This document shows positions 1 through 64,000 of a stretch of DNA of 64,000 nucleotides, in pieces. Each line of letters opens with the position of its first letter. Positions within the stretch are counted from its first letter, which is position 1. The stretch is from an uncultured Burkholderiales bacterium (lineage in GTDB: Bacteria; Pseudomonadota; Gammaproteobacteria; Burkholderiales; Burkholderiaceae_C): the NCBI GenBank assembly GCA_903830725.1, contig CAIKVH010000018.1, forward strand, positions 30,929-94,928, read 5' to 3'. The notes under the pieces were generated by a model that did no database searches, had not been told where the DNA came from, and saw only the letters and a list, made by a program, of their open reading frames with translations. The position numbers were made by a program, and so were the translations under genes.

Positions 1-233
1 TTAGCCATTACTTCGACAACAGTGGCACTATCCGCAGCTACCTTCGCGTCATATGGAGCCTTGCCCTGCACCATTGCACCAATTTGGCTAAACTGCGTGC
101 CAATCACAAATAGCGCACTCTTGCGGTACTTGATTGCATCCTCAGCCTTACTGAATTGTTGTGCGCTAGCACTCATAACAAGTCCGAAAGATACCAATAA
201 ACCCATAACAAAACTTTTATTTAGTCTCACCAT
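1..233 (-). CDS. Cytochrome c' (c-prime) N-terminal part, truncated by window edge
   Basis: Minus-strand translation MVRLNKSFVMGLLVSFGLVMSASAQQFSKAEDAIKYRKSALFVIGTQFSQIGAMVQGKAPYDAKVAADSATVVEVMA: signal peptide plus cytochrome c'-type N-terminus; GGGAGA SD upstream of the ATG. Not in the ORF track because it runs off the window. Confidence 0.85.
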   Translation of the reverse strand, partial: MVRLNKSFVMGLLVSFGLVMSASAQQFSKAEDAIKYRKSALFVIGTQFSQIGAMVQGKAPYDAKVAADSATVVEVMA

Positions 234-386
234 TTTCAGTCTCCCATTGTGAACAATTTTTAAAACACGCCAAACATTCGCTAATAATACTATGTTCACT
301 AGCTTTGTGCCTATTTTTTTGCATAGTAACCTCCAAAGCGCTTATTCTTCAATATCGTTCAAAACCCATTATTTTCAACTTACATT

Positions 387-1097
387 ATGAATTCTCAGCG
401 AAACACTATTATTTGGGACCTGCCTACTCGGCTTTTCCACTGGCTTTTGGTCCTAGTCGTAGCCTTGCAATTCCTTACCGGGTTGATTGGCGGAGATTGG
501 CTTACCCTGCACGCCTATTTGGGATATGCAACACTTACCCTTATTATTTTCCGAGTATTGTGGGGGTTTTTAGGCGGTTACTGGTCACTCTTCAGTACAT
601 TTGTACCAACACCCAAAGTGCTTCTTAACTACGCGCGAACTTTTTCCCGCTCAAACCCTCGCACTCCTAATAATTCTGAACAAGATTCAAATAACACCCC
701 CTTGGTTGGGCATAACCCCCTGGGTGCTATATCTGTTTTAGCAATGCTCCTTTTGTTGACACTACAAATCATATCTGGTGTCATGAGCAACGATGATATT
801 AGTTTTGCTGGACCATTCACCAGTAAAGTAAGTAACGATACCGTTGAGTTTATGACTTGGTATCACTCCTGTGTTGGCTTTTACTCTTTAATTTTTTTAA
901 TATCTCTGCACATTTTTGCCATCTTGTTTTATAAATTTGTAATGGCCCAAAATCTGACTTTCACGATGGTCCACGGTTACAAAAAAATAGAGGCCTCCGT
1001 GGAGGCCTCTATCGATACAAAGGAAAAAAGGCTTATTGCATTAGCTCTCTTTTGCCTTAGTGCTCTTATTGTTTATTTATTACTTTCCCTTACCTAG
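387..1097 (+). CDS. Cytochrome b561 / Ni-Fe hydrogenase-type cytochrome b family membrane protein
   Basis: 236 aa, WDLPTRLFHWLLV start motif, multiple TM helices with His residues; divergent from cytochrome c'. Confidence 0.85.
   Translation: MNSQRNTIIWDLPTRLFHWLLVLVVALQFLTGLIGGDWLTLHAYLGYATLTLIIFRVLWGFLGGYWSLFSTFVPTPKVLLNYARTFSRSNPRTPNNSEQDSNNTPLVGHNPLGAISVLAMLLLLTLQIISGVMSNDDISFAGPFTSKVSNDTVEFMTWYHSCVGFYSLIFLISLHIFAILFYKFVMAQNLTFTMVHGYKKIEASVEASIDTKEKRLIALALFCLSALIVYLLLSLT
981..1012 (-). terminator. Rho-independent terminator on minus strand, inside cytochrome b CDS
   Basis: Perfect 11-bp inverted repeat atagaggcctc-cgtg-gaggcctctat (987-1012) followed on the minus strand by TTTTTT; ~95 bp beyond the peroxiredoxin stop. 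Confidence 0.75.
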
Positions 1098-1106
1098 GGT
1101 GCTATC

Positions 1107-1619
1107 TTAGTGTTTGACTTGCGATAGCATTGTTGATGCGTCACTTACCTCGAAGCCACCTGCCGCTTCTACATTAAGCGTTACAACCTTACCGTCCTTG
1201 ACCAACATAGAGTAGCGGTTGCTGCGAAGGCCCATGCCACGGGCAGTAAGGTCCAGCGTTAATCCAGTTGCTTTAGTGAAATCAGCACTTCCGTCAGCTA
1301 ACAAACGAACTTTCCCCACACTTTTTTGGTCTTTCGCCCAAGCACCCATTACAAAGGCATCGTTCACGCTGACACACCAAATTTCATCGACCCCGGCGGC
1401 CTTAAATTGTTCATATTTCTCGACATACCCAGGAACGTGTTTGGCTGAACATGTCGGCGTAAAAGCACCAGGTAAGGCAAAAATTACGATGGTTTTGTCT
1501 TTGACTGCTTTCGCTACATCAACTGCATTGGGACCAATAGTGCATCCTTCGCCCTCAACTTCTGAATACTCCATCAAAGTAGTATGGGGGATTTGATCTC
1601 CAATTTTTATCATCGTCAA
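1107..1619 (-). CDS. Peroxiredoxin (Prx5-like, redoxin family)
   Basis: 170 aa with FALPGAFTPTCSAKHVPGYV peroxidatic Cys motif. Confidence 0.92.
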   Translation of the reverse strand: MTMIKIGDQIPHTTLMEYSEVEGEGCTIGPNAVDVAKAVKDKTIVIFALPGAFTPTCSAKHVPGYVEKYEQFKAAGVDEIWCVSVNDAFVMGAWAKDQKSVGKVRLLADGSADFTKATGLTLDLTARGMGLRSNRYSMLVKDGKVVTLNVEAAGGFEVSDASTMLSQVKH

Positions 1620-1667
1620 CTCCTTAGGGCTATTTACCCGTTAATGTTCAAACAATTCCACAAAAGG

Positions 1668-1705
1668 AAAACGGCTCAATGTACCTAAGTATTATGAGCC
1701 GTTTT
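1668..1705 (-). terminator. Terminator downstream of rpsQ
   Basis: 11-bp inverted repeat aaaacggctca ... tgagccgtttt just after the rpsQ stop. Confidence 0.7.
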
Positions 1706-1736
1706 AGAGAATTCAGCTGATGGACAGCTAAAAAGC

Positions 1737-2012
1737 TTATACCAATTGAGCTTTTTCAACCAAACGTGTCGCCACCCAATTCTTTGTTTTCGAAATAGGA
1801 CGGCTTTCAGTAATTTCAATAACATCGCCTAAATGGAATTCCATTTTTTCATCGTGCGCATGATATTTACTTGATTTAGCAACAATCTTTCCATAAAGCG
1901 CGTGCTTAACGCGACGCTCAACGAGAACTGTTACTGTCTTTTCTCTTTTATCGCTAACAACCTTGCCAATCAAGGTGCGATTGAGGGATTTTTTGGCTTC
2001 CGTCATGGTCAC
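1737..2012 (-). CDS. rpsQ: 30S ribosomal protein S17
   Basis: [42 protein letters not shown]. Confidence 0.97.
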
Positions 2013-2206
2013 TCCTTAGTTGTAAGCTTTTCAGCTAAGATTGTTTTCGCACGAGCAATGCTACGGCGTGTTACACGCAGTTGCGCAGTGTTATTTAACT
2101 GCTGAGTTGCTTTTTGCATACGCAAGTTAAAGTGAGCCTTTTGCAAGGACTTTACTTCCTCAGTTAAACCCGCGTTGTCTTTGGCTCTTAATTCAGATGA
2201 CTTCAT
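2009..2206 (-). CDS. rpmC: 50S ribosomal protein L29
   Basis: 65 aa, [37 protein letters not shown]; operon position. Confidence 0.96.
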
Positions 2207-2223
2207 AATTTATTTCTCCTGAA

Positions 2224-2640
2224 TTATTGACCAAGCATACGGGCCACGAAAGTGGTACGCAGTGGTAGTTTTGCTGCGGCTAAACGGAAGGCTTCGCGCG
2301 CTAACTCTTCTGAAACCCCAACGATCTCGTAGAGTATCTTTCCTGGCTGAATCTCAGCCACATAGTACTCAGGATTTCCCTTGCCGTTACCCATACGAAC
2401 TTCAGCAGGTTTTTGGGAGATTGGTTTGTCTGGAAAAATACGAATCCAAATACGTCCGCCACGTTTAACATGTCTTGAGATTGCACGACGTGCTGACTCA
2501 ATTTGACGAGCTGTTAAACGACCGCGATCTGTTGATTTGAGACCGAAATCACCGAATGCAACTGAGTTACCACGAGTTGCTACACCCGTGTTACGACCCT
2601 TTTGCTCTTTTCTAAATTTACGCCGTGCCGGTTGCAGCAT
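2224..2640 (-). CDS. rplP: 50S ribosomal protein L16
   Basis: 138 aa, [19 protein letters not shown]. Confidence 0.98.
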
Positions 2641-2642
2641 GG

Positions 2643-3533
2643 TTATTCTCCTTGACCGTCCGCAGCCGTGCCAGTGGATGCGGGCGCGCTAACTTTTCTG
2701 ACGCGCTTGACGGTGGTTTTAGGGGCATCTGTTGCTTCGAGTGGTTTATCACTTCCATCATCAGGTGCGGCATTTGTTCCTGCTGGGCGACGTCCGCCAG
2801 TACGAGCAGGACGATCACTTCCAGGACGACTATCAGGGCGACGTGTGCCACGTGGGCGACGCTCTTCTTCTGTTCTTGGCTCTGCAACTACAGGTGCGTC
2901 ATTTCGCCCCAGTGTGTCGCCTTTGTAAACCCAAACTTTTACGCCGATAACGCCATAAGTTGTTTTGGCTTCGGAGAATCCGTAGTCGATATCCGCTCTT
3001 AATGTATGGAGTGGCACGCGACCTTCTCTATACCACTCAGTTCGAGCAATCTCAATACCGTTTAAACGGCCAGAAGACATGATCTTTATTCCTTGGGCTC
3101 CCAAGCGCATTGCATTTTGCATTGCACGCTTCATTGCACGACGGAACATGATACGTTTTTCTAACTGCTGTGTAATGCTGTCAGCGATCAACTGGGCATC
3201 AATTTCAGGCTTACGAACTTCTTCTATATTGACCGCTACTGGCACACCTAAACGCAATGCCAATTCTTTTTTAAGCAACTCAATATCCTCACCCTTTTTA
3301 CCAATCACGACGCCAGGACGTGCTGAAAAAATAGTGATTCGCGCATTTTTAGCTGGACGTTCAATGAGGATTCGCGAAACTGCCGCATTTTTCAATTTGG
3401 CCTTCAAGTACTCACGAACTTTGATGTCCTCTTGCAACATGCCAGCGAACTCGCTGTTGTTAGCATACCAACGACTTGACCAATTTCGACTCACTGAGAG
3501 TCTAAAACCGGTTGGGTGTATTTTTTGTCCCAT
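2643..3533 (-). CDS. rpsC: 30S ribosomal protein S3 with long C-terminal low-complexity extension
   Basis: [18 protein letters not shown] start (8 codons inside the listed ORF); ~80-aa Arg/Pro/Ala/Thr-rich tail. Confidence 0.97.
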
Positions 3534-3546
3534 TCTTGTGTACCTT

Positions 3547-3882
3547 TCAGTTACCAACCGTCACGTACACATGGCACGTGGGCTTAACGATTTGATTGCC
3601 ACGACCTTTGGCACGTGCGGTAAAGCGCTTGAGCGAAGGACCTTGCTCAACATAAATAGTTTTGACCATCAATTCATCAATGTCAGCACCGTCATTATGT
3701 TCAGCATTCGCAATTGCAGATTCCAGCACCTTTTTAACAATGCCAGCGGCCTTCTTTTGCGTGAAATTCAATATATTTAAAGCCTGATCAACTTTTTTGC
3801 CTCTGATCAGATCTGCCACTAATCGGCCTTTATCAACCGATAAACGGACACCTTTGAGGACTGCGCGTGTTTGCATAACCAC
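3547..3882 (-). CDS. rplV: 50S ribosomal protein L22
   Basis: [41 protein letters not shown]. Confidence 0.97.
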
Positions 3883-3885
3883 TCC

Positions 3886-4164
3886 TTACTTCTTTTGGAC
3901 TTTCTTGTCCGCAGGGTGACCTTTGAAAGTGCGTGTCAAGGCGAACTCGCCGAGCTTATGCCCTACCATCTGGTCGGTTATATAAACAGGAACGTGTTGC
4001 TTTCCGTTGTGGACTGCAATCGTTAACCCTATAAATTCAGGCAGGATCATCGAACGACGTGACCATGTCTTAATTGGTTTTTTGTCTTTAATCGCAACGG
4101 CTTTATCAACCTTTGCCATCAAGTGGTGGTCCACAAAGGGACCTTTTTTAAGCGAACGTGTCAT
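3886..4164 (-). CDS. rpsS: 30S ribosomal protein S19
   Basis: [19 protein letters not shown]. Confidence 0.98.
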
Positions 4165-4175
4165 TTGATATTCCC

Positions 4176-5000
4176 TTATTTCTTACGACGCGAAACAATC
4201 ATGACCTGAGTCCGCTTGTTATTACGAGTTCTGTAACCCTTGGTCAAATTACCCCAAGGATCTACTGGTGCACGACCTTCTCCGGTCTTGCCTTCACCAC
4301 CACCGTGAGGATGGTCGACGGGGTTCATAGCTACACCACGAACCGTAGGACGTATACCCATCCAACGCTTCACACCGGCTTTGCCCAATTGACGAAGGCT
4401 GTGCTCTTCGTTGGCTACTTCACCAATCGTTGCTCTGCACTCAATGTGGATCTTTCTGACTTCACCTGAACGCATACGCACCTGAGCGTAAGTACCTTCA
4501 CGAGCAAGTAAGGTGGCAGATGCACCAGCTGAGCGAGCAATTTGAGCGCCCTTTCCAGGCTTGATCTCAATGCAATGGATTGTTGATCCGACAGGAATGT
4601 TGCGAATGGGCAGCGTGTTACCCGCACGAATCGGCGCCTCAGAGCCACTCATTATTGTCGCTCCAACTTCTAACCCACGCGGAGCAATAATATAACGACG
4701 CTCGCCGTCAGCGTAACAAACAAGAGCAATGTGCGCTGTACGGTTTGGATCGTACTCAACGCGCTCAACCTTTGCCGGTATTGCGTCTTTATTGCGCACA
4801 AAATCAACTACGCGGTAGTGATGCTTGTGTCCACCGCCTTTATGTCTTGTGGTGATGTGTCCGTTGTTGTTACGGCCAGCCTTTTGGAACTGCGGCTCTA
4901 GCAAAGGCGCATATCCTGCACCTTTGTACAAGTGATCTCTAGTCACTTTCACCACGGCACGCTGGCCGGGTGAAGTTGGTTTCATCTTAATAACAGCCAT
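4176..5000 (-). CDS. rplB: 50S ribosomal protein L2
   Basis: 274 aa; [22 protein letters not shown]. Confidence 0.98.
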
Positions 5001-5002
5001 GA

Positions 5003-5335
5003 TTAAGCAGACTCCCCAGAAAGGTTGAGCTCTTGTCCAGGCTTGAGCGTGACATATGCCTTGCGGATATTGTCCCGACGCCCCATAGAGCGGCCGAATC
5101 GTTTTGACTTGCCCTTTATTGACACAACAGAAACACCCTTAACCTCTACCTTGAACATAAGTTCAACAGCAGCCTTGATCTCGGGCTTAGTTGCATCTTG
5201 CAAAACTTTGAAAGTAACCGTATTGTTCTTCTCAGCAACCATGGTTGCTTTTTCAGAAATAATTGGCGCCACCAAAACTTGCATTAAACGACCTTCGTCG
5301 TATACGGTACCGTGCGTGTTGTGTCCGTAACTCAT
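5003..5335 (-). CDS. rplW: 50S ribosomal protein L23
   Basis: [25 protein letters not shown]; operon position. Confidence 0.96.
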
Positions 5336-5952
5336 GCGAACATCTCCTTGAGTTTGTCCATCGCACCCTTTGTCACCAAAATCTTTTTGTAGTGAACCAA
5401 AGACAATGGATCAGCGTAACGCGCCTCAACCACCAAAACATTGGCAAGATTGCGCGAAGCTAAATACAAATTGTCATCAACCTCATCAGCAATCACCATC
5501 ACAGAGGACAGATTCATCGCTTTAAATTTAGCAGCCAACAGCTTTGTCTTGGGAGAGTCAACCTTTAGCGCATCCACCACAGCCAGCCTTCCCTCTCTCG
5601 CCAATTGCGAAAAAATGGACGCCATGCCAGCGCGGTACATCTTTTTGTTAATTTTTTGAGTGAAATTCTCTTCAGGCATATTTGGGAAAATACGACCTCC
5701 TCCTCTCCACAATGGAGACGAGGTCATACCAGCACGCGCGCGTCCTGTGCCCTTTTGACGGAATGGCTTTTTAGTAGAGTGCTTGACCTGCTCACGGTCT
5801 TTTTGTGCTCTTGTACCTTGCCTTGCGTTCGCCTGAAATGCAACTACGATTTGATGAACCAAATCTTCGTTGTAATCACGTCCGAATACTGTCTCCGGCG
5901 CATCATATTTGGAAGACGCCTGACCTTGATCGTTTAGGAGTTCTAATTGCAT
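5332..5952 (-). CDS. rplD: 50S ribosomal protein L4
   Basis: [21 protein letters not shown] motif; 4-nt overlap with rplW. Confidence 0.97.
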
Positions 5953-6635
5953 TAGTTAGCTCCCTTTGTAACAGCCTTGGAAGCAGCTTTAATGGCATGA
6001 CGAACTGTCACGTAACCACCGGAGGCCCCAGGGACTGCGCCTCTGATCATCAGCAATTGCCTAGCCTCATCAATTCGAATAACATCCAAATTTTGCGTAG
6101 TAACGGTAACATCACCCAAGTGCCCAGACATTTTTTTACCGGGAAACACGCGACCTGGGTCCTGAGCCATTGAGATAGAGCCAGGGACATTGTGCGAACG
6201 GCTGTTACCGTGAGAAGCACGTTGTGACTTAAAGTTGTGACGCTTAATTGTGCCGGTAAAGCCTTTTCCAATAGATGTGCCTTGCACATCTACTTTTTGA
6301 CCCACCTCAAACACGTCAGTTACAGGCACAGAAGTACCAGCCTGATACTTACCCGCAGTATCAGTTGTAACTCTAAATTCTTGTGTAATTTGACCAGCCT
6401 CTACACCCGCCTTAGCAAGGTGCCCAGCCTGCGCCTTAGTTACGCGTGATGCGCGACGCTGTCCAAACGTAACCTGCAAGGCTACGTATCCATCATTTTC
6501 TTGGGTTTTGACCTGGGTAACGCGGTTGTTGGACACATCCACTACAGTGACAGGAACAGTATCCCCTTCATCTGTAAATAGGCGCATCATGCCAACCTTG
6601 CGGCCCAGCAATCCCAAACGATTGCTTTGACTCAT
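5952..6635 (-). CDS. rplC: 50S ribosomal protein L3
   Basis: [54 protein letters not shown]. Confidence 0.98.
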
Positions 6636-6750
6636 TTTTTTCTCCAGTTCCTTACACCACGCTCACTACAATTGGCAAACGTGTTTTGAATGTGAAAGGC
6701 GGTTAATCGAACCCTGCAATTTTTTGCAGAGCCTTAAATTGTAACACGTA

Positions 6751-6777
6751 AAAACAAAGGGCGCAATACTGCGCCCT
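6751..6777 (-). terminator. Intrinsic terminator after rpsJ
   Basis: agggcgca-atac-tgcgccct stem with TTTGTTTT on the minus strand, between rpsJ and rplC. Confidence 0.7.
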
Positions 6778-6798
6778 CCCCCCCTCTAATTAGTTGCC

Positions 6799-7113
6799 TT
6801 ATTGCAACTTAATTTCTACATCTACCCCTGCCGGCAGATCTAACTTCATCAGCGCGTCAACCGTTTTATCTGTTGGATCGACTATATCCATTAATCTTTG
6901 GTGCGTTCTAATTTCGAATTGATCGCGACTTGATTTATTCACGTGAGGAGAACGCAAAATGTCGAAGCGTTTCATGCGTGTTGGTAAAGGTACGGGACCC
7001 TTAACAATCGCACCCGTTCTTTTGGCTGTATCCACAATCTCAGCTGCAGACTGGTCGATTAATTTGTAATCAAACGCCTTGAGCCTAATACGGATTTTTT
7101 GTTTTGTAGACAT
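6799..7113 (-). CDS. rpsJ: 30S ribosomal protein S10
   Basis: 104 aa, [30 protein letters not shown]. Confidence 0.98.
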
Positions 7114-7127
7114 GGTGTATGTATCCT

Positions 7128-8318
7128 TTAAGCCATAATTTTTGCAACGACGCCGGCACCTACAGTCTTGCCACCCTCACGGATCGCAAATCTCAAGCCC
7201 TCTTCCATCGCAATCGGGTTGATCAACTTAACTGTTATCGTTACGTTGTCCCCTGGCATCACCATCTCTTTGCCCTCTGGCAACTCAATCGCCCCCGTTA
7301 CGTCCGTTGTACGGAAGTAAAACTGTGGCCTGTAGTTGTTGAAGAACGGCGTGTGACGCCCGCCCTCATCCTTTGACAACACGTACACCTCAGCCGTGAA
7401 ATGCGTATGCGGCTTGATTGAACCAGGCTTACACAACACTTGTCCACGCTCCACATCCTCACGCTTTGTACCGCGAAGCAATATTCCAACGTTGTCACCC
7501 GCCTGACCTTGGTCAAGCAACTTCCTAAACATCTCAACGCCCGTACACGTCGTCTTTTGCGTATCCTTGATACCCACAATCTCAATCTCTTCGCCCACCT
7601 TCACGATGCCGCGCTCAATACGACCCGTCACCACTGTGCCGCGTCCAGAGATAGAGAACACATCTTCTACAGGCATCAAGAATGCGCCGTCTACTGCGCG
7701 CTCAGGCGTAGGAATGTAACTGTCCAACGCCTCAGCCAATTTCAATATCGCACCTTCTCCGAGCTCGCCCTTGTCGCCCTCAATCGCCAACTTAGCAGAG
7801 CCCTTGATGATCGGTGTATCGTCACCAGGGAAATCATACTTGGACAATAACTCGCGAACCTCCATCTCAACGAGCTCTAGCAACTCAGCATCGTCAACCA
7901 TGTCGCATTTGTTCAAAAACACAATGATGTAAGGCACACCCACTTGACGCGCCAACAAAATGTGCTCACGCGTTTGGGGCATAGGCCCGTCAGCAGCCGA
8001 GCAAACCAAAATCGCGCCATCCATCTGCGCCGCACCCGTAATCATGTTCTTCACATAATCAGCGTGTCCAGGGCAGTCAACGTGTGCGTAGTGACGGTTA
8101 GCCGTCTCGTACTCAACGTGCGCTGTGTTGATCGTAATTCCGCGCGCTTTCTCTTCTGGCGCCGCATCAATTTGATCGTAGGCCTTCGCCTCACCACCAA
8201 ACTTTGTAGATAACACCGTTGTAATCGCCGCTGTCAGCGTCGTCTTACCATGGTCCACGTGACCAATCGTGCCCACGTTAACGTGTGGCTTGGTACGTTC
8301 AAATTTGCCTTTTGCCAT
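7128..8318 (-). CDS. tuf: Elongation factor Tu
   Basis: 396 aa, [33 protein letters not shown]. Confidence 0.99.
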
Positions 8319-8466
8319 TTTTTACTCCAAAGAACAAAGCCCGTGTCCGGTTTAGCGTTTGCATAAAGTTGCTTGTTCATCTCGCACGGGTTACAAGATG
8401 GCACTTTATCGCAGACGAACGCCCCATGGCTATGGGGGGTATAGGTTTAAGTATAAATACTATCGC

Positions 8467-10569
8467 TTACTTTGCACGCGAAGCAACAATAGCCTCAGCC
8501 ACATTTCGTGGGGCTTCTGTATAGTGTTTGAATTCCATGGTGTAGGTAGCACGACCTTGCGACATGGAACGAAGAGTCGTAGAGTATCCAAACATCTCCG
8601 ACAGTGGTACTTCAGCCTTAATGGCTTTACCACCACCAACCATGTCTTCCATGCCTTGGACCATACCGCGACGTGAAGACAAATCACCCATCACGTTACC
8701 AGCGTAATCCTCAGGCGTCTCAACTTCTACAGACATCATTGGCTCTAGGATTACTGGTGAAGCTTTCTTGCAACCTTCTTTGAATCCAAAAATTGCCGCC
8801 ATTTTGAAAGCCATCTCAGATGAGTCGACATCGTGGTAAGAACCAAAATGCAACGTTACTTTAACGTCAACAACTGGATAACCGGCCAATACACCAGCGG
8901 TCAAAGCTTCGATTACGCCCTTTTCAACAGCAGGAATGTATTCTCTGGGAACCACACCACCTTTGATAGCGTCTACAAATTCGAAGCCCTTACCAGGCTC
9001 ATTTGGCTCAATTTTAAAAACAACGTGACCGTACTGGCCCTTACCACCAGACTGACGTACGAACTTACCTTCAGCATCTTCAACGTTCTTACGAATCGTC
9101 TCGCGATATGCAACCTGGGGCTTACCCACGTTGGCTTCGACACCAAACTCACGCTTCATACGGTCAACAATAATTTCCAAATGCAACTCGCCCATACCAG
9201 CAATGATGGTTTGACCAGATTCTTCATCTGTTTTAACGCGGAAGGAAGGATCCTCTGCAGCCAAGCGTTGTAGCGCAATACCCATCTTCTCTTGATCCAC
9301 TTTTGTCTTGGGCTCAACCGCCTGGGCAATCACGGGCTCTGGGAACACCATGCGCTCAAGGGTGATGATGTCATCGGGCGCACAAAGTGTCTCACCCGTA
9401 GTCACATCTTTTAAACCCACACAAGCCGCAATATCGCCAGCACAAATAGCATCAACCTCTTGACGAGTGTTTGCGTGCATTTGAACGATACGTCCGATAC
9501 GCTCTTTTTTGCCTTTAATAGGGTTGTAAACTGTATCGCCCTTGGACAATATTCCCGAGTAAACCCGAACGAATGTTAACTGCCCCACAAATGGATCAGT
9601 CATTAATTTGAATGCAAGAGCAGAAAACTTTTCTTTGTCGTCCGCTTTTCTATGCACTTCTTTTTCGTCTTCGTCCAATCCACCAACAGGAGGAATATCC
9701 AAAGGAGAAGGCATCAACTCAATTACAGCATCCAACATACGCTGTACACCTTTGTTCTTAAAGGCAGTGCCGCATAACATGGGTTGAATTTCGCCACCAA
9801 TGGTTCTTGTTCTCAAGCCCAAACGAATTTCATCCTCAGTCAAGTCACCCTCTTCAAGGTACTTGTTCATCAAATCTTCAGAGGCCTCGGCCGCTGCCTC
9901 AACCATCTTTTCACGCCACTCTTTAGCCGTGGCCGCCAGATCAGCCGGGATCTCCTGGTATTCAAATTTCATACCCTGTGAAGCTTCATCCCAAATAATG
10001 GCCTTCATCTTTAATAGATCCACGACTCCAGTGAAGTTTTCCTCTGCGCCAATCGGTATAACGATGGGTATTGGATTTGCCTTTAACCGCAAACGCATTT
10101 GGTCATAAACTTTAAAGAAGTTTGCTCCCGTACGGTCCATCTTGTTAACAAATGCTAAACGCGGCACTCTATATTTGTTAGCCTGGCGCCAAACAGTCTC
10201 AGACTGAGGTTGTACGCCACCCACTGCACAGTAAACCATACATGCACCGTCTAGCACTCGCATAGAGCGCTCAACTTCAATCGTGAAATCGACGTGTCCA
10301 GGGGTATCAATAATATTGATACGGTGCTCAGGGAATGACAAATCCATGCCCTTCCAAAAACAAGTCGTCGCTGCAGAAGTAATCGTAATTCCACGCTCTT
10401 GCTCTTGCTCCATCCAGTCCATGGTTGCGGCACCATCATGCACCTCACCAATCTTATGATTTACACCGGTGTAAAACAAAATGCGTTCTGTCGTAGTCGT
10501 TTTCCCAGCATCAATGTGAGCAGAAATGCCGATATTACGATAACGCTCGATAGGAGTATTGCGAGCCAT
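8467..10569 (-). CDS. fusA: Elongation factor G
   Basis: 700 aa, [35 protein letters not shown]. Confidence 0.99.
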
Positions 10570-10661
10570 GGAATTACCCTTTTTAAATCAGAAAGTTCGA
10601 CCCCGCCAGAGTGAACATCTCTAATGAGATGAATCTAGCAAAGGTCAGTATTATTTGGAAA

Positions 10662-11132
10662 TTAGAAACGGAAATGCGAGAAAGCTTTATTAGCCTCTGC
10701 CATGCGGTGAACTTCATCACGTTTTTTCATCGCCCCGCCGCGACCCTCTGAAGCCTCGAGCAATTCATTAGCCAAACGCAATGCCATTGATTTTTCACCC
10801 CTCTTGCGAGCAGCTTCTTTGATCCATCTCATAGATAAAGCCAAACGACGCACAGGACGAACTTCAACTGGTACTTGGTAGTTTGCGCCGCCAACACGGC
10901 GAGACTTGACTTCAACCATTGGCTTAACATTGTTAATCGCTAAACCAAATAGCTCCAAGGGATCTTTGTTAGCTTTTTTCTCAATCTGCTCAAGCGCCCC
11001 ATAAATAATGCGCTCAGCTACAGCTTTTTTACCACTCTCCATGATCACGTTCATGAATTTAGAGAGCTCAACGTTACCGAATTTTGGATCCGGAAGAATT
11101 TCACGTTTAGGGACTTCGCGACGACGTGGCAT
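10662..11132 (-). CDS. rpsG: 30S ribosomal protein S7
   Basis: 156 aa, [20 protein letters not shown]. Confidence 0.98.
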
Positions 11133-11309
11133 AACAATTACCTCTTATTAAAATTTCAGTTAGCGATCTAATTTAACCGCCTCGGTGGCCAATTAACCAC
11201 CACTTACTAACCCCGAACTGGTTGATCAATATTTAATTGAAACCATTTTTACAGGATCCTTATTCAAGCACGCACACCCGAGCACTCCAGGCGCGCACCA
11301 GAACTCAAA

Positions 11310-11687
11310 TTACGCCTTCTTAGGACGTTTTGCTCCGTACTTGGAACGTGATTGTTTGCGGTCCTTAACACCCTGCAAATCAAGCGATCCACGCACGATG
11401 TGATATCTCACACCAGGCAAATCTTTTACACGACCACCACGAACCAGAACCACAGAGTGCTCTTGTAAGTTATGGCCCTCACCACCGATGTATGAAATAA
11501 CTTCAAAACCGTTGGTTAAACGAACTTTTGCTACTTTGCGCAGAGCAGAGTTAGGCTTTTTTGGAGTGGTGGTGTACACGCGCGTGCAAACTCCGCGCCT
11601 TTGTGGCGAGTTTTGCATAGCTGGACTCTTGGACTTGATCTTCTCGACCGTGCGTCCTTGTCTCACCAATTGACTAATGGTTGGCAT
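11310..11687 (-). CDS. rpsL: 30S ribosomal protein S12
   Basis: 125 aa, [12 protein letters not shown]...[24 protein letters not shown]. Confidence 0.98.
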
Positions 11688-11754
11688 TTAAACGTCCCTC
11701 AACGTTGATAACGTAAATCTTTTGACTTCCCGGGGAAATTCCGAAAAGCCTTCT

Positions 11755-11763
11755 AGTATAACA
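11755..11763 (-). promoter_or_regulatory. Candidate extended -10 element of the str operon promoter
   Basis: Minus strand TGTTATACT (TGn-TATAAT-like) ~70 bp upstream of rpsL in an AT-rich gap; no clearly spaced -35. Confidence 0.4.
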
Positions 11764-11906
11764 GTTTTAAATTAAACCAAAGGGCAATTTTGAGGTATGT
11801 AAGCTAAATTATTGAGTGCGGCTTATTTTTTAGAGGTACAAGGCACCTAAGGCCCTCGGCAAGGGTGGCAACTCGCCCCAAGGTTCAGACAATTACACTA
11901 AGTGTC

Positions 11907-13115
11907 TCATTTAATCCACAGCCGTATGGAGTCCCAAGTCCTGCCAACAAAACCAGCCTGCTCCACATTTTGGAGGCTAAGTAAGGGCAATTCCAATAAG
12001 GTGACCTCATCCAATTTAACTTTCAGTTTAGCTACCGATTGCCCAAGCGCAATAGGCGCATACAGCGGATCGACCCGGGAAACCTCTGTTTTGATTTTGC
12101 TTGCCTGCCCACTCGGCACAGCAACAACAATTGGCTCATTACGACCCAACTTCACTGTTGATTCGCGCCCCTGCCAAACCGGCGGAGCCTGAACGACTTG
12201 TCCGGCATCATACAACTTGATCCCTTCAAAGGTCGTGAAGCCCCAGTTCAATAGCTTTTGGGCCTCATTGGCGCGTGACACATCACTAGATGCGCCCAAA
12301 ACGATAGCCAACAACCTTCGACCGGCCAAATTAGGGAAGTCTCTCCTAGCTGTTGCGATCATACAAAACCCAGCTGCTTCAGTATGTCCGGTCTTGAGTC
12401 CGTCCACTGACGGGTCTCTAAACAAAAGCAAATTTCTATTGTTCTCATTAGATACAGGCGTTCCGGGGTATCGATATTTTTTAATCGCGTAATAGCCTAC
12501 ATATTGGGGGAAGTCTTGCATTAAACGAGTGGCCAATATCGACAAATCTCTTGCGGTTGTTATGTGACCTTGTTCAGGCAAACCCTCTGGATTCTTAAAC
12601 GCGGTATTTTTCATGCCAAGCAATTTAGCTTGTTCATTCATCATCTGAACAAAATGCTCCTCAGTACCACCCACACCTTCCGCAAGCACGAGTGTGGCGT
12701 CATTGCCAGACTGAACAATCATTCCTTTAATTAGATCCTCGATCGGCACCTGCATTTTGGGATCAATAAACATCCTGGAGCCCTCTACCTTCCAGGCACG
12801 AACGCTAACAGGGAAAGTTTGCGTCATATTTATTTTTTTAAGCCTGAGGGCATCAAAAACCAAATAGGCGGTCATTAACTTAGTTAACGAAGCAGGCTCT
12901 ACTGGGTCATCAGCGCCTTTTTCTGCCAAAACTTGATGGGCGCTCACGTCCAATAATAAATACGCTCTAGCAGCTACTTCGGGCGCCTGTAGTTGCTGCG
13001 CATGAACACTAACTGTCAATAGAAGAAATAAAATCCCTGACAGCGTATACCTCCTCGTTTTATGCCCAACACATTTGGCATTCATCACATCAAATATTCT
13101 CATCAATTTTCTCAA
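11907..13115 (-). CDS. D-alanyl-D-alanine carboxypeptidase (PBP5/6 family)
   Basis: 402 aa; PASLTKLMTAYLVFDAL (SxxK), SGNDA, DGLKTGHTEAAGFC (KTG). Confidence 0.93.
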   Translation of the reverse strand: MRKLMRIFDVMNAKCVGHKTRRYTLSGILFLLLTVSVHAQQLQAPEVAARAYLLLDVSAHQVLAEKGADDPVEPASLTKLMTAYLVFDALRLKKINMTQTFPVSVRAWKVEGSRMFIDPKMQVPIEDLIKGMIVQSGNDATLVLAEGVGGTEEHFVQMMNEQAKLLGMKNTAFKNPEGLPEQGHITTARDLSILATRLMQDFPQYVGYYAIKKYRYPGTPVSNENNRNLLLFRDPSVDGLKTGHTEAAGFCMIATARRDFPNLAGRRLLAIVLGASSDVSRANEAQKLLNWGFTTFEGIKLYDAGQVVQAPPVWQGRESTVKLGRNEPIVVAVPSGQASKIKTEVSRVDPLYAPIALGQSVAKLKVKLDEVTLLELPLLSLQNVEQAGFVGRTWDSIRLWIK

Positions 13116-13146
13116 TTCAGATAAAAAAACAAATAAAACTCTACAG

Positions 13147-13836
13147 TCAATCTTTCAAATGCTGCATAACTAAAGATTTCAACAACGGTAATTGACCATG
13201 AAAAAAATGACCAACTGCGGGAACCACCGTCACCGGCAACACCTGCGGGCGCGCCCAGTCCATTACTGAGCTCAACGGCACCGTGTCATCCTCTTCGCCG
13301 TGAATAATAAGCGTTCGCTGGTGGAGTGAGGCATCAATAGGGCGAACATCAAAGCGCGTTGTAGCGGTGCCCACCAACACCACTTTACTCAAATCCCCGG
13401 CCAAGTCCTCATCGCCATCGATATCGGCGTTGTTTATGGTTGCTCGCCCGCTCTCACTTAAATGTTGCACCCCATGCGATGCAATAAAAGCGCCAAAAGA
13501 AAAGCCAGCCAAGGCTAATGGCCCACGAGGAGCAATTTGATTAATTATTTCTAACAAATCGGCAGTCTCTCCGATACCGTTGTCGTGGACACCATGAGAC
13601 TGTCCAACCCCTCTGAAGTTAAATCTAAGCGTCCGCCACCCACTTGCCAAAAAAGCACGAGCGATGGTTTGGACAACCTTGTTGTCCATGGTCCCCCCAA
13701 ATAATGGATGGGGATGACACACAATAGCGATTCCTTGTTGCAAAGCTCCTTCGGGCGAGCTGTTGGGATAATCCAACAAGGCCTCAACATCGCCAGCACC
13801 GCCGCTTAACGTCAGCTTTTCACTTAGTTTATTCAC
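13147..13836 (-). CDS. Alpha/beta hydrolase
   Basis: CHPHPLFGGTMDNKVVQTIARAF...FNFRGVGQS; GFSFGAF nucleophile elbow. Confidence 0.85.
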   Translation of the reverse strand: MNKLSEKLTLSGGAGDVEALLDYPNSSPEGALQQGIAIVCHPHPLFGGTMDNKVVQTIARAFLASGWRTLRFNFRGVGQSHGVHDNGIGETADLLEIINQIAPRGPLALAGFSFGAFIASHGVQHLSESGRATINNADIDGDEDLAGDLSKVVLVGTATTRFDVRPIDASLHQRTLIIHGEEDDTVPLSSVMDWARPQVLPVTVVPAVGHFFHGQLPLLKSLVMQHLKD

Positions 13837-13838
13837 GT

Positions 13839-14186
13839 TTAGCGACCCACATCGTCCTGTAATTTGAGCCTAGTTACGACTTGATCATTTTTAAAATGTG
13901 ACTCTACTATTTCGTCAATATCGCTCAAATCAACATATGTATACCAAATCGCCTCAGGATAAACCACCAATACCGGACCGCCAGCACACCGGTCCAAACA
14001 CCCAGCTTTGTTGACCCTAACCGCCCCAACACCGGTTAATCCCAAATTTTTGACGCTTTTTTTGCAATGCTCGAATGCTGCTTGTGCTTGGTGTTGCGCG
14101 CAACAAGCCTGTGGACTCGCTCGCTCATTTAAACAAAAAAAGACATGGTACTTAAAGTAAGTTTCTAGATTTTTTTGTTCAGCCAT
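13839..14186 (-). CDS. (2Fe-2S) thioredoxin-like ferredoxin
   Basis: YHVFFCLNERASPQACCAQ...KAGCLDRCAGGPVLVVYPEAIWYTYV. Confidence 0.88.
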   Translation of the reverse strand: MAEQKNLETYFKYHVFFCLNERASPQACCAQHQAQAAFEHCKKSVKNLGLTGVGAVRVNKAGCLDRCAGGPVLVVYPEAIWYTYVDLSDIDEIVESHFKNDQVVTRLKLQDDVGR

Positions 14187-14203
14187 TGCTTTATTTTAAT
14201 GAG

Positions 14204-15358
14204 TTATTTGGCACGAAGTCCTTGCAGCAGTTTATAAAATATTAATATAAGAACTGCAAACGGCCAAACCCAACCCAACCACTGCGCAAGTCCGTGAAAA
14301 CGAATGAACCGCCCCTGCTCCCAGATTTGAAGGTTTTGCTCCAAATAAGCATCTGCACCGGTTTGATTAATCAAGAAGAGTTGCAGGGTAATAACAATAA
14401 TTAAGAAAACATCGCAACTGCCTCCATCCAACTTTAGCGTCAAAAGACACAAGAGCAAACCAAGCACTAACCCAGAGCCCACCCATGAGCTCATCCAAGA
14501 CCATGCGTGTGAGGGTCCAAAACTAAGCGCTGTTGACAAGCCGGTTACGAAAAAAGCAGAAAAAATGACAATCGCCAAAAATACAATCCTTTGCCACCAT
14601 TTCTGTATCACAGCAGCCCCCAATAAAAAAGGCGCCAAAAGCCCTAATGCCACGCAAACCAACTCAACCCCTGGAGCCAGAGGTTGGGCTTGTACTTCAA
14701 AATTTGGAAGCCAATTTAAAAAGGGCGTATTGGCCAACCACTCGTGAAGCACACTTTGAATTCGAGCGTGAATTTGTCCCAAGCCAAGAGGAACGGCACT
14801 GGGAAACAAAAGGCAAAAAGGCCACAGCGCTATTAGGACAAGGCTTGCACTAACTCCCCTAGATGAGGCAACAAACCAGTGTCTGCGAAACAAACTCCAT
14901 CGATCCAAAAACCCGAGTCGCTCCAGAACATAAGAACTAAAAGACCCCAGCATTGCACCAACAAAATTAAACACCCAATCACTAAGAGAGGGGACACGCG
15001 CGGGCAAATAGCTTTGCAAGCTCTCCATCACTAAAGACAAAGCGGACGCAATGAATATGCCGCTCAATAAAGCTGCTTTATTTCCACCCGTTCTTAAAAA
15101 GCCAAGCGTTAGAAAAAATCCCAAGGGCGCGTAACCGACAATATTGAAAGCAACATCGAAACCGCTCCAATAATGGGGCCACCCCGCAAATAAAAACTCC
15201 AACGGATTTAATTCTTGATTGCGCCAATTTTGAAACGGGTACAAACTCGCATAAACAATTAATGCAACGTAGATACCCGCTAACGGCCATGCAGACGTAG
15301 GTTCATCAGCGAAAGCTTCATCTTTTTCAACTAAGCCAATCACATGTTGTGCAGGCAT
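14204..15358 (-). CDS. VanZ family membrane protein
   Basis: 384 aa, multi-TM; VALIVYASLYPFQNWR...FNIVGYAPLGFFLTLGFLR...ALSLVMESLQSYLPARVPSLSDWVFNFVGAMLG. Confidence 0.85.
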   Translation of the reverse strand: MPAQHVIGLVEKDEAFADEPTSAWPLAGIYVALIVYASLYPFQNWRNQELNPLEFLFAGWPHYWSGFDVAFNIVGYAPLGFFLTLGFLRTGGNKAALLSGIFIASALSLVMESLQSYLPARVPSLSDWVFNFVGAMLGSFSSYVLERLGFLDRWSLFRRHWFVASSRGVSASLVLIALWPFCLLFPSAVPLGLGQIHARIQSVLHEWLANTPFLNWLPNFEVQAQPLAPGVELVCVALGLLAPFLLGAAVIQKWWQRIVFLAIVIFSAFFVTGLSTALSFGPSHAWSWMSSWVGSGLVLGLLLCLLTLKLDGGSCDVFLIIVITLQLFLINQTGADAYLEQNLQIWEQGRFIRFHGLAQWLGWVWPFAVLILIFYKLLQGLRAK

Positions 15359-15367
15359 ACCAGCTTA

Positions 15368-15808
15368 TTAAAAAGGCTTTACGACTACTAAGATCACAGT
15401 CGCAGTTAACAAAAGCACTGGTATTTCATTGAACCAACGATACCAAATGTGGGTGTGAGAAGGGCGCCCATGCTCAAACCACTTCAAATGACGCGCACAG
15501 GCCATGTGATAGATCACTGTTAGCGCCACCAAAAAAAGTTTTGCGTGTAGCCACCCTTGTGTGGAAAATCCGCCTCCCTCACCTAGCAGTCCATCTACCC
15601 ATAACAACCAAACGCCTAGGCCTAGTGCTGGCACCATCAGAAGTGTCATAAACCTCATAAGCTTCTTTGCCATCAAGAGTAATCTTGCATGTTCAGCAAT
15701 CGAGCCTTCGGGGACCATTGCTATGTTGACAAAAATACGGGGCAAGTAAAATAACCCAGCAAACCAACTAGCGACAAAAACAATGTGAAAAGATTTAATC
15801 CAAAGCAT
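15368..15808 (-). CDS. hemJ: Protoporphyrinogen oxidase HemJ (CopD/UPF0093 family)
   Basis: LWIKSFHIVFVASWFAGLFYLPRIFVN; four-TM protein. Confidence 0.85.
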   Translation of the reverse strand: MLWIKSFHIVFVASWFAGLFYLPRIFVNIAMVPEGSIAEHARLLLMAKKLMRFMTLLMVPALGLGVWLLWVDGLLGEGGGFSTQGWLHAKLFLVALTVIYHMACARHLKWFEHGRPSHTHIWYRWFNEIPVLLLTATVILVVVKPF

Positions 15809-15915
15809 TTGTAAAGTGTAATGCCTAGCAACTCCTAGTTACTAGCTATTTCAGTCCTTTTATTCCTCAAATTAGAGTTTACGCAAAAGTACATAGAATG
15901 AACCTGGAAAGATAA

Positions 15916-16605
<690 letters not shown>

Positions 16606-16838
16606 ATTTAGTGGTTCTTAATTATTCGTGGATTCAAGTATGAAGTGCTCGGTTTAGAGATTCATGAAACACCTGGATTTGCTCAATCTATCAAGAGCAT
16701 TTCCCAAGAGAAAAAGTATTAATCCTAGATGCTGATGCTGATTTGGAAAGGCGCGCTCAGAATGCAAGTGCAACTTTTTTAAAAGGTAAATAGGCTAGTC
16801 GCAAATTGTTCCGAGCGCATTTAAACAACCTAAAATAT

Positions 16839-17528
16839 TTAGGCTAAGTTTTTTACAATAAATCCAAGCGTTCTCTCAAGTGCCAAGTCCGCTGCTTTGA
16901 CATCATAGGAACCCCTTTGATCACAATTAAACCCGTGATCAGCCTCGTATATATACACATCCGTTTCGGGTTGCAGTTTTTTAAAGGCCTCAACTGAATC
17001 CAAAGAAATCCAGTGATCCTTATCGCCAAAATGAGCCATCACCGGACACCTTGGATGCCTCTTAGACTCCTCCTCTGTTGTCACTCCGCCGCCGTAGTAA
17101 GGCACTGCCGCGCTAAGCCCCTTGACAAGCTCTGCACTCCTCCACGTAAGTAGCCCCCCCCAACAATACCCGACCATCGCGACCTTTCCTTTTGCATGAA
17201 CTGCGGCGTAATCGACTGCTGCCTGCAGATCAGCAATCACACCATGACCCGGTAAGGCCTCAACTTTGGCTTTCAGATCAATACCTGCCGTCATATCTTC
17301 AGGCTTATAGCCCAGCTCTACGCCTTTTTGAACTCGGTCAAACGTCGCAGGGGCTACAGCTAAAAAACCTGCCAAAGCGTAACTATCAGCAACCGCTCGA
17401 ATATGAGAATTTACACCAAATATTTCCTGTACAACCACCACCGCACCCCGCACGGGAACCTTGGGAATGGCTACATAAGCAGAACACATAAACCCATCAC
17501 TAGCCTTTAATTGAATTGATTGACTCAT
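16839..17528 (-). CDS. Dienelactone hydrolase family protein
   Basis: VVVQEIFGVNSHIRAVADSYALAGFLAVAPATFDR...MVGYCWGGLLTW. Confidence 0.92.
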   Translation of the reverse strand: MSQSIQLKASDGFMCSAYVAIPKVPVRGAVVVVQEIFGVNSHIRAVADSYALAGFLAVAPATFDRVQKGVELGYKPEDMTAGIDLKAKVEALPGHGVIADLQAAVDYAAVHAKGKVAMVGYCWGGLLTWRSAELVKGLSAAVPYYGGGVTTEEESKRHPRCPVMAHFGDKDHWISLDSVEAFKKLQPETDVYIYEADHGFNCDQRGSYDVKAADLALERTLGFIVKNLA

Positions 17529-17597
17529 TTTAAAATTACCCTTTGTGCATAAAATATTGATACATAAAACCTATTTTTAAAAAAACTTAAACAATCT

Positions 17598-18203
17598 CTA
17601 GCCCGTCGTTAAACGTAGACTTAAAAAATCTAAGCGGTCTTGCCCCCAGAATATTTCGTTATTCAAAATATAACTGGGTGAGCCAAAAACACCTTTATCA
17701 ATGGCTGAAATTGTATTTTGCTCGTAAAGATCTAGTACCCAAGGAGCCTCGGATAGCGAAAGGTACTCGGGGCTTAAATTAGCACTCGTTAACGTAGATT
17801 TCAATGTCTCAGGATCTGCAATATTTTTTTCGTCTACCCAAACATTAGACAAGATCAATCCCGTTAGGACCATTGCCGCAACCGAGCCCTCCTTTTCTTG
17901 CACCGCAATGATCAACTTTGCCGCCAAATCCGCAGAGACTGGGAAAAATTTAGGATGTACGTTCAGTGGCATTTTAAGATGCTCCCCAAACCTCTTTAGC
18001 TCCACCAGACGATATGCCTGTCGCTGAGCGGATCTTTGCCCCAGGGGTAAACCCCCTGTTGCTGGAAAGACCTTTCCGCCCAAATCCATAGGAAACAGTC
18101 GTACAGTTACTCCTGTGTCCTTGAGAAGGTCGGCAAGCCTGTTGTGCCCTAAATAGGTCCATGGACTAGACGGGGCTAAAAAGTATTCTATAGTTTGACT
18201 CAT
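17598..18203 (-). CDS. 2-hydroxychromene-2-carboxylate isomerase / DsbA-kappa GST family
   Basis: IEYFLAPSSPWTYLGHNRL...ISAIDKGVFGSPSYILNNEIFWGQDRLDFL. Confidence 0.88.
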   Translation of the reverse strand: MSQTIEYFLAPSSPWTYLGHNRLADLLKDTGVTVRLFPMDLGGKVFPATGGLPLGQRSAQRQAYRLVELKRFGEHLKMPLNVHPKFFPVSADLAAKLIIAVQEKEGSVAAMVLTGLILSNVWVDEKNIADPETLKSTLTSANLSPEYLSLSEAPWVLDLYEQNTISAIDKGVFGSPSYILNNEIFWGQDRLDFLSLRLTTG

Positions 18204-18387
18204 TTTTTATAATGCTTTTACTTGAGCGGAAGATGCTAAGCCCGATTATCTGCTCTTCATTGGGTTTACGTTACAAATATCAAAATAACCATACTAAATA
18301 TTAGTAAACTATTTATATTTAAGCCCCCCTTGCTCATGGGCCCCTTTATTTTTTTTGTGTTTGCGTTTAATTGATTGGAGATTTAAT

Positions 18388-19134
18388 TTGAAACCCGTAC
18401 TATTAATTACTGGAGCAAGTCGCGGAATTGGAGCGGCAACCGCAGTTCTCAGCGCACAAGCTGGCTGGGATATTGTGGTCAATTACACGCAAAATAAAGC
18501 GGCTGCCGAGGCTTTATGCAAACAACTTGAATCCTTGGGCGCTAAAACGCTTTGCGTTCAAGCAGATGTAGGCAATGAGGGGCAAATACTTAAGATGTTT
18601 GCCCAGATTGACTCTCATTTTGGAGCTCTCCATGGACTCGTCAACAATGCAGGCGTCGTAGATATGACGAGTAAAGTTGTAGATATGAGTTGGGAGCGTT
18701 TAGAGCGCATGATGCGTATAAATATTTTAGGCACCATCGCTTGCTCAAAAGAAGCGATCAAACGCATGAGTACTGAACACGCAGGCCAGGGGGGAAGCAT
18801 AGTCAATTTGTCCAGCGTCGCCGCTAAAATTGGCGGGGCAACACAATACGTTGATTATGCAGCGAGTAAAGGGGCTATTGATTCGTTCACGACGGGTTTG
18901 GCCCGCGAACTTGCGACCCAAGGCATTCGTGTTAATGCAGTTCGCCCTGGAATTATTGATACGGAGATTCATGCCAGTGGGGGTCAGCCAAACCGAGCCA
19001 AGGATGCGGCTGGTGCAGTTCCCATGCAAAGAGCTGGTAGCGCTGAGGAGGTTGGCAAAGCAATCGTTTGGCTGCTAAGTAATGACGCCTCTTACACCAC
19101 TGGAGCCGTCTTGGACGTTAGTGGTGGAAGATAA
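18388..19134 (+). CDS. SDR family oxidoreductase
   Basis: LLITGASRGIGAATAV, YAASK, C-terminal GAVLDVSGGR; TTG start at 18388 preceded by GGAG. Confidence 0.9.
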   Translation: MKPVLLITGASRGIGAATAVLSAQAGWDIVVNYTQNKAAAEALCKQLESLGAKTLCVQADVGNEGQILKMFAQIDSHFGALHGLVNNAGVVDMTSKVVDMSWERLERMMRINILGTIACSKEAIKRMSTEHAGQGGSIVNLSSVAAKIGGATQYVDYAASKGAIDSFTTGLARELATQGIRVNAVRPGIIDTEIHASGGQPNRAKDAAGAVPMQRAGSAEEVGKAIVWLLSNDASYTTGAVLDVSGGR

Positions 19135-19199
19135 AAGGGCTGTTTTTTCAAGCACTTTTATTACCATCACTTTTCTAAACCGCACACAGTTTATATACC

Positions 19200-20927
19200 T
19201 TGAGCACAACTGAATTTGATTTCGTCGTCGTTGGTGCAGGTACAGCGGGTTGCTTGCTAGCCAATCGACTCAGCGCAAACCCGAGTTTCAAAGTGCTTCT
19301 ATTAGAAGCAGGACCTCCCGATAACTACCACTGGATCCATATACCCGTTGGTTATCTCTACTGCATTGGAAACCCACGAACCGATTGGCTCTACACCACT
19401 CAACCCTCGATGGGTCTTAATGGCCGCACGCTAAAGTATCCAAGAGGCAGAGTGCTAGGGGGTTGCTCCAGTATAAATGGCATGATCTACATGCGAGGAC
19501 AATCAAGAGATTATGACCACTGGTCTTCGCTTGTAAATGACGATGCATGGAGTTGGGGGAAAAGTCTAGATTTTTTCAAACTCCATGAACACCACCATCT
19601 TGCAAGTACGCTTTTACACGCAGGGACGGATGATTCGGTTCTTGATCGAGTGAACAGACTTGATGTCCCGTCTTTTTACAAAGAACGGTTAATTGCCGCA
19701 AAAGCCGGAGCTGAGTGGCATGTGCAAACTCAACGCCTACGATGGGAGATTTTGGACGCATTTGCACTCGCCGCTGTTCAAGGTGGTATTGCCGCAACCT
19801 CTGACTTTAACCAGGGAAACAATGAAGGTGTTGGGTATTTTGAAGTCAATCAAAATAAAGGATTGCGTCTCAATACATCGAAAGCTTTTTTAACTCCAGA
19901 GGTTTTAAAAAGACCGAACCTCACAGTATGGACAAATGCGCAAGTTACTCGATTAACACTAGCTACTTCCAATAATGACCAGCCGACTCGTTGTAGTGGC
20001 CTAGAAATTATGCGAAATAACGAACGAGTTACCATAACTGCGCATAAAGAAATTATTCTTAGTGCGGGCAGTGTTGGCTCCCCACAAATCCTTGAACTCT
20101 CAGGGATAGGCCAGTCCAAGCGTTTGTCAGCCTACAACATCTCACCTCAAGTAGAACTCCCCGGTGTTGGCGAAAATCTACAAGATCACCTACAAATCCG
20201 AGCAGTCTTTAAAGTGAAGAATGCTCGAACCCTCAATACACTTGCCAATAGTTGGATAGGAAAATTAAAAATTGGGCTTGAATATGCACTTCACAGAAGC
20301 GGTCCAATGAGTATGGCGCCATCACAACTTGGCGCTTTTACAAAAAGCTCGCCAGAACTTGAATGGCCTAACTTACAGTACCACGTTCAGCCCTTAAGCC
20401 TAGATGCTTTCGGGGAGCCGTTACATGCATTTCCAGCTATAACAGCGAGTGTTTGTAATTTAAATCCAAGCAGTCGTGGTTCCGTGCACATCGGTAGTCC
20501 TGACTTTAAAGTTGCACCTCTTATAGAGCCAAACTACTTAAGCACCAGAGATGATCAAGATATCGCCGCACAATCACTGCGTATTACGCGAAATATCATG
20601 TCTCAACCAGCCCTTGCCCCTTTTGAGCCATCAGAATACAAACCTGGTGTTCAGTTTCAATCAGATGTCGAACTGGCCCGTCTTGCTGGGGAAATTGGAA
20701 CCACCATCTTTCACCCTGTCGGAACCTTAAAAATGGGACGACGGGAAGATCCCTCTGCTGTCGTTGATTCGCGCCTCAAAGTTTTGGATGGAAAAGGCTC
20801 TGTGATTCGTGGACTTCGGGTTGTAGATGCTAGCGTCATGCCAAACATCACAAGTGGCAATACCAACAGTCCAACACTCATGATCGCGGAGCGAGCTGCT
20901 GCGTGGATTGCTAGTGAACATGCATAA
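19200..20927 (+). CDS. GMC family FAD-dependent oxidoreductase (choline dehydrogenase-like)
   Basis: 575 aa; [74 protein letters not shown] start. Confidence 0.93.
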
Positions 20928-21139
20928 TTCGTATTGACCTCTCTACCGAATTTATTCGACGTCCTTCGCTCGGGAAAGCACCAATATTGCCAACCATACT
21001 GAAGGTTTACAGTTGCTCTATCAGGCATAGATCTGAATTCCTAAGAATAGACGCTCAAGCTATAAAAGAATTTGTAGGGTTGAGGAGACAAAAAAATAAT
21101 AACAATAGGGCAGTCATTACAATTCAATTATCTTAAATA

Positions 21140-21178
21140 AAACCATCTTAACTTAAATTGAGTTAGGGTGGTTTTTTT
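21140..21178 (+). terminator. Intrinsic terminator
   Basis: aaccatcttaact-taaattg-agttagggtggttttttt stem-loop (with GU pairs) plus T-tract, between the GMC gene and TauE. Confidence 0.65.
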
Positions 21179-21224
21179 ATGAGCCCAATCGGCTAGCCCT
21201 CACCACTTTAAAGCGTCACTTATT

Positions 21225-22013
21225 TTGGACATCATTCCTTTTATTTCAATTACGATTGCCGCTGGTTTGGCCGGCTTTATTGACTCTATTGTCGGAGGGG
21301 GTGGCCTCATTATGGTTCCCTCTTTATTTGCGGCATTTCCTAGCGCCCCGCCTCCTAGCTTGCTTGGAACCAATAAAGCTGCCTCCGTATGGGGGACTGC
21401 TTTTGCCTCATGGGTTTACACTAAAAAAGTCACTTTGCCACTTCGAGGGCTTCTCATTGGCGGAGCATGCGCGTTAACTGGAGCATTCGCAGGCGCTTGG
21501 TGTGTAACCCTAATCCCAGCGTCTACTTTCAAAGCAGCGTTACCCATCGTCTTAATTGGCTTGTTAATTTATACGCTCACCAAAAAGGAGCTAGGGCAAA
21601 CGCACACTCCTAAATTTTCACAACAACAACAAACCATCCGTCTTGCAATAATTGGTTTATTCATTGGTTTTTATGATGGTTTTTTTGGTCCAGGCACGGG
21701 AAGCTTTTTTGTATTTCTCTTGGTTCGTTGGTTGGGTTTTGATTTCCTCCACGCCTCTGCTGGAGCAAAAATTCTCAATACCGCCAGTAACTCTGCAGCG
21801 CTTTTACTTTTTTCTATTCAAGGATATGTTTGGTGGTATTTAGCGATACCCTTAGCTATTGCGAACGTTTTAGGAAGCCTCTTAGGTACACGCTTAGCAA
21901 TTCGCAACGGCGCGAGCTTTATTCGCTATTTCTTTATCTTAATAGTGTCTTTACTAATCATGAAAACCAGTGCTGAATTTGCCTGGCCCCTTATTAAGGG
22001 TCTATTCAGTTAA
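21225..22013 (+). CDS. TauE/SafE family sulfite/anion exporter
   Basis: AGLAGFIDSIVGGGGLIMVPSLF...FYDGFFGPGTGSFFVFLLV; TTG start. Confidence 0.93.
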   Translation: MDIIPFISITIAAGLAGFIDSIVGGGGLIMVPSLFAAFPSAPPPSLLGTNKAASVWGTAFASWVYTKKVTLPLRGLLIGGACALTGAFAGAWCVTLIPASTFKAALPIVLIGLLIYTLTKKELGQTHTPKFSQQQQTIRLAIIGLFIGFYDGFFGPGTGSFFVFLLVRWLGFDFLHASAGAKILNTASNSAALLLFSIQGYVWWYLAIPLAIANVLGSLLGTRLAIRNGASFIRYFFILIVSLLIMKTSAEFAWPLIKGLFS

Positions 22014-22057
22014 GGATCCCGTTTGCTTAGCTGAGAGGGCGGCAAGAGTCAAACTCT

Positions 22058-24046
22058 TCACTGAGCTAAAGCGGGTAAGTCTGGCGATGGAGCCTTAGGA
22101 TCATCCTTGGGGGGCCACGAAATCTTAGCCACTTCCCTGACTTTTCCAATAGGTCGTGTCGCTTGCCCTTTTTGGACGGCTTCGATATCCTCTTGCGACG
22201 GATACTGCCCTAGAAGAACATAGTCGAATATTCGCCTTGCAATAGGTGCCGCATTTTGAGCTCCAAAACCAGCATTTTCAACAACCAAAGCAATCGCAAC
22301 TTTTGGATCTTCGGCAGGAGCGTAAGCCATAAAGAGCGCGTGATCTCGCATGCGTTCATCTATTTTATTGCTGTTGTATTTTTCATTTTCTTTAACCGTA
22401 TACACCTGTGCAGTTCCAGTCTTACCAGCACTAGTATACGTAGCACCAGCGAAACTCGTTGCGGATGTTCCCTCAATGTTTACACCAACCAAAGCTTTTT
22501 TTATAACGTCAATGTTTTCTTGAAGGAGGGGTACTCGCTCTGTGGCCTGCTTAGACAACTCTCGCCTCTCCTTGGTTTCAACATCCACAATTTCTCTGAC
22601 CAAGTGTGGTCTTACCTTAACGCCGTCATTCGCAACCGTTGATAGCGCTTGTAGGATTTGTAAGATCGTAAAGTTGTTATAGCCCTGACCAATCCCCAGC
22701 GAAATCGTTTCACCCGAATACCAACGCTGTTGTTCTGGCTTACGGTATGTCATTCTCTTCCACTCCGTGGAAGGCAAAACGCCCCGTGCTTCACCCAAAA
22801 TATCTACACCTGTAAGTTGTCCAAAGCCCAAAGGCTGCATCTGATCATGAATTTCATTTACGCCCAAATCACGGGCCAACATAAAATAGTAGGTATCACA
22901 GGACTCGACGATTGATTTATACATATCAACAGTTCCGTGGCCACCCTCTTTATCATCGTGAAAGCGGTGATTGCCAAACATAAAAAAACCTGGATCAAAA
23001 ATTTGTTGTGACGGCGTTCTCTTTCCAGTTTGGAGTGCCGCAAGGGCCATAAAGGGCTTATAAGTGGATCCCGGCGGATATGTACCGCGTAGCGCTCGGT
23101 TTAGCAAAGGTTTATCCAAAGAATCATTCAGTGCTTGCCAGTTTTCTACATCGATACCTTCAACAAACAAATTAGGATCAAATGTGGGTTTGCTAACAAA
23201 AGCCAATATTTCACCAGACTTGGGATCCATCGCGACAAGCGCACCCCTGCGGGTGCCATACAAATCTTCAATAAGCTTTTGAAGTTTAATATCCAAGGAG
23301 AGGACCACTGTATTGCCTGGTGTTGCTGGGCTACTGCGCAAGCGCCTAACAGCGCGCCCTCCAGCGGAGGTCTCCATCTCGTGCACGCCCGTAATGCCGT
23401 GCAACTGAGTCTCATAGCTTTGCTCAACACCTAATTTACCGATGTAATCTGTACCTCTGTAATTTGCTTCTTCATTTTCTGCTAGCTTGTCTTTTTCTGA
23501 CTGATTTATACGTCCTATGTAACCTATCACATGACTTGCAAGTCCGTTGAAGGGATAAGAACGAAACAAGCGAGCTCGAATTTCAACGCCTGGAAAACGA
23601 AAACGTTGAGCAGCAAAACGCGCTACCTCTTGATCCGTTAGTCGCGTTCGAATTGGGACTGAGTCAAAACTTTTTGATTCCTCTCGCATTTTCTTAAATC
23701 TACGTCTGTCTCGTCCTTGTATGTCAACTATCTCAGAAAGTCTATCGATCAACTCATCTATGGGGAGTTGGGCTTTGGAGGGGGTAATCTCAAGTGTATA
23801 GGCCGAATAATTTGTCGCAAGTACAACTCCGTTTCGGTCCATGATTACACCTCTGTTTGGCACAATCGGAACAATGGCTGTCCGGTTACTCTCGGCTTGC
23901 TCATTTAAATCTTGATATCTCCAAATTTGGAGATAGGTGAGCCTAAAGATCAAAAAAAGAAACGCCAGCAACACGATCAATGTGACAGTATAAATTCGCC
24001 CTCTAAAGCGGCGTACATCCATCTCAACGTTGCGAATCAAGCTCAT
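22058..24046 (-). CDS. mrdA: Penicillin-binding protein 2
   Basis: 662 aa; YPPGSTYKPF (SxxK), SAGKTGTAQV (KTG); downstream of mreBCD. Confidence 0.96.
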   Translation of the reverse strand: MSLIRNVEMDVRRFRGRIYTVTLIVLLAFLFLIFRLTYLQIWRYQDLNEQAESNRTAIVPIVPNRGVIMDRNGVVLATNYSAYTLEITPSKAQLPIDELIDRLSEIVDIQGRDRRRFKKMREESKSFDSVPIRTRLTDQEVARFAAQRFRFPGVEIRARLFRSYPFNGLASHVIGYIGRINQSEKDKLAENEEANYRGTDYIGKLGVEQSYETQLHGITGVHEMETSAGGRAVRRLRSSPATPGNTVVLSLDIKLQKLIEDLYGTRRGALVAMDPKSGEILAFVSKPTFDPNLFVEGIDVENWQALNDSLDKPLLNRALRGTYPPGSTYKPFMALAALQTGKRTPSQQIFDPGFFMFGNHRFHDDKEGGHGTVDMYKSIVESCDTYYFMLARDLGVNEIHDQMQPLGFGQLTGVDILGEARGVLPSTEWKRMTYRKPEQQRWYSGETISLGIGQGYNNFTILQILQALSTVANDGVKVRPHLVREIVDVETKERRELSKQATERVPLLQENIDVIKKALVGVNIEGTSATSFAGATYTSAGKTGTAQVYTVKENEKYNSNKIDERMRDHALFMAYAPAEDPKVAIALVVENAGFGAQNAAPIARRIFDYVLLGQYPSQEDIEAVQKGQATRPIGKVREVAKISWPPKDDPKAPSPDLPALAQ

Positions 24047-24113
24047 CTTTATGCTTTATGATTTATTCAGTAAATGAGTCTATATTAACCAGATAAATAA
24101 CAATTAAAGCCTT

Positions 24114-24644
24114 TTATAAGGGCCGAGTGTTGTCAGGGTTAGGAGAGCGCTTTTGAGGAGCGAGCAAAATCTCGGTCACCAATGGCCACATAAGCGCCTG
24201 AATGATGGGGGACAAAAATATACCCCAACCTGGAAACGGACTCCCAGAGGTCATACGCAAGGTCAACTCAATCAAATGGCCGACGACAAATAACGGGAAG
24301 ACTTGTAATGACTGAGAAGACAATTTAAACCACAAAATCCGCCTATGAATAAGGACTGCCATGAAACCTTGCGCTGTAAAGGCAAGCGCATGCTGTCCAA
24401 GCATGGATGACTGATGCACATCCGTCAGCAATCCAAATAGGAAGGCTGTACCTATACCAACCTTCAACGGTTGGTGGATACCCCAAAATACAAGTACTAC
24501 CGCCATGATCTCAGGCGCCCAGTTGGCATTGCCGAATAGGGCAATGTTTTGCACCATATCCAAAAGCAAGGCCACAAGCAATGAGAAAAAAACAAAAAGA
24601 GGATTAGCAGGCAACAGTAATTGTTGGCCTCTAGGCATAATCAT
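24114..24644 (-). CDS. mreD: Rod shape-determining protein MreD
   Basis: 176 aa hydrophobic, position after mreC; TDVHQSSMLGQHALAFT. Confidence 0.92.
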   Translation of the reverse strand: MIMPRGQQLLLPANPLFVFFSLLVALLLDMVQNIALFGNANWAPEIMAVVLVFWGIHQPLKVGIGTAFLFGLLTDVHQSSMLGQHALAFTAQGFMAVLIHRRILWFKLSSQSLQVFPLFVVGHLIELTLRMTSGSPFPGWGIFLSPIIQALMWPLVTEILLAPQKRSPNPDNTRPL

Positions 24645-25555
24645 TTTTTGGCTCCTGATAGCGCCGTCATTGGCTTTTCTGGAATAGGCTTGGCTGGCAG
24701 TTGAGCAAGTATTGGATCAAGCACCATCACGAGCCTTGCTCCTTGCACCTTGCCCTTGGGCTCACAAAGAATGCGCGCAAACACAGAGTCGGCCTTTCTC
24801 TCCACTCGAACGACTTTAGCAACTGGAATCCCGGGCGGATAAACTCCGTCTACACCACTCGTCGTCAAATCATCCCCAACCTCAATATCTGCATTCGTTG
24901 CCATATACCGAAGTTCCAGCAAAGGCGCACCACCAGCCTCTCCGAATGCAACTCCCCTTGCCCCCGTTCGAGTATTCAACACGGGTATAGAGTTTTCTCG
25001 GTCTATAACGAGGGTAACCTCGCTTACCAACGGATGGACAGCAGTAATTTGCCCCAAAATACCGCTCTCGTCCATGACGGGTGAGCTTAAACCTACACCT
25101 TGAATAGCGCCTTTATCAATGATTAATTTGCGCGTGTAAGGATCCGCTGCATCATATAAAACTTCAGCACTTAGGCCATGTGTTTGGATTCTTTCTCGAA
25201 GCCCCAAAATATTTCTGAGCTCCTTGTTTTCAAGCGTCAATTGATCTACCTGTAAAGCACGCAAAGACTGTTGAAGTAGTTTCTGATGTGTTTGTTTCTC
25301 ATTGCTCTGAGCAAGCTCACGGTCCTGCGTCATCTCCTGCGCCTCGCTCCACCACACAGTGGGGCGCATCGCTAGCCACTGAATGGGATAGATAACAAAA
25401 GATAGTCCCGTACGCAGGGGCTGAGATAAATTAAACCGCGAATCCCCCATCATTAAAAAGAGAGACAACGCCGCATAAAAAATGAGCTTCGTCAGCGCGG
25501 AATACCCCTGCTTAAAAAAGGGGGGAGGGGAGGACTCTAGCGTACCGAATGACAC
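24641..25555 (-). CDS. mreC: Rod shape-determining protein MreC
   Basis: 304 aa; coiled coil; ARGVAFGEAGGAPLLELRYMATNADIEVGDDLTTSGVDGVYPPGIPVAKV. Confidence 0.95.
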   Translation of the reverse strand: MSFGTLESSPPPFFKQGYSALTKLIFYAALSLFLMMGDSRFNLSQPLRTGLSFVIYPIQWLAMRPTVWWSEAQEMTQDRELAQSNEKQTHQKLLQQSLRALQVDQLTLENKELRNILGLRERIQTHGLSAEVLYDAADPYTRKLIIDKGAIQGVGLSSPVMDESGILGQITAVHPLVSEVTLVIDRENSIPVLNTRTGARGVAFGEAGGAPLLELRYMATNADIEVGDDLTTSGVDGVYPPGIPVAKVVRVERKADSVFARILCEPKGKVQGARLVMVLDPILAQLPAKPIPEKPMTALSGAKK

Positions 25556-25619
25556 GAAAGGGGCTCGCTTTATACGCAGCTAAGCTGCGTTAGAAATGAA
25601 TTGAAATAATGAGCTTCTA

Positions 25620-26702
<1,083 letters not shown>

Positions 26703-26884
26703 TCATGAAAATGACCCTAAAACACCCTAAAAGTGCTTGTTCAGGCATCGTAATATTGTATTAAGCTTGTTCACTCAGTAAAACGTTAAAGGCGAGATAA
26801 TACCCGATGCACACCCATTAATGTGATTTTTTTACACATCCACTGTAGATTAGACTCTTTTGACTAGACTTTGAACACAAAATC

Positions 26885-27184
26885 ATGGCATTACAACCCG
26901 AAGATATACGCCGAATAGCACATTTAGCCCGCCTTGAGTTAAAAGAGGAGGAGGGCACACGGATGCTCACGCAAATCAACAGTTTTTTCGAAATTGTTGA
27001 ACAAATTGCTGCCGTCGACACGACCGACATTGCTCCCCTTGCTCACCCAGCTGAACTGCTAAAAGAGATGGCGTTGCGGCTTAGAGAAGACACAGTCTCA
27101 GAAACGGATGAGCGGCAGGCGCATCAATTTAGCGCCCCTGCAGTTGAAAAGGGACTGTTTTTAGTTCCAAGGGTGGTTGAATGA
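26885..27184 (+). CDS. gatC: Asp/Glu-tRNA amidotransferase subunit C
   Basis: [19 protein letters not shown]; upstream of gatA. Confidence 0.96.
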
Positions 27185-28671
27185 GCGAAATCCACAACTT
27201 AAGTGTGGCCGAGCTTAGCTCTGCCCTGCGTAACAAATCCTTAGGGGCAGTTGAAGTAGCAACACACTTCCTAAACCGGATTGAAAAAGATGAATTAGGC
27301 TCTTTTTTAAGCCACAACCCTGAGTTAACACTCAAAGCGGCGCAATCTAGCCAAGAACGCATCAACCGTGACAATGCAGGACCTCTCGAAGGCGTTCCAA
27401 TCGCTCACAAAGATGTTTTTGTCACTAAAGACTTCCCAAGCACTGCGGGCTCCAAAATGCTTGAGGGCTACAGATCATCGTTTGATGCAACAGTTGTTCA
27501 AAAACTCGCCCAAGCCGGTTGTGTCTCCCTTGGGAAACTCAACTGCGATGAATTTGCAATGGGCTCATCCAACGAAAACTCCGCCTACTGCGCAGTCCAT
27601 AACCCGTGGGACATTACAAAAATTCCTGGCGGCTCGTCTGGCGGTAGCGCCGCCGCTGTTAGCGCGCGGCTAACACCCGCCGCAACTGGAACTGACACAG
27701 GGGGCTCCATCCGCCAACCTGCAAGCTTTTGTGGCATAACGGGTATTAAACCCACATACGGCAGAGCTTCTCGCTACGGGATGATTGCTTACGCGTCTAG
27801 CCTTGACCAGGCAGGCCCAATGGCTAAAGATGCGATGGACTGCGCACTTTTACTTAGCGCCATGTGTGGCCCTGATTTAGACCGAGATTCCACCTCGCTT
27901 GACATTCCTGCTGAGGACTTTACGAAACAACTAAACCAATCGATCAAAGGCCTTCGTATTGGACTTCCCAATGAGTTTTTTGGGGAAGGGCTAGATTCCC
28001 AAGTCAAATTAGCTCTTGAACAGGCAAAGTCTGTTTTAAAAGATTTGGGCGCCGAGTTTATTCCCATCTCCCTTCCCAAGACGGAGCTCTCGATACCCGT
28101 TTACTACATCATTGCCCCAGCAGAGGCCAGCTCTAATTTAAGTCGCTTTGACGGAGTTAGGTACGGACACAGAGCAAAAGAATACAGCGATTTAATGGAG
28201 ATGTACAAGAAATCTAGGGCACAGGGATTTGGATCCGAAGTCAAGAAACGCATCATGACTGGGGCCTACGTTTTGTCTCATGGATACTACGATGCGTATT
28301 ATCTTCAAGCACAAAAGATTCGTCGTATGATTGCTGAGGATTTCAAAGTCGCGTTCAATCAGTGTGACCTGATTATGGGGCCCGTTGCGCCTTCAACCGC
28401 TTGGGGCCTCGGAGAAAAGACCGCGGATCCTTTGAGCAGTTATTTGGCCGACATATTCACGCTTCCCGCCTCATTAGCCGGGTTGCCCGCTATGAGCGTA
28501 CCTTGCGGGATGAGCACCCTTGGCAACTCCTCGCTATTACCCCTGCCGATTGGTATGCAACTCATTGGCAATTATGTTGAAGAGTCCAAACTCTTAAATG
28601 TTGCACACCAATACCAACTTCAAACACATTGGCACACCATGAGCCCTATAGAGCCTGGAGGTTTGAAATGA
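27181..28671 (+). CDS. gatA: Asp/Glu-tRNA amidotransferase subunit A
   Basis: [32 protein letters not shown]. Confidence 0.98.
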
Positions 28672-30146
28672 CCAATTCAGCAACTAAAACACAATCCACG
28701 ACCAAGTCGCCCTTGATTCAAGGCTACGAGGTAGTCATTGGTTTTGAAACCCATGCACAACTTCTTACAAACAGTAAGATTTTTTCACGTGCTTCTACGC
28801 ATTTTGGCGCAGAGCCTAACACACAGGCTTGCGCCGTTGACTTAGCCCTTCCGGGCGCGCTTCCCGTCATGAACCGGCGTGCTGTTGAATGTGCCATTCG
28901 ATTAGGCCTTGCTTTAGGTTCACACGTAGCAAATAGAAGCATTTTCGCTAGAAAGAATTACTTCTATCCCGATCTTCCCAAAGGCTATCAAATTAGTCAA
29001 TTTGAAATTCCTGTCGTCCAAGGTGGCGAGGTTTCATTCTTTATGGGCACCACCCCAAAGACTGTCCGTCTCGTGCGCGCTCACCTTGAAGAGGATGCGG
29101 GCAAGTCCCTACACGAGGACTTTATCGGTATGAGTGGCATTGATTTAAACAGGGCCGGCACACCCCTACTGGAGATAGTGACTGAGCCCGATATGCGCTC
29201 AAGCCTAGAGGCTGTAGCCTACGCAAAAGAGCTTCACAAAATCGTAACTTGGATCCAAGTATGCGACGGCAATATGCAAGAAGGCTCCTTCAGATGTGAT
29301 GCAAACGTCTCAGTTCGTAAACCCGGCGAAGCACTGGGCACACGCAGAGAGATTAAAAATCTCAACAGTTTTAAATTCATGCAACAAGCCATAGACTACG
29401 AAGTGCGGTGGCAAATCGAACAGCTAGAAGAGGGTAGGGCCATTGAACAAGCAACGGTCCTCTTCGATCCAGAATCTGGCGAAACCCGTAGCATGCGTAC
29501 CAAGGAAGATGCTGCAGATTACCGCTATTTCCCCGATCCAGATCTGCCCCCCTTAATTATTGCGCCTGAGTGGATTGAAGAGGTACGTCGTTCAATGCCT
29601 GAGTTACCTCGCGCAATGGCGGATAGATTTGTGAGTAACTATGGGCTACCTGCATATGACGCCACAACGCTTACTCAAAGCCAACAGATGGCGAGCTTCT
29701 TTGAAGCAACGGTGAGGGGCTGTGGACAGGCCAAGCTTGTTAGTAACTGGCTCATGGGGGAGTTGTCTCGCAAATTAAATGAAGAGAACATTGAAATTGA
29801 GCACTGCCCTGTTGCTCCAAATCAGTTAGCCGAGCTGATTACTCATATTGCTGCTGGTGAGATTTCCAACAACTCTGGCAAAGTCCTTTTAGATGCGATT
29901 TGGTCTGACCCAAAAGATGAAATATCTGCACTCATCGAGACCAAGGGACTTAAACAAGTAAACGATTCTGAAGCGCTTGAGAAGCTAATTGATGAGGTCC
30001 TTGCTGCAAACGCTGAGAACGTTGCCCAGTTCAAGGCCGGCAAGGAAAAGGCTTTTAATGCTCTTATTGGGCAAGCCATGAAAGCTAGCAAAGGTCAGGC
30101 TAATCCTCAACAATTAACGGAATTGCTAAAAAAGAAACTCTCTTAA
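28668..30146 (+). CDS. gatB: Asp/Glu-tRNA amidotransferase subunit B
   Basis: [28 protein letters not shown] overlap with gatA. Confidence 0.98.
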
Positions 30147-30163
30147 TTTTGCCTGGAGAAGTA

Positions 30164-30859
30164 TTAATTTATACCGTATTTATCACGGTAATTTTTTACA
30201 TTTTCTAAATGCGGAATTAATCCTGGATCTTGCGTAGTTGCCAAATACGCTAGTAAATCTTCTAGTAAAGATACTGTGCAAACTTTTAATCCAACTTCTT
30301 GCTTGATGTAATCAATTGCGCTTAGTGGTGCATCAACAACCAGTCCGTCTTGAAAGTAAGTAGCCCTCTCTTGTCTATCAAGTGCTATGGCGAGTGCATA
30401 AGGCGTTGCCCCATGAGTCGTAATAAGCGCAACACTTTCTCGAACCGCCGTTCCAGCACTAATCACATCATCTACGATCAGAACGCGACCCTGAAGTCTA
30501 GCCCCCACAATGGTTCCACCTTCGCCGTGGTCTTTTGCCTCCTTGCGGTTGTAAGCAAATGGGACATTTCGACCTAGACGGGCTAATTCCACGCTCACAG
30601 CCGCGCCAAGAGGTATTCCTTTATAAGCTGGCCCAAATAGCATATCAAACTCTAAACCACTGGCTAGAATACGCTGTGCATAGAATTGAGCTAATTTGCC
30701 TAATTTTTCGCCGTCGTTAAAAAGACCTGCATTAAAGAAGTACGGAGATAGCCGACCTGCCTTGGTTTTAAATTCGCCGAACTTTAGAACACCACAATCT
30801 AACGCAAATTGCACGAAGTTTTGCGCTAGTGAGTCCTTCGTTAACTCGTTGACTTTCAT
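30164..30859 (-). CDS. pyrE: Orotate phosphoribosyltransferase
   Basis: RVLIVDDVISAGTAVRES PRPP motif; SPYFFNAGLFNDG. Confidence 0.97.
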   Translation of the reverse strand: MKVNELTKDSLAQNFVQFALDCGVLKFGEFKTKAGRLSPYFFNAGLFNDGEKLGKLAQFYAQRILASGLEFDMLFGPAYKGIPLGAAVSVELARLGRNVPFAYNRKEAKDHGEGGTIVGARLQGRVLIVDDVISAGTAVRESVALITTHGATPYALAIALDRQERATYFQDGLVVDAPLSAIDYIKQEVGLKVCTVSLLEDLLAYLATTQDPGLIPHLENVKNYRDKYGIN

Positions 30860-30873
30860 TAAAGGATCCTTTT

Positions 30874-31665
30874 TTGTTCAAACTTATTACTCTCAATCTC
30901 AACGGTGTCCGCTCTGCATCCCGAAAGGGTGTCGATGCTTGGCTGACTAAATCCAAGGCTCATTGTATTTGCGTTCAAGAGCTTAAGGCTCAGCAAGAGG
31001 ATTTAGATGACTCCCTCATCTCCCTGGGCGGGCTAGAGGGCTATTTCCATTTTGCAGAGAAAAAAGGGTATTCTGGAGTAGGTATCTACACCCAACACGA
31101 GCCAAGTGAAGTAGTGGTTGGTTTTGGGAGCAATGAGTTTGATGCGGAAGGGCGCTACATCGAACTAAGATTTGATACCCCAAAGAGAAAACTGTCGATT
31201 ATTAGCTCTTATTTTCCTAGTGGCTCGTCTGGCGAGGAACGACAAGAGGCTAAATTTAGATTTTTAGATGCAATGAAACCACATTTAAATGCGCTAAGTA
31301 AATCTCGTGAATTTATTTTATGTGGCGACATCAATATTGCGCACAAAGAAATAGATTTGAAAAATTGGCGTAGTAATCAAAAGAACAGTGGTTTTTTGCC
31401 AGAAGAGCGGTCCTGGATGGACCGACTCATCAATGAGATCGGCCTATCTGATGTTTACAGGCTTTTACACCCAGATACAACCGCCGATTGCTACACATGG
31501 TGGAGCAACAGAGGCCAAGCCTGGGCGAACAATGTGGGTTGGCGGCTGGACTACCACCTGGCGACTCAATCAATTGCAAATACCGCAAAATCTTGCTCAA
31601 TATACAAAGATGAAAGATTCTCAGATCATTCACCACTAACGGTTGAATACGATTTTGGAATTTAA
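30874..31665 (+). CDS. xthA: Exodeoxyribonuclease III
   Basis: LNLNGVRSASRKGVDAWL, ICVQELKAQ, CGDINIAHKEIDL, DHSPLTVEY. Confidence 0.95.
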   Translation: MFKLITLNLNGVRSASRKGVDAWLTKSKAHCICVQELKAQQEDLDDSLISLGGLEGYFHFAEKKGYSGVGIYTQHEPSEVVVGFGSNEFDAEGRYIELRFDTPKRKLSIISSYFPSGSSGEERQEAKFRFLDAMKPHLNALSKSREFILCGDINIAHKEIDLKNWRSNQKNSGFLPEERSWMDRLINEIGLSDVYRLLHPDTTADCYTWWSNRGQAWANNVGWRLDYHLATQSIANTAKSCSIYKDERFSDHSPLTVEYDFGI

Positions 31666-31696
31666 ACACACATACAAAGTATTTATTCCACCTTAG

Positions 31697-32482
31697 TTAA
31701 TGTGCAGTCCATCCTCCGTCTATTGGCATTATTGTGCCTGTGATTGAGACAGCATTATCTGAGGCGAAGTAAGCAGCCATTGCGGCCACCTCTTCCATCG
31801 TAACGAATTTCCTTGTAGGTTGCGCGGCTAACAAGACTGTATTGATAACTTGCTCCTCCGTCATATTGCGAGCTTTCATAGTATCTGGGATTTGTTTTTG
31901 CACCAATGGGGTCCATACATATCCGGGACAGATTGCGTTACACGTAATACCTTTCTCTGCAACCTCTAAAGCGACCGTTTTTGTAAGTCCAGCAATTCCG
32001 TGCTTAGCAGCAACATAAGCAGATTTGAAAGGGGATGCAATCAGTGCGTGAGCAGATGCAATATTAATGATTCTTCCCCATCCTTTTTCTTTCATCTTTG
32101 GCAGCACAGCCTTAATTGTGTGAAAGGAAGAGACCAAATTGATCGCAATAATCGCATCAAATTTATCCTCAGGGAATTCATCGATCGGTGCCACATGTTG
32201 AATGCCTGCGTTATTGACTAAAATATCCACCACGCCAAACTCGGATATAGCGTCCCTAACCATTTGTCTTATTTGCTCGGGCTCCAACATATTGGAGTTT
32301 GAATAATTACATTTCACCCCAAAATCCTTAGCAATTTCTGACCTGATCTCCTCTATTTCCTTTGGATCACCAAACCCATTGAGGACGATGTTCGCGCCCT
32401 TAGATGCCAAATTTTTGGCTATAGCTAACCCAATACCACTTGTTGATCCAGTAATTAGGGCCGTTTTATTCTTAAATTCCAT
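31697..32482 (-). CDS. 3-hydroxybutyrate dehydrogenase (SDR)
   Basis: NNAGIQHVAPIDEFPEDKFDAIIAINL, ASAHALIASPFKSAYVAAKHG, GTIMPIDGGWTAH. Confidence 0.92.
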   Translation of the reverse strand: MEFKNKTALITGSTSGIGLAIAKNLASKGANIVLNGFGDPKEIEEIRSEIAKDFGVKCNYSNSNMLEPEQIRQMVRDAISEFGVVDILVNNAGIQHVAPIDEFPEDKFDAIIAINLVSSFHTIKAVLPKMKEKGWGRIINIASAHALIASPFKSAYVAAKHGIAGLTKTVALEVAEKGITCNAICPGYVWTPLVQKQIPDTMKARNMTEEQVINTVLLAAQPTRKFVTMEEVAAMAAYFASDNAVSITGTIMPIDGGWTAH

Positions 32483-32789
32483 TTCACTATTCCTCGGTTT
32501 GAATGATTTAACGATTTGATATTGCTTATTCAGTAATTTATCACGAACCTGGAAAATTGTTTCGTCTTTACTGTGTTTATTCCGACTTATCCCTTGAGTA
32601 CTTTTGCACTACCCCGAATTCAACTCACACACTAAAGCCCTGTGCAGGTCAAATCAAACGGGCGCAAGCAAATACGGTTCGCTCTTTTCTAAGCTCAATG
32701 ATTTAAAATCCCTTCATGCTTGTTATGCATAGGCTGGCCTTTATGTAAATAATCGCAATCATTACGCTACTCCCTTACCGCATTTAAAG

Positions 32790-33761
32790 ATGAACATATC
32801 ACAGGACCTGCCTGTAAAGGACATTACAGACAATCCCCCTTTATATCTTACAGTTGCCTTTTACAAGTTTGTGGATCTTCCGGATTTTGAATCTCGGCGA
32901 GAGCCTATTCTTGCTTTTTGTGAAACTCAAAATATTAAAGGGATCATCTTGTTGGCCCGCGAGGGCATCAACAGCACCATCTCAGGCGAAGAAAGTAATA
33001 TTCGCGCGGTACTTTCGTATCTCAAAGCAGATCCGGTCTTCCATGACCTCCAACACAAGGAGTCTTGGACACACATCAAACCCTTTAGACGAATGAAAGT
33101 TCGCCTTAAGAAGGAAATCGTAACCTTTGGTGTCCCCGAACTCAACCCTAACGTAACAACGGGTACCTATGTAAAGCCCGAGGATTGGAACGCACTCATT
33201 CAAGATCCAAACGTTGTATTAATCGATACTAGAAACGACTACGAAGTTGAATTAGGGACCTTTGAAGGGGCTATAGATCCTAAGATAAGAAAGTTCACCG
33301 AACTCGCTGCGTGGGTTAAGGAGGCTCCTGCGCTTTGCTCAGAAACCACCGCCAAACCCAAAGTTGCTATGTTTTGTACAGGCGGGATACGCTGCGAGAA
33401 ATCGACTGCTTACATGAAAAGCATTGGCTACGATGAGGTCTATCATTTAGAGGGCGGCATTCTTAAATATTTAGAAACTATTCCCGAGAAAGAAAGTCTT
33501 TGGAAAGGAGAGTGTTTCGTATTTGATGAGCGAGTAACGGTAGACCATTCTTTGCAACCAGGCCAATACCACTTATGCAGAGTGTGTCGACAACCGATAA
33601 CAGTTGGTGACGAGCACTCTAAGAAGTTTGAACTCGGCGTGAGTTGCGACCATTGCTTTGACAAGACAACGGATGAGCAAAAAATTAAAGCCCGTGAGCG
33701 CCAACGCCAATGCGAACTTGCCAGGCTTAGAAGCTCATCACATATTGGCGATAAAGCTTAA
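32790..33761 (+). CDS. trhO: tRNA uridine(34) hydroxylase / rhodanese family (TrhO/YceA)
   Basis: VLLAREGINSTISG-type N-domain; MFCTGGIRCEKSTAYMKSIGYDEVYHLEGGILKYLE; C-terminal Cys motifs. Confidence 0.93.
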   Translation: MNISQDLPVKDITDNPPLYLTVAFYKFVDLPDFESRREPILAFCETQNIKGIILLAREGINSTISGEESNIRAVLSYLKADPVFHDLQHKESWTHIKPFRRMKVRLKKEIVTFGVPELNPNVTTGTYVKPEDWNALIQDPNVVLIDTRNDYEVELGTFEGAIDPKIRKFTELAAWVKEAPALCSETTAKPKVAMFCTGGIRCEKSTAYMKSIGYDEVYHLEGGILKYLETIPEKESLWKGECFVFDERVTVDHSLQPGQYHLCRVCRQPITVGDEHSKKFELGVSCDHCFDKTTDEQKIKARERQRQCELARLRSSSHIGDKA

Positions 33762-34579
33762 TATTCTCGATTTTTTAGCGCGCGTTGATACAACGGCATT
33801 ACGCTATTTAAATTCTTTTCTAAATCTCTAATTCGTGTCTGATTTGCTGGGTGTGTGCTCATCCACGGGTTGGGGGCGTTTGAGTTTAAAGACGACATTT
33901 TTTGCCATAAACTGATTGCCGCACGGGGATCGTATCCTGCGCGAGCCGCTATTTCCATCCCAATTAAGTCCGCCTGCGTCTCATCTTCTCTACTAAACTT
34001 CAAAAGTAGGAGTTGAGAGCCCCCCCTTGCCACCATATCAGTCACCCGCGGATCTACACCCAAAACTCCAGCCACCACCAAGCCTCCTAATCTTGCGGCA
34101 CCATTCGTCACGAATCCCTTGCCCATTTGCTCGCGGGCATGTTCACGAACCGCGTGAGTCATTTCATGCCCCAGCACCATCGCCAATTCATCATCAGTCA
34201 CCTTTAGTTGCTGGATTAGCCCAGAATATACCGCTACTTTCCCACCAGGCATGCAAAACGCATTAACTGTATTGGACCCAATGACGTTCACCTCCCAGCG
34301 CCATTCCCTGGCTCTTGAATTCCAACTAGCTGCGAAGGGAATAAGTCGCTTGCTAATCGTATTAACTCTAATAAATAATGGGTTTTCAACGCCGGCCAAG
34401 GCTCGGTGCGATTTAGCATCCATTAAGAGTTGATAGTATTGGCCCCTGGCCTGATTCTCTACTTCCTCAGCGGGCACTAACTTCGTGAACGCAGACTCAG
34501 GACCGGAATCAATACCTTCCCGCGCATTAACTGTTGGTATACAAAATAAAATACATATGCAAAACCATAAAATGCGCAT
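33758..34579 (-). CDS. M48 family metallopeptidase
   Basis: LAMVLGHEMTHAVREHAREQ HExxH motif, signal peptide. Confidence 0.92.
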   Translation of the reverse strand: MRILWFCICILFCIPTVNAREGIDSGPESAFTKLVPAEEVENQARGQYYQLLMDAKSHRALAGVENPLFIRVNTISKRLIPFAASWNSRAREWRWEVNVIGSNTVNAFCMPGGKVAVYSGLIQQLKVTDDELAMVLGHEMTHAVREHAREQMGKGFVTNGAARLGGLVVAGVLGVDPRVTDMVARGGSQLLLLKFSREDETQADLIGMEIAARAGYDPRAAISLWQKMSSLNSNAPNPWMSTHPANQTRIRDLEKNLNSVMPLYQRALKNREY

Positions 34580-34771
34580 CCTCTCAGCTCCTATTGCGTA
34601 TGTTGACTCCTAACTTGGCAGTGACTCGCCCCGTTACCTAGTCTGACTTCGTTAATAGCTTTGGGTTTATGTTGGAACTTTTATCTATCAAACTATTTGT
34701 TAATCCTACCCGCTATTTGAAGCCTCTAAGATCGTTCACAATAGCGATATACGAATATTTATTTTTTTATT

Positions 34772-36097
34772 TTGAAAAATTTCAATCTATCCACACCTGA
34801 TTGGCTTAGAGTTTACTTAACTCCTGAGTGCCTTCGAATGCTAACCCTTGGTTTTTCTGCAGGCTTGCCCCTTTTACTAGTCTTAGGAACACTCAGTTTT
34901 AGGCTAAGAGAGGCGGGAATAGATCTAGCAACAATTGGGTTTTTAAGTTGGATTGGTCTGGCCTACGGGATCAAATGGATGTGGGCCCCGTTGGTAGATA
35001 AACTGTTGATCCCCTTTCTCAGTTCATGGCTCGGTAGGCGAAGAGCATGGCTTATCGTTGCGCAAACGCTTATTATTATTGGCCTGATTGGTATGGCCAT
35101 AAGCAACCCCCAAACTGATTTAAAACAACTCGTGCTTTTTGCCCTTTTGGTCGCTTTTGGATCCGCAACCCAGGACATTGCGCTTGATGCATTTCGAATC
35201 GAATCGGCCGCTGCGCAACTCCAAGGCGCACTTGCAGCTTGCTATCAAACGGGCTATAGACTGGCCATGATTTGGGCCGGAGCAGGTGTGCTTTGGTTGG
35301 CCTCAGTTTATTCTGAAATTGAAACTCACGGGCCACTTCAAATGGACCTTGGATGGACGAGCGCCTATCTATGGATGGCCGCTTCAATGGGGGTTGGTGT
35401 TCTAACGGTCTTTCTGTCTTCTGAGCCACCAGTTCAACCATCTAAACCCTCACCTCACCTTAAGGCCTGGCTTTATTCAACACTGATTGAGCCATTTGCT
35501 GATTTTTATGAGCGCTATAAATGGCGCGCTATATCGATCCTTGCCCTCATTGCAATTTACCGTATAAGTGACATCGTAATGGGAATTATGGCTAATCCGT
35601 TTTACGTTGACATGGGCTATACAAAAACAGAGATCGCTACTGTGACAAAAATTTACGGAGTTGTTATGACTCTTTTGGGCGCCTTTATTGGTGGATCCTT
35701 ATCCATCCGTTTCGGGGTTATGCGTATACTCATTTGGGGTGCATGCTTAAGTGCTGTAAGCAATTTACTGTTCTCATGGCTCAGCCTTCACGGACACGAC
35801 GTACGCGCCTTGATTGCAGTGATTTCTGCTGATAACCTAAGTAGTGGCATCGCATCTGCAGCCTTTATTGCATACCTATCTTCCTTGACCAATGTGAAAT
35901 ACTCGGCTACACAATACGCAATGCTCAGTTCCGTCATGCTTTTGCTACCAAAATTCTTAGCCGGATTTTCTGGTCTCTATGTTAGTCAGTTTGGTTACTC
36001 TTCTTTTTTCATTGCTACTGCACTTTTAGGATGCCCCGTTTTAATATTATTGTTTTTCGTTGATAGCCAAACCAGACACGATAGATTAGAGCAATAA
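34772..36097 (+). CDS. ampG: AmpG family muropeptide MFS transporter
   Basis: LTLGFSAGLPLLLVLGTLSFRLREAGIDLATIGFLSWIGLAYGIKWMWAPLVD. Confidence 0.88.
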   Translation: MKNFNLSTPDWLRVYLTPECLRMLTLGFSAGLPLLLVLGTLSFRLREAGIDLATIGFLSWIGLAYGIKWMWAPLVDKLLIPFLSSWLGRRRAWLIVAQTLIIIGLIGMAISNPQTDLKQLVLFALLVAFGSATQDIALDAFRIESAAAQLQGALAACYQTGYRLAMIWAGAGVLWLASVYSEIETHGPLQMDLGWTSAYLWMAASMGVGVLTVFLSSEPPVQPSKPSPHLKAWLYSTLIEPFADFYERYKWRAISILALIAIYRISDIVMGIMANPFYVDMGYTKTEIATVTKIYGVVMTLLGAFIGGSLSIRFGVMRILIWGACLSAVSNLLFSWLSLHGHDVRALIAVISADNLSSGIASAAFIAYLSSLTNVKYSATQYAMLSSVMLLLPKFLAGFSGLYVSQFGYSSFFIATALLGCPVLILLFFVDSQTRHDRLEQ

Positions 36098-36158
36098 TTT
36101 TTTGCGTGGCTCGCAGGCTTCAATCTACCTGTCTTTCTTAGAACTTGCTTACACGTTT

Positions 36159-37193
36159 TTAAAGCGTTAAACAATTTTCCACAGCGCTTCCTACCTGGTC
36201 AACACTTATACCCCTTAGACAACGCAAATGCCCCAGAGGACAGTCACGCTTAAAACACGGCGCACATGACAAAGAAAGCCATAATACATTGGCTCTTTCA
36301 TTCAGTGGAGGGGTATGCAAGGGACTAGATGAACCAAAGATAGCGACTTGGGGGATGCTAAGAGCTGCCCCAATATGCATTAGCCCAGAATCGTTGGAGA
36401 TTAAACACTTGGCTCCTGCAATCAGCGCAATGGCCTGAGAAAGTTTTGTGTGCCCAGCTAGGTTTTTTATAAGCCCCGTCGTTTTTTCAGTTCTTTTGCT
36501 AATTGGTAGCGCACTGTTTTTAATTTTTTCAGCCACCTCGTGATCACTCACAGCTCCTAAAATAACCACTGTCCCGCCCTCTAGCGAAATCTTGCCCGCA
36601 AGTTCTGCGTAGTACTCAACCGGCCAACGTTTTGCAACCCCGTACTCTGCCCCAGGTGCAATGACCGTAAACTCCCCCCTCAGTAGGGAAAACTGGGTGA
36701 GCTCCCTGTTAATGAGTTCTTCGCTCACAAACAATTGAGGCACGTCTCTTTGTGCGACCTCTGAGGGCCCTAACTTTCTATAAAAATCAACCATTGATCC
36801 CCGATGGTGGCGATCGGGATTTGCAAATACTTTAGTTAATAACCACGCTCTGTATTCACCTAAATATCCGACTCGCGCTATCACCTTTGCCAGCCAAGGG
36901 ATTAGCGCGCTTTTAAATGAGTTTGGACAAATAATACAGATATCGAATTGGTCTCGAATTAGGCGAGCCGTGCGAATACGTTTTATGAGCTCAATTCTTT
37001 TACGTACAAAAGACCACTCTAAAACTTGCTCTATTCCGTGCATCGCCCTGTAGACAGCCGCAATGTGGGGCAGGGCGGCAACGGTTATTTTATAACCCGC
37101 CTGGACGCAATCATTCACTAAGGGCTCCGTCATGACTGCATCCCCAATCCACTGAGGCGCAATGATCAATACCCTCTTAGCGGTGCTTGACAA
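36159..37193 (-). CDS. waaF: Lipopolysaccharide heptosyltransferase II
   Basis: RVLIIAPQWIGDAVMTEPLV...LISNDSGLMHIGAALSIPQVAIFGSSSPLHTPPL. Confidence 0.94.
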   Translation of the reverse strand: MSSTAKRVLIIAPQWIGDAVMTEPLVNDCVQAGYKITVAALPHIAAVYRAMHGIEQVLEWSFVRKRIELIKRIRTARLIRDQFDICIICPNSFKSALIPWLAKVIARVGYLGEYRAWLLTKVFANPDRHHRGSMVDFYRKLGPSEVAQRDVPQLFVSEELINRELTQFSLLRGEFTVIAPGAEYGVAKRWPVEYYAELAGKISLEGGTVVILGAVSDHEVAEKIKNSALPISKRTEKTTGLIKNLAGHTKLSQAIALIAGAKCLISNDSGLMHIGAALSIPQVAIFGSSSPLHTPPLNERANVLWLSLSCAPCFKRDCPLGHLRCLRGISVDQVGSAVENCLTL

Positions 37194-37413
37194 TCTGCTC
37201 AGTCTCTGCGTGTTTTAGGTTGAACTCTGTTCCGCAGTAAGGACACTTTGCTGAACCCGTTTTTGCTACGTCTAAGTAAACTTTCGGATGGGAATTCCAA
37301 AGCTTCATATCTGCCTTTGGATTTGGACAATAGACGCCGCCGTGACCATTCAGATCATTTTGCTCGAGAACAATCGCTTTACTCATTTTGCGCCTTAGAC
37401 TAACGTCAACCAA
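37177..37413 (-). CDS. Zinc-finger domain-containing protein
   Basis: 78 aa, CPYCGTEF and HGGVYCPNPKADMKLWNSHPKVYLDV. Confidence 0.88.
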   Translation of the reverse strand: MVDVSLRRKMSKAIVLEQNDLNGHGGVYCPNPKADMKLWNSHPKVYLDVAKTGSAKCPYCGTEFNLKHAETEQIVKHR

Positions 37414-38333
37414 TTTGAATATTTTTCATCTCGCCCATTCACTATATCAAAGAATGCCGCTTGAATCCTTTGAGTGAGCGGTCCCCTTTTGCCAGCGCCA
37501 ATCTCTATACGGTCCAGTTCACGAATTGGAGTTACCTCTGCAGCTGTACCTGTAAAAAACGCTTCATCCGCAACATACATCTCATCGCGTGTAATTCTTT
37601 TTTGCACAACTTCTATTCCCAAATCCTTGGCAATATGTAGGATCGTATTTCGTGTAATCCCGTTTAAGGCTCCAGCAGATAAATCGGGAGTGTAAATTAC
37701 GCCTCCTTTGATGATAAATACATTTTCTCCAGCCCCCTCAGATACAAAACCATTTGTGTCAAGCAGCAAGGCCTCATCATATCCATCATCTGTGACTTCC
37801 ATGTTCGCTAATATGGAGTTCGTGTAATTACTAACAGCTTTCGCCTGAGTCATCGTGATATTTACGTGATGACGTGTATAGCTAGAGGTCTTGACCCTTA
37901 TTCCCCGTTCCAAACCCTCTTCGCCCAAATAAGCGCCCCACGACCATGCTGCAATCATCAAATGGATCGTATTTCCTTTTGGTGATACCCCTAGCTTTTG
38001 GGACCCAATCCATGACAAAGGCCTAATATAACCGCTCTCTAAATTGTTTTCGCGTACAACTTGCTTGTTGGCTTCGTTTACGGCCTCTTTGCCAAAAGGA
38101 ATATTCATGCGAAGAATTTTTGCGCTGTTGAATAAGCGGTCCGTGTGGTCTTGCAATCTAAATATTGCAGTCCCTTTTGACGTCGGATAAGCACGTATCC
38201 CCTCAAACACTCCACAACCATAATGAAGGGTATGGGTCAATACATGGATCTTTGCATCTCTCCAATCCACCAATTGGCCATCCATCCAGATTTTGCCGTC
38301 TCGGTCTGCCATTGATGGGGGCATTGGATTCAT
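37395..38333 (-). CDS. ilvE: Branched-chain amino acid aminotransferase
   Basis: MADRDGKIWMDGQLVDWRDAKIHVLTHTLHYGCGVFEGIRAY. Confidence 0.97.
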   Translation of the reverse strand: MNPMPPSMADRDGKIWMDGQLVDWRDAKIHVLTHTLHYGCGVFEGIRAYPTSKGTAIFRLQDHTDRLFNSAKILRMNIPFGKEAVNEANKQVVRENNLESGYIRPLSWIGSQKLGVSPKGNTIHLMIAAWSWGAYLGEEGLERGIRVKTSSYTRHHVNITMTQAKAVSNYTNSILANMEVTDDGYDEALLLDTNGFVSEGAGENVFIIKGGVIYTPDLSAGALNGITRNTILHIAKDLGIEVVQKRITRDEMYVADEAFFTGTAAEVTPIRELDRIEIGAGKRGPLTQRIQAAFFDIVNGRDEKYSNWLTLV

Positions 38334-38473
38334 TATTTTTTCCTTTCAGGCATAACGCCTATTTTTAATTGAAACAGGTAAGATCGAGCTGATTATTTTA
38401 CAGTTCTTATTGTCGTATTTGGCCCCATCCTCTTCGCCACCAATTATTCAATGGGCAAGGGCTTGCATTAAAA

Positions 38474-38935
38474 TTATTCTTGCGGGGGTCTCGCCAAATC
38501 AAAAGAGACGAGTTTCCCATTCTCAAAGACACATCGCACGGTTGAATCTGAACCATCTGTCCAGTCAAATACTTCTCTGAATACGGTTTTTTGTTCGCCA
38601 TCCACATGCGGGATTTGGGATTTCCCTAAACTCTTAGTCAACGCAATGACATGCAACAAACTCTGTCCCTTTTTGAGTCTCGAATACACCATGACTGCGC
38701 TACCCACATAGCCAATGGGTCGGTTAGCAGCTTTTTTAAATACCTGCACCACTCTTGAATAATGCAGCAAAGCCCACGTTACAGCCCCAGAAATTAAAAA
38801 CGCAACGCCCAACCACTCATATGAGCGATACGCAAATAAGAGGAGTGCTACTGCAAACGCTGGATATAGGTATTTTTCTCTACCCAAAATAATCGAATTC
38901 AAGAAGTCCCCTTTCAATGTGTCGCCCCAGTCCAA
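38474..38935 (-). CDS. Conserved hypothetical membrane protein
   Basis: 153 aa ORF with two hydrophobic segments, compact intergenic spacing to ilvE and radA. Confidence 0.7.
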   Translation of the reverse strand: MDWGDTLKGDFLNSIILGREKYLYPAFAVALLLFAYRSYEWLGVAFLISGAVTWALLHYSRVVQVFKKAANRPIGYVGSAVMVYSRLKKGQSLLHVIALTKSLGKSQIPHVDGEQKTVFREVFDWTDGSDSTVRCVFENGKLVSFDLARPPQE

Positions 38936-38983
38936 ATGAGTGGCGCCTAACGCAGTGATTGTATTTTCAAATTCCCGAATTCA

Positions 38984-40360
38984 TTACTGCGACTCACGCA
39001 CCCAGTTAATAGCCTCATCGACTCGCTCCACTGCGTATACCTTTAATCCCTCGATCGGCTTTTTAGGAGCATTGGCCTTGGGTATCAATGCCACAGAAAA
39101 TCCAAGCTTTGCTGCTTCTTTAAGCCTTTCTTGCCCCCTTGGCGCAGGCCTAACTTCACCCGCCAACCCTATTTCACCAAAAGCAATGAACCCTTTGGGC
39201 AAGGGCTTTCCGCGAAGGCTACTTTGTATCGCCAATAGTACGGCCAAATCCGCGGCGGGCTCAGATATCCTTACCCCACCCACAGCATTAACAAATACAT
39301 CTTGGTCCATACAAGCCACCCCCGCGTGCCTATGCAATACTGCAAGCAGCATTGCCAGTCGGTCCCGGTCTAAACCTACGCTTAGCCGCCTTGGGCTCGG
39401 GCCTGAATGATCTACTAAAGCCTGAATTTCCACGAGCAGTGGCCTAGAGCCCTCTAAAGTCACCATCACACAACTGCCAGCCACTGGCTCAGCGTGCTGA
39501 CTTAAAAATATTGCGCTAGGATTGCTAACTCCTTTCAAACCTCGCTCTGTCATTGCAAAAACGCCAATCTCATTTACCGCGCCAAACCTATTTTTTATGG
39601 CCCTCACCAGCCTAAAGCTCGAGTGAGTTTCTCCCTCAAAATATAAGACTGTATCGACCATATGCTCTAAAACTCTTGGCCCAGCAAGCGCACCCTCTTT
39701 CGTTACGTGCCCCACGAGTACGATAGATATTCCGCTTGTTTTAGCTAGCCGTGTTAAGTGAGCAGCGCACTCGCGGACCTGAGAGACGGAGCCTGGAGCG
39801 CTACTTAGTTGTTCCGAATAAACCGTCTGTATCGAATCTATAACCGCAATTTTGGGCGCTCGGGCCTCAAGTGTTGACATGATCTTTTCTAACTGCGTTT
39901 CAGCCAGCACACTCACACCACTTTGGTCAAGCCCTAGACGCCTAGCCCGCATGGCTACTTGCGAGCCCGACTCCTCGCCCGTTACATATAAAGTGCTACC
40001 AGAGCGCCTTTGTATGGCGTCCATTGCCTGCAAGAGTAGGGTGGATTTACCTATACCCGGGTCGCCACCTATCAAGACCACGCCTGCCTCTACGATACCA
40101 CCCCCCAAAACCCGGTCCAACTCTTCAATACCCGTTGCAGTTCTATCCACATCTTGTGCTTCAATGTCGCTGAGCGCTGTCACAGCGCTGGCGGGCGCTA
40201 AATTACGGGCATTGCTGTATCTGTTTTTGCTCTGGCTGGCGCTCTCCTCTATCCCCTCAAGCAGCGTGTTCCATTCCTCGCAATGGGGACATTTACCCAA
40301 CCATTTAGCACTTGTTCCACCACATGTTGTGCACGTATAAATTGTTTTTTCTTTTGCCAT
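38984..40360 (-). CDS. radA: DNA repair protein RadA
   Basis: YTCTTCGGTSAKWLGKCPHCEEWNTL zinc finger; GGDPGIGKSTLLLQ Walker A. Confidence 0.97.
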   Translation of the reverse strand: MAKEKTIYTCTTCGGTSAKWLGKCPHCEEWNTLLEGIEESASQSKNRYSNARNLAPASAVTALSDIEAQDVDRTATGIEELDRVLGGGIVEAGVVLIGGDPGIGKSTLLLQAMDAIQRRSGSTLYVTGEESGSQVAMRARRLGLDQSGVSVLAETQLEKIMSTLEARAPKIAVIDSIQTVYSEQLSSAPGSVSQVRECAAHLTRLAKTSGISIVLVGHVTKEGALAGPRVLEHMVDTVLYFEGETHSSFRLVRAIKNRFGAVNEIGVFAMTERGLKGVSNPSAIFLSQHAEPVAGSCVMVTLEGSRPLLVEIQALVDHSGPSPRRLSVGLDRDRLAMLLAVLHRHAGVACMDQDVFVNAVGGVRISEPAADLAVLLAIQSSLRGKPLPKGFIAFGEIGLAGEVRPAPRGQERLKEAAKLGFSVALIPKANAPKKPIEGLKVYAVERVDEAINWVRESQ

Positions 40361-40518
40361 ACCGAATCATAAGCCCCATTTAGTTAAGCGCTTGAAATAG
40401 TTTCATAAATTATGGCCCCCTTTAATCTCACTTTAACCGTATCCCCTTGGTCGGTGTACCATGTCTACATGCCATATTTTCAATATGGTCGATATCCTAG
40501 ATCAGTTGGAGACTTCCC

Positions 40519-41973
40519 TTGAACGCACCTCAAACTATGGATCAGTTCAGTCTATTTTCTGAACGCCGATTTTGGCCGTTTTTTTATGCTCAATTCTTAG
40601 GTGCTTTTAACGATAATTTATTTAAATTTGCAACCACTTTACTCATTACCTATCAATGGCAAGTCGCTTGGCTTCCTCCAAGCTTAGCCGGTCTAATTAT
40701 TGGCGGTGTCTTTATTCTTCCCTTTGTTCTTTTTTCGGCCATGAGTGGGCAACTAGCAGATTATTTTGACAAAGCACGAATCCTACAGTTTGTAAAAGTC
40801 TTGGAGGTCGTGATCATGCTGATCGCATCGATGGGCTTTTACGTTCACTCTCCACTCGTTTTGCTAGTTTGTATTTTTCTAATGGGTTTGCACTCTACTT
40901 TGTTCGGCCCTGCAAAATATTCATATCTCCCCGAACGGTTCAATACCGGCGAACTCTTAGGTGCAAATGCACTCGTCGAAGCGGGAACGTTTTTAGCGAT
41001 TCTCCTTGGCAACTTACTAGGAGGTTTTTTAATTTCCACCGATTACATCGCTCAATCTGCACACACCCAGGTCTCGTTGGCTTGTATTTGCCTAGCTGTT
41101 GCGGGACTTATAAGTAGTTGGTTTATACCCAGTCTAACGTCCTCTTCCAATGACTCAGAAGCCACATACTCGTCAGATGCTTTTGCTATTCTTAGGGCCG
41201 TATTTACAAAGTGGAATCCCTTAAAGCAAACGGGTCATACCTTACGCGAGGCCAATAATATTGCCGGCATGAGGGCTGCAATGTTTGGTATCAGTTGGAT
41301 GTGGTTTTACGGCGCTGTATTTTTAAGCATTTTCCCAAGCTTTTCCAAAGATTTACTAAATGGCAACGCTGGCGTAGCGTCTTTACTTCTATTCGTTTTT
41401 TCTATGGGGCTGGGTGCAGGGGCACTTTTATGCACATCTTTAAAACACCCCGATTATGAACTTGGACTTGTCTTTGTTGGACTTTTGGGGATGACCATTT
41501 TCACCTTCGACTTGGCCTACAGCGTTAACGCACAAGCCTATGCCAGTTCCTTGTTTGAATTTCACAAGCCTCAACTCCTTTCTCGGCCAGCAGATGCTGT
41601 ACTACTCAATATTATGGGCTTCTTATCCAAAGCTGGTAGCTTTAGGATCCTGATTGATCTTTGTTTAGTATCCGCCTCTGTCGGCTTATTTAGCGTCCCT
41701 TTGTATACTTTTATTCAATCTTATTGCCCACCCGAGAGCTGCGCCAAAACTATTGCTGCAAACAACATATTGAATGCCCTATTTATGATATCAAGTGCAT
41801 TCATCGTTGGATTTCTTTTATTTCTAGGTCTGAGCATTACTCAAGTTTTTTTATTTTTATCGGTCTCTAATTTTCTGGCACTATTTTATTTAGCCATTCA
41901 GTTACCACAATTGAAAACTCACTTTGTTTCTTCTGTTCGCGAATGGATACGCGACTTTAAAAACCCCTTTTGA
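40519..41973 (+). CDS. MFS transporter (lysophospholipid transporter LplT-like)
   Basis: FWPFFYAQFLGAFNDNLFKFATTLLITYQ; FGPAKYSYLPE. Confidence 0.85.
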   Translation: MNAPQTMDQFSLFSERRFWPFFYAQFLGAFNDNLFKFATTLLITYQWQVAWLPPSLAGLIIGGVFILPFVLFSAMSGQLADYFDKARILQFVKVLEVVIMLIASMGFYVHSPLVLLVCIFLMGLHSTLFGPAKYSYLPERFNTGELLGANALVEAGTFLAILLGNLLGGFLISTDYIAQSAHTQVSLACICLAVAGLISSWFIPSLTSSSNDSEATYSSDAFAILRAVFTKWNPLKQTGHTLREANNIAGMRAAMFGISWMWFYGAVFLSIFPSFSKDLLNGNAGVASLLLFVFSMGLGAGALLCTSLKHPDYELGLVFVGLLGMTIFTFDLAYSVNAQAYASSLFEFHKPQLLSRPADAVLLNIMGFLSKAGSFRILIDLCLVSASVGLFSVPLYTFIQSYCPPESCAKTIAANNILNALFMISSAFIVGFLLFLGLSITQVFLFLSVSNFLALFYLAIQLPQLKTHFVSSVREWIRDFKNPF

Positions 41974-42098
41974 AGTCAAAGATTGTTCACTTTTTTATCA
42001 GTATTGAGTGTTTTTACCCATTCTTCTTTTTTAAGTCTGTTTTTTTGGTTCTAATCCAGTCATAATTGTGCATTCTCATTGTGAAATTCAAGGCATAT

Positions 42099-42590
42099 AT
42101 GGCATCTGTAAATAAAGTTATCCTGGTAGGCAATTGTGGGCGTGATCCAGAGATTCGGTACCTGCCATCTGGTCAGGCGGTTGCGAACATTAGTATCGCA
42201 ACATCCTCTAAACGCAAAGATAAGACGAGTGGCGAATATGTTGACGACACCCAGTGGCACCGCGTTACCTTTTATGATCGACTCGCGGAGATTGCCGGCG
42301 AGTATGTAAAAAAAGGGCGCCCTGTTTACGTTGAAGGGCGACTCAAGTACGGAAAATACACCGATAAAGACGGTATCGAAAAAAATACTGTTGATATCAT
42401 CGCAACCGAGTTACAACTGCTAGGCGGACGTGAGGGAGCAGGCAATGCATCTCCCTCTGGCTCTGAGGAAAGCACCTCATCTCGTCCGACTTCTGGTTCT
42501 AGCCAAGCAAGCGCAAGTCGTTCGGACAACGCAACTAAACCTGGCGCTAAAACAGGGTTTGACGACATGGATGATGACATCCCGTTTTAA
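42099..42590 (+). CDS. ssb: Single-stranded DNA-binding protein
   Basis: MASVNKVILVGNCGRDPEIRYLPSGQAV...GFDDMDDDIPF C-terminal tip. Confidence 0.97.
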   Translation: MASVNKVILVGNCGRDPEIRYLPSGQAVANISIATSSKRKDKTSGEYVDDTQWHRVTFYDRLAEIAGEYVKKGRPVYVEGRLKYGKYTDKDGIEKNTVDIIATELQLLGGREGAGNASPSGSEESTSSRPTSGSSQASASRSDNATKPGAKTGFDDMDDDIPF

Positions 42591-42631
42591 TTATTGAAAC
42601 AATTAGCGACGCAAACTTAAGCTCTATTGCA

Positions 42632-42668
42632 AGAAAAAGGCTCCAGGTATCAACTGGAGCCTTTTTCT
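42632..42668. terminator. Bidirectional intrinsic terminator
   Basis: 15-bp perfect stem agaaaaaggctccag-gtatcaa-ctggagcctttttct between ssb (+) and the aldose epimerase gene (-). Confidence 0.85.
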
Positions 42669-43519
42669 ATAGTTAAACTCATATACGCACTGATTGACTC
42701 CCCCGGTTGCAACACCGTAATTCCGTAGTCATTGTGCACTGACCCATTAGTCGGCTTCATGTTAAGCGCGTTGTTAACATGACTTACCGGCTCTACTGCG
42801 ATTGAATTGATGCCTGGGTGGGTGTACACCACCAAGCGGGACAAGTTTGACTTTAAAGTGATATTGAAATCTTCATCTGTTATTTTTGCTTCCCCCACCC
42901 ACCCCTCAAAACAATGGTCTATTTTTAAATCAGAACACACCTGGTTTAACCCTTCAGACACAATTGAGTGTGTTGGTAATTTGTCTTCCCCCATCTCCCA
43001 ACGCGCCTTTGCTTGGAACGTTATTTGTGTATTTTCCCTTTTTATAAAGTAAGGGTGCCAACCCAAGCCAACTGGAGTTGGTTTGGAATCTTGGTTGGTG
43101 ATTGATAGCGTTTGATGAAGCTCATTACCCTTTAGCTGAATAGCCTGAGAGGCATCGAAATCAAACGGCCAACCGCCATCCGCTCGGTGTTCAAAAGACA
43201 ATAGCGTGAAATACTCACCTTGTTCCAGTACATTCCACGGTCTTTGCCAGCCCACTCCGTGAATGGCGTGTGGCTCATCTGCATTATTGCGAATCAACGG
43301 ATGATCGGTCCCCATCCACTGCAGCGTAGCATGTCCTATCCGATTAGAAAATGGTACAAGTGGAAAACTTCCAGCCTCCCTTGCACTCTTTATTTTTTGA
43401 ATGTCAACTCCTCGCAAAACCGAGCGTCCATCCATTTCTAAACAAATTATTGATCCACCTAGATCCGCACTTATCACACACCTCATGTGATCGTTTTGAA
43501 GAACTATTCCTTGATGCAT
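42650..43519 (-). CDS. Aldose 1-epimerase
   Basis: FPLVPFSNRIGHATL...HAIHGVGWQRPWNV...GLGWHPYF. Confidence 0.9.
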   Translation of the reverse strand: MHQGIVLQNDHMRCVISADLGGSIICLEMDGRSVLRGVDIQKIKSAREAGSFPLVPFSNRIGHATLQWMGTDHPLIRNNADEPHAIHGVGWQRPWNVLEQGEYFTLLSFEHRADGGWPFDFDASQAIQLKGNELHQTLSITNQDSKPTPVGLGWHPYFIKRENTQITFQAKARWEMGEDKLPTHSIVSEGLNQVCSDLKIDHCFEGWVGEAKITDEDFNITLKSNLSRLVVYTHPGINSIAVEPVSHVNNALNMKPTNGSVHNDYGITVLQPGESISAYMSLTIEKGSS

Positions 43520-43578
43520 AGGTTCTCCTGGCTTGCCACAACGTTAAATCTTGGGCAAATAACTAGCAATAATTAAAA

Positions 43579-43932
<354 letters not shown>

Positions 43933-43948
43933 TTAAGTGATAAAGTTA

Positions 43949-44794
43949 TTAAAAGTTTTTCTTAAGGCCTAAAACAAGCGTTCCGCCCGCAAGATTGGTT
44001 GTGCCCGAACCTGGCAAGACATCATTGATATGGCTACCACGCTTAGACCAATCTGTTGCAATTGCTGTTGCACTCACAACTATCCCGTCAAAATCCTTAT
44101 TAAGAGAAAGAGAGTAATCGTTATAGTCCGTCACCCCTGAAGTTACCTGCGCGGCGTTAGAAACTTTCATTCGCTGGTTTCCGTAGTGCAAAACACTTGA
44201 ATATCCATCGCCTAAGTAAAAACTATAGCTTAGGTCAACGTACATACTATTCTTTGAGCTTGTATAGCCGAATAAATTACTTAACGAGTCAAAATATTTA
44301 ATCTCGAACGCTCCAAAATTCACGGAACCGTAAAGTTCCGTAGTCGCTGCGTTGGAAAAATTACCAGACACCCCGTTGTATTTGTTTGATACTCCACCCA
44401 AATTATTGGTAGGGAAAAAATAATCCAACACTCCTACATCGAAACCCATCGACTCGGAAAAAGAACCTTTGTATCCAGCATAAAAATCCATCTCTAATGG
44501 ACCCCTAGCGGATTGATTGGAGGGACTGGCAGAGTCGGCACTGTCCTTGATCCAAGAAATCGTTGAGTTCCAATTGCCGGCGTAAAAGCCACTCTTATCT
44601 GCAAAGTCCTCGCCAAATTGAAAAGCTGGCTTGTGTGCAGAACGCGAAATTCCGCGGTATCTGTAATCCGTTACCAATCCTGCGTTATAGGTTATGGCTG
44701 ACTCTGCCTCTGCCGTTGTTGTTTGAGCATTTGCAGAAATAGCGCCCCATGAACCTATTGCGATGATTGCAACTGTTATTTTTTTAAATTTCAC
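43949..44794 (-). CDS. TorF family putative porin
   Basis: Signal peptide, ITYNAGLVTDYRYRGISRSAHKPAFQ..., C-terminal aromatic KKNF; upstream of glnK. Confidence 0.88.
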   Translation of the reverse strand: MKFKKITVAIIAIGSWGAISANAQTTTAEAESAITYNAGLVTDYRYRGISRSAHKPAFQFGEDFADKSGFYAGNWNSTISWIKDSADSASPSNQSARGPLEMDFYAGYKGSFSESMGFDVGVLDYFFPTNNLGGVSNKYNGVSGNFSNAATTELYGSVNFGAFEIKYFDSLSNLFGYTSSKNSMYVDLSYSFYLGDGYSSVLHYGNQRMKVSNAAQVTSGVTDYNDYSLSLNKDFDGIVVSATAIATDWSKRGSHINDVLPGSGTTNLAGGTLVLGLKKNF

Positions 44795-44983
44795 GTATAT
44801 TCCCGAACGTTTTACTACTTGTCCGCGTCGACTCTAAATGTCTCATGTGAACCGTTCTTTTATTTTCTCACGTTTTATGCATGCTTTAAGAATGGCACAA
44901 CGCTGAATCTTTACTTTGACCGCACCAAATCCATGGTTACGGTTAAACTATATAAAACCCAATCCTAGCCATTTAGTATTCAT

Positions 44984-47701
44984 TTACAAATTGGGAGCTA
45001 GCATTCGCTGTAATTGTTTTTCACCTATCCCTTGCCGCGTTGCCAAATCACTGACCTGATCTGCTCCAATTCGCCCCACATTAAAGTATTTTGCCTCTGG
45101 ATGCGCCATATAGAACCCACAAACGCTCGCTGCGGGGTTCATTGCAAGGCTCTCCGTTAGAGACATTCCTATCTCTTCGCACTGCAGTGCATCAAACAGT
45201 TCACGCTTAACACTATGGTCGGGACAGGCGGGATAGCCCGGAGCGGGTCTAATGCCAATATATTTTTCTGCGATCAAGTCATGCTGCGTTAGTGATTCAT
45301 CAGCACTATAGCCCCATAAATCGGTCCTCACTCTGGCGTGCATACATTCTGCTAATGCCTCAGCTAATCGATCTGCTAGAGCTTTGAACATAATCGCACT
45401 GTAGTCATCGTGATCGTCCGTAAAGAACTTGTCCCTCACTTCCACCCCTATTCCTGCAGTTACTGCAAAAATACCCACATAATCTTTTATGCCCTTGGCA
45501 CCAACAAAGTCTGATAAACATCTGTTGGGTCGCCCTTGTTGCTTTTGGGATTGTTGCCTTAGTCCAAACCACGTAAACAAGGGCACATCTCGTTCCTCGT
45601 TGGTCCAAACGACGATGTCATCTCCACTTTGATTCGCAGGATACAGACCAACCACCGCCTGCGCTGTGAGCCATCTTCCATCTATTAAACGCGTCAACAT
45701 GCGCCGCGCGTCACTCATTAACCTTACAGCTTCAGCTCCCACGATTTCGTCTTTCAAAATGGCCGGATATGGGCCCGCCAAGTCCCACGTCTGAAAGAAC
45801 GGTCCCCAGTCTATGTACTGCTCTAACTCTGAGAGATTAAAGTTTTTGAATACTCGTTTCCCAATAAATTTTGGCCTCGCCGGCGTGTAGTTTGTAAAGT
45901 CTACGGTCGCTTTATTGGCCCTTGCTTGCGCTAAAGTTACAAGTGGAACAAGTTTTTTGTTCGCATGCTGCTCTCGAACGCGTGCGTAATCTAAATTTAA
46001 TTCATTGATATATGCGCTAGCTTGATCGGACAATAGTCCTTGAGCCACGCCGACACTCCTAGATGCATCGGGCACATAAACAACTGGCCCCTCATAGTGT
46101 GGGGCAATTTTGACCGCCGTATGAACTCGACTCGTTGTGGCGCCACCAATCAGTAAGGGAATTTTTTTAATTCGAAAATAATCATCCTTTTGCATCTCAC
46201 TGGCCACGTGCTGCATCTCCTCCAAACTCGGCGTAATCAAACCCGATAATCCTATGATGTCAGCACCCTCAACCTTTGCTAGGGCTAATATTTCATGGCA
46301 GGGGACCATGACACCCATATTGACCACATCAAAGTTATTGCACTGCAAAACAACAGTCACTATATTTTTACCAATATCGTGAACATCCCCCTTTACTGTT
46401 GCAATCACAATTTTGCCCTTGGTCCTGACCTCTTCTCCCGCAGCTTGTTGTCGCAATTTTTCTTGCTCAATATAAGGAATTAAATGGGCCACCGCTTGTT
46501 TCATAACCCTTGCGGATTTAACTACTTGAGGAAGAAACATCTTCCCCTGTCCAAATAGGTCTCCAACTATATTCATTCCGTCCATCAAAGGACCCTCAAT
46601 CACGTGCAAAGGTCGCCCCCCTTTGGCTAAGACTTCTTGATAGGCTTCCTCAGTGTCTTGGGCAATGAATTCAGTTATGCCGTGAACTAGTGCGTGAGCT
46701 AGTCGCTGAGCAACTCCGATGGGTGCCTCAGCTGTGCCTCTCCAACTATTTTTCTCCCCCTCATCCTTGGCCTGTCCCTTTGCTTGTTCAGCAATTTCTA
46801 TAAGTCTTTCTGCGGAATCACTGCGTCGATTTAAAACTACATCCTCTACGCGCTCGCGCAGATTAGGCTCTAAATCATCGTATACACCAACCATCCCCGC
46901 ATTAACGATCCCCATGTCCATACCGGCCTTAATTGCGTGATATAGAAATACGGTATGAATCGCTTCACGAACCGGATCGTTTCCTCTAAAAGAAAAGCTC
47001 ACATTAGAGACGCCACCCGAAACCTTTGCTCCTGGTAAGTTTTCTTTAATCCACCGCGTTGCATTGATGAAATCGACAGCGTAATTGTTGTGCTCTTCGA
47101 TCCCCGTTGCTACTGCAAATATGTTGGGGTCGAAAATAATATCCTCCGCTGGAAACCCAACTGAATCAACTAATAAGGTGTAAGCGCGTTGGCAAATTTC
47201 AATTTTCCGCTGATACGTATCCGCTTGCCCCCTTTCATCAAAAGCCATTACAACTGTCGCAGCTCCGTAGCGTCTAATTAACTTGGCCTGGCGAATAAAC
47301 TCCTGCTCGCCTTCCTTCATGCTGATGGAGTTCACAATTCCTTTGCCTTGAAGACAACGAAGTCCCGCCTCAATCACTGTCCATTTAGAACTATCTATCA
47401 TGATCGGTACCCGCGCTATGTCGGGCTCAGAGGCCAATAGATTTAAGAACTTAACCATTGCAGCTTGACTATCAAGCATTGCCTCGTCCATGTTGATATC
47501 TATGATCTGTGCGCCGTTTTCTACTTGCTGACGCGCTACTGCAAGCGCTTGCTCGTACTCTTCGTTCAGGATCATTCGCGCAAAAGCCTTAGAACCAGTA
47601 ACGTTAGTTCTTTCTCCAATATTGACAAATAAAGTATTTTGATCAATAGTGATAGGCTCTAAACCGGAGAGCCTTAGTGGAGAAATAATTTGACTTGTCA
47701 T
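44984..47701 (-). CDS. metH: Methionine synthase, folate/cobalamin/activation-domain part of split MetH
   Basis: [20 protein letters not shown]...[31 protein letters not shown]...[14 protein letters not shown]. Confidence 0.95.
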
Positions 47702-47706
47702 TGATA

Positions 47707-47734
47707 CTCACCTGGAAAAAAAGGTACAGGTGAG
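47707..47734 (-). promoter_or_regulatory. Anti-Shine-Dalgarno hairpin (riboswitch expression platform)
   Basis: Minus strand CTCACCTG-(12 nt)-CAGGTGAG, 8-bp perfect; the second arm is the SD (AGGTGAG) 5 nt before the metH ATG. Confidence 0.75.
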
Positions 47735-47797
47735 CGTCGTTTAAATATGGAGGCGCCCAAGCCTGTCAAATTTATATTTGATGCAACGCTCCTTGGG
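47729..47797 (-). promoter_or_regulatory. SAH (S-adenosylhomocysteine) riboswitch aptamer
   Basis: Minus strand CCCAAGGAGCGTTGC-atcaaatataaatttga-CAGGCTTGGG...AAACGACGCTCACC: P1 CCCAAG/CTTGGG, conserved GGAGCG-TTGC and CAGGCT, P2 TCAAA/TTTGA, pseudoknot GAGCG/CGCTC. Confidence 0.85.
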
Positions 47798-47813
47798 AAC
47801 TTAAATTTTACTC

Positions 47814-48860
47814 CTAATCAGAATAAAAATGGTGCTTACCCAATTTTCTTGCCTGCATTTTTTCAACGCTCAATGCAATAGCCCCAATATGATCTGGCGT
47901 CGTCCCACAACAGCCTCCCAAAATATTGACTAGCCCACTTTCTGCAAACTCATGGAGTAATCGACTTGTTACTTCAGGCGTCTCATCAAACCCCGTATCA
48001 CTCATCGGATTGGGTAAGCCTGCGTTAGGATAACAACTGATAAACGTATCCTCAGCCACCTTGGCCAACTCTTGCATGTATGGGCGCATCAAAGCAGCCC
48101 CAAGCGCGCAGTTAAGCCCTACGGCTAAGGGTTTTGCGTGGCGAACACTGTTCCAAAATGCTGAAACAGTTTGTCCACTTAAAATTCTTCCGGAAGCATC
48201 AGTCACGGTGCCACTTATTATGAGAGGCAAACGCTCACTTGTATTTTCAAAATATTCTTCAATCGCAAATAAAGCCGCTTTTGCATTCAATGTGTCAAAA
48301 ATAGTTTCCACCATCAACACGTCTACTCCGCCTTCAACCAGAGCAGCGACTTGCTCATAGTACGCTTTGCGCAATTCCTCAAACGTCACATTGCGCGCCC
48401 CAGGGTCATTTACATCAGGAGATAAACTAGCCGTTTTGGGTGTTGGGCCCAAAGCGCCAACAACAAACCTTGGTTTTGCTGAGGTTGAAAACTCTACACA
48501 GGCCAATTTAGCCAAGCGCGCCGACTCCAAATTCATCTCCCCAACAAGCCCTTGCATATCGTAGTCGGCCTGCGCAATAGAAGTTGCGCCAAATGTGTTG
48601 GTTTCTATTAAATCCGCCCCAGCCGCTAAATATCCTTTATGAATATCTAAAATAATATCTGGCCTTGTCAAGCTGAGTAGCTCATTGTTACCCTTCACAT
48701 CCTTGTGAAAGGCTTTGAACCTTTGTCCCCTAAAGTCATTTTCTTGCAATTTGAAACGTTGAATCATTGTCCCCATAGCGCCGTCCAATATTGCAATGCG
48801 CTCTTTCAGGATGTTTGGCAACGCCTGCGCCCGGGTGTAACTTTGTTTTATAGGGTTCAT
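47814..48860 (-). CDS. metH: Homocysteine S-methyltransferase part of split MetH
   Basis: [22 protein letters not shown]...[19 protein letters not shown]. Confidence 0.95.
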
Positions 48861-49023
48861 GTAGACATTGTAAAAGGTCTAAAGCATTCCCCGTGGCTGC
48901 AATTTTGCCCTTCCCCAACCCATGAAAAACGCTCATAACTTTGATTTAGCTACAAAATGATTGAATTTCTAAGCAGAAAAGCATAAAATATTGGACTACG
49001 ATTTAAGTTTCAAGGTCGCCAAT

Positions 49024-49167
49024 ATGTCTCAAAATACGAACTCTGCCCATGACTCCTCTGAGCCGGATGTAATCGAGTCCATCGTTCCGCTTATGCCCAT
49101 TGTTTTACCTATTGCTGGCGGGATCTTAATTTTCCTACTGGCTTTTATTGCTGTATTTATGGCTTGA
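49024..49167 (+). CDS. Small single-TM membrane protein (47 aa), not in ORF track
   Basis: MSQNTNSAHDSSEPDVIESIVPLMPIVLPIAGGILIFLLAFIAVFMA*; polar N-terminus followed by one continuous hydrophobic helix. Confidence 0.6.
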   Translation: MSQNTNSAHDSSEPDVIESIVPLMPIVLPIAGGILIFLLAFIAVFMA

Positions 49168-49433
49168 ACAGCCTTAGGTTTTTAGCAACTCTTAGTACTG
49201 AGTTGTTTTAAAAGCATTTTTTATAAACTGCTTTTTTCACGAGTCCACTTTTCCGTACCGAACGTGGCAAATATGGACTCATGTTTTCCCCTATACGTTT
49301 TCGAATGCAGGAAATTAAAATTTCCTCAACTCTCATCCCATAAGCTCTTGAAGGTAAACCTCGTTTCTAAAACTTGTCATGCTTGCATTACAGGTGGTTT
49401 TCCTTCAACAACTTTAGTCCGGAGAACCTCTGT

Positions 49434-51281
49434 ATGAATGCAATCGCTAAGCCCATCGCAACCCATGCGCCGTCGTACATCAAGAACCCTAAACTTATTT
49501 CGTGGGTGTCTGATATGGTCGCCCTTTGCAAGCCTAGCGCTATTCACTGGTGTGATGGGAGCGAGGAGGAGTATCAACATCTTTGCGAATTACTCGTAAA
49601 AAACGGTACTTTTAAAAAATTGAACCCTAAGCTGCGCCCCAATTCTTACTTGGCCTGTTCCGATCCAAGCGATGTCGCGCGTGTAGAAGATAGAACATTT
49701 ATTTGCTCTAAAGATAAAAATCAAGCTGGGCCAACCAACAACTGGGTGGACCCAACTGAAATGCGAAATACTCTACAGCCCTTGTTTGATGGTTGTATGT
49801 CGGGTCGGACCATGTATGTTGTCCCCTTCTCGATGGGCCCCCTTAACAGCCCAATCTCACATATTGGCATCGAGTTGTCCGATAGTCCCTACGTTGCCGT
49901 TAATATGCGAATGATGACTCGAATGGGTAAATCAGTTTATGACGTGCTTGGCATCACTGGCGAGTTTGTACCTTGCGTTCATACTGTAGGTGCCCCCCTT
50001 GCCTTAGGGGAAAAAGATAGTATCTGGCCATGCAATAAAACAAAATATATTGTTCATTACCCTGAGACCCGAGAAATTTGGTCTTTTGGTTCCGGTTACG
50101 GGGGTAATGCGCTATTGGGTAAAAAATGTTTCGCTCTTCGTATTGCCTCCATCATGGGACACGATGAAGGCTGGCTTGCTGAACACATGTTGATCTTGGG
50201 TGTCACCTCGCCGGAGGGCAAAAAATACCATGTTGCTGCAGCTTTTCCCAGTGCTTGTGGCAAAACCAACTTTGCAATGCTTATTCCACCCAAAGGCTTT
50301 GAGGGTTGGAAAGTAACGACCATTGGCGATGATATTGCCTGGATAAAGCCTGCTCAAGATGGTCGCTTGTACGCCATTAACCCAGAAGCCGGCTATTTTG
50401 GAGTGGCCCCAGGTACAAACCACGAAACCAACCCCAATTGCATGAAAAGCTTAAATCAAAACGTTATTTTCACTAACGTTGCGCTAACGGATGAAGGCGA
50501 TGTGTGGTGGGAGGGGATGGGTCCCCAGCCCCAGCACTGTATTGATTGGCAAGGCAAGGACTGGACGCCCGAAATTGCCCAAACCACAGGCGCTAAAGCC
50601 GCCCACCCCAACGCCCGTTTCACTGTTCCCGCAACCAATAACCCAGCCATTGATAGCGCCTGGGATGACCCCAAGGGTGTAGCTATAGATGCTTTTATCT
50701 TTGGAGGCAGACGCTCCACAACCGTTCCCCTTGTTACGCAGGCTCGTGACTGGACTGAAGGCGTATATATGGCCGCGACTATGGGGTCTGAGACCACGGC
50801 CGCAGCAACTGGCGCTCAAGGCGTTGTTCGCCGTGACCCGTTTGCAATGCTTCCCTTTACGGGCTACAACATGAGCGATTACTTTCAGCATTGGCTTGAT
50901 ATGGGTGAAAAACTCACCGCCTCAGGCGCAAAGTTACCTAAGATTTTCACAACCAATTGGTTTAGAAAGGGGCCCGATGGAAAGTTTGTTTGGCCCGGGT
51001 ACGGAGAAAATATGCGAGTTTTAAAATGGATGATTGACCGTATTGAAGGACAAGTTACAGGGGTTGAGCACGCGTTCGGGATCAGCCCGTCTTATGCAGA
51101 AATTAACTGGAATGGGCTGGACTTTGACCAATCTAAGTTTGACCAAGTAACAAACACAAATAAAGAACTTTTAATTGGTGAATTGAAACTGCATAGTGAA
51201 CTCTTTGATCAGCTATCCTATCATCTGCCAAAAGCCCTTTCGCAAACCAAAGTCAAAATGGAAGAACGCCTACTGGCTTAA
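49434..51281 (+). CDS. pckG: Phosphoenolpyruvate carboxykinase (GTP)
   Basis: [19 protein letters not shown] start; [44 protein letters not shown]. Confidence 0.97.
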
Positions 51282-51302
51282 TTTTTACAAGCACTGCGCC
51301 GC

Positions 51303-51331
51303 AATAGGGCCCCTTCGTAAGGGGCCCTATT
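51303..51331 (+). terminator. Intrinsic terminator of pckG overlapping the rsmA stop codon
   Basis: aatagggcccctt-cgt-aaggggccctatt 13-bp perfect stem followed by TCTTTAT. Confidence 0.75.
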
Positions 51332-52142
51332 TCTTTATATCCTGCGCAAGGGCAACAAACTCAGCAACACTTACCTCTTCAGCTCTTCTTTTTAAATCGA
51401 AATTTCCGCCGTACTGGCGCTCATCAAGCCAATGACCCAAAGAGTGTCTCAGTAATTTTCTGCGTTGACTAAAAGCGACCTGGACCAAACTTTGAAATAC
51501 ATCGAACTCTAATTGTGGGGGGGCATGAAGCGGAGTCATTCTAATTATTGCGCTACGCACCCTGGGCGGGGGATCAAATGCGTCAGGTTCTACATCAAGC
51601 AAAGACATCATTGCATAACGCCATTGAAGCATTACACTTAATCTACCGTAATCAGCGGTAGAGGGTTTTGCAACCATTCGCTGAACAACCTCCTTTTGGA
51701 GCATGAAGTGTTGATCTTTCACTATGCCTACAAAATCAAGCAAATGAAACAAAATTGGAGTGGAAATGTTGTATGGTAAGTTTCCAACTATTCGTAACTT
51801 TTTAGAGCCAAGCAGCGGGTCACTCCCTTGACCGCCATTCTGGTCTCGAGCTGTTTGGGATAACTCAGCTGCTAGTTCGTTAAAGTTAACATTCAATACA
51901 TCGGCGGATACTACTCTAAGAAGTGGATTTGTCTGCAGACTCTTTACCAAGTCTTTGTCTAACTCAATGACGCACAGGCCACTTAACCCTTTAAGCAGTG
52001 GTTGCGTCATGGCGCCCATTCCGGGACCTATCTCCACCATAATATCATCGGGCATCGGCTCGATCGCATCGACGATTTGTTCAACTACACCGCGATCCAC
52101 CAAAAAATGCTGTCCAAATCGCTTTCGAGGAATATGTTTCAA
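51327..52142 (-). CDS. rsmA: 16S rRNA (adenine1518/1519-N6)-dimethyltransferase
   Basis: [41 protein letters not shown]. Confidence 0.97.
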
Positions 52143-52177
52143 TATCTAATCCTCTTTAACTAGCGAATGGTATTGGT

Positions 52178-53626
52178 TCATAAAGGCGCGTCCCGGTATT
52201 CAATGAAGGCGTGTCCTCGTACCTCACGCTCCCAGTTAGAGTAGCTTTCCTCAAATTTTTTCTCTTGCATCAACTTTCTGGCCGCATCCCGTCGCTCTTT
52301 CAACGAAATGGGGGCTTGCTTTCTCTCTACTACTTGTATGAGATGCACCCCAAAGCGAGATACAAAGGGGTCCGCGATTTGACCCACGGCTAACTTTCCC
52401 ATCACGGCTTCAAACTCGGGTACAAATTGACCAGGCGAAGCCCAACCCAAATCACCACCAGCGCTTGCACTACCGTCCTGAGAAAACTCTTTAGCGAGTT
52501 GCCCAAAATCTGCCTCGCCTCTCTCTATGCGTCTTTTAAATTCCGCCAATTGAGCCCTTGCAGCGTTTTGACTTAATTGCCCCCCCGGTCTCAAAAGAAT
52601 GTGCCGGGAATGGGTCTGCGTCACGAAACTTGCTTCGCCGTCTCCTTGCTGGCGCTCATTAACCAATAACAGGTGTAGGCCAGCGCCCGACCTAATTGGG
52701 CCAACAATTTGTCCTACCTTGGCATTCTTAACTGCATTAATAAAAAGCAAAGGATAGCGACTCTCAGATCTTAGACCCATTACGCCGCCACTCTTTCTAT
52801 CTTGGGCATCGGAATAGGTCTTAGCAATTTCAGAGAAGTCGCCGCCACTTTTTAGTTTTAACAGTATTTCCGTCGCCTTTGATTGATAAGGGCCAAGTTG
52901 TGCGTCCGTTGTTCCTTCAGGGACTTCAATTAATATTTGGGATAAATTAATTGATTGAGATGAATTTCCTCCCTTTTTTTGTTGATCCAATATAAATTGA
53001 TCTGCCTCTAAATCTGAAATTCTCACTTTTGAAAGCACTTCTCGCTCGCGCAATTTTTGTAAAATCAATTGTTGCCGCAATCGAGTTTTATATTGCTCTA
53101 CGCTTTGTCCTTGACGCCTTACCTGAGCATATAACTGCTCTAAAGTGACGCCATTTCTCTCTGCAATCCCCATCTGGGCCTGTAGCACATCATCTTCAGT
53201 GACGCCTATTCCCGAATCCATTGCCAGCTGCAACTGGGCTTTCTCCATAATCAGGTCTTCTAGAGTTTTACTTAACACCGACTCCCGCGGTGGAAGCGCC
53301 ACACCTTGCTGGGTAACCTGCTCAATGTACTCTTCAGCGCGTTGATTTACCTCCCGATTCGTAATCGGCTCACTATCAACGATAGCCACAATAAAGTCTG
53401 AATATTCTTTTGCCGAATCGCTTGCGGGTGACGCCCTGAGTCCTGACTTGCCTGCGTTAGGATTACTTTGTACGCTTGGGTTGGTGTTTCCTAATCCGTT
53501 GGCTCCTGAGGGAGCAGATAAACCTTGAAGTTTTAAACCCTGTGCTCCTACCGGATTGAATGTGTTGGCACAAAGCGCAACAACAAGCAACGAAATCCGG
53601 CTCAATTTGTTTTTATTTATATTCAT
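52178..53626 (-). CDS. surA: Peptidyl-prolyl isomerase / chaperone SurA
   Basis: 482 aa; two parvulin domains (SQILIEVP..., SRHILLRPG...); between rsmA and lptD. Confidence 0.95.
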   Translation of the reverse strand: MNINKNKLSRISLLVVALCANTFNPVGAQGLKLQGLSAPSGANGLGNTNPSVQSNPNAGKSGLRASPASDSAKEYSDFIVAIVDSEPITNREVNQRAEEYIEQVTQQGVALPPRESVLSKTLEDLIMEKAQLQLAMDSGIGVTEDDVLQAQMGIAERNGVTLEQLYAQVRRQGQSVEQYKTRLRQQLILQKLREREVLSKVRISDLEADQFILDQQKKGGNSSQSINLSQILIEVPEGTTDAQLGPYQSKATEILLKLKSGGDFSEIAKTYSDAQDRKSGGVMGLRSESRYPLLFINAVKNAKVGQIVGPIRSGAGLHLLLVNERQQGDGEASFVTQTHSRHILLRPGGQLSQNAARAQLAEFKRRIERGEADFGQLAKEFSQDGSASAGGDLGWASPGQFVPEFEAVMGKLAVGQIADPFVSRFGVHLIQVVERKQAPISLKERRDAARKLMQEKKFEESYSNWEREVRGHAFIEYRDAPL

Positions 53627-53632
53627 TTTTCA

Positions 53633-56083
53633 TTAATAATTTGCGTAGCGACTCGGGTCAGATAATGGATCTCTTAGATTTTGATACCTCGGTATGTTTT
53701 GCTTAAGTGCCCACAACGGATTTGCGCCGACCTTGGATATGCCATCAAATTCAATTTGAAACATAACGCTCTGATTACTGAGCGTTGAGGTCAGTTGAGT
53801 TTTCTGCAAAACGACCCTGCCTAGCCAACACCCTGCGTCATACTCAAAGCCGGCAATTGCGTCACCAATTTGTCCCGTGGCTTTGTTATAGTTTATCCTG
53901 CCCACCGAATACCAACGATTTTCACCCAGCCCTCTGCCTGGGCCCGTATCCTGTCCCCGGTCTCCCCATAGATCATTTATTGGCCATTGCCAACCCATGT
54001 TTAGCATATCCGCACCTAGTTGGCGATCAAACCTGTAGCCCCCAGTAATTAACCTGTAATTTGTTGGGTTGAACCGCACATTGCCAGAGGACAAATCAGA
54101 TTGAGATGTCTGGGGGTTATATTCATAAGCTGAATCTATTTTCCACTTTTCGTTCATATTCAATGTGCCCCCAACCACAAAATCACTGAGCCGCCCAGTA
54201 GAGGGAACGGGATTTGTTGGTAAGTAAATATCTTGATTGCGCAACTGGATCCGTTGCGCCACCTCTAAACGCGCTCCTTCATAGCCAGTCTCTGCGTCCA
54301 AGAAGCGCGATGTACCACCCAGGGTTAACATCTTTGTATCCGATATCCTGTCGTTTCCAGAAAATGCATTTTCGGTAAATATTGATGCAAAGTTAAAGTC
54401 GTAACTACTTGCGTCATAAACAGGCAATGCATTCTGATCTCTATAAGGGGTATAAACGAAAAATGCCCTAGGCTCTAGGGTCTGTTTCCAAGCATGCCCC
54501 AACAAGTTTGTTGAACGCTCGAAGTTTAAAACACCATCCATACTAAAAGTCGGTACATTGACGTTTGCCGCCATTTGCCCTGTTGTTGTTGGAGTTTCAA
54601 ACTCATAATTTCTAGCATGCATCATGAGCTTGGGTGTTAAATATCCAATTTCATTAACAACTGGATAACTTATTTGTGTTAGGCCGTATACGCGTTGCGC
54701 ATTTGGCTGGCAGTCCACCGATGCTGTCTGACACGCATAAGTCCTATCTGACTTAAATCCGGTAAAGTCTCCCTCTAAGGAAAAATTAAGCCCATTTAAA
54801 TTGTTCAGAACATACTTTGAATTCACCTGCGGCATTCTGTCATAAGGCGGCGTAATAGTTGCCCCGGGAAGTTGTAGGGTCTGAAACTTCAAAGCTCTAA
54901 CAAACGTTGTTACATTTGGGGTGGCCCAACTCGCGTTTAAATCCTCTGGCAATTGTTGCCCAGCCAAAGGTCCTGGTGCACGCGGAAAATCTTCCCAATA
55001 ATAAACATCACTCACCTTATTCAAATTCATCGAATACGTAAGCACGCCCATACTGGGATCAGAAAACTTCGTGTTTCCACTATGTACTTGACTAAACCCC
55101 CAGCGATCACTATTGCGCAGTGGATCGTTCGACATAAAGTCAAAATATATTTGCCCCTTTTCTTGGCCAGTCGCACCCTCTAAATATCTGAACTCTGTAC
55201 CCACATCTATCCCACGCCGACTCCAATAGGTAGGCGTTATCGTTGCATCTCTATTCGGGGCAATGTTCCAATAATACGGCTGTATATATTGGCTTCCGCT
55301 CACGTTATCCACCCCAAAAATGGGAGTTAAGAACCCGGATTTACGTTCATTTGTTAGGGGAAAGCTAACGGTAGGAAGAGGCACATTTGGAAAACTACTA
55401 AAAACTAACATTGCTCCGTGCGCATCGCCAACATTGTTCTGGGTATCTAAATTCAAGGTGTCGGCTCTCAACAACCACGCCGGCGACCAACTAGGGCCTG
55501 GCTTGGCCTGACATGTTGAATAAGTCGCTTTGTGAATTACTGTGTGCTTTTCGTCCTTAAAGTCAATTTTTTCTGCCTTTCCATATGCACTGTTTTTAAG
55601 CAATCTAAAGTCAGTTGATGCAAAAAATCCTTCAAAACTATCTAGCTGTATGTCCAGATTTGTACCTCGAAACAAGTCACCTGCCTTATTGATCGATACC
55701 GAACCCTGCGCTTTTAATTTGTCTGTCACGCTTGAATATTGGACGTGTTCTGCTTTGAACAGCTTATCTCCGCGCCTGAGAATTACGTTCCCGTCCAGCT
55801 GAGTCACCCCCTCTGATTGACCCTCAATTGCATCACTTTGCGTATATATTGGTAACTTGCCTTCCGTATTATTTATATTTTTTTCTTGTAATAGCCTGCT
55901 AGGCTTTAATACAAGAGGGCGATTCATGGCTTCTTTTGGCGTGTTTACGCTCGTATCTAAATGTCCTGTTCGAACATTCAACTCATAAGACCCATCCTCT
56001 TTCAATGATAAAGTCTGAGCCCACAAACCCTGCATGGACGTGACTACCCCCAAAAAAGAAAAAAATCTGCAAAAAAGTGACAT
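53633..56083 (-). CDS. lptD: LPS assembly protein LptD
   Basis: 816 aa; GNVILRRGDKLFKAEHVQYSS... and C-terminal beta-barrel; order rsmA-surA-lptD. Confidence 0.95.
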   Translation of the reverse strand: MSLFCRFFSFLGVVTSMQGLWAQTLSLKEDGSYELNVRTGHLDTSVNTPKEAMNRPLVLKPSRLLQEKNINNTEGKLPIYTQSDAIEGQSEGVTQLDGNVILRRGDKLFKAEHVQYSSVTDKLKAQGSVSINKAGDLFRGTNLDIQLDSFEGFFASTDFRLLKNSAYGKAEKIDFKDEKHTVIHKATYSTCQAKPGPSWSPAWLLRADTLNLDTQNNVGDAHGAMLVFSSFPNVPLPTVSFPLTNERKSGFLTPIFGVDNVSGSQYIQPYYWNIAPNRDATITPTYWSRRGIDVGTEFRYLEGATGQEKGQIYFDFMSNDPLRNSDRWGFSQVHSGNTKFSDPSMGVLTYSMNLNKVSDVYYWEDFPRAPGPLAGQQLPEDLNASWATPNVTTFVRALKFQTLQLPGATITPPYDRMPQVNSKYVLNNLNGLNFSLEGDFTGFKSDRTYACQTASVDCQPNAQRVYGLTQISYPVVNEIGYLTPKLMMHARNYEFETPTTTGQMAANVNVPTFSMDGVLNFERSTNLLGHAWKQTLEPRAFFVYTPYRDQNALPVYDASSYDFNFASIFTENAFSGNDRISDTKMLTLGGTSRFLDAETGYEGARLEVAQRIQLRNQDIYLPTNPVPSTGRLSDFVVGGTLNMNEKWKIDSAYEYNPQTSQSDLSSGNVRFNPTNYRLITGGYRFDRQLGADMLNMGWQWPINDLWGDRGQDTGPGRGLGENRWYSVGRINYNKATGQIGDAIAGFEYDAGCWLGRVVLQKTQLTSTLSNQSVMFQIEFDGISKVGANPLWALKQNIPRYQNLRDPLSDPSRYANY

Positions 56084-56196
56084 GAAATGATTATGATTGC
56101 AATGACAAGGTGCTCTTCTTGCCTTAAATTAAGAACAGCTTTGTAGAATTCAGATTATCCCTGAGCTTTTCTTAAAAATTACGTATTTATAACCAT

Positions 56197-57312
56197 ATGT
56201 CTGTCAATAATTCCGACCTTATCCCGGTATCCTGGGCCGATACCGCCCGTGAACAACTATTTACATCGTGGTTAGGTACTTGCATCCATGAATTTTCATT
56301 ACTTCCGCAGACGCTACGACTGGCTTCTGCAGATGCAAGCTTTAGACGCTATTTTCGCATTAACAGCTCAAGCCCATCTCATAAGTCCTTCATTATTATG
56401 GACGCACCACCTGATAAAGAAAACTGTGACTCTTTTGTTTCTGTTGCAAACCTGATGAACAAGGCGGGGTTACTCGTTCCTCAGATCTTAAGTTGGAGTC
56501 GCCCCGATGGGTTTATGCTTCTTACGGATCTAGGCTCACATACTTTGTTACACCACATTGGCGTTCAAGTAGATCTAACCCAACCTGACATCACCCCACC
56601 ACTTAAGCCTTTTTTGCAATCTATAGATGCATTGGTTACATGGCAAAAGGCAAGTGCACCCAATATTCTCCCCCCCTACGATGAAGAGCTTTTACAAAGA
56701 GAGCTCAATTTGTTTCCCGAATGGTATCTGACCAAACACAAGCAAGTCTGCCTAAATGCAGAACAACTCAATACCATTTCCGCCGTTTTTCAACTTATCA
56801 TTAAATCTAATTTAAGTGCGCCTAATGTGTTTGTTCACCGAGATTTCATGACCCGAAATCTGATGATTCCTGACTCTTTAGATGAAAGTCGTCTAGGTAT
56901 CCTGGATTTTCAAGATGCTGTCATGGGTCCCATAACCTACGATATAGCAAGTCTAATGCGCGATGCGTTTTGCAGTTGGTCTGAAGAATTTGTTTTAGAC
57001 ATTACAGTGCGATATTGGGAGCGTATTCGCAAATCCGGCATTATTGACGGCAATGGTTGGTCAGAAGATTTTGGTGAATTTTGGCGCGCTGTTGAATGGA
57101 TGGGATTGCAAAGACATCTTAAAGTAGCCGGTATTTTTGCAAGACTAACGCTTCGAGACAATAAGCCGAAGTACCTAGCCGATACTCCACGGTTCATTTC
57201 ATACATCAGAAGTACAGCAAAAAGATATAGAGAATTGTTTCCACTCATTCGAATGATTGACACGATTGAAAATGTCGAATCCAATCAAGCTTACTCATTT
57301 GGTCGACTTTAA
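56197..57312 (+). CDS. AmgK-like sugar (MurNAc/GlcNAc anomeric) kinase, aminoglycoside phosphotransferase fold
   Basis: ASFRRYFRI, FVHRDFMTRNLMI, LGILDFQDAVMGPITYDIASLMRDA; divergent from lptD. Confidence 0.85.
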   Translation: MSVNNSDLIPVSWADTAREQLFTSWLGTCIHEFSLLPQTLRLASADASFRRYFRINSSSPSHKSFIIMDAPPDKENCDSFVSVANLMNKAGLLVPQILSWSRPDGFMLLTDLGSHTLLHHIGVQVDLTQPDITPPLKPFLQSIDALVTWQKASAPNILPPYDEELLQRELNLFPEWYLTKHKQVCLNAEQLNTISAVFQLIIKSNLSAPNVFVHRDFMTRNLMIPDSLDESRLGILDFQDAVMGPITYDIASLMRDAFCSWSEEFVLDITVRYWERIRKSGIIDGNGWSEDFGEFWRAVEWMGLQRHLKVAGIFARLTLRDNKPKYLADTPRFISYIRSTAKRYRELFPLIRMIDTIENVESNQAYSFGRL

Positions 57313-57328
57313 CAAAACAGATTTTTAA

Positions 57329-58078
57329 ATGCCTCGCATCTTTTGTAATGTCCCACTTTCAATTCAAGATAGTTATCAACTACCACACGAAGCTGCTCGT
57401 CACATACAAGTCCTTCGGTTACAACCAGGTCTAAGTATCACTTTATTTAACGGCGAAGGCGGTGAGTTTGATGCGCAAATTTTAGAGATGACCCGCAAAG
57501 ACGTTTATGTGAAAATTTTGAGATTTAATCCTGTTGAACGAGAATCCCCTATTGCCCTGCACTTGGCGATTGGTATGCCTGCGAATGAACGTATGGATTG
57601 GCTGATTGAGAAAACAACTGAACTAGGTCTTTCAAGACTTACCCCTCTCATGACACAGCATAATGTCGTGCGCGTGAACCCAGAGCGAGGAGATAAGAAA
57701 TTATTACACTGGAATGCTATCTCCCACTCCGCTTGCGCCCAATCCGGGCGCAACCGTGCACTTCGTATTGATTCCCCTACGCGGCTAATACATTGGCTTG
57801 AAAATTTACAGAGTCCGGCCTCTAATAACTATCCACGGTGGTATTTCTCCTTGGGTGTTGGGTCTGAACCCTTCCAAACCCAAATTCATCACTTTAAAGA
57901 ACTCGGTCTCACTCCCAACGAGGTGATAGTTGCCTTTGGACCAGAGGGGGGTTGGAGCCTAGAGGAAGAGTCTCTTTTGCAAACGCATATGTTCAAACCG
58001 CTGAGTTTAGGCACTAGAACGCTTCGTGCTGAGACAGCTGCAATTTCTGTAGTTGCCGCTCTTAATCTTGCGCTATAG
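57329..58078 (+). CDS. rsmE: 16S rRNA (uracil1498-N3)-methyltransferase
   Basis: MPRIFCNVPL...HLAIGMPANERMDWLIEKTTELGLSRLTPLMTQ...VAFGPEGGWSLEEE...LGTRTLRAETAAI. Confidence 0.95.
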   Translation: MPRIFCNVPLSIQDSYQLPHEAARHIQVLRLQPGLSITLFNGEGGEFDAQILEMTRKDVYVKILRFNPVERESPIALHLAIGMPANERMDWLIEKTTELGLSRLTPLMTQHNVVRVNPERGDKKLLHWNAISHSACAQSGRNRALRIDSPTRLIHWLENLQSPASNNYPRWYFSLGVGSEPFQTQIHHFKELGLTPNEVIVAFGPEGGWSLEEESLLQTHMFKPLSLGTRTLRAETAAISVVAALNLAL

Positions 58079-58660
58079 TTTTTTTTCTATTTTAAAGACC
58101 GCCGTTGGCGCTCTTAGGTTGGGTAATAGTCGGATCTGATTTGCATCCTTGACCCCAAACGAGTCCAAAATTCTAATATCGTTTTTACGTGCTAATTCAC
58201 CAAAATCAGCAAACGTTCCAACCCTTATGTTGGGCGTGTCATACCACTCATAAGGTAAGCGCTTTGTGACTGGCATTCGCCCCGCCAATATACTCAGCCG
58301 GTTAGGCCAATGCGCAAAGTTTGGAAAAGTAACTATCCCTAACCTTCCCACGCGGATTGTTTCCAAAAGCATGGTTTCAGCATTCCTCAAATGTTGCAAA
58401 GTGTCTATTTGAAGCACGACGTCAAATGAATGATCGGCAAACATCTTTAAGCCTTCATCCAAATTTAATTGAATGACTTGTATATCTGTTTGTACACCAG
58501 CCAACACATTTGCATCGTCAATTTCAACGCCGTAGCCGCTACAGTTCCTATTTTGTTGTAAGTAGCTTAATAACGCTCCATCCCCACAACCCAAATCTAA
58601 TACCCTGCTATTTCGCGGTATTAACTGTGCAATGCACTCTATAAATGCTTCTTTATTCAT
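58073..58660 (-). CDS. metW: Methionine biosynthesis protein MetW
   Basis: [21 protein letters not shown]...[39 protein letters not shown]. Confidence 0.95.
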
Positions 58661-59796
58661 TCGCTCACCGTAGAATCAATTTTTTTACTGATGTTTTTAA
58701 AGTAAGCGCGAACCAAAGAGGTGTATCTATCGTCTTCCAGTAAAAATGCGTCGTGCCCATGCGGCGCATCTATTTCAGCATAAGTAACGCCTCTTTTGTT
58801 TTCTATTAGAGCTTTAACGATTTCCCGACTCCTTGCAGGGGAGAATCGCCAGTCGGTCTTGAAACTGATAACCAAAAAATTAGCCTTTGTCTTTTCTAAT
58901 GCCCTCGTTAAATTATTTTCATAATCTTTTGCAGGATCAAAATAATCAAGGGCTCTGGTGATGAGAAGATAGGTATTGGCGTCAAAATATTCGCTAAATT
59001 TCTCACCTTGATATCTCAAATAGCTTTCAATTTGAAACTCAACGTTTTGTGTTGAAAATTGTATTTTTTCATTTTTTAAAGTTCTGCCGAATTTTGAATT
59101 CATCACGTCATCACTTAAATACGTGATGTGCCCAACCATTCTTGCGATTTTCAGGCCTCTTTGGGGTATGACTTTATGTTCATAAAAGTGACCCCCATGG
59201 AACTCAGGATCATTGACAATTGCGCGCCTTGCAACTTCGTTAAAGGCTATATTTTCTGCGTTTAAATTAGGCGCACTAGCAATAACTACTGAGTGTGCAA
59301 CCTTCTCAGGAAATTCCATGGCCCAACTCAAAGCCTGCATCCCCCCCAGGCTCCCCCCCATAACCGCGGCCAATCGATTTATCCCTAGTGCATTAACTAA
59401 TTTTTCTTGAGAATGGACCCAGTCTTCAACCGTTACCACGGGGAAGTCTGCACCCCATATGTTTTGTGTAATTGGATTTATATCCATGGGTCCTGTTGAG
59501 CCAAAGCAAGATCCAAGGTTGTTTATCCCAATCACAAAAAATTGGTTCGTATCAACGGGCCTCCCCGGGCCGATCATTGTGTCCCACCATCCCACGCTAT
59601 CCTCTTTATCTGGATACACCCCCGCTACGTGATGCGAGGCATTTAGTGCGTGACAGATCAATACTGCATTGTCTTTTGCGGCGTTTAATTTTCCGTAAGT
59701 CTCGTAGGTCAGACGGTAATGATCCAGTTTTTCGCCAGAGCTCAATAACAGAGGCTCCGAAAAACTCATCATTTGCGGTGTTGCAATAAAACTCAT
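58657..59796 (-). CDS. metX: Homoserine O-acyltransferase MetX
   Basis: [29 protein letters not shown]...[17 protein letters not shown]. Confidence 0.96.
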
Positions 59797-60168
59797 TGTT
59801 TGTTTGCCTATTTTTTTCTTTTTTTACGTTTTTCTTTGTTTTTCAAGAAGATTTAGTTGCGGTTTAAGTATATCAATGGCTAATTCTTGAATAATCCACA
59901 AGATTAAATTTGCTGTTCTATCTTTTATTCTTTTTTCTTAGATTTTTATCTTTAGTTTCTACTTATTTATTCTAAATTTTGTATCTTTTACCCACAAATT
60001 GTACGTTTGTAGTGTTTTTTCTCCTTATTTACCAACAATACGAGAAAATGCTTAGTACAAAAAGGCATTTGTGCTTCATAATGTGAGGACACGCATCAAT
60101 CAAATGGTTAGCGTGGTTTCTGGTGATCGGTTAGTTTCGCGCTTCGCTTCGTTTTTTGTGGTGCATTC

Positions 60169-60208
60169 GGGACTCCATCGCTTTTTTTACTGTGTTTCAA
60201 GGAGTCCC
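60169..60208 (+). promoter_or_regulatory. RBS-sequestering hairpin in leader of RRM-protein mRNA
   Basis: gggactcc-(24 nt U-rich loop)-ggagtccc, 8-bp perfect; the second arm contains the AAGGAG SD upstream of ATG 60213. Confidence 0.65.
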
Positions 60209-60212
60209 TTTC

Positions 60213-60614
60213 ATGGGCAATAAATTATACGTAGGCAATCTGCCTTATTCTGTGCGCGACAATGATTTGGAGCAAGCATTTGGGCAATATGGTGGCGTAA
60301 CTAGCGCCAAAGTAATGATGGAGCGTGACACTGGCAGATCCAAAGGGTTTGGCTTTGTTGAAATGGGAAGCGATGCAGAAGCGCAAGCAGCTGTTGCAGG
60401 TATGAACGGGCAGTCTTTGGGCGGTCGTAGTCTCGTAGTTAACGAAGCTCGCCCAATGGAAGCTCGCCCCCCACGCACTGGTGGCGGTGGATACGGTGGT
60501 GGCGGTGGTGGATACGGAGGCGGCGGTGGCGGTGGCGGTGGTCGTCGTGAAGGCGGTGGCGGTGGCTACGGTGGTGGCGGTCGTCGCGATGGCGGTGGCG
60601 GTGACTTCCGTTAA
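60213..60614 (+). CDS. Glycine-rich RNA-binding protein (RRM domain)
   Basis: MGNKLYVGNLPYSVRDNDLEQAFGQYG (RNP2), RSKGFGFVEM (RNP1), GGGGYGGGG-rich tail. Confidence 0.95.
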   Translation: MGNKLYVGNLPYSVRDNDLEQAFGQYGGVTSAKVMMERDTGRSKGFGFVEMGSDAEAQAAVAGMNGQSLGGRSLVVNEARPMEARPPRTGGGGYGGGGGGYGGGGGGGGGRREGGGGGYGGGGRRDGGGGDFR

Positions 60615-60657
60615 TTGCCTCTGTAGGTAATAGATCAACTAGGCCTATTACTCAGAC

Positions 60658-60691
60658 AAAAAGGATACTGACTAACAGTATCCTTTTTTTT
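60658..60691. terminator. Bidirectional intrinsic terminator
   Basis: aaaaaggatactg-actaa-cagtatccttttttt between the RRM gene and convergent lptC. Confidence 0.85.
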
Positions 60692-60696
60692 CGCCA

Positions 60697-61320
60697 TTAC
60701 TTTTTTACAAAAACAGAACGAACGCGCCCAGACATTATTAAATGTCTTTCCAAATTATCATATGTCATTGAGTTTGCAGTTATGCTTTGCAAGCCCCTCT
60801 GTATTTCTACTGGCTGAGTGGATGAAATTTGCTCTATATCGGGATTTATTTTTAAATATTCACCGCTTATTTTCGTAATAATCGGAGCACTTCCGTCTTT
60901 CATTTCATCTTTTTTAATAAGAACTACATCACCTCTTAGCTCAATCTCTGATGAATCAGTATTACTAAGCGCTGTTTTAGCCGTTCCTTCAGACTTTTGT
61001 AATCTATCTGCTTTTACAAACGACTGCGTGAATATTTGTGGCCTCTCTATCTCTATCGTGTCTGTGTCCGGATAATGCCTTGCATAATTGCCAACCAGGT
61101 AAGTTTTTACTTTCCCATTTTTCTCAAACGTAGTCAATGAAAACTGTTTCATGAAGTAATCCTCTTCATGAACCGGTTGAGACAGATTTTCTTCGCGAGT
61201 AATCTTAGGCGTAATCTGCAATAGCCAATAAGTCAACATCGCAAAAAGCAACATTAGTATTACCGGAATATAGCCACTTAAGCCTTCCCAATTTTTACGC
61301 AAACCGCCTATGCTTTTCAT
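60697..61320 (-). CDS. lptC: LPS export ABC transporter periplasmic protein LptC
   Basis: 207 aa, N-terminal TM, YFMKQFSLTTFEKNGKVKTYLVGNYARHYPDTDTIEIERPQI; downstream of kdsC. Confidence 0.92.
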   Translation of the reverse strand: MKSIGGLRKNWEGLSGYIPVILMLLFAMLTYWLLQITPKITREENLSQPVHEEDYFMKQFSLTTFEKNGKVKTYLVGNYARHYPDTDTIEIERPQIFTQSFVKADRLQKSEGTAKTALSNTDSSEIELRGDVVLIKKDEMKDGSAPIITKISGEYLKINPDIEQISSTQPVEIQRGLQSITANSMTYDNLERHLIMSGRVRSVFVKK

Positions 61321-61324
61321 TTGT

Positions 61325-61882
61325 TTAACTTAACTGATGTTCATATTGACCAAGCGCCTCACTTAATAACAAGTCATATTTTCCTTTTGCAGTTATGAGC
61401 AAATCGCAAAAATCTCTCACCGCCCCTTCTCCCCCCTTTTTTTCAGACACATACTGCACGCGACTTAACACCTCGCGATGCGCATTAGGTGGAGCGCATG
61501 AAAAGCAGCATTTTCCTATAAGCTCCAAATCAGGCCAATCATCACCCATAGCGGCTGCAAGATCCCAATTGAGCCCCATCTCTAACAAAATTTTTTCTGC
61601 AACAAATATTTTCTTTTCAACCCCTAAATTTACATGTCTAACACCCAAGTCGGCGAACCTTTTTTCCACATGTCTACCACTTCGCCCAGATATGACAACG
61701 GGCTCAATTCCAGTGCTCTTAAGCAACTTGATTCCAAGCCCATCCAATACATTAAACTGCTTTAACGATTCTGTCGTATCAGAATATATCAATCGACCAT
61801 CCGTGAAAACGCCGTCCACATCAAAGAATACAACTTTAATAGATTGCGCCAATAATAAATCTTCGGTTTTATACATGACCAT
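61325..61882 (-). CDS. kdsC: 3-deoxy-D-manno-octulosonate-8-phosphate phosphatase
   Basis: IKVVFFDVDGVFTDGRLIYSD...ISGRSGRHVEKR...AMGDDWPDLEL. Confidence 0.95.
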   Translation of the reverse strand: MVMYKTEDLLLAQSIKVVFFDVDGVFTDGRLIYSDTTESLKQFNVLDGLGIKLLKSTGIEPVVISGRSGRHVEKRFADLGVRHVNLGVEKKIFVAEKILLEMGLNWDLAAAMGDDWPDLELIGKCCFSCAPPNAHREVLSRVQYVSEKKGGEGAVRDFCDLLITAKGKYDLLLSEALGQYEHQLS

Positions 61883-62880
61883 TAAATAACCTTCGCACGC
61901 ATTAAATCATTTGTATTCAAAGCACCGCACAACACCCCCAACGAGTCAACTACCAATAACGTATTGATACTTCGCTCCTCCATGATGCTAACTACATCTA
62001 CCGCAAGTGCATCTTTAATTATTGTTTGAGGCTTTTTTTTCATTACATCCCTTGCGGATAAATCTTTAAGTGAAACTCCCTTTTCAATCAAACGTCTCAA
62101 ATCCCCATCTGTAAATATACCAATAGGTATTCCCTTGCTGTCAATGATTGCAGTTGCCCCAAGACCCTTTTTGCTCATCTCTTTTAACAATTCGTTCATA
62201 CTCTCGGATGGTCCAACATACGGTACCTGATCTTCTGTCCTCATAATATCGCTGACATGGGTTAATAACTTCCTACCCAACGCACCCGCGGGGTGTGATG
62301 CTGCAAAGTCGTTAGATTTAAAACCCCTAGCGTCTAATAGAGCTACGGCGAGTGCGTCCCCAATCGCCAATTGTGCTGTTGTACTCGCCGTTGGCGCTAA
62401 ATTCAATGGACAGGCTTCTTTCTCAACACTACTATCAATTACGAGTGTGGCTTCTCTACCAAGCGTTGATGTTAGATTTCCCGTAATTGCTATTAAAGAA
62501 ACACCAAGCCTTTTAATCAGTGGCAGGAGCCTCGTAATCTCCTCTGTCTCACCGCTATTTGATAATGCCAAAACAACATCCTGAGGCGTAATCATTCCCA
62601 TGTCCCCATGGCTGGCCTCTGCTGGATGTACAAACATTGCAGGTGTACCCGTAGAGGCCAGAGTGGCGGCTACTTTTGTCGCTATGTGTCCGCTCTTTCC
62701 CATTCCCATAACAACCACTCGACCCTTAATATCGAGCATGCATTCGACCGCTTTGACAAACGTATCATTCAATCTTGTTTTCAAAGCTAAAACCGCTGAG
62801 GCCTCGATCTCAAGCGTTTTTTTTCCCAACAGTAATATTTGTTCCCTATTTATTGAGGCTTGTGTTTTTTGTATGGTCAT
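61882..62880 (-). CDS. kdsD: Arabinose-5-phosphate isomerase (SIS + CBS)
   Basis: GRVVVMGMGKSGHIATKVAATLASTGTPAMFVHPAEASHGDMGM. Confidence 0.95.
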   Translation of the reverse strand: MTIQKTQASINREQILLLGKKTLEIEASAVLALKTRLNDTFVKAVECMLDIKGRVVVMGMGKSGHIATKVAATLASTGTPAMFVHPAEASHGDMGMITPQDVVLALSNSGETEEITRLLPLIKRLGVSLIAITGNLTSTLGREATLVIDSSVEKEACPLNLAPTASTTAQLAIGDALAVALLDARGFKSNDFAASHPAGALGRKLLTHVSDIMRTEDQVPYVGPSESMNELLKEMSKKGLGATAIIDSKGIPIGIFTDGDLRRLIEKGVSLKDLSARDVMKKKPQTIIKDALAVDVVSIMEERSINTLLVVDSLGVLCGALNTNDLMRAKVI

Positions 62881-62925
62881 ATCTTAGATATATATTTTTT
62901 GCTTTTTCTGCAAGTCTTTTGCCCC

Positions 62926-64000
62926 TTACTTCCCAATACAAAATCCTGCAAATATTTCCCCAAGCAAATCTTCGGTTGAAAACTCCCCTGTAATCTCACT
63001 TAAACTATGCTGTGCTAGTCTCAATTCTTCCGCAATTATTTCTAATCGAGGATTTTCCAAATTTAGCCACTCTACGGCAGTAATGACATTCGTTTGCACA
63101 CGTTGAAGTGCATTCAAATGCCGTTGTCTAGAAACGTAAAGACCCTCATCACTGGAATTGTTCCATCCAACTAGATTGAGCAGTTTTTTCTTCAACGCAT
63201 CAATTCCCAAACCACTTTTAGCCGATATTCTTACACCCATTTCTTCGCTAAATTCAACGGACTTGTCCCGTGCTGCAACATCGGTTTTATTATAGACGTC
63301 CAATATTTTCATCCCGTCTACGCGACTCTCCTCAATTGTCGCCCGAATCTCAAGCTCTTGTTCAACATAGCTTTTCTCTCTCATTCGAGATAAATCGTGC
63401 AAATAAATAATAATATCCGCATCATTAATCCGCGCCCAGGCTCGCTCTATGCCAATTTTTTCAACTTCATCCAACTGTTCTTCTCTCTCACTACGCAGAC
63501 CCGCTGTATCAGTCATATGAAAGGGCACGCCCTCTATTGAAACCGTCTCTCGCAACACATCCCGTGTTGTTCCTGCTATGTTGGTCACAATAGCAATATC
63601 TTCACCCGACAAAACATTCATAAGAGAACTCTTGCCCGCGTTAGGTTGCCCGGCGATCACTACATTTATGCCTTGGATTAGCACACGACCTTGTTCAGCA
63701 TGGCCAATAATCTCATTTAACTTAGACTTGATGTTCTGTATTTCTTGCCTCGCTTGGTCTGATTTTATAAAATCAATTTCCTCTTCCGGAAAATCAATGC
63801 TCGCCTCAACCAACATCCTCAACCGAACAATCATTTCTTTTAATGTATTTATCTCATTAGAGAACTCGCCTTGAAGTGATCTTATTGCGCCCCTAGCAGC
63901 TAGTTTAGTTTTAGCATTGATTAGGTCCATTACCGACTCTGCTTGAGCCAGATCTAGTTTTGAGTTGAGAAAAGCCCTTTCACTAAATTCTCCCGGATAT
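62926..64000 (-). CDS. mnmE: tRNA modification GTPase MnmE, N-terminal part cut by window edge
   Basis: VVIAGQPNAGKSSLMNVLSGEDIAIVTNIAGTTRDVL; C-terminal GEIFAGFCIGK; reading continues past the listed ATG as YPGEFSERAFLNSKLDLAQAESVMDLI to the window end. Confidence 0.96.
   Translation of the reverse strand, partial: YPGEFSERAFLNSKLDLAQAESVMDLINAKTKLAARGAIRSLQGEFSNEINTLKEMIVRLRMLVEASIDFPEEEIDFIKSDQARQEIQNIKSKLNEIIGHAEQGRVLIQGINVVIAGQPNAGKSSLMNVLSGEDIAIVTNIAGTTRDVLRETVSIEGVPFHMTDTAGLRSEREEQLDEVEKIGIERAWARINDADIIIYLHDLSRMREKSYVEQELEIRATIEESRVDGMKILDVYNKTDVAARDKSVEFSEEMGVRISAKSGLGIDALKKKLLNLVGWNNSSDEGLYVSRQRHLNALQRVQTNVITAVEWLNLENPRLEIIAEELRLAQHSLSEITGEFSTEDLLGEIFAGFCIGK

Follow-up and report, generated by a model that had tools for sequence, protein, structure and literature searches.

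The SAH riboswitch class and its link to metH are already known. In the Proteobacteria regulons described by Leyn et al. (2014, PMC4239095), metH is listed as a taxon-specific SAH-riboswitch target in Comamonadaceae, so that aptamer class and pathway are the same as in the locus presented here, and the named members of the family to which our genome belongs are Comamonadaceae. The portion of that article considered here makes no mention of a split metH, of control confined to the C-terminal half, of a −10-like box or of an anti-Shine-Dalgarno (anti-SD) platform. Split MetH proteins have also been described elsewhere, in three parts in Phaeobacter and in two parts in Sphingomonas (PMC5764234, PMC7857596), and the Phaeobacter parts were shown genetically to work together. 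These systems resemble ours in assembling a B12-dependent enzyme from separate polypeptides, although in other taxa, and the portions of the two reports drawn on here report no riboswitch between the parts. Closer at hand, Cupriavidus, Paraburkholderia, Burkholderia and Polynucleobacter share the same N/C split with short gaps, but differ in that the locus lacks an aptamer. In the openly accessible literature we found no account of an SAH switch serving one MetH half, nor of the anti-SD platform, and a search for intercistronic riboswitches in split metH returned nothing relevant among its top matches. What is new here is the placement of the switch on one half of a split enzyme, together with a conserved cassette of putative promoter, aptamer and platform.

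The window, by which we mean the whole stretch of 64,000 nucleotides analysed, encodes MetH in two open reading frames on the minus strand. The upstream metH-N (47814–48860, 348 aa) contains S-methyl_trans (PF02574, 8.7e-94) as its only domain and covers positions 1–323 of TIGR02082, while metH-C (44984–47701, 905 aa) carries the folate, cobalamin and reactivation domains Pterin_bind (PF00809), B12-binding_2 (PF02607), B12-binding (PF02310) and Met_synt_B12 (PF02965) and covers positions 323–1182. All five Pfam domains of MetH are therefore present across both frames and the TIGR02082 model is covered without loss, as expected for a clean split. The preliminary description of this DNA had assigned the two frames to a homocysteine-binding and a folate/B12 half separated by about 112 bp, and both the assignment and the coordinates are borne out; the gap measures 112 bp and holds the aptamer. 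That both halves are conserved across the family suggests that their products together make up an active enzyme. A full-length MetE was not found in the genome, for which reason the split MetH is probably its main methionine synthase; a 347-aa frame (G000:C86:68108-69124) that matches positions 425–749 of the 754 in the MetE model, below the cut-off, is perhaps a core methionine synthase. No other known RNA was detected before metH-N in the window or in 11 named relatives.

A cmscan search of the whole window returned a single Rfam match at or above the gathering score, the SAH aptamer RF01057 at 47725–47800 on the minus strand. It spans the full model (1–78) with 48.5 bits and an E value of 6.8e-6, computed over 64 kb and 4227 families, the gathering score being 37. 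This is the same element that had been placed at 47729–47797 on the minus strand, there trimmed by a few bases, and the covariance-model check proposed at that time accordingly gave a full-length match above the gathering score. The P1 and pseudoknot core read by eye in the preliminary description could likewise be substantiated in an alignment of 40 metH-C aptamers, the window sequence included. P1 is formed by CCCAA (47793–47797) and TTGGG (47756–47760), the pseudoknot by GAGCG (47787–47791) and CGCTC (47732–47736), all on the minus strand; both helices consist of standard pairs in 40/40 sequences and the core columns are invariant. While the pseudoknot strands are nearly invariant, two-sided changes occur at eight pairs across P1 and P2, among them three in P1. 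Overall, 94.1% of cells are paired vs 82.3% in shuffles, and sliding the partner strand by 1–3 columns leaves only 24–41% of the cells paired. By these comparative criteria the element is a genuine SAH riboswitch of the standard class, and it can be expected to bind SAH.

The association of this aptamer with metH-C was followed through the family, in which MetH consists of separate N and C halves throughout and SAH aptamers occur in 147 of 151 genomes, never more than two per genome. About 4 kb upstream of metH-C were taken from 100 genomes, giving 101 loci with the window. Aptamers were sought by regular expression, loci without a match were rechecked by covariance model, and only matches lying 15–130 nt before metH-C were counted; some regular-expression matches were discarded as chance, long-range or in-gene. 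Counted in this way, the aptamer precedes metH-C in 91 of the 101 loci: in 9/13 with adjacent halves (<300 nt), in all 40 with metH-N 0.3–4 kb upstream on the same strand, and in 42/48 where metH-N does not lie within 4 kb. An illustrative case is L042 from a genome of the same genus (G081), where about 1.2 kb including an opposite-strand reading frame separates the halves and the aptamer is found beside metH-C. Nine loci have no aptamer before metH-C by the covariance model either, and each of these genomes contains one SAH match. The tenth exception is L039, with the aptamer before metH-N and halves 33 nt apart. Both there (2807–2899) and in L143 (1992–2075), the whole cassette, that is the −10-like box, aptamer and anti-SD/SD helix, stands before metH-N and not metH-C.

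Named genomes show the same picture, as the aptamer lies just before metH-C in GTDB loci of Variovorax, Rhodoferax, Ramlibacter, Polaromonas, Acidovorax, Comamonas, Albitalea, Rhizobacter and Rubrivivax. The wider survey of split metH in Burkholderiales suggested earlier thus gave a divided answer, with aptamers at loci of the Comamonadaceae type and none at the split metH loci of Cupriavidus, Paraburkholderia, Burkholderia, Caballeronia and Pandoraea or at most of those of Polynucleobacter. The absence from Cupriavidus, Paraburkholderia and Polynucleobacter makes the arrangement one of this family and not of split metH generally. In Janthinobacterium, Herbaspirillum, Massilia and Methylophilaceae metH is fused and the loci have no SAH aptamer, and a fused metH preceded by an SAH aptamer was found at L219 (genome G259) and L208. 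Since both combinations exist, split and switch can each occur without the other. The aptamers before these fused genes (L219, 1001–1068; L208, 3865–3955) have differing platforms, L208 possessing a CTCACG able to pair with a CGTGA that overlaps the start codon.

When the upstream DNA of the 91 family loci was aligned on the aptamer, one further element stood out from otherwise unconserved sequence. A TANAAT motif lies 7–14 nt before P1 in 89/91 loci vs 0.8% of random 25-mers drawn from the same loci, occurring as TAAAAT in 63, TAGAAT in 18 and TACAAT in eight, with TAAACT in the remaining two. The window has TAAAAT at 47805–47810 on the minus strand, which lies three bases past the stop codon of metH-N and 7 nt before P1, and a start 6–7 nt downstream of it would coincide with the 5′ edge of the aptamer. 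It is present in 9/9 loci that combine an aptamer with adjacent halves. The box was detected solely through the comparative alignment; a generic promoter and terminator scan found nothing above shuffles in the gap and missed it, and the aligned family loci have no conserved −35. As a promoter element the box is therefore backed by strong comparative evidence, as distinct from a mapped start. With this conserved motif sitting directly behind the metH-N stop, metH-C probably has its own promoter.

Downstream, 23 nt separate the end of the aptamer from the metH-C start codon. The anti-SD arm GCTCACCTG (47727–47735, minus strand) overlaps the pseudoknot 3′ strand and pairs in the minimum free energy (MFE) fold (−30.7 kcal/mol, z −2.74) with the GGTGAG-type Shine-Dalgarno (SD) arm of metH-C, CAGGTGAGT (47706–47714, minus strand). 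In the free leader the stretch around GCUCACCUG is thus predicted to pair with CAGGUGAGU and to bury the metH-C SD. Because the 5′ arm of this helix overlaps the pseudoknot 3′ strand, the sequestered and the SAH-bound state would be mutually exclusive. The helix recurs in nearly all 91 loci with a mean score of 20.9 vs 12.5 in shuffles, and in several of them it is replaced on both sides with pairing preserved, namely by CACTC/GAGTG in L049, CTCGC/GCGAG in L078 and CTTGCC/GGTAAG in L084, and likewise in L101. The two most variable helix pairs outside the pseudoknot beat 300/300 shuffles, narrowly (52 vs at most 50; 46 vs at most 45) and among related sequences.

In 60 loci the GGTGAG-type arm lies 7–13 nt before the metH-C start codon and is on that account taken as the SD. 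For these, the bound state was mimicked with P1 imposed and the pseudoknot strands made unavailable, and SD openness was read out. It rose from a mean of 0.07 to 0.29, increasing by more than 0.2 in 36/60 loci and decreasing in none, and in the window only from 0.002 to 0.16. The rise in openness once P1 is formed and the pseudoknot strands are withheld, together with the anti-SD/SD helix, predicts that the metH-C switch is an ON switch. An earlier version of the folding test, in which P1 was not forced, had given a weak response in this direct-SD group (0.26 to 0.38) and no effect in a second group with a distant GGTGAG, and was redone with P1 forced. This second group comprises about a third of the loci, with GGTGAG 20–90 nt before the start and often inside GGCCGCGGTGAGTnnGCGGCC; no clear switch emerged for it in the crude folding test. 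Leaders such as L081, L088, L096, L102, L110 and L116 represent a second platform type, in which GGTGAG lies 20–60 nt before the start within GGCCGCGGTGAGTnnGCGGCC and is followed by GAGGCCGCC-ATG. Such a platform may possibly work as a three-part relay and likewise switch ON.

Taken together, these observations make it quite likely that the gap between the metH halves holds an SAH riboswitch with its own promoter that controls translation of metH-C only. Independent control of the second half had been proposed in the preliminary description, and the comparative data lend it support, given the aptamer's attachment to metH-C even where metH-N is distant, the −10-like box between metH-N and the aptamer, and an anti-SD arm that pairs with the SD of metH-C; it would probably apply to most loci of the family, though not to L039 and L143. 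The main competitor is a single transcript that starts at a promoter ahead of metH-N, on which the switch merely tunes translation of the distal half. The two halves on one strand with a 112-bp gap would suit such purely intercistronic control, as would the lack of a good −35 and a translational platform that needs no separate promoter. We nevertheless regard it as rather unlikely, since the spacing between −10-like box and aptamer is preserved in 89/91 loci, the nine with adjacent halves among them, and since the halves are non-adjacent in most relatives, separated in L042 by an opposite-strand frame.

Switching by transcription termination in place of SD sequestration appears very improbable. 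It has a precedent in ahcY aptamers of other families, which are followed by a terminator with the pseudoknot strand as 5′ arm; the helix in the window, however, has its U-run in the loop and none after it, its 3′ arm is the SD itself, and the scan finds no minus-strand terminator in the gap. That the aptamer is a decayed, non-functional relic we consider scarcely credible. Its 48.5 bits are below the 53.4 of the ahcY copy and the aptamer has been lost from 9/101 loci, but the core is invariant, P1 and the pseudoknot are completely paired in each of the 40 aligned sequences, that of the window among them, and platform and −10-like box are conserved as well.

Under the favoured reading of a metH-C riboswitch with its own promoter, the conserved −10-like box implies that the RNA would start a few bases before P1. 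Without SAH, the pseudoknot 3′ strand and the bases that follow it would pair with the metH-C SD and block initiation. As SAH accumulates, the aptamer would fold, the pseudoknot would claim CGCUC and the freed SD would allow metH-C to be translated; SAH-bound RNA is accordingly predicted to show a protected core and an opened CAGGUGAG. More metH-C would raise MetH capacity and pull homocysteine away from SAH hydrolysis, next to the action of the riboswitch that precedes ahcY at another place in the genome. We infer that metH-N escapes SAH control. As the platform is translational, it may also act on read-through RNA covering metH-N and metH-C. Even with constitutive metH-N, the supply of metH-C would limit the whole enzyme, because the folate, cobalamin and reactivation domains reside on metH-C.

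The ahcY riboswitch (L001, 1501–1584) is the only other SAH aptamer found in a search of the genome and scores 53.4 bits vs 48.5 for the metH-C copy. Its leader is similar to that of metH-C in having the same aptamer with a −10-like box ahead and a CTCACC...GGTGAG complementarity after the pseudoknot. It differs in that the GGTGAG arm is away from the start codon and in having an additional inverted repeat, CCACTGAT...ATCAGTGG, after it. A T-run comes behind this second repeat in some relatives (e.g. L019), which suggests a terminator there. Elsewhere in the order, six relatives from four families carry two tandem SAH aptamers about 0.2–0.3 kb before ahcY (L213–L218, from G196, G239, G160, G189, G274 and G198), each of the 12 scoring above the Rfam cut-off. 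Behind the first there is in most cases a terminator-like hairpin with the pseudoknot strand as 5′ arm, and the second lies just before the ahcY SD, with a GGGCG/CGCCC pseudoknot in most. Altogether, about 18 genomes from four families show closely spaced SAH pairs. These tandems contrast with a 2022 review (PMC9481103) that lists SAH among the riboswitch classes not found in tandem.

For the family as a whole, we put forward a wider proposal to which we give about even chances: the promoter, aptamer and anti-SD arm would form a cassette by which SAH induces only that half of MetH which bears the cofactor and can be reactivated, with metH-N expressed separately, so that a metabolite would set the subunit ratio. 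The cassette would have been kept beside the C-half while the N-half was rearranged repeatedly, and moved before the N-half in at least two lineages. Natural variants are available for comparison, in which the switch precedes the C-half, the N-half or a fused metH, or has been lost, and the anti-SD/SD helix yields precise predictions for point mutants. With a metabolite-sensing RNA placed on one part of a split enzyme, control of the subunit ratio of methionine synthase becomes testable.
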